DNA from: Crossaster papposus
Lineage: Eukaryota > Echinodermata > Asteroidea > Velatida > Solasteridae
DNA: 64,000 nt
Direction: 5' to 3'
Assembly (NCBI GenBank): GCA_037893245.1
Contig: JBAIAA010000096.1
Location: 930,001 to 994,000 of the forward strand
The notes under the pieces are model-generated. The model was not told where the DNA came from, did not search any database, and saw nothing but the letters and a program-made list of their open reading frames with translations. Both the position numbers and the translations under genes were made by a program. Each line of letters begins with the position of its first letter. The stretch's first letter is position 1. Of this stretch, positions 1 to 64,000 are shown one piece after another.

Positions 1-2
1 CA

Positions 3-164
3 GCCACAGGAGTGTCCAGGAAAGCCAGACGCTCCAATCGCACGACGAAAGGAAAACCCCCAAGCAGGTACCAGTTTTCTAATGTTGTGCGCTTATTAAC
101 TCAAGTCAAGAATATGATGGCAGCCACTGCTGAGATGGACTTGAGTAGCTCAGATACAGACTAA
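3..164 (+). pseudogene. 3' end of an LTR-retrotransposon polyprotein (fragment)
   Basis: An open frame runs from the window edge to a TAA at 162-164. Its translation is basic and then acidic, with RRSNRTTKGKPPSRYQF near the middle and an SSSDTD tail. The pattern R-R-S-x-R-x(n)-P-P-x-R-Y is typical of the extreme C-terminus of Gypsy- or BEL-type integrase polyproteins, and the position just upstream of a probable LTR fits. Only the last 53 codons are in the window, so family and intactness cannot be judged. It could also be the tail of an unrelated basic protein. Confidence 0.4.
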
Positions 165-584
165 TTATCAGTATGAATTATTGCTGCTCCAATCACCGAT
201 CACAAGCAGAAACAGAACTGTATTGGACTGTGTGACAAGATTTTGTCGTACTTATCATTGGAATAAGAACAGTTAAAGTGAGAAAGCTCAAAGGACCCAT
301 GGGCATTTCATCCTTGCTTAATCTTGCAAAATTGTTATAGAAATGTTGTATGCACATGTATCTACTTACTTGTAAGTCTTGCCAGAACAGTTAAGTTGAG
401 AAGTTTAAAGTAGGAGTTTTTTAGTGAGGAGTTTAAAGTAGTTGCCTGTTATTCTTAAAGGTGTTGTATTTACCCGTTTACTTGTTTGACAAAAGTTTCA
501 AGTGTTTTAAAGTTTAGCGATTAGACATTGACTTGTCGTCGGGTCGACGACAATTTTGTGTGGGAGAAGATGTGGAGGCAGCGA

Positions 585-1668
585 TGTGTCGTCTTTGATG
601 CAGTAACAGTAGAACGGTGAGTTGGGAGGGCGCCACCATGCGGCGGAGTCTGGTTATGCCATTCTCCCGCCTCCGTCACTGGTCGGTTGCCTTCCGACTT
701 CCAATTACAGGTAAATTTCCTTCTTTTTGCAAGTTTGATTCAAATATATAAACTAAAGGACAATAAACCTGGTATAACAAGTATCATTTAGATTTATTCA
801 TTAGCCCATTAAAGCTCAGGATTATATGTATTTTTCAGCAATTACAGTTCAGTTAAAGTTGTAAAGTTGTTGACACTGTCATGGCGCCGTCCAAGGCCCA
901 TGCCGTTTTGCTAGTACATGTGCATTTATGAACACGAGTCTGAGCTTTATTGTATGTGGAGAATTGATCCCTGTAAGTTAATGCGATCTGTGAAATAGGT
1001 ATTTTACAGTGCAGGCATCGGTATTAAGTCTAAGTTGACTGAGTAACGTGGGCATATTTTGACAAATTAATGGTAATCCATAGTCTATAGTTTATGCTAC
1101 AACAGCGCCCTCTATGTCATTGGTAGACTAGTCAAATATTGGCATTGGCATAGTGTGTTAATTAACTTGCCAAGGTTTATTATTTGGTGCAAGTTGTCAG
1201 TTAAGCTAATGACTTTTAGAATAAGCTTTAATATAGATCTGATAATTCTTAAGGATTTTAAGACAAGATGATCAATCCCATATGCTGTTTTGATTGGTAA
1301 AAACCCACTGTACTGCTGGATTATTGTTTAATACAGGTCTTACAGATACAGGTGTATGATTCAAAACAAAACGTTGGAAGTATTTGTACTAATTAATTCT
1401 TTTGTGAAAGAGTTGCATTATTTCAGCCGAAGTATTCACTTTATTGGATAGATTTTGGTGAACACACACTACATGTATTTATTGTACTAATGATTTCATT
1501 TATTTTCTCTTTCCTTCCTACTTGTTAATTGTTTACTGTCAAATTTGATGCCATTTTCCCGCCTCCGTCACTGGTCGGTTGCCTTCCGACTTCCAATTAC
1601 AGTACCGAATAAAAGAGTCAATCTGAACCCACTGATTTAGAGGTTTCAGTCATTCTGTAACCTCCACA
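585..1668 (+). mobile_element. Probable 3' LTR with internal 55-bp direct repeat
   Basis: A purine-rich tract (about 563-579) resembling a polypurine tract precedes a TGTGTCGTC start. The far end has an AATAAA at about 1609 followed by an LTR-like tail near a CA at about 1668. A 55-bp segment at 656-710 recurs at 1548-1602 with one mismatch. The first copy is followed by GTAAAT and the second ends in ACAG. The exact LTR edges are a guess because the partner LTR is outside the window. Confidence 0.35.
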
Positions 1669-2084
1669 ATAAAACCCCCCCTCCACATAAAGACACATTA
1701 ACTTTTAATAACCCATGACGATCTTTAGTTCCAGACACAAGGAATACATAAGCGAGATTTTGGCTTCCTTCATCAGGTAAAAATATGAAAAAATGTTGTT
1801 GTAAAATTTTTCACTATGGCAGGATACATTGATGGACGTCAGTCGTAATGCAATGAAGAACGTCGTCCAACCTGGGCTAGCCCAGCCCCGGCCCAGGCTC
1901 GCGCTCATCATCAAGTCAAGCACAATTATTTGTATCGTGTGTAATTGTGTACTACTCTTTTAGTATTTGCTATACCTTTGTGTCAATATAGATTACGTTT
2001 TGGGTGGGTTGTCGGTGCTGTGTTTGTTGTTGGTGTGTTGTTGGTGAATATTAATTAGTACATGTAGTATTTTAGGACGATCGT
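1669..2084 (+). repeat. Dispersed repeat fragment (shared with 32560-32830 and 60772-61310)
   Basis: The part from about 1885 to 2060 (CCCAGGCTCGCG, then TCAAGTCAAGCACAA, then GGGTGGGTTGTCGGTGCTGTG) matches two other places in the window in the same orientation. The rest is AT-rich and without a gene. The family is unidentified. Confidence 0.6.
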
Positions 2085-2836
2085 GGGACGACTCGTACCC
2101 GGGACGACTCGTACCCGGGACGACTCGTACCCGGGACGACTCGTACCCGGGACGACTCGTACCCGGGACGACTCGTACCCGGGACGACTCGTACCCGGGA
2201 CGACTCGTACCCGGGACGACTCGTACCCGGGACGACTCGTACCCGGGACGACTCGTACCCGGGACGACTCGTACCCGGGACGACTCGTACCCGGGACGAC
2301 TCGTACCCGGGACGACTCGTACCCGGGACGACTCGTACCCGGGACGACTCGTACCCGGGACGACTCGTACCCGGGACGACTCGTACCCGGGACGACTCGT
2401 ACCCGGGACGACTCGTACCCGGGACGACTCGTACCCGGGACGACTCGTACCCGGGACGACTCGTACCCGGGACGACTCGTACCCGGGACGACTCGTACCC
2501 GGGACGACTCGTACCCGGGACGACTCGTACCCGGGACGACTCGTACCCGGGACGACTCGTACCCGGGACGACTCGTACCCGGGACGACTCGTACCCGGGA
2601 CGACTCGTACCCGGGACGACTCGTACCCGGGACGACTCGTACCCGGGACGACTCGTACCCGGGACGACTCGTACCCGGGACGACTCGTACCCGGGACGAC
2701 TCGTACCCGGGACGACTCGTACCCGGGACGACTCGTACCCGGGACGACTCGTACCCGGGACAACTCGTACCCGGGACAACTCGTACCCGGGACAACTCGT
2801 ACCCGGGACAACTCGTACCCGGGACAACTCGTACAC
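2085..2836. repeat. 16-bp satellite array, about 47 copies
   Basis: The unit GACGACTCGTACCCGG is repeated almost without change. The last few units carry GACAACTC instead of GACGACTC. The unit contains palindromic CCCGGG. All frames read through, which makes false ORFs of about 250-270 codons on both strands. Confidence 0.97.
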
Positions 2837-2839
2837 GGC

Positions 2840-3720
2840 TGGAAAATTAAACACTGTATGTGCAGCGTACTCGTAAATCAACCCCTTATTGTGCCTTACT
2901 TAATACTTGTGCCAAACGTTATCGTACTTATTTTCAACCTATTATTATGCTAACCAATTACTATTTCAAAGATAGAAATTGTTAATGGTTTGATTACTAG
3001 AGATTTTTGACGATTAAGAATGAAACTTTTTTTTTTCAGTTTTAGATTTAAAAGAGAAAAGAAGCTTAGGCCTATCGTTGGCCTGAAGATAATTTTTTTT
3101 GTTTAGTACTTCTTTTTTTTATTCCGTTTCAGAAACTCTAATGTCATAACAACTGTAGCTTGGTGACATAATTATGTAACATTTTATAATGAATCGGTAC
3201 CCAGTCGGGAAAAACTATGTTTCAAACACGGGTTAACAAGTAAGAAAAAACGCGTGTCTTGGCGAGGTATGTAAAATGAAATATCCAAACACGCATTTAA
3301 TGATGTGTTCTAGACGTAACACAATGTAATTGCATGTCTGAAACTACTGTTAAACAAAAAGATCAAATAAGTTACGAGCAAACTCCGCCCAGAACTTTAA
3401 TGTCATAAAAAATGTAGAAGGTGACATATATAACATTTTTATAATTTTAATGAAGCAGTCCAATTATTTTAGAAATACGTTTTCGCAATAAATGAAGATC
3501 AAATAAGTTACGAAGCTCATGATTGCTATAGCTCCTTCTGAATTCGGCAAACTCCGCGATCATCGGCCAGCTGCCAGAATCTCTCCAGAACAATCTCCTG
3601 CTTGTATGATTGTCACCACTGGCAATTTCCAAAAACTGAACGACTTTAATTTTCCACATCTTCTGATTTGTCAATTACATCTAAATAAAAGAAACAGGAA
3701 AGTACATGGTAAGAAAAGTA
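2840..3720. other. AT-rich spacer with a degenerate internal duplication
   Basis: No gene is visible. Sequence around 3130-3195 (TAATGTCATAA, then GGTGACATA, then TAACATTTT) recurs at 3395-3450. A GATCAAATAAGTTACGA word at about 3360 recurs at about 3497. Confidence 0.6.
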
Positions 3721-3721
3721 C

Positions 3722-3867
3722 AAGGTACGAGTCGTCCCGGGTACGAGTCGTCCCGGGTACGAGTTGTCCCGGGTACGAGTTGTCCCGGGTACGAGTTGTC
3801 CTGGGTACGAGTTGTCCCGGGTAACAAATTTTGGGTACGAGTTGTCCCGGGTACGAGTTGTCCCGAT
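3722..3867. repeat. Inverted, short array of the same 16-bp satellite
   Basis: About eight units of the reverse complement of the 2085-2836 unit (TACGAGTCGTCCCGGG and the GTTGTCC variant), with one interruption at about 3824-3834. It lies head-to-head with the large array across 0.9 kb. Confidence 0.95.
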
Positions 3868-4359
3868 ACCTTTAGGACCGCAACCAATCAGTGTAAAAAT
3901 GCTAAAAAGTTACACCGTGGCTATTCTTACGTCATACGTGACCGTAATCCTACGTACTTTTTCTATTCTTACGTGAGTTTCGGTAGCGCATCCGTGACTG
4001 ATGATTGGGTGTGTACTGACAGAGTACAGATACTACCAACTTCAAAATAGTAATAGTGGCACTACAGGTCAGTAATACTTACCTGGCAACAAATGCAGTA
4101 GTCCAGCCTTGACCCATTGCGCATGCTGTGTCCCAAGTGACAATTTTTGCTGTAGAGTTTAGATCACCCTTCACAGCATACTACACATGCACACTCAGCA
4201 AGCAGAGGGACCAAATGCTAAAAAGTACTACGAGTGCAATTAGGGGTGAAGTACCAAATACTAAAAATTACTACATGCATTGCACACAAGTCAATGAGAG
4301 TACTGCATACTACGTTTTACTACATGTACTAGTAAAAAGTAGCATTAGGTATATAGGGT
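3868..4359. other. Spacer with a repeat fragment
   Basis: AGGACCGCAACCAATCAGTG followed by AAAATGCTAAAAAGTT at about 3874-3915 recurs at 61256-61292, so this is another piece of the dispersed repeat. The rest shows no gene; a small + frame at 4128-4454 has no recognisable features. Confidence 0.5.
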
Positions 4360-4924
4360 TAGGGTATATACTTCCTTTGACAGTAGCTAGCTGTACTGTA
4401 GCTGTAGTTAGTTTATTGCATATCTGTACATTTTGTGATGAACACATTTTGTGACAACTTGTGGCAATACTGCCACGACCCCCTGTTTCTGGAGTTACAC
4501 ACCGATTGTGCTCAAATAATTTCGCCAAACGATGTCATCTAGACTGTCTTCCCATTGATGCCTGCTATGGACTCTAACACCAGCGGAGAAAATCAAAGGT
4601 CATGTGCATAATACATGACCTCAAACCACATTTTAATTCCCTGAATATTATGTATGGAATTCGGTTTAATGTTTTTTTGTAACAACTTGCATGGCTTTCA
4701 AGTTAGGATGTACTTTGTAAGTTACTTATGAATTCTCAGCATTTTCCATAACGGATTGGATTGACAAATGGGGGAAAAAATATGATATTGATGATACTGA
4801 TAGTTTAAAGAGGATGTGCAGTTTTGGTAAGAGGGTGATTTTGCACTTTTAAATTCACATCTATAGCTCTGGCTGTTGGTACCTATTATTAAACACATGA
4901 ACACATTCTTTTTCTTTTTTCCAG
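4360..4924 (+). promoter_or_regulatory. Conserved upstream region of TRIM paralogue 1, ending in a splice acceptor
   Basis: This stretch is strongly similar to 61945-62393 and more loosely to 43881-44412, the equivalent regions of the other two paralogues. It ends in a pyrimidine tract and CAG at 4922-4924, ten bases before the ATG. The same acceptor is kept in all three copies, which implies an upstream non-coding exon and an intron here. I could not place the 5' exon or a TATA box. Confidence 0.6.
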
Positions 4925-4934
4925 ACAAAACAAA

Positions 4935-6231
4935 ATGGCGACTGGACCTGCAATAAGTTTAGCTCTAGAGACGATTAGCAGACAGTATCTGGAGTGCTGC
5001 ATATGTCACGAGAGATACGAACGGCCTAAAATACTAGAATGCCTGCACAGTTTCTGTGAGCAATGTCTGCTGAAATACCACAGCACGAAGCACCAGGGCT
5101 GTACGGAGATCCCTTGCCCCGTGTGTCGACAGGAGACGAAGCTTCCAGAGGCGGGGGTGCAGGGTCTGAAAACCAACTTTCATCTAATCGGTTTGGTTGA
5201 GGAGATTGTACTTCAGGAGAAGGTAGTGAGCTTGGGTAATGCTGGTATTTTGTGTGGTATTTGTGAGGAAGCCAATGAGGCAATACATAGATGTCTGGAC
5301 TGCGACCAGAATTTGTGCTCGGCCTGTAGTAAAATGCATCTTCGATTCGCAGCAATGTCAAACCACATGGTGACTCCACTGAAGGACATTCGTGAGGGGA
5401 AGGTTACACTGACAAAGAAACATCGGAAACAACATCCAAAATGCCCGATCCATGCGGGCGAAGCAGCAAGGTTTTTTTGTACTACATGTGAAATACTCAT
5501 CTGCCGAGACTGTACCGTCGTAAACCACCGTATGCCAGAACACTCGTACATTGAGGGATACGAGGCAGCATCCACTTACAAGCAATCGTTGGCTGAACTG
5601 TTTCATCCACTTGAAAACTCAATGAAGGAACTCCAAGAATCTCAAGAAAAAGTCTTACGACTAAAAGAAGATTTGAGTCTCACAATCAGGAGGGTCACAA
5701 CAGAAGTGCAAGACAGAGCAGCTAAGATACGAGCAGAGATCACGGCCCAAGAAAATCGAATCCTTAACGACATCAAAAACATTCAGTCGGATCGTGAGCA
5801 GAAACTGGAAGAATGTGAGAAAACCGTGAGCTTGGCTCTGGAGAGGTTTCAGTTTTCACTAGATACAGCTAGAGAGGTGACAAGGACTGCATCGGATAGT
5901 GACTTCCTGTCACTGTATCTTACAATCAGCAAAGATTTGAAACTGTTGACCGGTCAGGCTATTCCTAGAGTTGATGACGGGCTGTCATTTCTGAAGTTCA
6001 AGCAGAGTTGGGGGATTGGTAAGATCAATCTAGGTAAGGTGGTGATGGAAGGCAAGTGGGAGCTGTGTGGGGAGTTTGGTAGACAGGGAAGCGGTCCAGG
6101 AGAGTTCAATGGGGCTTGGGGCATTGCTGCTCGTCAACCTGATGAGATTGCAGTGACTGACTACCACAACAAACGAGTTGTGATCTGCAGCATCGATGGC
6201 AAACAGAAAAGCACAATCCCGATGCAAGGAG
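4935..6231 (+). CDS. TRIM-NHL E3 ubiquitin ligase, paralogue 1, coding exon 1
   Basis: The first coding exon supplies 432 codons plus one base. RING of C3HC4 type: C21, C24, C36, H38, C41, C44, C61, C64. B-box 1: C107, C110, C120, C123, C128, C131, H135, H144. B-box 2: C170, H173, C182, C185, C190, C193, H198, H203. Residues about 210-330 are a charged heptad-rich coiled coil. The first NHL blade (GSGPGEFNGAWGIA, then DEIAVTDYHNKRVVI) starts near 385. No filamin domain is seen, so the order is closer to TRIM56/TRIM32-like than TRIM2/3. By family knowledge the RING recruits E2-ubiquitin and the propeller binds the target; the substrate is unknown. The ATG has A at -3 and G at +4. The exon ends before GTAAGT at 6232 (phase 1) and joins 7465 in frame, giving 638 residues in total. 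All zinc ligands are present and no disabling lesion is seen. Confidence 0.93.
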
Positions 6232-6383
6232 GTAAGTTAAAATTACATGCCATCTGCGAAATGATGCACTTTAAAAAATTTCCCTTCGCTCTTCACTAGT
6301 AATATTCTCTGTAAATTTGAAACAGAATAATGATCTATTAAATAAGTTAATATTCATGACATTGAAAGGTTTTTTAATCTTAA

Positions 6384-6799
6384 CCCTAACTCCCTCACGG
6401 CTTTTACTAGAAAGTATCCTGAATCCGCCACAGTCCACTAATTTTGGTTTGCAAAAACTGCTGGTGTCCTGAGTCCATCAGACTCTACCAGTATGCATTC
6501 TGGAGAGATCCTGAGTCCATCATACTCCTGAGTCCACCAGCAAAAGTTTGATGGACTTTGACGGATTCAGGATACCTAGGTGGCATACAAAAGATTGCAG
6601 TGCGTTTCTCCATAGAGTCCATCACAGTCCATCACCTAAATTTCTGTATCCTGAATCCATCACACTCCTGCAGTAACGCTAGACTTAAAATCCTCAATTC
6701 ATCACACTCCTCCAGTTGGTTCAATATGGAGGTATCCTGAATCCGCTAAAATCCTCCAAAACAGGAAATGGATTTTGATGGACTCGGGGGTGGTTATGG
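6384..6799. mobile_element. TTAA-class MITE in the intron of TRIM paralogue 1
   Basis: TTAA at 6380-6383 and 6800-6803 flanks a 416-bp insert whose ends are CCCTAACTCCC and, inverted, CCATAACCACCC. Paralogue 2 lacks the insert (AATCTCAATGTATATTCC at about 45918). The inside is made of degenerate copies of TCCTGAATCCATCACACTCC in both orientations. TTAA targets with CC-type ends suggest a piggyBac-like source. Confidence 0.7.
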
Positions 6800-6940
6800 T
6801 TAATGTACTTGTATATTCCATAAAAACAAAATTTCAAAGTCCAAGAAAAAAACATCTGATAGTTACCTAAAAAAACAACAAAATACTTTGAATTTGATGC
6901 AATAAATATTTTTGCGTAATCATCAGTATATGCGGATTTA

Positions 6941-7152
6941 CACTTCAAAACCTGTGTTTACCAAGTAAACAGATTTATTTTGCTAACATTTAACATGTTT
7001 AGCAGCTAAACACCCGTGTCCAATTTCTAAACATGGATGTTTAATGACTAAACACTATCTATCTTCATGCTAAACATGTTTAGCATGTAAACACTTTATT
7101 GCAATAAAGCTTTTAAAAAAGTGTGCACGTGCTAAACACAGTTTTTGCAGTG
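6941..7152. mobile_element. CACT-ended MITE with TAAACATG arms
   Basis: The ends are CACTTCAAAACCTGTGTTTA and, inverted, CACTGCAAAAACTGTG, flanked by TA on both sides. The arms carry many copies of the palindromic word TAAACATGTTTA. Paralogue 2 has it at the same intron position (46140-46361), so it was inserted before the gene duplicated. Confidence 0.65.
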
Positions 7153-7464
7153 TATGCTTATGCATGGAAGTCCTTTCTTAAAATTCTATATCGCACATTA
7201 TTCACACAGAAAGATAAATCACGGTGAAGCATGTTATGCCCCACAATCTGGGGCATGAATAAACACCAAACATAACAAGATCATGCAAGATGAATTATAA
7301 GACGCTGTGATTTCTCAAGCATGTGTACCAAATCTTAACAATGTATTCTTTGACAGACATTTTTTTAATGCAGTTTTTACTCTTTCAAGAATGTCTGTTT
7401 TGAAAGGATTGTGCAATAAATGCATAATTTTCGTTTGTTTGTTTTGACATCATGACTCCTACAG

Positions 7465-8084
7465 GTCCACTCTGCATCGCATGTACACGCACCAACAATC
7501 GTTTGGTGGTTGTTGAGTTCGGCGCATCCCGTGTGAAGGTGTTCAACAGCGACAACACGCTGGCCTACGAGTTCCCAACAGTGCCACCGAGTGAGGTTGG
7601 TAAGACCGCAGTTTACCTCTACGGTGTAGCTGTCAAGAATGATGGTACCATCGTAGTAGGTGATATCAAGAGGCTGGTGTTGACTGAACACAGCCCCACT
7701 GATGGTGAGCTCCTACGTACCATACCAGTCCAGGTTGCACCTCACTATCTGGCTGTAGACAGCAATGATAGAATTGTCATCAGTTCATCGTCACAGACAG
7801 TAAATGTTGCTGATGGCACTGGTACTACACGGCGCACTATCAAACCTACCATCAATGGTCAACCAGTACAGAGCTGCAGCGGTGTGTACACTGATAGCTC
7901 AGGTATCTATGTTGCAATGCATAATGGTAATAACATGGGTCATATCCACCACTATGACCCTCAAGGTCGCTTTCTCAAGTGCATTGCACAGGGTCTGTAC
8001 TCTCCCTGCGGAATCACATTTACATCAGATGGGCAGCTGGCAGTGGCTGACTTCTACCCAGTCAAGATGTATCACCAGGTGTGA
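7465..8084 (+). CDS. TRIM-NHL E3 ligase, paralogue 1, terminal exon (propeller)
   Basis: The acceptor CTCCTACAG ends at 7464. The first two bases GT complete the glycine codon started by the last base of exon 1. The remaining 205 codons to the TGA at 8082-8084 form about five more blades of an NHL-type beta-propeller. Each has the usual G-(V/I)-A-V plus D-G-x-(I/L)-V-V pattern, for example YGVAVKNDGTIVVGD and PCGITFTSDGQLAVAD. The protein ends YHQV. With the blade in exon 1 this makes about six, the common number for NHL propellers. An ATG at 7452 lies inside the intron and is not needed as a start. Confidence 0.9.
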
Positions 8085-8711
8085 CGTGACATTGTAACCA
8101 GTCATGTCCGTTTCTAATCACCAATGACATGCCAATAGTTCAGTTTACTGTTGTATATCGTTCTACATATGTAGATTGTTTGGTCATTGTTAACAGAAAC
8201 CGGAAACCAAGGGAATCCCTTACCAACGCGCGCGCAGAGCGACGTCACATATTTGTAAAACAATCTATCACACACAAAATATAAAGCCCAATCATTGATA
8301 TTTATCAAGTTGAAAGATTTGTTAAAAGCCACACATTAGTTTTTTGTTTCGATTTTTCTATCTCACTATATTGCTTCAAAACGCTGTACTTAACCATTTT
8401 GACATGCTTCTGTAAGCAAAACATTATTAATTATATAAATTACATTAATGGTGCAAGAGGCAGCCATCTTGACAATGCATTTTCGCGAAGAGACAAACTT
8501 TACTGCCCCTTGATCGTGTACAAAATGTTTTGCTGGGAATAGCGTAAAAGTAGGTCATTTAAAAAAATGTATTATACTGTTTAATATAATATATCTAATA
8601 TACCGTTTTGTTGACGGGAAAATAACTCAACATCGCACGCTATCACTCAATTAATTGTTAAAGTAACTACTAATATTAACTTACCCCTTAGTACACTTGG
8701 AATATTTGTTT
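8085..8711 (+). other. 3' flank of TRIM paralogue 1
   Basis: Similar to 48766-49300 downstream of paralogue 2. No canonical AATAAA is found close to the stop. An AATATA variant at about 8279 is shared with paralogue 2 and could act as a weak poly(A) signal. A TTTTCGCGAAGAG word at about 8477 recurs in block B and inside the transposon at 53456-55062. Confidence 0.4.
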
Positions 8712-8942
8712 AACCTTTCTAATGCCTTTGGTACTATTAACCATGGTATTATAATCATTTGTCTTTACAAGTCTTCTCTCTAAACAACGGCCATATGCCG
8801 TCCCTCAAGGATCCACAATTGGACCTCTTTTGTTCTCTATTGACATTTTTTTTTTTAAATCGACAAAATCATTTTCTTTTATTATGTTTGCTGATGGCAG
8901 TACAATGTATTAGTCATAATAACATCTATGTACATAGCTAAT
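8712..8942 (+). pseudogene. Decayed LINE reverse-transcriptase fragment (block A copy)
   Basis: Translation gives LSNAFGTINHGI in one frame. After a frameshift it gives AVPQGSTIGPLLFSID and then MFADGSTM in another. These correspond to the RT landmarks DLSKAFDTVNH, VPQGSxLGPLLF and FADDT of jockey/CR1-like LINEs. The catalytic FADD is now FADG, so it is dead. The same relic, more decayed, is at 50590-50830. Confidence 0.7.
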
Positions 8943-9724
8943 CTAGAACTATACTTTTAATATAGGTTTTCCCGGTCAGTTAATAGATTTGGCAGCCAAA
9001 GTTTTAGATCAACATTTCAATTAACTAAAATAAATTGTTCGATTTCAATTTCGATGCATCCAACTGTATTTTGCAACGATTCAATTTCAAGAATGAGGCA
9101 TTAACATTTCACATTGGGTCATTCAAATCCGCTCGAGCTTCCAGTTGCGCCAGTTTGGCCAGTATATGGAATATAAGCGAAGAAATTCGACAACGGTTCA
9201 GAATCATACAGTGCCTTATTCCAAATTGATTAAGTAAATGATAACTTTTCTAACAAAATTCTGCCACAAAGAAGCAGCAAAAAAAAAAAAAAATTGATTG
9301 CTCTTTCCCGATTTTTTAACACATCAAAAAGAAAAATCAGTTAGAAAAAAGAAGCATGAAAAACAGAGATATACACAGAAAATAAGAAAGCTAAAAGTAA
9401 CAAGTAAAAACATTCAAAAACTATGTGTATATTCGATAAAAAGCGGGGAAACCTAAGTTTAATATTGCCAAAGTTTATTGTTTGTATCTCGACTTTCACA
9501 CATGTATAATTTTCCCGTATTGCTAACTTATATTTTACTTCTTCGGGTTAAAGACAGATACATTAAAACTGAACAAACTAGACTAGAATTAAACTTGTGA
9601 AAAAGTTAAAACAAATCGTTTCCCTTTTATTATTTTGGATGCAGAAAGTGCTAAATAGATTGAGCGAAAATGAAAAGGAATACACATGTAGATCTTATGC
9701 AAATAAGCTTTTACCAAACTTGAG
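8943..9724. other. Non-coding duplicated spacer (block A)
   Basis: Aligns with 50831-51632 of block B, including CGATGCATCCAACT and TTCGGGTTAAAGAC. No gene seen. Confidence 0.5.
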
Positions 9725-10062
9725 AAAATCATATGAACAATGATAACATTTTGATATTTAGCCCAGCAAACAGCCCAACTGGGAGGGAAATAGTGTGTCC
9801 ATAAGTTGGGCTAAAAGTAGGTGAAGGGTTGCCTAAGGTGAGGAACCCCCCCCAAATTAAAGATTGTTGTTGCTTACAATAATCATATCTACGTTAAAAT
9901 GTATTTTGGGGATTTCCTTGCAGTTGCACTTGTCTTGTTTAAGTCTCCCATGTTAGGCAACCCTTTATCTACTTTTTCGCCCACTTTATGAACACACCAT
10001 TTCCCCCAGTTTTTGTTTGCTGGGCTAAATATCACAATGTTATCATTGTTCATATGATTTTT
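9725..10062. mobile_element. Foldback element with arms of about 120 bp
   Basis: The left arm starts AAAATCATATGAACAATG and continues through TTTAGCCCAGCAAAC to about 9845. The right arm is its reverse complement from about 9945 to 10062, with scattered mismatches. It is absent from block B. It abuts the hairpin element that starts at 10068. Confidence 0.7.
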
Positions 10063-10067
10063 CATAA

Positions 10068-10232
10068 GGGAATAAATGTGTGTTCGATCGGTTTTAATCA
10101 CTCTGTTTAATACCGCTTGGAGTCGGGGTGCTGATAATTACCCGAGCCGAAGGCGAGGGTAATTATTAGCACCCAGACTCCAAGCGGTATTAAACAGAGT
10201 GATTAATACCGATCGAACACACATTTATTCCC
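10068..10232. repeat. Terminal palindrome with GAGCCGAAGGCGAG loop
   Basis: GGGAATAAATGTGTGTTCG at the left is matched by its complement ending at 10232. The arms differ at only a few positions. Confidence 0.9.
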
Positions 10233-11029
10233 ATTCATAAATACCTTTTTTTTTAGAATTCAGCCAAAAAAGCACCGAAAATCACGAAAAACTGTCGTAG
10301 GTACATTTCGGTGTTTCGCCATTCTGTGTGTTTTTCCCTAACCATGTTCACGGGCCACTGTCAAATGACATGTTTCCGCCTAGCCTACGTCTGACGATAT
10401 TTTCACATGAACTTTTCAGGCTCGTTCAAGAGGTTTGCATTTATTGCTTTTTTTAATGGTTTTAAATTACAATTTATTTAAAAATGATTTAAATATAATT
10501 ATTTTTTCACCCCAGATTCCATGATCTCCGAAACCCTTTTTTGGGGGGAAAACAATTTATCTTCTTTTACAAAAGTAAATAACTCTAGAAATTATGACGT
10601 CACAACAAAAATAGCCCCGAGAAAGCAGACGATATTTTTACATCAACTTTTCAGGCTTTGCCAAGAAGATTATATTTATTAATCCATCTTGTAAAGATTT
10701 AAATTACAACTCATTTAAAAAAGGGTTTAAACATAATTATTTTCTTTACCCCAAATTTCCCTGAGCTTCATAACCCACCCACTTTCGGGGCAACAATTTA
10801 GCTTCTTTGATTAAAATAAATATTTATCGAAAATGTGACGTCACTCCAAGTACGGAATGACGCGCAACCAGTCGCGCGCGCAACGCCGAGGTAGGAATAA
10901 TGTTGTCCATGTGCAGAGGCCACTTTTGTTGCCAGCTGGTTTTAAACACTTCCAGCCATGTCTTTATCGTCCGTTTAATACCGGCCACGTGACGGGCTCT
11001 AGACCAATAGGAATGCCTAAACTGTCCCG

Positions 11030-11222
11030 GGTATTTATGAATTAGGTAATAACAATGCGAGGACCCGGTTATTACTGCGTGATAATGACCGGGTTGGGGG
11101 ATGACTGCTGGTAATGGATCGAGCCGAAGGCGAGGTCCATTACCAGCGGTCATCCCCCAACCCTGTCATTATCACGCAGTAATAATCGGGTCCTCGCACT
11201 GTTATTACCTTTAATAAATACC
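11030..11222. repeat. Second palindrome with the same loop
   Basis: The left arm GGTATTTATGAATTAGG continues to TAATGGATC. The loop is at about 11120-11134 and the right arm ends TAAATACC. The arm sequence differs from the hairpin at 10068 but the loop is identical. Confidence 0.9.
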
Positions 11223-13202
11223 TTTTTAACAGGGAAAAATGGGAAAATGCTCCGAATTTGGTGACTTTCCTTTCGGCGATATTTCCAGCGTTTTGTTGTT
11301 TTATGTCTCTTCAATATGTGTTGTTATTATAACCCATACTTTGAGACCACACTAGCTGACCACTGATGCCCACCGTGTATAGCAACGCGTTAGCGTTAAC
11401 AGACGACACGCGCATTTAAAAAAATGCCCCGCGTATAGATACAAACGTTCTACGCGTTCATTTTTAGCGCGCCGTATCAAGATTTGACGCGTCTTTGTTA
11501 CAAGTTACCGTAGAACTGTTGCATTCGGCCAATCATTGACTTACATGATGCTTGATTAATGCTGGTTCAGGGAACATTTCGTCACCGACACCACGAACTG
11601 ACACACAGTGGTCGCCGTTACAGAAATACAATTCGGAGAAAAACGCTTTTAAAGGTTTGACACGAGTTTACTCAGTCAACAAATCCGTCTACTTGAGGGG
11701 TTTGGGTACAGTATCATTAAACGTAACAATTCGTTAACTGCTGAAACACAATTTTTATATTGTGAAAATATGGTTAGTTAATATGGTTAGTTAATTTATA
11801 ATTAATTTAAGAAAAAACAACTTCGCCATGTTATACTTCCTGGCACAAAATGATATATTCAGCAATAATTTGTTTAGTTATATAATTTATATTAGTCATA
11901 TTTCCACCACTTTGATTTTTTGAGATTTTTAGTATCTCATTCTAAGGACCTTATAGAAGTTCACTGTGGTGAAAAGTATTCTATTACAATTTGTGTGAGG
12001 TCAAAACTTATTTTCCCTGGACTAATATAGTTCCCTTTGGAATAATTGGTTTTATAAAAGAGGCAAATAGACACATAGATAGAGAAATAAATAGATATAC
12101 TGTATACACTGTTTTTGGCTTTATAAAGATTTTTTGAATTTCTGAATGTACTCTGAATGGGCTTCTACCATCTTGCTCGTCAAAGGAATAACTCCGTTTA
12201 CAAGGGCCCTGTAATGTGCAGGTGAAGTAGATCATTTTTGACAAACAAAAATACGTGGAGAGGAAAATATGATAAAATTAAACTATCAAGGAATTGAAAA
12301 AAAAATACCATAATAATACAAACGGTAAAGAAAAAAGAGTGATATGTGCGGGTCAAAATGTAGCAAGATTTAAGGTGTACATTGTTGAATAATGTCGTGG
12401 TGGCAATAGATGAAAAAGACCCGTTTTCAATGATTTGTAATGCTTTTAAAAGATTTTACATGAAAACTCGCTCAGTAGCTTAGTTCTCCAAGGGTATTGA
12501 TAAGTTCCCTCTGGAAAATTTCTTTTTATAAAATAGGCAAATAGACACCTAGATCTATAGAGAAATAATTAGTTATACTGTATACACTGTTTTTGGCTTT
12601 ATAGATATTTTTTTTGAATATCTGAATGTAGGGCCTACTCCTCTAGGTTCCAAAGTTACATGATTTGAAGGTAGTACACTATTTGTTGTAATTTTCGAAA
12701 ATGTATTGGTTTTTAAATAAGGTTTATAAATAAGGTTTATATTCATGGTAAGTATTGTGACGGAGATCAATTGTTTAAGTTTTGCGTGAATAGATGCTAG
12801 GAAAAACCAAAAACATTAATGCTGTTCCTCGACTTCATTCAGACAAAACAGAGCAATTGATAGATGCAGGTTAGGAAACCAGACTACTGACTGACAACAG
12901 CATGCACGGAATGTGTAACAGTATTGCCAAACAAATGAGGTGTAACTTAATTTAATAAATTGGGGGAAGTGTTTGAAAATAGTCAGGTATTTTCAACCAT
13001 TGCCGAAATCTCAGTAATTCCTTTGAGATATATAGGCGGGTGTGTGTATAGGATATAGGGGCAAGAGAGGAAGAGGAGTAGGGGAGGGGGGGGGGGGGGG
13101 TCCCCTCTACTATATTGTGCTGGGTATACGGCTCGTCAAAGGATCCTTTTTTCAAGGGCCCTGTGCAGGTAAAGTAAATACATTTTAAGAAACGTGTTTT
13201 CA
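11223..13202. other. Downstream part of duplication block A
   Basis: From about 12330 it aligns with 58235-59080 of block B (GAATAATGTCGTGGTGGC, then TTACATGATTTGAAGGTAG). The segment 12030-12180 is repeated at 12505-12625, a local tandem duplication. A G-tract lies at about 13083-13100. No coding region is supported. Confidence 0.55.
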
Positions 13203-13204
13203 TA

Positions 13205-14589
13205 CACTCTAAAAACAGATTGGTTAAAAGACCAACCAATCTAATTGGTTGACCCAATATTGGTTGTTTTTAACCAATGTGTTGGTTAAAGCGTAACCAA
13301 TGCGTTGGTTGTCCGTCAACCAGTCATATTGGTTGAAGGTATCAACCAATCTATTGGTAATTTATAACCAATATGTTGGTTGTCCTTCAACCAGTCATGT
13401 TGGTTGAAGGTATCAACCAATTTATTGGTCATTTATAACTAATATATTGGTTGTCCGTCAACCAGTCATATTGGTTGAAGGTATCAACCAATCTATTGGT
13501 AATTTATAACTAATATATTGGTTGTCCGTCAACCAGTCATATTGGTTGAAGGTATCAACCAATCTATTGGTAATTTATAACTAATATATTGGTTGTCCTT
13601 CAACCAGTTATATTGGTTGAGCTTGCAACTAAGGTATCAACCAATCTATTGGTCATTAATAACCAATATGTTGGTTGTCCTTCAACCAGTCATATTGGTT
13701 GAGCTTGAAACCAAGGTATCAACCAATCTATTGGTTATTCATAACCAATAGATTGGTTGGCCTTCAACCAGTCATATTGGTTGAGCTTGTATACAGCAAC
13801 TGACCAATCAGAAGTGAGAACATTTGTTTTGACAATAGTCGATGTTAAATTGTAGTATTTAGTCCAAAATGCACTTTTTTGGCCATAATATGTAATTATT
13901 CAAACGATTCCATGATTGAATTTAGATTTTTGTACAAACATAGTGAAAAATTCACATTACATTTCCTTTGTATTCAAATTTTGACATTATTCATAAAAAA
14001 ACTAGCTGTGACTTCGTCGTGGACAAAAAAAGCGAACTATAAAACTAACAACGGCAGTAGCTAAGTTTGTAGTAAGTGTTCAGTAGGTAATAGGTTATTA
14101 TTGTATGTATGCGTATTTGCAGTGTGTAATAAGTTAATTCCATTGGTATTATTTAATTACGTAATTTGTCCACGTAGGAACCAATACATAAAAACAACCA
14201 ATAGTATTGGTTGTAGCCTAACCATTACAAATTTGTTGAATTAACCAATAATGTATTTTTGCATTTGTTATAACCAATGCAATTGGTTGCGTGTTAACCA
14301 ATATGAATTGGTTGCAGCCCTACCATTATGTATTGGTTAGTACTATAACCAATATGGATTGGTTACGTGGTAACCAATACAAATTGGTTGGAGTCCTACC
14401 ATTGTGGATTGGTTAAATTAACCAACATTGCATTGGTTGGTTTTATAACCAATATGGATTGGTTAAATAGGTAACCAATGTCATATTGGTTATTTTAACC
14501 AATATTTTGGTTATCCACATATCTACCAACTGGATTGGTTGAAATCGACCAATATATTGGTTATTTTCAACCAATCTGTTTTTAGAGTG
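13205..14589. mobile_element. CACT-ended element with AACCAAT/ATTGGTT palindrome arms
   Basis: The ends are CACTCTAAAAACAGATTGG and its exact inverse, with TA at 13203-13204 and 14590-14591. Block B lacks the element at the matching place (GTGTTGTCAAACAATC at about 59077). Both arms are packed with dozens of AACCAAT and ATTGGTT words that mostly pair as short palindromes. A unique core of about 380 bp (13795-14180) separates them. Terminal CACT plus many subterminal binding-site-like repeats suggests a non-autonomous CACTA/EnSpm relative. Confidence 0.75.
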
Positions 14590-14890
14590 TACAAACACCC
14601 CAACAAACAAACAAACAAACAAGACAATGACTTACACAACAAAATAAATGGAGGGGAAAATAATTTTATGATCAATTAAAACTATCAAGGAATAAAAAAA
14701 AAGACAAGAAATAAGCAAATAAGAAAATATTAAAATTAAAAGGAGAAAATAATTGCGAAGGAGGCAAGACAACATAATTAAGACAATGGGGAAGAAACTA
14801 CGGTACGCAACATGAGATGAGATATTTTTTGGTTGTAAGCAGATTTGACGGAAGCAGCCCACAGACGACTTTGTTCTCAACGCTGTGTCT
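14590..14890. other. Block A host sequence before the 10-kb insertion
   Basis: Continuous with 59079-59366 in block B (CACCCCAACAAACAAAC through GCTGTGTCT). No gene. Confidence 0.6.
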
Positions 14891-15387
14891 ATAGTACCCT
14901 AATTGCACTGCTGCTTTGTTCGGGCCCCAGAATCTATACTAGAGTCTTAGATATGGGGAGATTCGAGAGAAGAAACCGGAGCCCGAACAAACCAACATCG
15001 GGTGGTAAGGCGGTAGGGTGGTAAAAGAAGGGGAGAAAAAAAAAAGTGTAAATAACAGGTGTTATCCCCTCGAGACTGGGCCCGGATTTATTGAAGTACA
15101 CCTATTGTTTCACTTGTACCTACCGGCTACACCTTACCGTTCATCCTTGCCTCAACCAGACTTAACACTGATAGTATCTTATCTTGCGCCCTCACTCGCC
15201 GCAATGCAAATAGTACCCTAATTGCACTGCTGCTTTGTTCGGGCCCCAGAATCTATACTAGAGTCTTAGATATGGGGAGATTCTTCGCTCCGAACCAGGA
15301 CCACGAAGCCTCACCCATTCCCACAATATCTCGCCCCAAATACCACCCATACCTCACCCATACCTCACCCATACCTCACCCATACCT

Positions 15388-15600
15388 CACCCGTACCGCG
15401 TCGCCCGTACCGCGTCGCCCGTACCGCGTCGCCCGTACCGCGTCGCCCGTACCGCGTCGCCCGTACCGCGTCGCCCGTACCGCGTCGCCCGTACCGCGTC
15501 GCCCGTACCGCGTCGCCCGTACCGCGTCGCCCGTACCGCGTCGCCCGTACCGCGAAGCCCGTACCGCGAAGCCCGTACCACGACGCCCGTACCGCGACGC
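15388..15600. repeat. 14-bp GC-rich tandem repeat
   Basis: About twelve near-identical units of CGTACCGCGTCGCC, followed by diverged units. The relative at 36420-36600 keeps only degenerate copies. Long frames over it are artefacts. Confidence 0.9.
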
Positions 15601-15887
15601 AACGCGTCACACGCACGACGCCGCCCGCATGACGCCGTCCGCACAACGCCTCTCGCACGACGCCACCCGCAGGACGCCACCTGCGCAACGCCCCACGCAG
15701 AACGCCACACGCACGACGCCGCCATCCATCCGGTAAAGCGAAGAACTCCCCGCCTAACTGATGGCGTTTTGCCGTAAACGCTGACGTATTATTCGACCGA
15801 CGCGGTGGAAATGCGTGCAATGAAAACCAACTTGAATTTGAAAGTCGCCCTTTGTCTACGGGGGCGGCGTAGCCATTCAGACTATCG

Positions 15888-16112
15888 ATGCTAACCAGAT
15901 CGGCGGAGGCAGGATCTGAAGGACCAGCCCCCGAGTTAGAATATCCGACATATGCGAGTAGCGCGTTGCAGTTTGACACTGTATGTGGCCAGAGGGCGGA
16001 TAGCCCTACATACCGAGGCATCAAAAGCCGAGAGTTATTAGGTCGCGGAATACTACCTAATGAGCGACAGATCGAACCATCCGGCGCAATTGCGACCTTC
16101 AAGATATCTTAA
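15888..16112 (+). CDS. Small conserved frame within the composite element, unknown function
   Basis: A 74-codon frame beginning MLTRSAEAGSEGPAPELEYP. The opposite-strand copy at 36293 downward keeps most of the same residues, with an 8-residue deletion (FDTVCGQR) and a different C-terminal end. Conservation at protein level is not more than expected from DNA similarity of the two elements. I see no signal peptide, membrane segment or known motif. It could be an exon piece of a lost element gene or chance. Confidence 0.2.
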   Translation: MLTRSAEAGSEGPAPELEYPTYASSALQFDTVCGQRADSPTYRGIKSRELLGRGILPNERQIEPSGAIATFKIS

Positions 16113-16299
16113 ACATAAATGTACATTTGCCATACTCCACGGAGCCAAGGATCGTCAATGACGGGTATATTATTATGGGGTCTCGTGTCGTCACTCCTCG
16201 CTTATAACTCCGCCTTCGCTTTCGGGAATATCCCGATAGACTTGCAGACGCCAAACGAGCACGGGGAGAAAAATAGCGCGGAACTGGGAACTACGTCCT

Positions 16300-17223
16300 G
16301 AATGAACCTGCAAGACCGCCCCATACCTTTAACGGTGTTATCTAATTGATAAACTAATATTGCAGATGAGCTTCACAAGTCCGCAAATATGCGTAGAACA
16401 ACAAAAAGGAGAAATGCTGCGTGTGGGACTTTTCTCGACGCCGAATTGCATACATAAAGCGTCTCGTTTCCTCAAATGTCCCCCTGTGGGTCAATGCCTA
16501 CCGCAACTGCGTATAGTTAATATATATTTTATTGTAATTATTGCCATTACCACTTGACTCGGGCACTTTTTCAAACACAACAGTTAACAATACGAAGAAA
16601 AGGTTGTTTCATTCTCGAGCGGGAAGACCATGTGACGTTAAATTACTATAGGGATACAGGGCTACTGGCCCACAATGCCCATGTATGTTTGAATGGATTC
16701 ATCTATACGTTGGAAACGGGCAGTTTTGCAGAACGGCTGCACCGATGGACAGTTGCTGACCCGTCGACACGCAATTTCGCCAAGTTTAGCGGCGACCGTG
16801 GAAACAACAACATCGCTTTTCACCATGGAAACGGTTCTTAGAATCTGTGAAGAAAAAATGTGACTTCGACCAATCATTAAACCTCATTTATAGGAAACAG
16901 AAAGCAAAAATAAAGAACACCGTTAAAAATCGTGTATAAATTAGGCCAAACTGGCTATGGCAACTACTTTACGTGCCGCTATCTCTTTTTCTTATAATTC
17001 TTTTGAGGTCTTTAGGCAAAAGTTCCGATCCCAATTATAAGACTTCTAAGAAGTGGAGTAAAGATGACCACAACAATAAAAAATAGACAAGGATTGGCCA
17101 AAACTTGTTTATGTTATTAAGGACGCCCTGCTGGTACAAACAAATACCATTTAAACATTTTAGGAAATATCCTTTAATCCATAGTTTGTTTGTTTTGGTT
17201 TTGGGGCTTTTTTTTTTGTTTTC
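16300..17223. other. Element interior without recognised genes
   Basis: Matches the inverted relative up to about 16841 (GAAACGGTTCTTAG). From there to about 24247 the relative has nothing. Small frames are not supported. Confidence 0.4.
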
Positions 17224-18685
17224 TCCTTTTCTTTTCGCAGAGGCTCGTCCTCTAATCTTAATCGGTTAGTTACATATCTAACACGCGTGGCCCGACCACT
17301 GCAGAACTTCTATTGTCACTCAAGCAGAGGTCCGCCCTCTGAACTTAATCAGTTACATTCAATTGTAACACGCAGGGCCTATCCACTGCGGAACTTCCAT
17401 TTGTCTCAAATGCAGAGGCCCGTCCTCTGATCTTAATCATTTAAATTCAAAATTTAACACGCCGGGCCTATCCACTGCGAAACTTCTTTTGTCTCACATG
17501 CAAGGGCCCATCCTCTGATCTTAATTAGTCAAATTCAAATTTAAAACGCAGGGCCTATCTACTGCGAAACTTCTTGTGTCTCTCATGCAGAGGCCCGTCC
17601 TCTGAACTTAATCAGTTAAATTCAAAACTGTAAACGCAGGGCCTATCCACTGCGAAACTTCTTGTGTCTCTCATGCAGAGGCCCGTCCTCTGAACTTAAT
17701 CAGTTAAATTCAAAACTGTAAACGCAGGGCCTATCCACTGCGAAACTTCTTGTGTCTCTCATGCAGAGGCCCGTCCTCTGAACTTAATCAGTTAAATTCA
17801 AAACTGTAAACGCAGGGCCTATCCACTGCGAAACTTCTTGTGTCTCTCATGCAGAGGCCCGTCCTCTGAACTTAATCAGTTAAATTCAAAACTGTAAACG
17901 CAGGGCCTATCCACTGCGACACTTCTTGTGTCTCTCATGCAGAGGCCCGTCCTCTGAACTTAATCAGTCACATTCAAATTTAAAACGCAGGGCCTATCTA
18001 CTGCGAAACTTCCATTTGTCTCAAATGCAGAGGCCCGTCCTCTGATCTTAATCAGTTAAATTCAAAATTTAACACGCAGATCCTATCCACTGCGAAACTT
18101 CCTTTGTCTCTCATGCAGAGGCCCGTCCTCTGATCTTAATCAGTTAAATTCAAAATTTAACACACAGGGCCTATCCACTGCGAAACCTCTTTTGTCTCTC
18201 GTGCAAGGGCCCGTTCTCTGATTTTAATCAGTTACATTCAAATTTAAAACACAGGGCCTATCTACTGCAGAACTTCTGTTGTCTCCCATCCAAAGGCCCA
18301 CCCTCTGATCTTAATCAGGTACATTCGAATTTAACACGCAGGGCCTATCCACTGCGGGACTTCTTTTGTCTCTCATGCAGAGACCTGACCTCTGATCTTA
18401 ACCAGATACATTCGAATTTAACACGCAGGGCCTATCCACTGCGGAACTTCTTTAGCCTGTCATGCAAAGGCCCACCAGTCTGATCTTAATCAGATACATT
18501 CGAATCTAACACGCAGGACCTAAGTACTGCACAACTTCTTTTGCATGTCATGCAAAGGCCCACCAGTCTGATCTTAATCAGATACATTCGAATCTAACAC
18601 GCAGGGCCTATCCACTGCGGCAACTACTTTTGTCTCTCAAGCAGAGGCCCGTCCTCTGATTTTAACCAGCTACATGGAAACTTAA

Positions 18686-19044
18686 GGGTAGGATACACCA
18701 TTTACTCCGAAATATTAAGAAATATCTTACTCATCTGAAAGTAAATAAAGATTCTAGGCATCCAGCAAAATGATTGCGCTAGATATCCCGAAATTATTCT
18801 GAAAATTAAAATTCTATAAAGAAAAATATGCGACCGCCGGATGGCGATCGCGAAACAACACAAATAACATAAGAATAACCGCCCAACGCCGGTTGAAAAC
18901 AAACGCTGTATTCCGTGCTTTTCTCGGCATTTATGACTGTAAAACTTCGAACAGGCCAGTTAAATTATATTTACTATAAAATACAACCGTCTAAATTCGC
19001 CCATTCATGATAATTTAAGCATATAACCATGGTGTATACTACCC
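18686..19044. mobile_element. TTAA-flanked MITE inside the 88-bp array
   Basis: TTAA at 18682-18685 and 19045-19048 flanks a 359-bp insert with ends GGGTAGGATACACCAT and, inverted, GGGTAGTATACACCAT. The array resumes in phase after it. Consistent with a piggyBac- or Kolobok-class MITE. Confidence 0.8.
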
Positions 19045-19940
19045 TTAACACGCAGGGTTTAATCCACTGCGGAACTTCTAATTGTCTCAAACGCAGAGGC
19101 CCGACCTCTGACCTTATTCAGTTACATTCAAATATAACACGCAGGGCCCTTCCACGCGGAATTGTTATTGTCTCTCAGGCGGAGGCCCCACCTCTGATCT
19201 AAAAATAAATATGTTAGATTAAAAATTCAACACACAAGGCCTGTCCACTGCGTAACTCCTATTTTCTCTTATCCTCGGATGATAGGCCTATCTATGTAAG
19301 ATAAACATTCATCACCCAGGGCCCGTCTTCTGCGTAACTGTTATTCTCTCTTAAACTCTGATCTTAACAAAGCTATATTTAAATTCAACACGCAGGGCCT
19401 GTCCACTGCGGAATTTATATTCTCTCTTATCCTATGATCTTAACATTGTTAGATTTAAAGTCAACACACCGGGCCCGTGCACTGCGGAACTTATACTACC
19501 TTATCCTATGATCTTAACATTGTTAGATTTAAATTCAGGGCCCATCCGGTGCGTAACTTATATTCTCTCTTATATCCTTTGATCTTAACATTGCTGGATT
19601 AAATTTAACACGGGGCCCATCCACTGCTTAACTTCTATTTTCTCTGATCCATTGATCTTAACAGTGTTAGATCTAAATTCAAAACGCAGGGCCTGTGCAC
19701 TGCGAAATTTATATTCTCTCTTATCCTTTTATCTTAACATTGTTAGATTTAAGTTCAACACACAGCGCCTGTCCACTGCCCAACTTATATTCTCTCTTAT
19801 CGTCTGATCTTAACAATGTCAGACTCAAATTCAACACACAAGGCGCGTCTGCTGCGCAACTTATAACTATTTCCCATCCACTGAACTTAACTATACACTA
19901 GATTAAAATCCAAAACGCAGGGCCCGTCCGCTGCTTAACT

Positions 19941-20309
19941 TATTATAATAATAATACTAATATCTTGGATTTATATAGCGCTTTTCACGCCCGAAGGGCA
20001 ACTCAAAGCGCGTCCAACATTATTACCCCTGATCACTGGGCAATTTTCAATCCTTAAACCCTCTCGACTCCCTGGGGAGTATACAGCCTGTGCTGCAATA
20101 TATGCGCTACTAGGCTAAATCAATCACAACAACCATCTCTGTCCTCACAGGTACACATTGTACCCCTGGGTGGAGAGAAGCAATTATAGTTAAGTGTCTT
20201 GTTCATGGGACACAAGTGTCACGACTGGGACTCGAACCCACACTCTGCTCAACAGAAACACCAGAGCTTGGGTTTGGTGTTCTTATCGACTAGGCCACGG
20301 CACCCTACT
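19941..20309 (-). mobile_element. tRNA-derived SINE
   Basis: Read on the minus strand, a tRNA-like head has a perfect A box, TGGCCTAGTCG (20287-20297), and B box, GGTTCGAGTCC (20228-20238), which form an internal Pol III promoter. The 3' tail reads GCGCTATATAAATCCAAG and ends in an ATT/ATA repeat, a tail style shared with LINE-mobilised SINEs in many marine invertebrates. It interrupts the 88-bp satellite. Not a functional tRNA gene: the region is about 370 bp and the head does not fold as a clean cloverleaf. Confidence 0.8.
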
Positions 20310-20401
20310 ATCTTAACCATGTTAGATTACAATTTGAACCCACAGGACCCATTCACTGTTCTTTCTTAGGCACAGGCCCGCCCTCTGATCTTAACCAGAC
20401 C

Positions 20402-20860
20402 GAGTCAACACCTTATCTCGGGGTAACAATGACCAAGAATATGAAATGGAATCAACACAACGACGTCATAACATCCAAGGCCAACAGAATACTAGGTCTT
20501 CTGCGTCGCAATCTGCAGTACACACCACAGTCAGTAAAGACCACTGCCCATCCGTCACTAGTTCGACCCCGTCTGGCATACTGCAGTGCACAGTAGTTCT
20601 ACATACACATTTTCCAATCCCTAGCCACACAACTTCTAGAAGATCCTCGGCATACAGTTGCTTACCCTATCAAACCCGGATAGATGCATTCAGGTATTCA
20701 TTAATGCCCAGCACAATCGCACTTTGGAATTCCATCCCAGTCACAGTACATGCATCACCCAGTCTTGAGCATTCAGGACTGGATTGCTCAATGTGGCTTT
20801 CTCAACAAAGTCCAGATTTCACTATAAATATATGCACCTACACCCACACTATGTAAATGA
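20402..20860 (+). pseudogene. LINE reverse-transcriptase C-terminal remnant
   Basis: One frame reads YLGVTMTKNMKWNQH, then SKANRILGLLRRNLQ, then HPSLVRPRLAYCS, up to a TAG at about 20598. A second frame continues with YQTRIDAFRYSLMPSTIALW and NSIP. These match the conserved tail of jockey/CR1-like LINE ORF2 proteins. A frameshift and stops make it a pseudogene. It begins where the 88-bp satellite ends. Confidence 0.8.
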
Positions 20861-23800
20861 GTATTATCTACACTGGTCCACACCGTGCACGACAAGCAAA
20901 TTGACGAGATATCCAGTTGGCCGCACTGTCCATTATCAACGTAGAAGTAGAAGTACCCACGCTAGTCTAGCGTAAAATTGTGCGTTTTAGCTAGCATTTT
21001 TAGTACAACTGCACAGACAGAAGTCGGTCACACCTTCTTGCATTATACGTGCCACCAAAAGGGTCAGCGACTGATAAACCTGATGCTAAACAACAATGCG
21101 CGTCATTTCCACGCGTAAATGCATTCAAAAGACTGCACTCATAAGCCAGCCAGCACTAAGAAACGTGCCGCGAAGCTGCCATTCGCCTAAGTAGTACACA
21201 CGCCGCTCAAGGCGCTACGACTCATTTGAGGGTCCACTCCCCGTTTTGTTTGAATGTCAAGGCCCCCCTTTGTTTAGGCTCGTCCTAAAACACGAATGCT
21301 GCCAACAAGAATGCATTATAGCTCTTCACTATGGACAATCATGATTAAATCTGATACGCCGAGCTAATAGGGCGCGATCGACCAACTGATATTTTGAAAA
21401 CCAATAACGCTACCAACATCTACGAGCCGTAACTCACTACAGCCCCCAAACCGAAAATGAGAATTTCAGATGGTACAGAACAAAACCCTCCGCGCTTAAC
21501 ATATTGCGAGGTTAAAAACCTTTTCCTGGGGAAGGATCTTAAGGGTGCAAAACAATTACAGTTGTTTAAACCTGTGCTGGTGAGGGTAATGTTGGACTTG
21601 TTGACATACTCAGACTATATTTGCTTGGAATCCGGAGGCCTGACCGGAAATATGGAGCACTTACCAAGGGTTCTCCGACCACGTACCTGAATCGCTTTTC
21701 AATTAAGTCGGAAAAACCGTACCTGGAACTATTAAAACCAACCTTACATGCAAACTCCCATTGTTTTTTTATTCCGAACCACAGCGGGAGAAAAGCCTAT
21801 TCACTAAATGTTCATCTCGCTATAGCCCGAGCCGTCTGTTGTAGTGCCATGCCATTTTGTGAACTTAGATTGCCCCTCCGTCTTCAGCTTTGTCTCTTTT
21901 TTTCCCCTGGTATTCCTTCCATAACCGTCTTTGTCAATATACAGTATTAGTCAGGTGACTGTGATAAAACCCAAATAAGAACATTGTTACCATTTAAACT
22001 TATTTTTTTATTTTTATATTTTTTTATTTTTTTATTTTTTTTACCACTGACCTTAAATTACTTTGACCTCAACACCTCACTTTTGACACAAACACCAAGG
22101 CTACAACACATACATGCCACATTAGATTGAAATCGGGACTCCAAGTTTTCAAATGAAAAAGGGTTTTAAACTCCGGCCCATTTTAAAACTTGACCCCAGA
22201 TGGCCTTCGACCTCCGAAGTTGAATTTGAAAACCACTCTCGTATAGTGAGACCGAAACGAGATTGTAAATGAAAAGCAAGGCAATGACAGCCATAACTTA
22301 TCGGGGTTGTATTATATATAACAGCGGTGACCAAACAGCAGCGGCCAAACTCCCAATCGATCAAATAATCAAATCAGCTCTGGACCTCAAAGAAGTTAAT
22401 TGCCCACAATAATTGTTATCTTTTATCGAAGATCCATAATAAGGCTAACAAATCCGGTACTAGGACGAATATTTCTATAGGGTGCTCACAAACTACACGG
22501 TTCATATCATATACTGATCCGGGTACCCCGAGATGATCAAGAACCCTTTTAAATTGTATAATTTTTGCGGATTCCATATACATGTACTTGACTTAAATGG
22601 AGAACTACCTTGTAATTATAACGTATGCCCAGATCGAGCGGGCCTGATCGCTTTTACTATGCGAAATACGGGATTTTAGCACTGTCCTGGAACGGACCAT
22701 GGCGATTACGCATGCCGGCTTTTCCGTGTCTTAGGTCACAATAATATTGTGCGGAATGACCTGAAACAAACATGCCCCTTGGTTGTTTCTCCCAGGTTAA
22801 ACCCCTATAAGCAAGGCTTGAATAAGTTTCTGCTTAAATAGCGCTTAAATTGGCTTCCTCCCCAAAATTTGAAAAAAGGTTGCATCGCATTATTATATAC
22901 AAACATATTTTACACACGGGTTACATTTTACATTTATGATTGAAACGGATCTGCCACCGTCGAAGGAGGCACTTATAGTCAGTGAAGACATGCTGACATA
23001 ACCGGCAGTGTTCTTGGACTCTAAAAAAAACCAAAAGCTTCAATTTCAATCCGGATGGTTTTTTTTGGTTTTCTTTGTTTTGTTTTTTAATTTTGAACGA
23101 CGATTGCTTGCAACAAAAGGGCTAAAAATACTAGTATCGTCTTATTGTTTAGAGAGACTTATCAAGTTTTCATCAACAGAGTTGAGCAGCATACTGAGCC
23201 GGCTTGGCGACAAGATATGTGATTTAGTTACCTATCTTCAAAATGTGTGGCTCTTTTTTAGTTACCTAAAACAATTAGGAACACTCAAAATGTCGTCTAA
23301 TCCGAAAGCAGGCTCACAAAAATAATGCCGCGCAAAAAGCACATAAATGCATCATTAAAAGTGTACTGACCTCAAAGGTTAAAACGATCTAACACCCCGA
23401 CCAAACCTGCGTTGCTGTACTAAACTCAAAGGCGAAACACATGTCAGAACCACTGCCCCATACCAGAGCAGAGCAAAGGCGCCCAACCAGAACATGTGGC
23501 ACTCTGACTATCTAAAACAAACATCACATGCAAAACGTGAGCATAAAGCACAGTAATATAACAATAGGTACGAGTATGCATTATAATTATATTGAAATTA
23601 TAATATATATTTTTGTTAATATCCCGAAACAGTCAGAGTCACCATGTTGGCCCAACACCACTGCCAAAAGGAACATTACTATACTGCGGGGCACTCCTTC
23701 GTGTACAAAAAAACTCGCATTTTTGCGGCTGTGAGCCGTCAACCTGCTCAAGACATCGCTGCGCACCTCAATATAAAGACTACGCTGCATTCTGACTGGC

Positions 23801-24247
23801 CATACGATGCGAGAGCACCCATCAGGCTCTACGATATTTCATTCCCATTGTATGAATTAGCACCGAAGTCCCAACATTTAGATAATACGGGCTTTCGTAC
23901 AGATATGCAGCGGAAATATATTATTTCAACACAGACTTCTAATAAAACTCAACCTATAATTAGCTGGGTAGAGGTTTATAAAGGTCTCAATTAAACCAGA
24001 AAATCAGATCTGTAGAAAAACACCCCCGAAATAGAACAATCAACGAAGATTACACCGATTACACTAAGAGCACTATACGACATTTGAATGCGGAGAACAT
24101 GCGTGCGTGCTACAGGGCGGCTGCCTCTACACCAGCATATACTGCAATATACTATACACCTGATTTAATCGCACGGCGAATTCTACGTACAAATGCATTA
24201 TATGAATTCAATACAAAAAGTGAATTTTTAAATGCGATAAGAGATAT
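20861..24247. other. 3.4-kb unassigned interior of the composite element
   Basis: No domain is recognised in any of the short frames here. There are A/T-runs at about 22005-22040 and scattered homopolymers. The stretch is absent from the shorter relative at 34590-36837. Confidence 0.35.
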
Positions 24248-25021
24248 ACCTCTACTGGTGAACAATGTCTTCATCTGTCTTTTTTGTTGTTGAAAATTCA
24301 TTGCTGAAAACGTATGCAAACATTAAGTAGCCTGAATAACATAACTTCATTTGGACACGATATTAAACCCTGCATTCCTGGCCCTAATTGTTAAACAAAT
24401 AGGCCAGCCCTTTGCATAGACCATTGTGGCGCTCTCACATTCCATTGTCACGCATCAGTGCAGCCACTCCCAACCGTGCAAAGGTTGTCTTCAGTACGAA
24501 GACTCTATACCGCTAAGCATAGCAAGCATTCAAACCTATATGCTGGCGCACCCTGGAGACATTTTCTAAACTCTGCCGAAGCAAACGCAAAACGTGAGGT
24601 AAAACAAGAATACCTGCACTTCTATAAGAATACAATTGTCTCAGAGCACGGCTCCCTAAACCAAATCGACACGCCCCTTTTCAAGGGGGGCTCCTTCAGT
24701 TTTGAGCTGCACCAACAAAATAAATTAAAAAGTGGTTTGATCCTACCTCATTTCTCCATACAATTCAAGAAAGGGTCTTCAAACTAGCACAAATGTCCAA
24801 ACTCGCAAACACAAATGCGATTGACTTTTACTGGGATGGCAAAACCTTCCCAAAAATGACCCCTCTTGAATCCTAGGTTGCTGCCATGCCGCGGTGTAAA
24901 ACACGGCCCGAGGCTGGCTATCGGCGCGGTCCGGCCGCGAAGACGAGCACGTCCGGCCATGACGAAACCAGACTTAACACTGATAGTATCTTATCTTGCG
25001 CCCTCACTCGCCGCAATGCAA
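24248..25021 (+). repeat. Right part of the composite element
   Basis: Matches the reverse complement of 34590-35350, including TTCATTGCTGAAAACGTATG and the end TGCGCCCTCACTCGCCGC. The two copies differ by scattered substitutions and small indels. Confidence 0.85.
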
Positions 25022-25025
25022 ATAG

Positions 25026-25342
25026 GCTCAGGTTCTAAAGACCATGACAGGGAAATTACAAAGAGCGTAAGCATGGAGGTAGTGTAAGGAACATTAGATT
25101 AATTTTAGAACGTGTATTACAAATTATGTTCATGGATGTCATAATCAGTTTAGATTTAGGTTTGCATTGCGAAAAGGCAATACTAAGATGGTTTGAAGTA
25201 ACACCACTATTTATACTTTTTAGTGAGTTGTGTGGTTGTGAACGAGTGCAAGCTATAATGGCCCTTTTCTGTGTGACAATGAGAAAATGTAGTTAATTAG
25301 TGGTAGATCGTGCCCACACAATCAGTGCCAGTGCACCCATAT
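25026..25342. other. Block A host sequence between two insertions
   Basis: Aligns with 59371-59600 (GGGAAATTACAAAGAG through GTGGTAGATCGTGCCCAC). No gene. Confidence 0.6.
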
Positions 25343-25369
25343 CAGGCGCGGATCTAGGATTTGTTGAGA

Positions 25370-26060
25370 CGGGGGGGCACACCCCAAACTGAAAAATGCG
25401 AGCGCAAAGCGGATTTTTTTTGGATTCTATATGCTTTGTGGTGCAATCTGTGGCGATTCCCGGCCTCTTTCCTCTGATTGTTTTTAGCATATTTTTTGTC
25501 CATATCAAAAAAGATATGGAGATAAAATGAAGAATTATGGAGATTTTAATGGAGAATATAATAAATAAATATATACTAATTTATATATGAATGTGGGGCA
25601 CACCCAAAACTGAAAAATGCGCGCGAAGCGTGGGTTCTGGGGCCAGCTTAAGAGGCCCCGTAAAATATTTTAGACTCTATATGCTTTGTGGTGCAATCTG
25701 AGGCGATTTCTGGCCACTTCCCTTCTGAGCTTTTTAGCAAAAATGTAAAATAAATATATGGAGATAAAATGGAGAATTATGGAGATTATAATAGAGAATA
25801 TATATAAATATATATTACACATACATTTATTGATGATTGTGGGGCACACCCCAAATTGAAAAATGTGAGCGCGGGGCGCGAAGCCTTTACGGCGTGGGGT
25901 CGGGGGCCCGCTTAAGGGCCCCGGGAAATTTTGGATTCTATATGCTTTGTGGTACAATTTGAGGCGATTCCTGGCCTCTTTACTCTAAAAAGTTTTCAAG
26001 ATTATATGGAGATAAAATTATAAAGATATATAAGTTTATATATGAATGTGGGTCACACCC
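25370..26060. repeat. Three subterminal repeats of about 255 bp
   Basis: TTCTATATGCTTTGTGGTGC followed by AATCT or AATTT recurs at about 25424, 25675 and 25935, with GGGGCACACCC before each. Confidence 0.8.
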
Positions 26061-26092
26061 AAAACTGGAACATGCAAGAATTATTTAATTAA

Positions 26093-28263
26093 ACTCCACC
26101 CGTGACGTCACCCTATTGTCCCAGCGCTCCATTATTTTGCACGAATGAAGCGTTGGAGGCAATTTCTCTCCATCCTTTTGGGAAGGTAACGCAAGTGAAC
26201 AAAGAGGAAGTCACTAAAACTAACCAGTGTAGCGGTTTTCGTTGTATTTTGTTTAGAAACCTACCCGATTTTCCCTTCAATCTTGTTCTATGGTTAAACT
26301 AACTGTGACCAACCAGACTTATGCTGCTTGGCACTTGTACTGAAGATGTGTACAAACTTAACTTTATAGTAAATAGCGCCCTCTTTTGGCACTTGTTGTA
26401 TATCTTGAGAGCGCCCCCACAGTTTAGTAATTACTATCACTAGTTGGCAGCGCCCTCTCTTGGTTTAGTAGTGAGAGAGAACTTAGAGAGCTACTTTGCA
26501 TATAATTTGGTTATAAAACAACATTTGACTAATTCCAGCATTCCAACATAGTTTTCTTGGTTGTACATTTTCTTACACGTAGTCAACATTGACACTCCGT
26601 TTTTGAGCTTCGTAGTGAGCACACATAGCTCCTGATTTTATGGTTGATATCCAACAAATAAAGTTTAATTCATGTATTTGCACTGTTTGTGGTGAAACAC
26701 GTATTTGTAATTTGTGATGTTAAATTTGTGAATTTCGTCGTGTTAATGTTGCCGGCTTTGCTGGACTGTCGACGAGGCATGTGAGGTGTGGGATCGTGAC
26801 GGTCGGTAAGTGTCTAAATTTTGTATTTTTATTAAATTCTGATAATATTATTGCTGCACCATATAAAGTAAAACTTATGCTTTGCATTAAGCCTGAAGGT
26901 CTGTTATGCGTTGGTTGGGATTCAGACTTATTCTCATATTTAATAAGAGAAATGCGTTTGACATCATGTCTGAACAATTCAACCATTTTGGGCGTGTCAG
27001 TTCAAAATCGTATATCTTTGTATTTTGACCAGACCAAAGGGTTAATCCGAACCTTGCAAATATTACTGTACATTTTAGAGTGTAGAACTACCGGTATATG
27101 GTTATTTGGCATTATATTTTACAGCCTTGCTGCTGCCTTTTATTTGCTGGTACAGTGGTACTTAACCCTGCCATTTTACCCGTCGGTGTGTTACGGGAGC
27201 TTTGCCCTTTCACCGGGTTGTACTTGGCTGAACTTCCGGGATTGTTAACCTTAGGTATGTTGCCCGTTAGTTGAATGTTGGTGCTTGGAGTGTTTAACTT
27301 TATATTTAAAGTGGTGCAATAGGACTGCATATTTTCGGATTTACACACTTAAATTATTGGTGTTAAGATAAGTAAAACTATAAGAGATGGATTATCCTAA
27401 GAGTAGATTTAAATTAATTCACCTACACCATAATGTCTAGATTAAATTAATTATTGTACATAGTGCATATAACTTAAGCAGTTTTGAGATATTACCAGGA
27501 TTGCTTAGTCTGTGCGTCAGCCGACGAGCTCCTCTGCGTTTTAGCAGTGTATTCTTGCTCGTCGACGGATGTTTGGACCCGGTTCTTGTGGTAAGAGACA
27601 TCGTAATTTAAGTAATGTTTAAATTTAAATAATGTGGATTCTTTTCTTGTATTTATTAGACCCATGTTATGGCTGTCGTTTTTGGGATACTGTCGTTTTG
27701 GACATAATTATTGTCGTTTTTGGGATACTGTCGTTTTGACATATTTGACATAATTATTGTAGTTTTGACATATACCACATTATTTGTACGACATATATAA
27801 ATAATTTGGCTGTATCCAATTTATCTTGCCTGTTAAATGAAAAACTATTTAAATTGGCAAAGAATTTACTATATCTATTTTTGGAAATAAATTTGGTGTA
27901 TTTGTATTAAAAAAAAAGTGACCTTCCTTGTCTGCTCGGTTACATAACCCATACGGAAATGTGTCGAAGAAAAAGACAAACGTTATCGACAATCGGATTC
28001 GAACCACAGACCTTTTGGTCCATAGCTCTCCTCTCTACCAACTATGCTATTCACGAGTTGGTGGAAGAAGCCGTTCTTTATAATTCTTTAAAGTTATTTC
28101 ATGTATATGAGTTGCCATTGGTCTTTCTCATCAATATTTCAATCACAAACCACCCAGCTCCTGAAAAAAATATCACGAGCCGCTACACCGGTTAGAACAA
28201 AGACGCTCCATTCGTGCAAAATAATGGAGCGCTGGGACAACGGGTGACGTTATGGGTAGAGTT
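26093..28263. mobile_element. TTAA-flanked element with long terminal inverted repeats
   Basis: TTAA at 26089-26092 and 28264-28267 flanks a 2.17-kb element. The terminal repeats read ACTC(C/T)ACCC, then GTCCCAGCGCTCCATTATTT, and extend with a gap to AACCAGTGTAGCGGTT (about 26225). Inside are GTCGTTTTTGGGATACT repeats (about 27675-27740) and a tRNA-like segment. No transposase frame is seen. TTAA target class: Kolobok or piggyBac type, non-autonomous. Confidence 0.7.
27990..28056 (-). other. tRNA-like Pol III promoter segment
   Basis: On the minus strand a perfect A box TAGCATAGTTG (28039-28049) and B box GGTTCGAATCC (27995-28005) have tRNA spacing, but the T-stem and acceptor stem do not pair. 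It is better explained as a tRNA-derived SINE head or decayed tRNA than as a working tRNA gene. Confidence 0.55.
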
Positions 28264-28275
28264 TAAGTCAGATAT

Positions 28276-28352
28276 TGCCCTCGTTAACGCGCCATTCGTG
28301 GGTAATACATCGGGCCATTATTACCCACGAATATAATTGCGCGTAACTCGGG
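28276..28352. repeat. Imperfect palindrome, arms of about 30 bp
   Basis: CGTTAACGCGCCATTCGTGG is matched by the complement in TTACCCACGAATATAATTGC and GCGTAACTCGGG. Confidence 0.7.
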
Positions 28353-29079
28353 CATTATCTATAACATATATATAGCAAAAATGTCGCCAAAAAGATTTCG
28401 GACAATGTCCTAGCTTGGGCTGGACAAACCATAGCTCCGTGAACACACCAACCCACTAACTAACATTCTTACACAAGGTCATTAACAACATAAACATCCA
28501 TCCATACTGCAATAAAAGGGTAATTGGCAATGAAGGGGACAGTACTGCCAATTTAATGACCACCAGACGCGGGATTATTTATGGAACCTAGATGCCAGGT
28601 AGTCCGAGTATCATACGTTGGTTAACGGATCGGAGCCACCTCTGATACCAACAAGCGGCTAGATGCGCGCCAGGCGGGTTGTCTTCTGCGGATAACACCA
28701 ACCTCGCTCTCCCGCTGCGAGTAGAGACCCTGAGAGAGCTTCTTGTGCATGGAGGAATTGAACGGGTGCGGGTCGCAAACTGGGGTTCCGTGGATTGATA
28801 ACCCTTTTTTGTCATTATATTATGCCAAAAAATAGACACAGCAGATCCTCCGATCCGATTATCCTCCCTTCCTTTTTTAACTCATTTTACCTGGGGGGCA
28901 CGTTCCCCCACACCCCGTTTTTTTTTTTTTTTTTTAACTCATTTTACCTGGGGGGCACGTGCCCCCGCGGCCCCCCCCCCCCCCCCCCTCGGATCCGCGC
29001 CTGCATATTTAACCCTGTAGTGTTAATAAATTAACACCGCGGCGCCTCGCCCTCGCGCCGCTCATCCTATATGCCTCAT

Positions 29080-29287
29080 CGGGTGGCCATGGAAAAAAAG
29101 CTTTTGGCCGTTTTCCAAGCCCAAGCTTCGTCCCCGTTTTGGCTTTGTTTATGCAGTATCTCGTCAATGGTACCGGTATCAGAGCCAGATGGAGCCTATT
29201 GGGCTTGGAAAACGGCCAGAGTCAGAACGCTGGGCGTGTTGTCTTGGGGGCGCTCTTCGTCATGTTGCATTCATTCATTGTCGACTG
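29080..29287 (+). repeat. Dispersed repeat, left part, interrupted by the DR1 element
   Basis: AAAACGGCCAGAGTCAGAAC and GGGCGTGTTGTCTTGGGGGC also occur at about 60795-60840 and 39315-39365. The rest of this copy resumes at about 32560, so the element at 29288-32525 landed in it. Confidence 0.75.
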
Positions 29288-32200
29288 TTAGTAACCCTAA
29301 ATTAGCCATATATTGAGCCAATCTGTGAAAAAATTTAAAAGAAGCTAATTTCAACTGATTTTGGTGGGTATGGGTATGAACAACTACCAAAAAAAAGGAA
29401 GGAGGGATAGGGTTTGGGGAACTTTTTTTATTAGAGGTCAAAGGTCATTGACCCCTGCCTAAATCACTAAAAATTATATTTCAGCAACAAAATATGGTAT
29501 ATAGATGATCTTGGTGTCAAAATGCACAGAATTACAAAAGAAGATGACATCAAATAATTATTGACCCTTGGGACCAAATCCTGACCTCCCAAAATGAGGT
29601 CAAAGGTCAAAAAACTATTTTATTACTAAAATGTCATATTTATAGCAGGAAATTATCATTAAATAAAAATGAGCACAAACAAATCGAAGAGACTAATTTT
29701 AACTTACGTGGCGGGTATGGGAGTTATTATTTATTCTAGGAGCAGAGGTCAAAGGTCATTGACCCTGGACTAAAACACTATAAATTGTATCTCGGCAACA
29801 ACATATGTACTTGTATGATCTTGATGTCAAAATTGTCATAATTACACTGGAAGTAGAAAAATGTAAATTCTTGTGATATAAATGTAGGATACAAATTGAC
29901 CGCCCCATATGACCTTAAAGGTCAAAGGTCATTATTCGAAGCCCCATATTGAATCCACAAAGCACCACCCTAGAGATATACGTATAACATAAAACAACAT
30001 GAATTATGTCTTTGTTTAAGAAGTGATTACTCATAACACCTAGTTAGCCTACATGTACCCTGACTAGTTACCCCAGTGAAGTGAGATGTCCCAAAAGTTT
30101 CCTATTAATAAGAAGAAGAGTTTGGTGCATCTTGCAGAGAGTCTTGTATACAGCAGAAAGATTCACACCCGCGGACTCTAAGCGTGAAAAAAACTAAAAA
30201 AAAAAAAACACCACAATACCCCACTGGTGTTCGTCCTACCATACTACCCACGATTTGCGCACCCAGCTCTCAAACGGGCCCTCCTCAAACACTGGCACTG
30301 GATTAGTGAAAACGAATACCTAAATACATGTAGGCTATTTGATACCCAACCCTTGGCATACAAACGGCACAAAAACATAAAATATGAACTTGTTTGATCT
30401 AGGACTAAAGCATCTCCACAATCCAACCAAGAAGAAAACAACCTGGATGAGGAGAATGTGAAAATCCTATTGGAACTATTGGAAGAACAAAACAATGATC
30501 AAAGAAATGGCTCTCAAGACTAAAACAAAATAAATAAGTCAAGATGCCTTCCTTTCGATCAATACCCCCCAAAAGCCGGTATTTGTCCTTGCAATCTGTC
30601 ATATAAACCGACACACAAATAAAAACAAGGAAAAAGAAAAGTAAACTGAAAGAATGGTGACTGATGAAGTGCATAATATAGCACAAAAAATATGCCCTGC
30701 TCCCCTTCCAAAAAAGGAGAGAAAAAGGGGACGGCATATTATTACCGGTAATAATCAATCACTGAGTGAACTAAAAACAAAGGACCACTGTTGCCATACA
30801 CAAACCACAAACCAAAAAAAAAAAAAAAAAAAGAAGTAAGAATTACGCTCCGGAGAGGCCAGTCAAACAACCACTCTCTGGCATACCGGGCATACCCACT
30901 AGATAACGTACAATTACAGATTTAACTCTGCCAGTCACAAATACAATTCATATAATACTTGTCAGCAGAACCGCGTCTCAAGAAAATAACGAAAAACACG
31001 GAGGGGTTCTCTTGAAACTTATACACGTAACCCCCCCCCCCCCCCCCCCCCCCACTTCCTCCTACCGACTGCAACCTCGAAGAAAAAATGTGGTCAGAAC
31101 TGACTTCCCAGAAGCGTATATCACTAAGACAAAACTTACACTAAGAATTACGCTCTGGGCAATATAGTTACGCAACCACATGGCATACCAGCAAATCATA
31201 AATATACAGATTTATCTCTGCAGACCAGCAACAAACATACAATCCCATGATACTTCACGCAGCAGAACTGTTGCAGCATCTCCAAAACAATAATGAAAAC
31301 GATGAGAAATAGTTCTGACTTGTGACAACTTCCATAAACACCCACCCCTTCCCATAGTAGAATGAGTTCTGATTCACTACAGCTAACTCTGGGATTGATC
31401 AAACAAACAACAACAAATAAACTGATCATTCCTTGAAGTATGCCTGCATAAACCGGTTTCCCTTTGCCATTTTCTTGCAAAAGCACTTCATCTTTAACTA
31501 AAAAACCTAATAGTCTCACAGAAAAAGAAAACAATTCCACATAACCCAGCGTTAGACGTCCTTCAATTTAATGTCCTTCCCATGTGACCGAGAATTGTTT
31601 TAATAATGACGTAGGCTGAATGTATGATTACGCTCCTTCCCAATAAACACCAAACATGATTATAAATGCACATATACTTTACATACACAAACTATTTGAC
31701 ACTAATGAACTGTAATCCCCCCCCCCCGCCCAATTGCTCATTTTGACCTTTAACCTCGTATTTTGGTGGTGAAGAATCCATTTCATATTGTGTTTGTCTC
31801 CTAGTATAATTCTGTGCATTTGGACACCAAGATCATCTAGGCCTATGAAAAACATACTGCTGCTGAGATACAATTTATAATGTTTTAGTGCAGGGTCAAA
31901 AACCCTTTGACCCTCAGAAAGGGAATTTCCCCCTCCTTCTTTGCTCTTGGAATAAATAATAACCCCCATACCCGCCACAATAAGTTGAAATTAGCCTCTT
32001 AGATTTGTTTTTGTTCATGGTAATTTTCCTGTTATTTTACTAATATGACATTTTAGTAATACGTCTATTTTTGACCTTTGACCTCTTTTATAAGGGTCAG
32101 TAGTTATTCTATGTCATCTTCTTTCATAATCCTGTGCATTTTGACACCAAGATCATCTATATACCATATTTTGTTGCTATAAATATGACATTTTAGTAAT

Positions 32201-32525
32201 AAAATTGTTTTGTGACCTTTGACCTCATTTTCTGAGGTCAGGATTTGGTCCCAAGGGTCAATAATTATTTGATGTCATCTTCTATTGTAATTCTGTGCAT
32301 TTTGACACCAAGATCATCTATATACCATATTTTGTTGCTGAAATATAATTTTTAGGGATTTGGGGAGGGGTCAATGACCTTTGACCTCTAATAAAAAAGG
32401 TTCCCCAACCCCTATCCCTCCTTCCTTTTTTTTTGGTAGTTGTCCATACCCATACCTACCCAAATCAGTTGAAATTAGCTTCTTTTAATTTTTTTCACAG
32501 ATGAACCTTAAGTTAGGGATACTAT
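29288..32525. mobile_element. Element with long inverted arms carrying repeated DR1 sites
   Basis: The outer ends are GTTAGTAACCCTAA and its inverse near 32525. Then CTGTGAAAAAATTTAAAAG and AGCTAATTTCAACTGATTT at the left are matched inverted at 32465-32500. The arms run about 29323-29960 and 31690-32500 and consist of roughly 150-bp subunits. Each subunit holds AGGTCAAAGGTCA or its inverse, for example at 29437, 29596, 29746 and 29919 and again at 32072, 32213 and 32378. The 1.7-kb centre has no supported gene. The superfamily is unknown. Confidence 0.7.
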
Positions 32526-32559
32526 GTACTGTAGTCCATTTATGATTTACATGTACATA

Positions 32560-32830
32560 CAAATCCGTGTTGCTTCGAGTTCGAGGACTGAGTGAAAGGA
32601 GAAATAACCAAAAGTGAGCAAAGATAATATTATCGGTCAATTAGAAAATTAAAAGAATTGTGCAACAGTGACGCTGTTTTTTGGATTAGAGATATATTTT
32701 TTGCGTAAAAACAAATTTCATTTTCACAAAAGAAATGTAACCCAGTCCCACTCGACTCCGGCAGGCCCAGGCTCGCGCTCATCATCAAGTCAAGCACAAT
32801 CATGTGTATCGTGTGTACTTGTGTACTATG
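32560..32830 (+). repeat. Dispersed repeat, right part
   Basis: CCGTGTTGCTTCGAG, AAAGTGAGCAAAGAT, TTATCGGTCAATTAGAAAAT and CAGGCTCGCGCTCATCATCA match 60880-61100 and 1890-1930. Confidence 0.8.
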
Positions 32831-33072
32831 TACTACTAACTATTTGTGAATCTACGTTTAATTTTGTAAACGTTTAGCAAACTTTTCCCGTAACGTTTAA
32901 ACGTTTAAACGTTTATTGAAAACTTTAAAAGGCTGCCGCCGTCCCGGTCTATTTGTGTAACTGCGGTCGCGTTTGTTTGTATACATTGTGTACACTTACC
33001 ACCATTCTTTTCTATGTTCTTTGAAGGCTAAACATTGTTTAAGAAGCATCACCTGCAAGTGCTGATGTACAT

Positions 33073-33634
33073 ACATTGGTCAACTAAAATGACCCTGAAT
33101 TCCGGGTCAAACCAATTTTTCCCGGTCATTTTGACCCGGACTTGGTCGAGCCAAATAGAACCCGGATTCCGGGTCAAATTAATTTTAACCCGGAATACGT
33201 GGTCACATAAGATATAAGCATGTTTTCCATGTATTACTGAGCATATTATGGCAATCATGCATGTTCTTCAATTAAAAAATGTTCTTCAATTAAAAAATAA
33301 ATAAATTGCATGTTTCTCCGTTTTTATTGCAAATTCGTCCATGACGTACGGACGTGTAGCGTACACTAGCACTACTTCACTTGCAAGTTGCATGCACACA
33401 GTACAGCTTCTCGAAAACAAAATGGCGAAATTGCATGCCACGCGATGATGCCACGTTTCTGAAATTCGAGCCGCGCGTCATGTGCGGATACCACGTGTCA
33501 CCTCTCATCCAATCAAATATCATGACGTAATTACATGTTGAAAATTTGACCCGGAATCCGGGTTCTATTTGGCTCGACCAAGTCCGGGTCAACACATTTG
33601 ACCCGGAATTCAGGGTCATTTTAGTTGACCAATG
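33073..33634. mobile_element. MITE with TGACCCGG/CCGGGTCA arms
   Basis: The ends read ACATTGGTCAACTAAAATGA and the exact inverse. The arms carry many CCGGGTCA words in both orientations, including TGACCCGGAATT and AATTCCGGGTCA. The central part (33405-33545) recurs at 33828-33970. Confidence 0.75.
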
Positions 33635-33654
33635 TCGGGGTCATTAGTGTATTT

Positions 33655-34043
33655 CTTAACCCCTAATAGGGCCGGTCAGTTAAAATGACCCCATTTTGAG
33701 TCAAACAAATTGACCAAACTTTCCGGGTCATTCTGACCCGGAATTGGTCACGCCAAATAGAACCCGGATTCCGGGTCAGATTTGACCCATTCCGGGTCAA
33801 ATCTGACCCGGAATTTTTAAGAGTATACAGCTTCTCGAAAACAAAATGGCGAAATTGCATGCCACGCGATGATGCCACGTTTCTGAAATTCGAGCCGCGC
33901 GTCATGTGCGGATACCATGTGTCACCTCTCGTCCAATCAAATATCATGACGTAATTACATGTTGAAAATTTAACCCGGAATTGGGTCAATTTATTTTGAC
34001 CCTGCAGTTTGGTTAAAATTTTTACCAGGGACTTTTTAGAGTG
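33655..34043. mobile_element. Second CCGGGTCA element, ending in a CACT-type terminus
   Basis: The arms again hold CCGGGTCA words. The right end TTTTTAGAGTG followed by TA at 34044-34045 is the same terminus as in the element at 13205-14589. A similar internal end, TTTTTAAGAGTATA, is at about 33810, so this is a rearranged or nested copy. The left terminus is not clear. Confidence 0.55.
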
Positions 34044-34045
34044 TA

Positions 34046-34589
34046 GCGATGTGTGTATAGTGTGTCCTATATCTCTTCTCAGTGCCTGGTTTCTGTGGCA
34101 TCTTTGCAGCCTAAACAATCTGGGTTATGTAATGATGGTGAAATTAATAGATCTAGATGATTGATGGTGACATTTATTGAAAGGAATGCCTTTTGGAAAA
34201 AGGGGACATGTTGAAACAAATTAAGGTACAATGTACAATAATTTGGATACAGTAATACTAGTCACTCTTATTTGTAATAATGTGCATTTGAAGTATAAAT
34301 CATGCATTCACTTTTAGTATGTTGATTGATATTCTTTCAGATGTCAGTCATATTTGTATCATGTATAACAATTTGTCTACTTAATGATCTTGTTTGAGTG
34401 CCTGCACAATCTTTCACAGTTTGTGCAGGTATCCTGCAGGCAGTTGGCGGCAATAGACCCAGCCCTGGCTGGAGAGAGACCCTAGAATAACCTGAGTTTT
34501 GTTTACCCTCTCACTGGGATCGGAGTAATCCCGGGTCCCCGGTCCCCCACGACCCCCCCCCCCCCCCCCTTTACAGTTGTATACACTAT
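34046..34589. other. Spacer ending in a C-tract
   Basis: No gene. GTGCCTGCACAATC and CAGTTTGTGCAGGTATC form a small inverted repeat at about 34398-34435. A C-tract (about 34551-34569) precedes the next element. Confidence 0.4.
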
Positions 34590-35921
34590 TTGCACCGCGG
34601 CGCGTGAGGGCGCAAGATAAGATACTGTCAGTGTTAAGTCTGGTTTCGTCATGGCCGGACGTGCTCGTCTTCGCGGCCGGACCGCGCCGATAGCCAGCCT
34701 CGGGCCGTGTTTTACACCGCGGCATGGCAGCAACCTAGGATTCAAGAGGGGTCATTTTTGGGAAGGTTTTGCCGTCCCAGTAAAAGTCAATCGCACTTGT
34801 GTTTGCGAGTTTGGACATTTGTGCTAGTTTGAAGACCCTTTCTTGAATTGTATAGAGAAATGAGGTAGGATCAAACCACTTTTTAATTTATTTTGTTGGT
34901 GCAGCTCAAAACTGAAGGAGCCCCCCTTGAAAAGGGGCGTGTCGATTTGGTTTAGGGAGCCGCGCTCTGAGACAATTGTATTCTAAGTGCAGGTATTATT
35001 GTTTTACCTCACGTTTTGCGTTTGCTTCGGCAGCTAGAGTTTAGAAAATGTCTCCAGGGTGCGCCAGCATATAGGTTTGAATGCTTGCTATGCTTAGCGG
35101 TATAGAGTCTTCGTACTGAAGACAACCTTTGCACGGTTGGGAGTGGCTGCACTGATGCGTGACAATGGAATGTGAGAGCGCCACAATGGTCTATGCAAAA
35201 GGCTGGCCTATTTGTTTAACAATTAGGGCCAGGTTTTAATATCGTGTCCAAATGAAGTTATGTTATTCAGGCTACTTAATGTTTGCATACGTTTTCAGCA
35301 ATGAATTTTCAACAACAAAAAAAGACAGATGAAGACATTGTTCACCAGTAGAGATCCTAAGAACCATTTCGATGGTGAAAAGCTATGTTGTTGTTTCCAC
35401 GGTCGCCGCTGAACTTGGCGAAAATTGCGTGTCGACTGGTCTGCAACTGTCCATCGGTGCAGCCGTTCTGCAACACTGCCCGTTTCCAACTCATAGATGA
35501 ATCCAATCGAACATGCATGGACATTGTGGGGGCCAGTAGCCCTGTATCCCTGTAGTAAATTAACGTCTCATAGTCTTCCTCAGAATGAAACAACCTTTTC
35601 TTTGTATTGTTATCTGTTTGTGTGTGCAAAAGTGCCTGAGTAAAGTGGTAATGGCAATAATTACAATAAAATAGATATTAACTGTACACAGTTGCGGTAG
35701 GCTTTGACCCACAGGGGGAAATTTGAGGAAACGGGGCGCTTTATGCATGCAATTCGGCGTCGAGAAAAGTCCCACACGCAGCACTTCTGTTTGTTGTTGT
35801 CCTGCGCATATTTGCGGACTTGTGAAGCTCATCTGCAAAATTAATTTATTAACTAAATGAACAGCGTTAAAGGTAGGGGCGGTCTTGTAGGTTCATTCAG
35901 GACGCTTTTTCCAGTTCCGCG

Positions 35922-36293
35922 CTATTTTTCTTCCCGTGCTCGTTTGGCGTCTGCAAGTCTATCGAGATGTTCCCGAAAGCGAGGACGGAGTTCTAAGCGA
36001 GGAGTGACGACACGAGACCCCATAATAATATACCCGTCATTGACGCTCCTTGGCACCGCAGAGCATGGAAAATGTACATGTACATGTACGTTTAAGATAT
36101 CTTGAAGGTCGCAATTGCGACCGGATGGTTCGAACTGTCGCTCATTAGGTAGTATTCCGCGCCCTAATAACGCTTTGCTTTTGATGCCTCGGTATGTAGG
36201 GCTATCCGCCTGCAACGCGCTACTCGCAAATGTCGGATATTCTAACTCTGGTGCTGGTCCTTCAGAACCTGCCTCCGCCGATCTGGTTAGCAT
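35922..36293 (-). CDS. Counterpart of the small frame at 15888, extended
   Basis: It starts with the same MLTRSAEAGSEGPAPELEYP but reads on to a charged helical stretch (PRFREHLDRLADAKRAREEK), whereas the + strand copy stops after 74 codons. The extended region hints that the ancestral element coded a longer protein. No known domain is recognised. Confidence 0.2.
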   Translation of the reverse strand: MLTRSAEAGSEGPAPELEYPTFASSALQADSPTYRGIKSKALLGRGILPNERQFEPSGRNCDLQDILNVHVHVHFPCSAVPRSVNDGYIIMGSRVVTPRLELRPRFREHLDRLADAKRAREEK

Positions 36294-36607
36294 CGATAGT
36301 CTGAATGGCTACGCGCGCCCCCGTCTACAAGGGGTGACTTTCAAATACAAGTTGGTTTTCATTGCACGCATTTCCACCGCGTCTGTCGAATAATACGTTA
36401 GCATTTACGGCTACGCCATCAGATTGGCGTAGAGTTCCCGGCTTTACCGGTTGGATGGCGGCGTCGCGTTGTGCGTGTGGCGTCGTGCGGGTGGCGTCGT
36501 GCGAGTGGTGTTGTGCGGACGGCGTCATGTAGGCGGCGTCGTGCGTGTGACGCGTTGCGACGCGGTACGGGCCACGTGGTACGGGTGAGGTATGGGTAAA
36601 ACTCTAG

Positions 36608-36837
36608 TATAGATTCTGGGGCCCGAACAAAGCAGCAGTGCAAATATAGTACTATTTGCACCGCGGCGCGTGAGGGCGCAAGATAAGATACTGTCAGTGT
36701 TAAGTCTGGTTTAGTCTGGTTCATCCTTGCCTAAACCAGACTTAACACTGACAGTATCTTATCTTGCGCCCTCACGCGCCGCGGTGCAAATAGTACTATA
36801 TTTGCACTGCTGCTTTGTTCGGGCCCCAGAATCTATA
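36608..36837. repeat. Near-perfect 230-bp palindrome
   Basis: Arms 36608-36713 and 36732-36837 (106 nt each) are separated by an 18-nt spacer. Each arm contains a right terminus, the TATAGTACTA spacer and a left terminus of the composite element, so it is a head-to-head pair of element junctions. Confidence 0.93.
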
Positions 36838-38252
36838 TTTGCCTTGTGTTTATAATTTCGGAAATGTAGGCCTATGGGTTTTAAATATAATTGTTTATTG
36901 GTAAATACTGTGACGCATAATTATATTTTTCAGTTTTGCGTTAATAGATGCTGGTCAGGTTCCTTGATTTTGTTCAAACAAAACGGAGTAATTTATAGAT
37001 GCCAGATAAATATCAGGTTAGGAAACCAGACCAACTAAAAAAAAAATTGTTTAGCGTCACCGCCCGCTTCTTTTTTTAGAGGCCGCCTCCTTTCTTTTTC
37101 TTCACAAAAATAATAAATTTTATTATCTTAAAAAAAATAAACAATAATAACTAGAACTACGTCTGTTCGAGGAACAGAACATATAGGGCCTTTTCGCATT
37201 GTTTTCCCCGTAAAAACCATTCAAAAGGAATGTTAAACACATTAAAAGTAATCAAAACCAATTTAGGTTATTTAAACAGATTAAAGGTAATTTAAAGTGA
37301 TTAAAACGATAAAGTCACACATTTGTAAACTTTTGGTGAACTACCTAACCAACCCAATACACAATTATTTTAATTTTAGCATGATCCGTTGCTGATATAT
37401 GGCTTCAAGGTCTTAAAACGTAATAAATCACATACAATTGAATGATGGCTTCAAGTCTTTTCATTCTAACTTCCGGTCTGGTGACGTCATCTTTTTTTTC
37501 TCCCGGTCAAATTGTTTCTAACATGAAGCTATTATATACATCAATTATAAAGTGATTTCAGCAAACTTCGCCACACACATCAACTGAATATTAATTTTGA
37601 ACCTGCCGCCAGAGGGTGCTATAACATGTTATGACGTCGCCGGTAATTTCTTTGAAAAGTACATTAGCCAAACACTAACATCGTTTAAAGTAAGTTCATA
37701 TCATTTTCACTTTCAAATTATAAGGCACTTTCGGTTTGGACCGAAAGGAAGGGTCACGTGATTTCTCACACACGAGATAAAATGAAGATCCTGGATTATC
37801 CTATCAATTGCCACAAACCTAAAGTCCCGGTCTTTTGCGCGTGATTTGTTATTGATTTTCAAATCAATGGTTTAATTTTAACGATTGCCGAAATCTCAGT
37901 ACTTCCTTTTAGATATCTAGGGGATTGTGTTTATACCCAGCACAATATAAGACCGAGGGATCCCCCTACCCCCTTAGTCTCCCATACCTATACACTCCCT
38001 CCGTCTCGTATCTTGCTTCGCCTGTACTAGCGGGATGCCGCCCGCTAGCTGATGAGTGCATCGTATAATTGAAATTGTTGGCAGGTTTTAATAAGTTGGT
38101 AGGCATTCCTTCCCACCCATCAAAAAACGACCTCTACATTTGTATTTAAACTTTAAAAAAGTTACCTACATTGTAGCTATCCAAAAATTTACCAAAATAC
38201 TGTTAAACGCTTATACTTGCTGTAAAAATATTATTGACACTAAAGTTTTTAC
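36838..38252. other. Rearranged relic of the TRIM-downstream block
   Basis: 36880-37030 matches 12755-12890 (GTTTTGCGTTAATAGATGC, then GGTTAGGAAACCAGACCA). About 37885-37950 matches 12990-13125 but with CCCAGCACAATATA inverted. No TRIM coding sequence is next to it. This suggests a further, partly lost duplication unit. Confidence 0.5.
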
Positions 38253-38625
38253 ACACAATATCCACCCACAAATAAGGGCGGTTTAAGGTGTGAAGGAAAG
38301 CATGCCTCGGGCAGGGCTGGGTGTGAGGAGATACAGGGGGTACCCAGGAATGGCAAAATTAATAATTTGACCCGGGGCATGGTTTTCTAGTATAGTATTT
38401 CGATTTTCTTAAAAGATACTTTAACACACGCGTTTTACATTCGCCATAGGTTTGTACACACAATCTCCGCCCACAAATAATTAAGGGCGGTTTAAGGTAT
38501 GAATGAAAGCATGCCCCGGGCAGGGCTGGGTGTGAGGAGATACAGGGGGTACCCAGGAATGGCAAAATTAATAATTTGACCCGGGGCATGGTTATCTAGT
38601 ATATTATTTCGATTTTTTTAAAGTT
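38253..38625. repeat. Direct repeat of 209-bp period
   Basis: GGGCGGTTTAAGGT through TTTGACCCGGGGCATGGTT occurs twice with a 209-bp offset, nearly identical. Confidence 0.9.
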
Positions 38626-39225
38626 TCGTAACCGTTTTCAGGATCCACTATTTCGAATTTTAGTTATTCTGCCGGAATACTACTTATTATAAACTGTATC
38701 ACCCAATAACCTACACCAAGTAGGCCTTTCGGCCTAGGCTTTGGTCATGTAGTTTACAATCCTGCTATTATCTTGTACTATTAGTATTTTGTTAATATCA
38801 TCGTTGTAATATTAATGCAAATCATGCCATCTTCAAAGTTAACCCAACTATTTCCTTATAGACTTGTTTTGTCATCCAAAATATGTTGCTAATGTAAGTA
38901 TACATAAAGACGGTTTCATCTACAACAATATTTTTTGAAACAGACATTGCTGACTAGCATATAAAATATACATGGGGTGTGAACTCCTTTTTTTTTCAAT
39001 TTGAACAAGGGTTTTGTCACGGTCATGATTCTATCGGTTAAAAAAAATCGCAAATGAACCATGATCCTGGCTTTAATTTCTAAACATGTATTAACTTGCT
39101 GTGTAATACGTTTATTCCAACCTGATGAGTTAAATCTAGAATGGTTTTTCTTGTTTTATTCTAAATTTATTATTTTTATGACGCTTGCATGGCGTACGGT
39201 CAAAGGATGATGATGGCTATCTACG
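38626..39225. other. AT-rich spacer
   Basis: I see no gene or clear repeat here. Confidence 0.4.
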
Positions 39226-39430
39226 ATGTCCAGTCATTGTTTTGAGATTCTGAGATGCAGTAATTCGTCAATGGTAATGGAGCCAGAGTGGAGCCTAATT
39301 AAGCCGAGGTTTGGAAAACGGCCAGAGTCAGAACGTTGGGCGTGTTGTCTATTGGGGGCGCTCTTCATGTGGCATTTCTATGTCGAAGTTGTACTTCCGT
39401 GTTTGCTTCGAGGAAATTATTATATTACTA
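39226..39430 (+). repeat. Dispersed repeat fragment
   Basis: TGGAAAACGGCCAGAGTCAG, GGGCGTGTTGTCT and TTCCGTGT match 29200-29270 and 60790-60890. Confidence 0.75.
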
Positions 39431-39802
39431 AAGTAATACAGTGAAACTTAAAACTAAGGTTTGCTTATTTCAACCAGCGTCGGCAGAAACTTTAACGGTT
39501 TGGAGTAACTATAGAATGCAGGGCCACCCGCGAACACCTTTTTTTTCGGTTGGATGCGCTGTGGGTCGACCTGAAGTAACTTTAAATTCAGAGATGCCGT
39601 TACAGATATCATACAGTTTTGGGCGGATGTGCGTTGAAGTTCGATAAAATGTCTAAGTACAAACAAACTTCACCAGTGATTGCGGTGGACATATGAAGCG
39701 AATCGTATTTTACAAGTATAAGGTTATGCCTGGATGCAGTCAACAGAGGGCCGTATATGAAGCGAATTATATATATAGAAGTGACGGTTTCGGGTTGTCT
39801 GG

Positions 39803-40204
39803 GATGCGCGGATGCGCGGATGCGCGGATGCGCGGATGCGCGGATGCGCGGATGCGCGGATGCGCGGATGCGCGGATGCGCGGATGCGCGGATGCGCGGA
39901 TGCGCGGATGCGCGGATGCGCGGATGCGCGGATGCGCGGATGCGCGGATGCGCGGATGCGCGGATGCGCGGATGCGCGGATGCGCGGATGCGCGGATGCG
40001 CGGATGCGCGGATGCGCGGATGCGCGGATGCGCGGATGCGCGGATGCGCGGATGCGCGGATGCGCGGATGCGCGGATGCGCGGATGCGCGGATGCGCGGA
40101 TGCGCGGATGCGCGGATGCGCGGATGCGCGGATGCGCGGATGCGCGGATGCGCGGATGCGCGGATGCGCGGATGCGCGGATGCGCGGATGCGCGGATGCG
40201 CGGA
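39803..40204. repeat. 8-bp satellite, about 50 copies of GATGCGCG
   Basis: Perfect repetition of GATGCGCG. Open in all frames on both strands, giving false proteins of MRGCADAR or ASAHPRIR type. Confidence 0.97.
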
Positions 40205-41295
40205 TTGCGAGGTCGAAAAAAGCTTGACGTCATCACGTGTTAGGCTCATTACAGTCAACAGAGGGCCGTATATGAAGCGAATTATATATATAGAAGTGAC
40301 GGTTTAGGGTTGTCTGGGATGCGTGGATGCGCGGATGCGCGAATGCGAGGTCGAAAAAAGCTTGACGTCATCACGTGTTAGGCTCATTACAGTCAACAGA
40401 GGGCCGTATATGAAGCGAATTATAGAAGTGACGGTTTTGGGTTGTCTGGGATGCGTGGATGCGCGGATGCGCGGATGCGAGGTCGAAAAAAGCTTGACGT
40501 CATCACGTGTTAGGCTCATTACAGTCAACAGAGGGCCGTATATGAAGCGAATTATATATATAGAAGTGACGGTTTAGGGTTGTCTGGGATGCGTGGATGC
40601 GCGGATGCGCGGATGCGAGGTCGAAAAAAGCTTGACGTCATCACGTGTTAGGCTCATTACAGTCAACAGAGGGCCGTATATGAAGCGAATTATAGAAGTG
40701 ACGGTTTTGGGTTGTCTGGGATGCGTGGATGCGCGGATGCGCGGATGCGAGGTCGAAAAAAGCTTGACGTCATCACGTGTTAGGCTCATTACAGTCAACA
40801 GAGGGCCGTATATGAAGCGAATTATATATATAGCAGTGACGGTTTCGGGTTGTCTGGGATGCGCGGATGCGCGGATGCGCGGATGCGAGGTCGAAAAAAG
40901 CTTGACGTCATCACGTGTTAGGCTCATTACAGTCAACAGAGGGCCGTATATGAAGCGAATTATAGAAGTGACGGTTTTGGGTTGTCTGGGATGCGTGGAT
41001 GCGCGGATGCGCGGATGCGCGGATGCGAGGTCGAAAAAAGCTTGACGTCATCACGTGTTAGGCTCATTACAGTCAACAGAGGGCCGTATATAAGCGAATT
41101 ATATATATAGAAGTGACGGTTTTGGGTTGTCTGGGATGCGTGGATGCGCGGATGCGCGGATGCGAGGTCAAAACAAGCTTGACGTCATCACGTGTTAGGC
41201 TCATTACAGTCAACAGAGGGCCGTATATGAAGCGAATTATATATAGAAGTGACGGTTTCGGGTTGTCTGGGATGCGTGGATGCGCGGATGCGCGG
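40205..41295. repeat. Higher-order satellite of alternating 138/132-bp units
   Basis: AGGTCGAAAAAAGC occurs at 40210, 40348, 40480, 40618, 40750, 40888 and 41028, spacings 138, 132, 138, 132, 138, 140. A related AGGTCAAAACAAGC follows at 41165. The 6-bp difference is TATATA in the longer form. Each unit ends in two to four GATGCGCG copies, so the 8-bp array is an expansion within one unit. Nearly every unit contains TGACGTCATCACGTG, a perfect CRE overlapping an E-box. Confidence 0.95.
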
Positions 41296-41396
41296 TCGGC
41301 ATAGGCAAAAAGTCAATAGACGTGGGACGTAGTATGTCTGTTTACACATGCGCTTTCTTACGCGAACAAAGTCGGGACGCCAGATGAGTTTATTTA

Positions 41397-41886
41397 GGTG
41401 CATAATTAACCCATAATAATTGATACAGTCCCTAGTTAATTGTATACAGTCCCTAGTTTTTCGTATACACGACTTTTATACCTTTTTCTATAAGACCCTA
41501 TCTAGACGAGAATATTTAGGTGCATAATTCACCCATACAAACGGATACAGTCCCTAGTTAATTGTATACAGTCCCTAGTTTTTCGTATACACGACTGTTA
41601 TACCTTTTTCTATAAGATCCTATCTAGATGAGATTATTTAGGTGCATAATTCACCCATAAAAATGGATACAGTCCCTAGTTAATTGTATACAGTCCCTAG
41701 TTTTCCGTATACACGACTTTTATATCTTTTTCTATAAGATCCTATCTAGATGAGATTATTTAGGTGCATAATTCACCAATAAAAATGTATACAGTCCCTA
41801 ATTAATTGTATACAGTCCCTAGTGTTTCGTATACACGACTTTGATACCTTTTTCTATAAGACCCTATCTAGATGAGATTATTTAGG
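41397..41886. repeat. 122-bp tandem repeat, four units
   Basis: TGCATAATT starts at 41399, 41521, 41643 and 41765. Each unit contains two ATACAGTCCCTA words and a TATACACGACT word. Confidence 0.95.
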
Positions 41887-42733
41887 TGTCTATTTAAACA
41901 ATTCTCTTTGTTAATATAAACAATAATGAAAGTCGTGTCTACGGACTGTATCCATTTATTTTGAATTATCGCTGTCAACCGGCGTTGGTTTTTATACGTT
42001 CAGCGCGTATTGAGTTTAATGATTTAACTAAAAATGGTTTGCGCAGCAGCGCCCTCTTGTGGTATTTAGTTTTTTTAGTTACCGTCTAGCTGGGCGGAGA
42101 ATGGAATGACCCGGTTTATAGGCCGTTTTCTAAACCCCTGCCGGCAGCCTATTGCTAAACCGCATGGATGAAACCGAGACGTAGACGAAGCTGGGGTTTG
42201 TAAAACGGCCCTAAAGTCTTGGCTGCGCATCCACGCATATCCCATCCGGATGCGGGGAGCTGAGCTGGGGTTTCGAAAACGGCCATAAAGTCTCGACTGC
42301 GCATCCGCGCATCCACGCATCCGGATGCGGGGAGGTTTCATGGTGACCGCGCATCCACACAGCCATGGATGCGCGGTGACGTGACCGCGCATCCACGCAG
42401 CCATGGATGCGCGGATATAGAATGGAGTGGCCCTGCATTCTATAGTTGTACCACGGTTTTACCATCCACACAAAATGTAAGCAAAGATATTATTATTGGT
42501 CAATGGGAAATTGTCCAAATCAATGCAGGTCAATCAATCAAGGTCACAAGGAGTCGGTGCAAAAATGCTGAAAAAAACCCCGTCCGAAGTGCTTAATATA
42601 ATAAGTTTATGTTATTTTCATTGTACATGTACTTGCATAATTAACTGGACGGCACTTTACTAAGTATTAAACACATCCATATTTAATACATTAGACAGTG
42701 TGAAGCTGTGTTTAGTTTATTGCATATATCTAA
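41887..42733. other. Spacer with GATGCGCGG-like palindromes
   Basis: About 42230-42420 has GCGCATCCACGC and GCCATGGATGCGCGG in inverted pairs, related to the 8-bp satellite. GGCCGTTTTC-type fragments at 42122 and 42276 resemble the dispersed repeat. No gene. Confidence 0.5.
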
Positions 42734-43304
42734 GGCCACGAGAATGAAAGTTATAGATTTTTTTTTGGACTTTTTTTAAAACACTTGAGGCTTTTTTTCA
42801 TTATTCATTATATTTTAATGACTGTTGTTTTACATACATGTACAAGCAGTTGCGTAGCCAGAGTTTATACATATACGCACCGTACCTATGTACTGAGTGA
42901 ACAGGTATTTACACAAACACGCACATGATTCTCAATATGGAATAAATACAGAGGAGGCGCAGTGTCAGTGATGAATCGTAAAATTTCCTATTTCGATCAT
43001 GCCATCGGTCAATATCAGTACATGCAATGTCAATAAACTTCTTTATTGTTTAGCCCTAATATTTCAACAATGACCCCGACGCCGCCGCAAGATATTGGCA
43101 AGATAAGGATACTGCGTTCATAGATGTTCATAGATCATCTTTCCGTTACTAGTATTAGGGGCGATTCTGAACAGAATTTATGTAAAATCAAATGAATTAT
43201 TACTTTTAATAATTAAAAAAATTTAAATAATGAAAATTTATGTGCGGTAGCTTCTCAGGCATGCGGGCGGTGGACGCAAATCTATAACTTTCATTCTCGT
43301 GGCC
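42734..43304. mobile_element. Harbinger-type MITE, TAA target duplication
   Basis: Terminal inverted repeats of 27 bp begin GGCCACGAGAATGAAAG. TAA is duplicated at 42731-42733 and 43305-43307. A 3-bp TAA/TTA target and GG-rich ends are typical of PIF/Harbinger. The 571-bp inside is non-coding. Confidence 0.85.
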
Positions 43305-43387
43305 TAAACATTTTTGGATGAAACTAACCACGTACGTACAACTTGTCGCAATTAATTACTGTCCTCCCTAGAACTGTCCTCCTCTGA

Positions 43388-43880
43388 ACGTGTATACACC
43401 GCCACGCTTTGATGAATTTTAAACATCTATTTTCCGATAAAAAACGCTACAGTACATGTATGATGTTCATGTCCTTTGCACTTGCAGCCTAAATTTCTTC
43501 CTATTTTATTTTTTAGTAATACACATTGCTGTTTTACATTAAAAGCCGCAAAAATAGCACCTTCCGTTCCCAAAAAAAATTGATGACAAAAGGTGGAGTC
43601 CGTTACAAAAGTGTTGCTTTTTTGGTTTGCCACTTTTGCTGGAAGATCTTTGCACGGTGCCCTGAATCCTTTACGTGGGAAAGCCAACACTTTTGTATCG
43701 GACTCAACATTTGTTAATATCAATTTTTTTGGGAACGAAAGGTGCTATTTTTGCGGCTTTTGGTGTAGAAGAGCAATGTATCACTTAAGAGTAAAATGGG
43801 AAGAATTTGTTGCTGCAAAGGACAGCGTTTTTTTCCAGAAAATAGATAGTGTTTAAAATCTATCAAAGCGTGGTGGTGTA
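43388..43880. mobile_element. Imperfect foldback element
   Basis: GTGTATACACCGCCACGCTT at the left is matched inverted by AAGCGTGGTGGTGTATAC at about 43866. Inner arms also pair, for example AGCCGCAAAAATAGCACCTT with its complement at about 43740-43760. Confidence 0.75.
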
Positions 43881-44412
43881 TACTGCCACGTTCACGGGTC
43901 TAGGCCTCCCCCTGCATCTACAGTAACACACTGATTGTGCTCCAAAAAAATTGCCATACGATGTGCTTTCTAAATTTAACATCTAGACTGCCTTTCCATT
44001 TATGCCTGCTATGGACTCTAACACCAGCAAATCAAAAATCAAAGGTGAGAAAATCAAAGGTGCATGATACATGTACATTGTACATGACCTCTAAGCAAAT
44101 CTTTCTGACAAAAGCACTTTAAATTTCGCCTGAATATTACATAATGTTTAAAAACAACTTGCATGGCTTTCAAGATAGGACGCAAGCTACTTCTGAATTT
44201 TCTCAGCCTTCTCATTAACAGATTGGATTCACAAATGGCAATGTAAAAAAAAAACTAAAAAAAAACAGATAAAATAAAAGTGATGACAGTTTGAAGAGAA
44301 TGTGCAATTTGGTAAGGGTGTGATTTGGCACTTCTTTCAAATTTACATCTACAGCTCTGGCTGTCGATCCCTGTTAATAAATACATGAACACATTCTTCT
44401 TCTTTTACCCAG
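43881..44412 (+). promoter_or_regulatory. Upstream region of TRIM paralogue 2, ending in a splice acceptor
   Basis: Aligns with 4460-4924 and 62035-62393. It ends TTTTACCCAG at 44412, ten bases before the ATG, as in the other copies. Confidence 0.6.
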
Positions 44413-44422
44413 ACAAAACAAA

Positions 44423-45710
44423 ATGGCAACTGTAAGTTCAGCTCTAGAGACGATTAGCAGACAGCATCTGGAGTGCTGCATATGTCACGAGAGATACAAA
44501 CGCCCTAAGATACTAGAATGCCTGCACAGTTTCTGTGAGCAATGTCTGCTGAAATACCACAGCACGAAGCACCAGGGCTGTACGGAGATTCCTTGCCCCG
44601 TGTGTCGACAGGAGACGAAGCTTCCAGAGGCGGGGGTGCAGGGTCTGAAAACCAACTTTCATCTAATCGGTTTGGTTGAGGAGATTGTACTTCAGGAGAA
44701 GGTAGTGAGCTTGGGTGATGCTGGTATTTTGTGTGGTATTTGTGAGGAAGCCAATGAGGCAACGCATAGATGTCTGGACTGCGACCAGAATGTGTGCTCG
44801 GCCTGTAGCAAAATGCATCTTCGATTTGCTGTCTCATCAAACCACAAGGTGACCCCACTGAAGGACATTCGTGAGGGAAAGGTTACACTGACAAAGAAAC
44901 CTCAGAAACAACAACCAAAATGTTCGATCCACGAGGGCGAAGCAGCAAGGTTCTTTTGCACGACATGTGAAGTGTTGATCTGCCGAGATTGTACCGTCGT
45001 TGACCACTGTAAGCCAGAACACGCGTACATTGACAGGAATCTGGCTTCATCAACGTACAAGCAATCGTTGGCTGTTCTGTTTTCTCCACTTGAAAAATCA
45101 ATGAAGAAAATCCAGGAATCACAAGAAAAAGTCTCAAGACTGAAAAAAGATTTAAATCTCACAATTAAGAAAGTCAAGAAAGATGTTCAAGACAGAGCAG
45201 CTAAGATACGAGCAGAGATCACGACCCAAGAAAATCGCATCCTTGACGACATCAAAAACATTCAATCGGACCGTGAGCAGAAACTGGAAGAATGTGAGAA
45301 AAACGCGAGCTTGGCTGTGGAGAGGTTTCAGTTTTCGCTAGATACAGCTAGAGAGGTGACTAGGACTGCATCGGATAGTGACTTCCTGTCACTCTATCCT
45401 ACAATCAGCAAAGACTTGAAACTGTTGGCCGGTCAGGCTATTCCTAGAGTTGATGACAGGCTGGCATTTCTGAAGTTCAAGCAGAGTGGGAGGATTGGTG
45501 AGATCAATTTAGGTAAGGTGGTGATGGAAGGAAAGTGGGAGCTGTGTGGGGAGTTTGGTAGACAGGGAAGCGGTCCAGGGCAGTTCTATGGGGCTTTGGG
45601 CATTGCTGCTCGTCAACCTGACGAGATTGCAGTGACTGACCACAACAACAATCGAGTTGTGATCTGCGGCATCGATGGCAACCAGAAAAGCACAATCCCG
45701 ATGCGAGGAT
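44423..45710 (+). CDS. TRIM-NHL E3 ubiquitin ligase, paralogue 2, coding exon 1
   Basis: Encodes 429 codons plus one base. The layout is as in paralogue 1, three residues shorter at the N-terminus. RING: C18, C21, C33, H35, C38, C41, C58, C61. B-box 1 starts at C104. B-box 2: C167, H170, C179, C182, C187, C190, H195, H200. A lysine-rich coiled coil follows, then one NHL blade (GSGPGQFYGALGIA). All zinc ligands are kept. The RING-to-B-box 1 stretch is nearly identical to the other paralogues, while B-box 2 and the early coiled coil differ more (EGEAARFFCTTCEVLICRD, then NLASSTYKQSLAVLF). The donor GTAAGT is at 45711 and the phase-1 join to 48146 makes a cysteine codon. The total is 635 residues. 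The intron is 2435 bp because it holds a Helitron. Confidence 0.93.
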
Positions 45711-46139
45711 GTAAGTTAAAATTACATGCCATCTGCGAAATAATGCACTTGAACAATTTCCATTCGCTCTTCACTTATATTCTCTGTATTTAAACTTTTA
45801 ACAAATAAGGTAAACAAAAAAGGAAATAACACTCCATTGAAACTGTAAAATTTAAAACAAAATAATGATCTACTGTATTCAATAAGTTGGTATTCATGAC
45901 ATGGGAATGTTTTTCAATCTCAATGTATATTCCATGAAAACAACGTACATGTCAAAAGTGGACAAACCAAAAATAAAAATTTCACCTCAGTAATTTGATT
46001 TGCTTTATTCCTGAAGCTCTTTGAAAAAGGTGGGAATTCCAAGCAAAATACATCTGATAGTTACAGAGAAAAAAACACACATAAATACTGTGAATTTAAT
46101 GAAAGAAAACATCGGTAAACATCGATATTCACGGGTTTA

Positions 46140-46361
46140 CACTCCAAAACCTGTGCTTACCGAGTAAACAGACTTTTTTTTGCTAACAGTTGACATGTTT
46201 TGCAGCTAAATACCCGTATCCAATTTTTAAACATCGATGTTCAATTACTAAAACTCCATCCTTATGCTAAACAGGCATGTTTAGCATGTAAACACGTTTA
46301 CAAACTGATAGAAAAAAGTGTTTAGAAAAGTGTTTACACGCTAAACACAGTTTTTGCAGTG
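46140..46361. mobile_element. CACT-ended MITE, orthologous to that at 6941
   Basis: The ends are CACTCCAAAACCTGTG and, inverted, CACTGCAAAAACTGTG, with TA on both sides. It sits at the same intron place as in paralogue 1. Confidence 0.65.
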
Positions 46362-46541
46362 TATGTTTATCACTCTTAGGCATGGAAGACCTTTTTTTAA
46401 ATTCTATATCGCACATTATTTACACAGAAAGGTAAATCACGGTTAAGCATGTTATGCCGCACATTGTGGGGCATAAATAAACACCAAAAACATAACAAGA
46501 TCATGCAAAATGAATTATAAGACGTGGTGATTTCTCAAACA

Positions 46542-47998
46542 TCTATACTATAAAAGATGTAAAATGCGCCATCTTGTCCCTGGGCGCAGCCATCTTGGAA
46601 ACGCAGGGCCGCGCCATCTTGGCGCGTGGTTGGCGCCATGTTGGCTTTTGGTCGGGCGACTCGTCGCCGCGCGCGTGTGCCGCCGGCGTCGGTGCGGCGG
46701 GGTGCCGGACCGTTCGCGACGGGGAATCCCCCGGGGAATCCCCCGGGGAATAAGATTTAAAAAAAAATCGTATTCGTCCCGTGGTGAGATTTAAAAGAAA
46801 CGGACGTTACCGATAAACGCGTAATCGCTTTTCGATTGCCTGTCGATGTCTGTGGGCCTTTTTGCGTGAACTATTGCGTTATTTTTGCATTGTCCTTGCC
46901 CGGAGTTCGGGCCGAAGCCTTCCCGAAATCGTACTGCCGTAACTCGGTTGCCAAATTGTTGGCTGTTTGCGATTAAGCGGCGGCTGCATGCGTTACGCGA
47001 AGCCTTCGCAAATTGATTGTATCCGCCTTGCTTGCGCGGTGGCCGAGTTGGTGCCGAGTTTGTTTTTCGCGATTGGGCGGCCCCGTCACGTGTTTTTTGA
47101 GCTGGTGCCCCGATTTATACTTCCTTGGTTATTGCGGAGTAAACATAGTACCAGTTGAGCGCCGGCTTCGAATTCGTGCGCGTCTACCACGTTTCAGTCA
47201 CAGGTTGGGAACGTTAACAAATGATTTATTCCTTTCGTGTTGCTTTTTGGGCAAATGTCTTTGCTTCACATCGTCGATACTTAAATATTACAACATTATC
47301 TGTCTCAAAACACTCCGAAACATATCGCTATTGCCTCAATTTCAACTTTGATCGCGCAAAAATGTCGCGAAATTGTATGGCGATGGTGGAAATGAATATG
47401 CAAATTTAGAAACGTGACTGCATTACGTCAGTTGAGGGCGCACTGTCAGATGGCCGGCCTGTTGGGTTTTTTAATCACGATTTTCACGATGATGTAAATC
47501 AGAAATCCCGAAGTGGTTCGTATTGTTTCCCGTACGATTCCTGTTAAAAAATCACGAGACGCAGGCAGCATGCAAGCGAAGATGGACTGCCTATTGAGTA
47601 TTATTAGTTCGAAAGTCGGGAAGTATTTTTACAAAGATTGTTTGTTATTTAGAGTCGATGGTATTCTACGGAGCCCCTAAAGGGACATATGACGAATACA
47701 AATCACCGTTACGAAATAATTTGAGTATTTTATTTCGTGCACTCAAAATAACTTTTTTCGTGAGCTCGAAATGTTTTCGTGGCCACGAAATGACTTCGTG
47801 CGCTCCAAGAATATCTGTTCGTGAGCTAGAAATAATTTCGTGCGCTCGAAATACTTTCTAGCTGGTACTCTACTCGCTAAGTTTCGCGATTTGTTTGTCA
47901 TACAATCCATTATGTTTTTAAGACGTCAACAAGGTGTATCTATAAGTTACGATTTTACCCAGCTAGCAGGTGCCGCGCGAAGCGCGGCATCCTGCTAG
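46542..47998 (+). mobile_element. Non-autonomous Helitron in the intron of TRIM paralogue 2
   Basis: The 5' end is TCTATACTATAAAAG and the 3' end is CTAG (47995-47998). A GC hairpin GCCGCGC-GAA-GCGCGGC (47972-47988) lies just upstream, and the flanking bases are A and T. Paralogue 1 shows the empty site: CTCAAGCATGTGTACC at about 7315, against CTCAAACA plus TGTATACC here. CTAGCAGG before the hairpin pairs with CCTGCTAG after it, so the terminal CTAG lies within a longer palindrome. No Rep/helicase frame is present in the 1457 bp. Confidence 0.9.
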
Positions 47999-48145
47999 TG
48001 TATACCAAATCTTAAAAATGTATTCTTTGACAGACATTTTTCTACTGCAGTTTTTACTCTTTCAAGAAAGTCCGTGTTAAAAGGATTGTGCAATAAATGC
48101 ATAATGATCGTTTGTTTGTTTGTTTTGACATCATGACTCCTACAG

Positions 48146-48765
48146 GTCCACGCCACATCGCATCTACACGCACCAACAATCGTTTGGTGGTCGTGGAGGA
48201 CAACGCATCCCATGTGAAGGTGTTCAACAGCGACAACACGCTGGCCTACAAGTTCCCAACGGTGCCCACGAGCGAGGTTGGTAAGACCGCAGTTAACCTC
48301 TGCGGTGTAGCTGTCAAGAATGATGGTACCATCGTAGTAGGTGATGTCAAGAGGCTGGTGTTGACTGAACACAGCCCCACTGATGGTGAGCTCCTACGTA
48401 CCATACCAGTCAAGGTTAGACCTCACTATCTGGCTGTAGACAGCAATGATATAATTGTCATCAGTTCACAGTCACAGACAGTAAATGTTGCTGATGGTAA
48501 TGGTACTACACGGCGCACCATCAAACCCGCCATCAATGGTCAACCAGTACAGAGCTGCAACGGTGTGTACACTGATAGCTCAGGTATCTATGTTGCAATG
48601 CATAATGGTAATAACACGGGTCATATCCACCACTATGACCCTCAAGGTGGCTTTCTCAAGTGCATTGCACAGGGTCTGCACTTGCCCTTTGGAATCACAT
48701 TCTCATCAGATGGGCAGCTGGCAGTGGTTGACAACAACTCAGTCAAGATGTATCACCAGGTGTGA
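48146..48765 (+). CDS. TRIM-NHL E3 ligase, paralogue 2, terminal exon (propeller)
   Basis: The acceptor CTCCTACAG ends at 48145. Two bases complete the split codon, then 205 codons run to the TGA at 48763-48765. The blades are as in paralogue 1, with changes mostly on likely loops, for example VEDNASHVKVF against VEFGASRVKVF and VDNNSVKMYHQV at the end. Same length as paralogue 1, with no indels and no stop, which argues for a working gene. Confidence 0.9.
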
Positions 48766-50248
48766 CGTGACATTGTAATCAGTCATGTCAGTTTCTAATC
48801 ACCAATGACATGCCAATAGTTCAGTTTACTGTTGTATATCGTTCTACATTTGTACATTGTTTGGTCATTGTTAACTGAAACTGGAAACCAAGGGAATCCC
48901 TTACCAACGCGCGCGCAGTGTGACGTCACAAATTTATAAAACAATCTGTCACACACAAAATATAAAGCCAATCGTCGATTTTTATTGCATCGTAATTATT
49001 CAAATCGAACAAAATAGTGTTTTCTGAAACTTTTAACTTATGTTAAGAGCCACACATTCACAAAGAGCCACAAAAGTCAAACTGGATATTTTTTATTTAA
49101 AAAAAAAAAAATTCTCTAACTATTTTGCTTTAAATCGCTGTAAATTTTTTCACATGCTTCTGTAAGCAAAACATTATTAATTATTTGAGTTACATTATTG
49201 GTGCAAGGGGCAGCCATCTCGATAAATGCATTTTGTATTTTCACGAAGAGACAAACGTTACTGCCCCTTGAACGTGTACAAAATGTATTGCATAGAAAGG
49301 CGTAAAAGTAGGTCAAGGGTATTTTCTTTTTCACGAAGAGCCACACATCTTTGTTACATTTTCGGTCGCGTAAACACGTGCGCCCCTTCCATTATGGAAA
49401 AACACATTGAACAGAAAGGGCCGCAATGTAGGAAAACTTGAATTTACGTTTTCACAAATTAATTTAGGCTAATTAACCACAGTGTTAATTCTAATTACTG
49501 GGTTTATGTAAAAAAATTCACCTCTCATAGAATCATGTGAAGGTTTCCTTTATACTGCAAAAGTTGTTGCAAATAAAGTTGTATTTTTTGAAGTTTTAAA
49601 GTAGGAGAAAATCTTCCTGCGATTATCTCAAAAACGCTTTTCTTCAAAATCCACACATGGGCACGGTGGCTTATTGGTGGAACTACATGTATGATAATCC
49701 GCAATTCCGCATCGTATACTGTAGCTGACCATTTTAATAGTTATTTTACTGTGATTGGTCAAACCCTTGGTGATAAAATCACCCAAACACATGTGACTGT
49801 TATCATTATTTGATAACTCTTAATTTTATCTTTATCATTATTTGATAATCTTAACTTTTCTTCCCCAAGTAATAATTTAATGGGTCAAGAAATAATTGAT
49901 ATCGCACATAATCTGCCAAAGAAAAATATTACAGGTTGTGATCTGATAAACAGTTCACTAATTATAAAGAAAATTATTTGTGCACTTTCCAAGCCTTGAA
50001 CCCCCTCATCGTAAATGTTTATCATCTCGAAAGGAATAATTCCTAAAAAAGTAAAAGTAGCCAGAGTTACTCCTATCTTCAAGAGTTGCTAATTCGAAAA
50101 GGTGTAATTATTAGAGACCAATCTCAATTGTAACTACACTTACAGTCGTACCGCTATTATTTTGAAAATATTATACTGTGTAATATAATATTTCTAACAT
50201 AGTTTTGTTAACGAGAAAATCACTCAACATCGCACGCTATCACAGGCC
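48766..50248. other. 3' flank of TRIM paralogue 2 (block B)
   Basis: Aligns with 8085-8650, with additional sequence at about 49480-50150. Contains TTTTCACGAAGAG words at about 49238 and 49328. No gene. Confidence 0.45.
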
Positions 50249-50586
50249 CGCAGGATTTTGTATTTTTTTTGGGGGGGGGGGGGGGGTGCAAATTTGTGGG
50301 CCAGTACCGTTATTTCTACATCAAAATACCATTATTTACCCTGAAAAATGTGGACCTTTTGGTAATTTGGGGGGCGAATTTGTACTGATGGGACCAAAAA
50401 TGGGACTATAATTTTTCGTGTGTCAGTACAGATATTTCTACATCAAAATACCATTATTTACCCCGGAAAACTAATGTGGACCTTTTGGTAATTTGGGGGG
50501 GGGGGGGGGGGGGGGGGGGGGGTACGCGGGTACGCGGGTAGGTACGCGGGTAGGTACGCGGGTAGGTACGCGGGTACGCACCCATC
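50249..50586. mobile_element. G-tract-rich insertion in block B
   Basis: Absent at the corresponding block A place (after CATCGCACGCTATCAC, 8630-8645). It holds a duplicated segment (TTTCTACATCAAAATACCAT at about 50310 and 50438), G-tracts, and GGTACGCGGGTA repeats at 50520-50580. Type unknown. Confidence 0.5.
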
Positions 50587-50589
50587 TAA

Positions 50590-50830
50590 TGCATTTCGTA
50601 CTATTACCCATGGCATTAATTATCTGTCTTTAGAGGGTTACAGTCTTCTCTCGAATTGTTTTTATATGGCTTCATTTAAGGATTCATAATTGGACTTCTT
50701 TTGTTTTCTATTTTACAGTCTTTACTCTTTAACAAATCGTCAAAATAATGTTTGTATATTGTGTTTGATGATGGCAGTACATTGTATTAGTCATATTAAC
50801 ATTGTTGTAATGTACTTGCAGATATAGCTA
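50590..50830 (+). pseudogene. Decayed LINE reverse-transcriptase fragment (block B copy)
   Basis: The same relic as 8712-8942, recognisable by GCATTTCGTACTATTACCCA and GTTTGATGATGGCAGTACA. It is more decayed, with VPQG lost. Confidence 0.55.
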
Positions 50831-51632
50831 ATATGGAACTACTTTTAATAAACATGTAGGTTTTCCCGGTCAGTTTAATAGATTTGGCAGCCAAATTGAT
50901 GACGAATCAATCACCCATTTTTGCACGAATTTGGATGCACGTTTTAGATCAAATTTTTATTAGCTAAATAGATTGTTCAATTTTAATCTCGATGCATCCA
51001 ACTTCATTTTGCAATTAACAATGTCACATTGGGTCATTCAAATTCGCTCGAGCTTCCAGTTGGGCCAGTTTGGCAAGTATATGGAATATAAGCAAAGGAA
51101 TTCGAAAACGGTTCAGTTCTTTAGAATTATTCAGTGCCTTATTCCAAATTGATTAAGTAAATGAGAACTTTTCTAACAACATTCTGCCACAAAGAAGCGG
51201 CAACAAAATAACCAAATTGATAGCCTTTTGCCGCTTGTTTAACACATCAAAAAGAAAAATCAGTTAGAAAAAAAACCATGAAAAACAGAAAAAAAAAATA
51301 AACACAGATTTCTATTAAATAGACAAGATAAAAGGGCTAAAAGTAACAAGTAAAAACATACAAAAACTATATGTAGGCCTATATGCGATAAAAAGCGGCG
51401 AAACCTAAGTTTAATGGTGCCAAAGTTTATTGTTTGTATCTCGACTTTCACCCCGTATGTATACTTTTTCCGTATTGCTAACTTATATTTTACTTCTTCG
51501 GGTTAAAGACGGACAAGTTAAAACTAAACAAACTAGACTAGAATTAAACTTGTGAAAAAGTTAAAACAAATTACTTTGCATCTTGTCTGAGTCGTTTCCC
51601 TTTTAACATTTTGGATGCAGAAAGTGCTAAAC
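50831..51632. other. Block B spacer before the 6.2-kb insertion
   Basis: Aligns with 8943-9652 up to GATGCAGAAAGTGCTAAA. No gene. Confidence 0.5.
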
Positions 51633-52788
51633 AAGTCAAAGGTAAAATGCTCTGAGAGCATAATAAAAGGGCCAACGGGTTTCCAGTTAAAGTAAAATGC
51701 TGTGCGAGCATTCCAGCTAAAGTAAAATGCTGTCTCAGCACTGCACTCGCGTCAAAAAGGAAGTGGACAAGAGAATGCCAACGGGTTTTACCTCTTACCC
51801 CCCCCCCCCCCCCCCCCCAACAAGCGCAGACCGAGCGAAAGGTCAGCAGGTGTGGGCCACTAGTTCGGTGTGGGCGGGTCGAAACCGTTGCCCTCCCACC
51901 TCGCCCCCTCCTCCCATAGCAGCATGGACTCACAATCGGGTAGTCTAAAGCACCGACTCAATGAGCCAATGAGAGAGACACACACGCATTCGAGGGGAAA
52001 GCGCTGCACTCTCTGCGAGAGAGAGAAGGCCGCAACGCAAGAGAGTGGGAAGGCGATCACCGGCTATGTAACGCGGTCGGTGGTCACGTAGCTGAATAAC
52101 TGGCACGAAATGGACGGCGCGTAAACAATAACTCGTGCTCGCGGGATAGTAGGGCGGATGAGCACGAGCTTATAAATAAGCTTATAATGGGCTTATTAAC
52201 GGATAATCTCGACGCGCGCTGTGGGCCCACGGTGAAGTTCACTTCTTACCCGCTCTGTGCGCGCTGTGTATCAAGTAGTAAGTATGCTGCTGTTGGCGCT
52301 CACATGTTTCCGTGCAAAAGTTGTTGAGTATTGAAGCAGCACATATCGAACATTGGTGATAGTACTCTTTATAGCAACGCAAAACCAAAATTGAACTCCA
52401 TCCAAGCCGTAATGGCTATCTTACGATGACCCTCCAGCATTAGTGTATGCAAATAAATGCAGTGATAACGGTACGGTGCTAACCAGTTAACATCTACTGC
52501 TCGGTGGGAGGGCAACGGTTTCGACCCGCCCACACCGAACTAGTGGCCCACACCTGCTGACCTTTCGCTCGGTCTGCGCTTGTTGGGGGGGGGTTGGGGG
52601 GGGGGGGGGGGGGGGGGGGGGTAAGAGGTAAAACCCGTTGGCATTCTCTTGTCCACTTCCTTTTTGACGCGAGTGCAGTGCTGAGACAGCATTTTACTTT
52701 AGCTGGAATGCTCGCACAGCATTTTACTTTAACTGGAAACCCGTTGGCCCTTTTATTATGCTCTCAGAGCATTTTACCTTTGACTTGT
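51631..52788. mobile_element. Element with terminal inverted repeats of about 280 bp
   Basis: ACAAGTCAAAGGTAAAATGC at the left is exactly inverted at 52769-52788. The arms stay nearly identical inward to about 51900 and 52505, including the C-tract (about 51800) and the matching G-tract (about 52587-52620). The 0.6-kb centre is non-coding. It lies at the left edge of the 6.2-kb insertion. Confidence 0.85.
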
Positions 52789-53455
52789 GCACTTCCTTTT
52801 ATTTAGTAGCTTGTGTTTGAACAGTAAGAAGTTTTTCGCGCGCCGACAGAATGCAGTCACCGTCCGCCGCCATGGCAACAAGCTCACGCAAGCGCGCTTC
52901 GAGCGCGTCACGGTTGTCGGCGCGACTGTCGTAAGCGGCAAACTCGGCGTCGACAGCGGCCGACTGCAACTGCCGCAGACGCTCGCGCTGCTCTTTGCGC
53001 TTCGGTTGCGCCCGCTTTTGCGGTGGCGGCGCTGCGCTGCTTGGCTGCGCGGATGTGCTGGTGGCGGCGCGCTTGGGCAGATTTTTCACTGCAACGCTCG
53101 CGCGCTTCTTTTTGGCTTTCGCCGTACGAGCGCCAGCGACGTGACCGAGCATCGTCATGTCGGCGCCGGGCGACTGTACGATTTGCATGGCAGGCGTTGG
53201 GAGCGACGTCTGCTCGACCGTCACGGGCGGCGCCAGCAGCGCTTTTGCGCCCGTTTGCGCCCACCACTGCGCATCCTCTTTGAAGAGGAGCTCGATGATG
53301 GTGGCCGGCGACGGCAGCAGCAGCGCTTTGACGCCCGTGTGCGCCCACCACTGCGCATCCTCCTTGAAGAGGCGGGCGATACGCCGCTTGTGCGTGCGCA
53401 GTCGGCGCATTTTCTCGTATGCCGCGTAGAGGTGCGCGCAAATGTACTCGGAGGG

Positions 53456-55062
53456 TAGACTTGACCCAAGTCGGACTTACCATGGAGTTAAGACTACCAA
53501 TTTGCTTTCGTCAATCCGGCCGAATAGTTATGTGCTTTGTTGGCCTTAGAAAAAAGGCGCCGTCATCTCGTCACCGTTTTCACGAAGAGGCAAATTGAGC
53601 CTTTCACGGTCTGAACAAACTTTCGAGATAATCGCTTGTAAAGTTTGTCCTTTTTTCGTTTGGCAGTTTGAAACATAAATATTCATAGAATATACAAGAT
53701 TAAGGTATCATGGGAAAGAAGAGATTTCAATCTTCTTAAATATAGCAAACGTTAAGAAAAATAGGTGATTAGTTTTGCAGAATTAATCAATTAATAGAAT
53801 TGCCTCTTCGTGAAAACGAAAAAAACGATACATTAGCAAATTCGCCCGTGGCTGTGAGAGTCAGAATGTATACATTTCCCCATTGCGCCCCCAATTTGTC
53901 TCTTCGTGAAAACGATAAAAGCCACTTCGCGACCAATTCGCCCAATTCGCCTCTTCGTGAAAACGCTAAAGTGACTAAGCGCACCAAAGTGCCCTTCATA
54001 AACACGTTGAAGTCAACGCTATTTCGAATTTGCCTCTTCGTGAAAACGCTAAAAGCCACTTCGCGACCAATTCGCCCAATTCGCCTCTTCGTGAAAACGC
54101 TAAAGTGACTACGCGCACCAAAGTGCCCTTCATAAACACGTTGAAGTCAACGCTATTTCGAATTTGCCTCTTCGTGAAAACGCTAAAGGGCACTTGAGGA
54201 CCAATTCGCCCATTAGTTAATTAGGTTAATTGTGATTTTAATGATTTTGTGGATGTATAACTTCACCAGGTTGTAGAAATTGCAATATTTAATCGTTTTC
54301 ATCAAAAAAAATAATTTCGATAAATAGACGATTTTTCATGAAATTCGCCTCTTCGTGAAAACGGTGACGATCTGGTTGTCGTTCCGCTATCGGCATCAAC
54401 GCGATGTCATCATGTCAGTGCAGTAAATCCGACTTGACGGATCGGCCAATCAAACCCCCGCGGTGATATGTAGTTATTCATAAATTATTTGCATACGCAT
54501 CACATGGTTATGCGCGGTGTATGCCAAATAAGTCCGCCAATCGGTACGGACTCGCTAGACCGCTAACGGACTATGGAGGAATGGTAGGCAGTACTGTCAC
54601 TAGATGCCTTTTTCAAATTAAATAACTGCGTCCATACTTCGTTTATTTAGTTAGAGTATGGTATAGTGCAAACTTAACGGCCGGACAATGTACACGATAG
54701 CAAGACTATTAAACCGTTTGTACATTTACACATAATGTACACTATGCACATGTGTATGTACATTGTACATCACAATGTCCACGTATGTCCGTCACACAAC
54801 TGGGTCAAAGTTCATATTATTACAGATATATGCTAATTTATACAATTCTGCAATTTGATTGGCCGCTACCGTTTTCGGCAGATGAGCCCATAGGTTGTGT
54901 ACAAACGTGTGGCAAATCCGTCAAGTCGGGATTTCTGAACCACACATGAGCATGGGTGGCGCATGAGGGCGCGCTACTGATAAGCGTGGACGTGACGCGA
55001 GGCGCACAGTGTGGATGACCATGAGCAATGTTACCACATAATCCCGACTTGGATCAAGTCTA
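53456..55062. mobile_element. 1.6-kb DNA transposon with 9-bp target duplication
   Basis: Terminal inverted repeats read TAGACTTGAYCCAAGTCGG. CTCGGAGGG is duplicated at 53447-53455 and 55063-55071. A 9-bp duplication fits Mutator-like (MULE) or Merlin elements. No transposase frame is present. Inside are 134-bp tandem repeats with the word CTCTTCGTGAAAACG, also present near both ends. Confidence 0.85.
53897..54190. repeat. 134-bp tandem repeat inside the transposon
   Basis: Units start at 53897, 54031 and 54165 (partial), each with CTCTTCGTGAAAACG twice and GTGCCCTTCATAAACACG once. Confidence 0.9.
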
Positions 55063-55609
55063 CTCGGAGGGCAGCTGGCTGCACTTGCCGGCACACTTCT
55101 GTTTGTGCGGCAGTGAGGTGCCCTTGTACTGCGGTGGGCTGTTGTTGCAGAGTGTCAGCTCACTCTCTCGCTTGGTGATGGTGAGCGGCGCCGGCGCATG
55201 GAACTTGGGGCGTCGCTTTCGATGCGGAATGCGCGCCATGCGGTCGCGACGCGCGTCCAGCCATATTTGCATGAACTGCGTGTAGATCGAGCAGCTGCAC
55301 GTGCTGGGCCGGACGCGTGTCGTCGCGTGGCTGCGCGGAGTGACTGCGCCGACGCCGATTGATCTTATGCGCCCTATCGCGCGAGCACGAGTGCGCCCGC
55401 GCGCGATGCGCCGCCTGCGGCCCGGTGTTGTCGCCGCAGGGCGACTTGGGCATGTGCGCTTGTACCTCGTGCGCGTCGCTAGTGTACTGCGACTGGCTGC
55501 TGTCGACGAGTGGCAGCTCACTCTCCCGCGCCCCGTAGGGTTTGCGACGCAGTCTGCGACGCGGCGACGCCTTGGGTGGCCGTCGCTTGTCGGCCGCACT
55601 GCGCGCCAT

Positions 55610-56574
55610 TATTTTTGTTAGTTTTGTGTTTTGTTTGAGCGAAGGAAACCTGCAAAAAAACACAATGTAAGTTTGCCGATGTGCGAACAAACAGCAAACG
55701 GTTGTTGAGTATAGATGCAAGTTGACACCTCGGTACACGTTGTTCCCACACAGAACAAAACCACCCGTTACAGTTAGTCGAGCCACTAACCTACTCGACT
55801 CTAAATAAACCAATCAGCCTACTTTGCCGTCAGACCTACGGTGTTGCGTCTTGCCACAGACCTACGGGCTACTAGTATGTATATACTATATAGTACTGTA
55901 CACCATTACATTGTTCTCCGTATACCCATTAGCTCCTACCCTGTGAGGAGATAGCACTATAGTCAATAGCAGCTGCTACTTCGTTGTTTCTGTCTTAATT
56001 GTCTAAATTGGTCACTTTTGAAGCCAAAATACGTTTTAGCTTCGTTATTTCGGGTGTTTTGTTACTTTTTTTAACCCCCCCCCCCTCCTGCGAGTCGGCG
56101 TCGTCGTTGTCATCGGCGAACGTCTGCGATTGTGATGATATTGCCCAGCGTCAAGTTGCCGTTGTGCTTCACTACAAAGGGCACACTGTGACTGCTGCAA
56201 AAAAGCGAAATAGTTTGACAATTTTCAGCAGGAAATGAAACAAAATTGCGGCAGAAGCAAGAAAGTTAGACAGAAACACAGAATTGACCGAAATTGCCGA
56301 TAATTTGAAGCGATTCAGACAGCGAAAATTATTACCAGAGCTGAAATTTGTGGTTGTGTGCGCAAGCGTTTTGGCGGCATTTGCGCAGCGCACACTTGCA
56401 AACAACGCCGCACAATTGCGCAGTACATGCGCACTGACACTAGCAAATGCTAAAACGCCCGAAACTCACAAAAACGCAAGAAATATCACACATCCTTGCA
56501 CCGAGTTTCACTTAGGAATGCATTCATTCACATATGCTTTTAGTGCCGTTTTCGTCGAACTGAGGAAATTCACA
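55610..56574. other. Upstream side of the GC-rich gene, then spacer
   Basis: About 55610-55820 could be leader and promoter of the minus-strand gene (minus-strand TTTTTTTGCAG near 55651). The rest holds a C-tract (about 56077) and no supported gene; a + frame at 56284-56598 shows no features. Confidence 0.35.
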
Positions 56575-57813
56575 TGTCAGATGGTCAGATTCGTATGACA
56601 ACCCCCTCTGAGAAGTCGAAAATCAAAATTCTGTCCCAATAGAACTCACGCCCTTGATCTCCTGATCATTTTCGTTATATGGGTTCTTTTCGATTCCGTG
56701 GAGCGATCGCGAGTTATTCCAGTCGGACTGAAGAAGAAAGAAAGAAGAATAAAATTAACGCAAAATCGGTTCACTGGCAAAGTAAGGGTGCCGCGGCGCT
56801 GCCACTCCCAGCCGGGCGAACCCGTTGGGTGTGACGCTCCCGCGTCACCCTCACATGTCAGATGGTCAGATTCGTATGACAACCCCCTCTGTCGTCGAAC
56901 TAAGGAAATTCATTCACATGTCAGTTGCAACCCAGTCTCCTTCTTAAATTGTGTACATATCACAATTGACCAACAATTGTGTGTATATCACAATTTAAGA
57001 AACTGTACATGCGCAGTAATGCTGGCAAAACGGAGGTTGGCCCTCAAAGAGTGAATAAACAAGTGTATGATGTTCTTATTAGTTGCAGTAGTTGTTTAAG
57101 TATGGGATTGGAAAAAGAAAAAGTCGGGTTAGGGTACAAGAAAAAAACAATTCATATTATTGTTATTATTTGACGCAAGTTTAATTGCATTGTATCTCAA
57201 GTTTTGTTTTTCTTTCCTAACCCTAACCCGACTTTTCCCTTATTCTACCCCAAAACAAAGTAATGAACTTAAACCAACTAATTCAAGTAATAAGAACATC
57301 ATACACTTGTTTTCAATACACTTGTTTATTCACTCTTTCAAGACCAACCTCCGTTTTGCCGGTATTACTGCGCATGTACAGTTTCTTAAATTGTGATATA
57401 CACACAATTGGTCAATTGTGATCAATTGTGATATGTACACGATTTAAGAAGGAGACTGGGTTGGTCAGATGGTCAGATTTGTATGACAACCCCCTCTGTC
57501 GTCGAACTGAGGAAATTCATTTTCACATTTTTTTTGGTCATTGTCAGATGGTCAGATTCGTATGACAACCCCCTCTGAGAAGTCGAAAATCAAAATTCTG
57601 TCCCAATAGAACTCATGCCCTTGATCTCCTGATCATTTTCGTTATTGGGTTCTTTTCGATTCCGTGGAGCGATCGCGAGTTATTCCAGTCGGACTGAAGA
57701 AAGAATAATAATAAAATTAACGCAAAATCGGTGCACTGGCAAAGTAAGGGTGCCGCGGCGCTGCCACTCCCAGCCGGGCGAACCCGTTGGGCGTGACGCT
57801 CCCGCGTCACCCT
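56575..57813. repeat. Two direct repeats of about 275 bp flanking a foldback element
   Basis: 56575-56851 and 57542-57813 are close copies (TGTCAGATGGTCAGATTCG to GCTCCCGCGTCACCCT). Each ends with the hairpin GTGACGC-TCCC-GCGTCAC. Shorter copies of the first 35 bp also lie at 56857 and 57467. Confidence 0.85.
56929..57462. mobile_element. Foldback MITE with arms of about 210 bp
   Basis: AACCCAGTCTCCTTCTTAAA at 56929 is inverted at the 57462 end. Both arms contain TATCACAATT words and GTTCTTATTA, and meet near CCTAACCCTAACCCGAC at about 57215. Confidence 0.85.
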
Positions 57814-59366
57814 AGATAGCTATAGAATGAGCGAAAATGAAAACGAAAAGATGAATGTGGATCTTATGCAAATAAGCTTTTACCAAACCGACTGCTAAAT
57901 TGAATGACCACTTAAACGAAATGCCAAAAAATGTACGTAGGATGAGTAAAACATGAATATGTCAGGTATGAAAACGAATTTAAACGTCTGAAATCTAATA
58001 TACGAACCACGGGAACGACAGCCGAGAGCTAATTCGCTTCAAATTGGCCACTGTATCAAGATGAATTGGAACGCTATTTTTTGCGAAATTGGTCGGGAAA
58101 ACCTATATTAAATTATTATGATAATGTTAAATGTTATTTTACACACAAAATGGATAAAGATTGTACTAAAACTGCAACGTTTAACACCAATTACGCGAGT
58201 GAAAATAATTTATTTGTTTAGATTTTCTTTCATTTTCTAAAAGAGTGATGTGTGGGTCATAAGCAAGATCTATGGGGTACACTGTTGAATAATGTCGTGG
58301 TGGCGATAGATGAAAAAAGGACCCGTTTTCAATGATTGTTAATGCTGTACCCTCATAGAGATTTTACATCAAAACTCACCCAGTAGCTTTGTTCTCTAAA
58401 GGTATTGCTATAGATTCCCCATGGAAGATTTTTTAAAATAAAACAGACAAATAGATTGAGAAATAAATAGATATACTAATATACCGTGTTTTTGGCTTTA
58501 TAGAGATTTTTTGAATTTCTGAATGTACTCCTCTAGGTTTCAAAGTTACATGATTTGAAGGTAGTACATGTATACACCATTTGCTTTTGTTGTAATTTTT
58601 TTAATATATGGGTTTGAATTAAGTTTATATTTATGGTAAATATTGTGACGGAGATCAATTTTTAAAGTTTTGCGTGAATAAATGCTGGGAAAAACCAAGA
58701 ACATTAATGCTGTTCCTCGACTTTGTTCAGACAAAACAGAGAATTGATAGATGTTAGAGAATTATCAGGTTAGTAAACCAGACTAGTTGGCTGGCAACAG
58801 CATGCACGGATGTGTAACAGTATTGCCAAAAATTGAGGTGTAACTTAATTTAATAAATTGGGGGAAGTGTTTGAAAATAGTCAGGTATTTTCAACCATTG
58901 CCGAAATCTCAATAATTATTTTGAGATATATAGGGGGATGTATATATAAGGTACCGGGACACGGTGGGGTGGGGGCTTCTACCATATATCTTGCTGGGTA
59001 TACATTGCTCGTCAAACGAATTACGTAACAGGGCCCTGTAATGTACAGGTGAAGTAGAGAATTTTTAATAAACGTGTTGTCAAACAATCACCCCAACAAA
59101 CAAACAAACAAGGCAATGACTGACACAACAAAATACGTGCAGGGGAAATATGAATAATATAAAAACCAATAACCACATTCAAACGGTAAAGAAAATAAGA
59201 AAATATTAAAATAAAAAGGAAAAAATAATTGCGGAAGAGGCAATACAACATCATTAAGACAATGGTGAAGAAACTACGGTACGCAACATGAGATGAGATA
59301 TTTGTTGGTTGTAAGCAGATTTGACGGAAGCAGCCCATAGACGACTTTGTTCCCAAAGCTGTGTCT
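57814..59366. other. Downstream part of duplication block B
   Basis: Aligns first with 9655-9720 (GAGCGAAAATGAAAA and GCAAATAAGCTTTTACCAAA) and then from 58235 with 12330-14890. No gene. Confidence 0.6.
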
Positions 59367-60021
59367 ATAGGCTCAGGTTCCAAATACCATTACAGGGAAA
59401 TTACAAAGAGATAAGCATGGAGGTAGTGTAAGGAAAAAAGGTTTCATTGCGAAAAGGCAATAAGAATAATACTCTTTAGTGAGATGTGTGGTTGTGAACG
59501 AGTGCAGTCTATAGTATAATGGCCTTTTTCTGTGTGACAATGAGAAAATGTAGTTAATTAGTGGTAGATCGTGCCCACACAATCAGTGTAGTGCACCCGA
59601 TAATTAACCCTAGTAGTAACACCGCGCTGCGCCCTCGGCCTCGCGCGCGCAGGTTGTGCTCATCACCGGCAGTACAGCCTACTATGGGCCTTTTCGAAAC
59701 CGTTGCTTTGGCTTTGGCTTCGCCTCCGAATTCTGAAATACTGAGAAGCAAATAGAAATGGAAGAAAATTGAAATAGTCTAACTTTTGGGTTCACATCAA
59801 TCGAGTGAATGTTTCTGAAGTACAACAGGCGTCAGAATGTGGCTGGAGATCTCGCAGTTGGGAGTCAAAAATCGCCTTAAGCCATCGACGAACACGAAGC
59901 CAGGGATTCGAAAAGGCCCTATACGTGGCCATGGGGAAAAGCTTTTGGTCGTTTTCAAGCCCAAGCTTCGTCTCCTTTTTGGCTTCGTTTATGCAGTAAT
60001 TCGTCAATGGTAGAGCCAGAT
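59367..60021. other. Block B with empty insertion sites, then a dispersed repeat
   Basis: ATAG at 59367-59370 is the unoccupied counterpart of the 10-kb insertion. CACCCGATAATTAACCC at about 59595 is the unoccupied counterpart of 25343-29003. From about 59925 the dispersed repeat begins (AAAGCTTTTGGTCGTTTTC). Confidence 0.65.
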
Positions 60022-60737
60022 CAGGGGGGGGGGGCGGAGGGGGGGCCCTTCGAGACTGTGATTGCGCAACGCTGACGCCGTCCATTCTCAAAATAGAGGG
60101 GAACAATTTTCTCACGCGAAAAATAAAGAGTTTTTGGCATCCAATCTTAACATCTTGTCTTTTGTAGTTGTAAAAGGTTGTTATTTACCTTAATTTTTAT
60201 CATCCAATGACAAAAATTGTATTGAAAATGAAAAAAGCAGTCGAAAAAATTAAGCGTTGACGTACCGTTGATGCGCGTGGAGATTGTGCACAAATACTCA
60301 AACGACGTTGACAAATACCTCCCCTAAAAAGGGCAATAATAATCGATAAATTGTGAAAAATCGGGCTTCGAACCCACTCATTTTTTTCCATTGATACGTT
60401 AAAAAAGGATGTAGCAGTGATATACTGAATTTTTTAAAAAATCTGCCTGTGAACCCCTTGCGTTTTATCGTGTTTTTTTCGAACGAAAATGGCAGAAAAT
60501 GACATCGCCCCAACAAAAATTCGTGTAGATCGTGCCTGTGTACCTGGCTTTGCGGACGTTGTATGAATCACTGAAATCGGGGAGCGAGCGCGGAGAAAAT
60601 GTGTACGTGTTTCAATGGTGCGCTTCGCGGTAGCGATCTATACGTATTTGCTGTGTGAGATGTGTGGCTCATGAGCGTGAAGAATGAATGAGATACATTT
60701 CAACGTTGGTGGCGCACTTTGTTGGGCCCCCCCTCCG

Positions 60738-60769
<32 letters not shown>

Positions 60770-60771
60770 TG
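60022..60771. mobile_element. hAT-type MITE with G-tract ends
   Basis: The ends are CAGGGGGG...CGGAGGGGGGGCCC and the inverse. The 8-bp target AGCCAGAT is duplicated at 60014-60021 and 60772-60779. CAGG termini and 8-bp duplication are the hAT signature. It interrupts the dispersed repeat, whose other copies read straight through GAGCCAGATGGAGCC. No transposase. Confidence 0.88.
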
Positions 60772-61310
60772 AGCCAGATGGAGCCTATTGGGCTTGCAAA
60801 ACGGCCAGAGTCAGCGATGGGCGTGTTGTCTTGGGGGCGCTCTTTATCATGTTGCATTCAATGTCGACTTATTTACTTCCGTGTTGCTTCGAGGACTGAA
60901 GGACCAATATAACAAAAAGTGAGCAAAGATATTATTAATATTATCGGTCAATTAGAAAATGGGAAAGAATTGTGCAACCTGACGCTGTTTTTTGGATAAG
61001 AGATATATTTTTGCGTAAAATTAAAAACAAATTTCATTTTCACAAAATGAAATGTAACCCAGCCAGAGCCAGGCTCGATCAAGCAAGTCAAGCACAATCA
61101 ATTTGTATCGTGTGTACTATTTCAGTATTTGCTATATACCTTTTTGCCAATATAGATTATGTTTTGGGTGGGTTGTCGGTGCTGTGCGTGTTGTCGGTGT
61201 GTTGTCGGTGCTGTGCAGGTTGTCGGTGTGTTGTCGGTGAACAGTATTTTAATAGGACCGCAACCAATCAGTGCAAAAATACTAAAAAGTTAACAAGTGC
61301 TTATTTTCAT
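60772..61310 (+). repeat. Dispersed repeat, fullest copy
   Basis: Contains in order AAACGGCCAGAGTCAG, GTGTTGCTTCGAGGACTGA, TTATCGGTCAATTAGAAAAT, CAGGCTCG, repeated GTTGTCGGTGTGTTGTCGGT, and AGGACCGCAACCAATCAGTG. It links the fragments at 1885, 3874, 29080, 32560 and 39226 into one family. Confidence 0.8.
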
Positions 61311-61932
61311 TGTACATAATTATCTGGATTTTAACATATTAATATTAATATGTATTCATAAATACCTGGGACAGTTTAGGCATTCCTATTGGTCGAGAGC
61401 CCGTCACGTGGCCGGTATTAAACGGATAAAGACATGGCTGGAAGTGTTTAAAACCAACTGGCAACAACATTCCGTCCCCAGGGCTCACTTTATTTCCAAC
61501 CCTGAACCGTACCTCGTCTGACGGTCTCTAATAGTAAGAGCGGGTAGTGTTGGGCGCGTACAGCTCGACACCTTGGGAACGAGGTTGCCGATGGAATAGT
61601 CTGGTTCACAGTAAATACGCTTTATTGCATGTATTGTGTAGAGCGACAGAGGCGGAAACATGTCATTTGACACAAACAGAATGGCGAAACGGCGAAATTG
61701 ACTTGCGACAATTTTTCGGGATTTTCTGGGCTTTTTTGGCTGAATTTTACAAAAAAGTAATTATGAATGGGAATAAATGTGTGTTCGGTCGGTATTAATT
61801 ACTCTGTTTAATACCGCTTGGAGTCTGGGTGCTGATAATTACCCTCGACTTTGGTTAGGGTAATTATCAGCACCAGACTCCAAGCGGTATTAAACAGAGT
61901 GATTAAAACCTCTCGTACACACATTTATTCCC
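61311..61932. mobile_element. Hairpin-ended mobile element, copy 2 (inverted)
   Basis: 61360-61470 and 61650-61770 are the reverse complement of 10925-11040 and 10230-10345. It ends in a palindrome at 61769-61932 with arms like those at 10068-10232 but a different loop (CTCGACTTTGGTTAG). The second palindrome of copy 1 is absent. Confidence 0.75.
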
Positions 61933-62393
61933 TTATCAATGTAATACTTCTTTTGACAGTAGCTATGTAGCTGTGGTTAGTTTATTGCATATCTGTACAT
62001 TTTGTGATGAACACATTTTGTAACAACTTGTGGCAATACTGTCATGACCACCCCCTGTATCTTGAGTTACACACCAATTGTGCTCAAATAATTTCGCCAA
62101 ACGATGTACTTCATCAATTTAACGTCTAGACTGTCTTCCCATTGATGCCTGCTATGGACTCTAACACCAGCAGAAAAAAATCAAAGGTCAAACGTGCATG
62201 ATACATTACATGACCTCAAACCACATCTTAATTCCCTGAATATTATGTATGAAATTCCGTTTAATGTTTTTGTAACAACTTGCATGGCTTTTAAGATAGG
62301 ATGTAACTTTCTTCTAAATTCTCAGCATTCTCATTATACGGCTGTCGATACCTATTATTAAATACATGAACACATTACTTTTCTTTTTTCCAG
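61933..62393 (+). promoter_or_regulatory. Upstream region of TRIM paralogue 3, ending in a splice acceptor
   Basis: Close to 4360-4924 over its whole length, with TTTTTTCCAG at 62393, ten bases before the ATG. Confidence 0.6.
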
Positions 62394-62403
62394 ACAAAAC
62401 AAA

Positions 62404-63703
62404 ATGGCGACCGGCCCTGCAATAAGTTTAGCTCTAGAGACGATTAGCAGACAGCATCTGGAGTGCTGTATATGTCAAGAGAGATACGAACGCCCTAAGA
62501 TATTAGAATGCCTGCACAGTTTCTGTGAGCAATGTCTGCTGAAATACCACAGCACGAAGCACCAGGGCTGTACGGAGATTCCTTGCCCCGTGTGTCGACA
62601 GGAGACGAAGCTTACAGAGGCGGGGGTGCAGGGTCTGAAAACCAACTTTCATCTAATCGGTTTGGTTGAGGAGATTGAACTTCAGGAGAAGGTAGTGAGC
62701 TTGGGTGATGCTGGTATTTTGTGTGGTATTTGTGAGGAAGCCAATGAGGCAACGCATAGATGTCTGGACTGCGACCAGAATTTGTGCTCGGCCTGTAGTA
62801 AAATGCATCTTCGATTTGCAGCAATGTCAAACCACAAGGTGACTCCACTGAAGGACATTCATGAGGGGAAGGTTACACTGACAAAGAAACATCAGAAACA
62901 ACATCCAAAAAAATGTCCGATCCACGAGGGTGAAGCAGCAAGGTTCTTTTGCACGACATGTGATGTGTTGATTTGCCGAGATTGTACCGTCGTTGACCAC
63001 TGTAAGCCAGAACACGCGTACATTGACATGAATAGGGCTTCATCGACGTACAAGCAATCGTTGGCTGTTCTGTTTTCTCCACTTGAAAACTCAATGAAGG
63101 AAATACAAAAATCACGAGAAAAAGTCTCAAGACTGAAAACAAATTTAAATCTCACAATTGGGAAGGTCAAGAAAGAAGTGCAAAACAGAGCAGCTAAAAT
63201 ACGAGCAGAGATCACGGCCCAAGAAAATCGCATCCTTGACGACATCAAAAACATTCAATCGGAACGTGAGCAGAAACTTGAAGAATGTGAGAAAACCGCG
63301 AGCTTGGCTGTGGAGAGGTTTCAGTTTTCACTAGATACAGCTAGAGAGGTGACAAGGACTGCATCGGATAGTGACTTCCTGTCACTCTATCCTACAATCA
63401 GCAAAGACTTGAAACTGTTGGCCGGTCAGGCTATTCCTAGAGTTGATGACAGGCTGTCATTTCTGAAGTTCAAGCAGAGTTGGGGGATTAGTGAGATCAA
63501 TCTGGGTGAGTTGGTGATGAAATACAAGTGGGAGCTGTGTGGGGAGTTTGGTAGAAAGGGAAGCGGTCCAGGACAGTTCAACGGGGCTTGGGGCATTGCT
63601 GCTCGTCAACCTGATGAGATTGCAGTGACTGACTACAACAACAAACGAGTTGTGATCTGCGGCAGTGATGGCAACCAGAAAAGCACAATCCCGATGCAAA
63701 AAG
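62404..63703 (+). CDS. TRIM-NHL E3 ubiquitin ligase, paralogue 3, coding exon 1
   Basis: Encodes 433 codons plus one base, with the same N-terminus as paralogue 1 (MATGPAISLALETISRQ) and one extra lysine before B-box 2. RING: C21, C24, C36, H38, C41, C44, C61, C64. B-box 1 starts at C107. B-box 2: C171, H174, C183, C186, C191, C194, H199, H204. A coiled coil and the first NHL blade follow. In B-box 2 it resembles paralogue 2 (VVDHCKPEHAYID), while its N-terminus and upstream region resemble paralogue 1, a mosaic that hints at gene conversion. The donor GTAAGT is at 63704 (phase 1). Exon 2 lies beyond the window, so completeness cannot be judged. Confidence 0.92.
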
Positions 63704-64000
63704 GTAAGTTAAAATTACATGCCATCTGCGAAATGATGTACTTTAAAAATTGTCCTTCGCTCTTTACTAGTATTGTAATATTCTTTGTTTTTTATTTTTT
63801 ACAAATAAAGTTTTAAAAAAAGTTAATAAAACTCTATTAAAACTGTAAGTTTGAAACAGAATACTAATCTATTGAAGAAGTTAATATTCATGACATAGGA
63901 ATGTTTTTCAATCTCAATGTATATTCCATGTAAACAAAATGTTAAAGTCCTAGAAAAAACATCTTATAATTACTGTGAAGTTGATGAAAAAAAATATTTT
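63704..64000 (+). other. Start of the intron of TRIM paralogue 3
   Basis: Homologous to 6232-6370 and 45711-45920. An AATAAA at about 63804 could act as an intronic poly(A) signal after a short read-through frame. The piggyBac-like insert of paralogue 1 is absent here too. Confidence 0.5.

Follow-up and report, generated by a model that had tools for sequence, protein, structure and literature searches.

A GC-rich reading frame split by nested insertions in Crossaster papposus appears to be carried by a young, dispersed and probably non-autonomous mobile element

The window analyzed here is a stretch of 64,000 nucleotides of Crossaster papposus DNA (contig JBAIAA010000096.1, positions 930,001 to 994,000). 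Three similar RING/B-box genes are located at 4893-6296, 44381-45790 and 62362-63813, and NHL-repeat frames (7428-8081 and 48097-48762) follow two of them. Together they form a tandem TRIM-NHL-like cluster in which observed/expected CpG is low (two members were measured, giving 0.63 and 0.64), and genes of this kind suggest animal DNA. GC-rich minisatellites with units of 16, 14 and 8 bp occupy 1996-2877, 15331-15642 and 39698-40300, respectively, and keep reading frames open on either strand. Scanning the window for Rfam families and tRNAs returned no matches.

The feature under study is a GC-rich frame on the minus strand at 52802-55609. It is cut by an insert of 1607 bp (53456-55062) lying between 9-bp direct repeats, CTCGGAGGG, at 53447-53455 and 55063-55071; this is the duplication around a transposon that had been noticed in the original prediction. 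At its two ends the insert carries an inverted repeat of 24-25 bp, TAGACTTGA[C/T]CCAAGTCGG, a pattern matched twice in the window against 0.01 matches expected. The first minus-strand codon within the insert is a stop, and removal of the insert together with one 9-bp repeat yields a joint frame of 397 codons, as expected from the claim that the frame closes at the insert and reopens in phase beyond it. Identity of phase is weak evidence by itself, because the sequence on the C side of the junction can be read through in any of the three minus frames. Read from its start, the minus-strand frame consists of a first start module, MARSAADK... (P0003; 55163-55609, 149 codons to a stop in the window copy), a second start-like module, MARIPHRK...PSE (P0002; 55063-55239), whose frame differs from that of the first in the window copy, and, past the insert, the second half of the coding frame (P0001; 52802-53446, 215 codons), which ends in a stop at 52799-52801.

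The predicted contrast in composition is clear: the halves of the frame have GC contents of 0.644 and 0.647 versus 0.416 for the window. Likelihood change-point analysis of 52700-56060 with the insert left out placed a GC-rich block at 52837-55607 (GC of 0.665 inside and 0.403 outside). The upper edge of this block, in the first start module, falls 2 bp short of the first ATG (55609), and the lower edge 35 bp short of the stop, in both cases within the frame. Open frames could in principle arise by chance in GC-rich repeat DNA. In line with this, the halves taken singly are not clearly unusual (48/1000 and 136/1000 dinucleotide shuffles), and in a crude coding model the N half stays slightly below zero (-7.0) even if the frame is allowed to switch at the best point, near 55288. 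However, the 397-codon joint frame was reached by 1/1000 shuffles, in the C half this frame alone among the six has positive coding log-odds (29.3, compared to -84.0, -79.8, -13.5, -62.6 and -119.2 for the other five), and the GC block begins 2 bp from the ATG. We consider a chance origin of the frame unlikely.

Internal duplications had also been proposed. The FKEDAQWW repeat, present twice in P0001, is indeed in frame (69 bp, 87% identity, copies 84 bp apart). The RESEL duplication is likewise genuine (47 bp, 81%, 358 bp apart), and it had been missed that its copies lie in different frames in the window copy. Two further features fall where they had been expected, namely an AATAAA overlapping the stop codon and a candidate leader acceptor. 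The latter is a 3′ splice-site-like sequence, TTTTTTTGCAG, with a score of 8.7 at 55649, 40 bp upstream of the ATG; of the 6477 AG sites counted over the two strands of the window, 7 reach a score of 8.6. With the exon side starting at 55649, the leader would extend over 55610-55649 of the minus strand.

No family had been recognized for the encoded protein, and our searches agree: the coding frame gave nothing significant in Pfam, PHROGs (best E 1.4) and NCBIfam (best E 0.54), and no match at all to PDB sequences. The lack of a homologue would also suit frames opened by chance. Nothing was found for P0001, P0002 and P0003 in viral contigs, for P0001 in GTDB contigs and phages, or for the C-half DNA in plasmids, and this says little because none of these collections holds animal genomes. 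A six-frame Pfam search of 55601-58602 of the window produced a single chance-level match (AlcCBM31, E 0.099). The AlphaFold model of P0001, made from that sequence alone, had a pLDDT of 54 and was unusable. A literature search, which was not built as a novelty search, brought up no paper that we recognized as describing the mobile element presented below.

The species' own genome (1,023,315,904 bases in 1841 contigs, 1.02 Gb) proved more informative. With the C-half DNA as query, the best 40 of 499 candidates were scored and all were 99-100% identical; with the C-half protein, the best 150 of 586 were scored and all were at least 96% identical, 137 of them having no internal stop (the window is included in both sets). 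All copies examined are thus the best-scoring ones, and an older intact or host version may sit among the unscored candidates. Twelve copies (L009-L020) were fetched with 9.9 kb each. All twelve share the window sequence from about 51631 to 53571 and again from 54370 onwards, with main aligned pieces that end between 55794 and 57827 in the individual copies and are about 95-99% identical. The edges are common to these long copies and the host flanks differ between loci. The 5′ edge is visible in nine of the twelve, and the 3′ edge against host DNA in ten. In the nine copies with both ends, including that of the window, the unit is 4834-6195 bp long; the window copy extends over 51631-57817 on the minus strand, with the 5′ end at about 57817 and the 3′ end at about 51631. 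Because the twelve copies share a unit with common edges and unshared flanks, the "gene" appears to be the coding part in the middle of a dispersed mobile element in minus orientation. The family is young, since 18 arms differ pairwise by 4-28 substitutions over approximately 1.27 kb aligned.

Comparison of the copies also resolved the insert (53456-55062), which had been taken for a single transposon, into an element A holding a nested element B. Element A is 791-804 bp long and has 24-bp inverted ends, with both 9-bp repeats kept (exact match in 13 arms). Both A junctions were found in 22 of 24 distinct other copies, and alignment shows that A is also present in the remaining two (L049 and L052). 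Eight of these 24 copies were obtained with A as query; among those found through the C half both junctions were present in 16/16. The ten best A loci, including the window, are all within the same mobile element. Element B (53569-54369, 801 bp) has ends CGTCACCG...CGGTGACG with inverted repeats of 29 bp and is flanked by ATCT on both sides, its edges being read from the sequence. B (window 53572-54369) is absent from all twelve long copies and from 9/9 other loci, one of which is already among the twelve. When the whole insert was used as query, 2288 genome candidates were obtained and 40 scored; the 39 scored matches outside the window cover query positions 103-928 only, that is B and a few bases on either side. 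These comparisons point to two nested elements, of which, in the sample, just the inner B is private to the window copy. Since A is in all copies seen and B in the window copy alone, A would have entered before the sampled copies arose and B later; there may be older copies without A.

An uninterrupted junction was found at none of 62 partly overlapping loci, 41 of which hold the left flank. The original prediction had held that if no homologue and no uninterrupted copy existed, chance open frames would be indicated. The missing uninterrupted copy does not lead to this conclusion here, since we are dealing with a dispersed repeat and its GC-rich block sets in at the first ATG. What remains of the proposed split gene is a coding-like frame and an insert with a target duplication; a single host gene hit once does not. 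A single-copy host gene split recently by one transposon would account for the local anatomy and for the coincidence of the GC block with the frame, but it is at odds with the high copy number, the common ends and the presence of A in every copy examined, and we regard it as highly improbable.

As to its nature, A resembles Mutator-like elements (PMC6446971, PMC13359780) in having a 9-bp target repeat and short inverted ends, its 9-bp repeat falling in the 8-11-bp range of target duplications that, with terminal inverted repeats (24 bp in A), serves to recognize this group, and no enzyme of its own was found in it. Unlike Mutator-like elements, A has ends that begin with TAG and not with G/C, although another reading of its boundary, with a 7-bp repeat, would give it G/C ends, and there were no copies outside the host element among the ten best loci.

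The copies further allowed the state of the frame to be assessed. In the window copy, the change of frame between the start modules could be due to an intron (55465 to 55275). This candidate was rejected: its splice sites score -1.2 and -1.0 and GC content does not drop (0.70). We prefer an indel between the modules, because no break in the frame is seen in 8 of 17 other arms. The absence of any stop from the first ATG to the insert in these eight arms supports one original frame running through both modules. Distinct changes relative to the window copy were 5 synonymous, 17 non-synonymous and no stops in the C half (16 arms), 3 synonymous, 9 non-synonymous and one stop in the second module (17 arms), and 2 synonymous, 3 non-synonymous and no stops in the first (17 arms). 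One-base indels were seen in 4 of 16 C-half arms. It looks as if purifying selection among the copies is absent, as judged by raw counts against one copy and not by a formal dN/dS. Because the substitutions look neutral, the frame is probably a passenger now; neutral-looking change is also what chance frames would display.

The complete copy L018, which contains A, revealed no convincing Pfam domain in six frames (best E = 0.22) and, in particular, no transposase, Rep/helicase or MULE transposase. The element is therefore probably non-autonomous and dependent on an enzyme made elsewhere. Overall, we think it very probable that the locus holds a young and probably non-autonomous element of about 5-6 kb (51631-57817, minus strand) with an orphan GC-rich frame, which A entered before the sampled copies arose and B later, and which is presumably copied in trans. 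The frame would have been captured, or would be a remnant of an autonomous ancestor. The inverted-repeat element A of about 800 bp would have landed in it before the sampled copies were made, so that the split was inherited by all of them and the function of the frame was lost; B would then have landed within A in the window copy. The enzyme making the copies in trans would presumably be encoded elsewhere. What looked like a broken host gene would thus be the cargo of a high-copy mobile element, the sampled copies of which all inherit the breaking insert. Should the frame prove to be host-derived, the family would represent gene capture followed by insertion and then by amplification. The element is of an ordinary kind, namely mobile, gene-carrying, probably non-autonomous and interrupted by nested insertions; its noteworthy features are the orphan coding frame and the inverted double copies described below.

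Comparison of the copies defined both ends of the element. The 5′ terminal unit of about 277 bp (57542-57817, minus strand) begins A/TCTAGGGTGACGCGGGAGCG, where the slash marks the boundary, and a second copy of this unit is present at 56575-56851 in the window and in some other copies. Between the two units an extra segment (56857-57541) contains nested inverted repeats with arms of 95, 45 and 41 bp; it is present in some family copies and missing in others such as L018. The 3′ end is a fold-back module (51631-52788) with inverted arms 51631-51900 and 52503-52788, and its outer end carries a hairpin, ATGCTCTCAGAGCAT, followed by ...GACTTG/T. Most of the twelve long copies have approximately 430 bp in the middle of this module which the window copy lacks (window 52338; L018:3743-4176). 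The 5′ end reads A/TCTAGGGTGACGCG in 10/10 ends and in 2/2 more. The 3′ end is GACTTG (11 ends) or GACTTTG (2 ends), followed by T in 13/13. Twelve further stretches were fetched and the 3′ end was visible in ten; GACTTG/T was found in nine of them and one was without the G, but not all ten are independent, since L032 and L035, as well as L033 and L034, share flanks. Within these pairs the host flanks are identical over the bases shown, and they are probably duplicated regions or unmerged assembly haplotypes.

Such ends raise the possibility of a non-autonomous Helitron, a rolling-circle transposon, carrying captured sequence. In PMC4067079, canonical Helitrons are given a 5′ TC, a 3′ CTRR and insertion between A and T with no duplication, and for Helraiser PMC4778049 gives A/TC and CTAG/T junctions with a palindrome 11 nt from the end. 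In comparison with these descriptions, our element has the A/TC 5′ end (A before TC in 12/12 ends), a 3′ hairpin (predicted stem of -6.4 kcal/mol), the T after the 3′ end and non-autonomous copies with other sequence aboard, and there is no transposase among the Pfam matches of L018. It differs in that its 3′ end is CTTG or TTTG in place of CTRR or CTAG, the hairpin is about 15 rather than 10-12 nt from the end, and apparent 4-bp flank repeats, a fold-back 3′ module and inverted double copies are present; moreover, the constant A and T could be the element's own bases. In 6/9 copies, 4-5 bp are common to the left and right flanks, versus 7/72 mismatched pairs, a result reached by 14/20000 permutations, with offsets of the shared bases varying by 1-3 nt; canonical Helitrons make no target duplication. 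A Helitron of this kind is quite possible, though short of likely. Helentrons (Helitron2; PMC4067079, PMC5148889) share the 3′ stem-loop with our element, but its target is not TT and the copy scanned contains no Rep/helicase. The element may work like a Helitron, but we have not filed it as one because CTRR is not found and the flanks of one copy share 4-5 bp.

Foldback-type elements have long inverted arms around a middle. Our element also has long inverted arms about a middle, but these are at one end of a larger unit, and in half copies the 5′ end has no matching repeat. The shared flanks could instead point to an element of another class with a short target duplication of about 4 bp, perhaps once a long inverted double with TCTAGGG at both ends, most copies of which are halves now. 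The permutation test argues for this, as does copy L010+L029, which has the TCTAGGG end on both sides. The same copy, however, shows no such flank repeat by eye, the varying offsets do not fit well, and 23 of 25 outer 3′ junctions (two pairs of which share flanks) enter host DNA. We consider this class assignment possible, though again short of likely.

Both arms of the 3′ module (51631-52788) repeat the element's 3′ end at their outer ends. At L010 and L020, two of the twelve loci, the far side of the module is followed not by host DNA but, through the same junction, by the coding region once more, in inverted orientation. Continuation of L010 showed that the unit closes in an inverted 5′ end, so that each side carries a 5′ end. 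The palindrome is imperfect, one arm being without window 52835-53316. L020 is similar to L010 at the centre; its left 5′ end was seen (L030) and its right one was not. The two L010 arms differ at 4 sites and every other arm is at least 11 sites away in one alignment, or at least 9 in a second alignment with other copies, and being closer to each other than to all others points to one arm having been copied from the other. It counts against such copying that the deletion in one L010 arm is shared with L049 and L052, although these two lie at 9-10 sites from that arm, no nearer than other copies do. The arms of L020 differ at 5 sites and lend it no support, because one of them is only 3-4 sites from L046 and L016.

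These doubles could be explained by the fold-back 3′ end, if a single-stranded intermediate primed on itself and copied the coding region backwards. If the 3′ arm snapped back and primed on its inner partner, precisely the observed junction would result. Such a palindrome route, in a rolling-circle-like transposon with an undescribed protein family, seems improbable to us, and gene conversion or ordinary inverted duplication would do as well. If it is true, the snap-back doubles would amount to evidence from nature for a single-stranded intermediate, which could be tested on the copies within one genome.

The leader also varies between copies. In 6 of the 12 long copies it has about 93 extra bases (at window 55636/55637; L018:6610-6701 and L010:3140-3231). 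This segment contains a good 5′ splice-site-like GAG/GTAAGAG downstream of a 3′ splice-site-like TTTGCAG and resembles a small leader exon.
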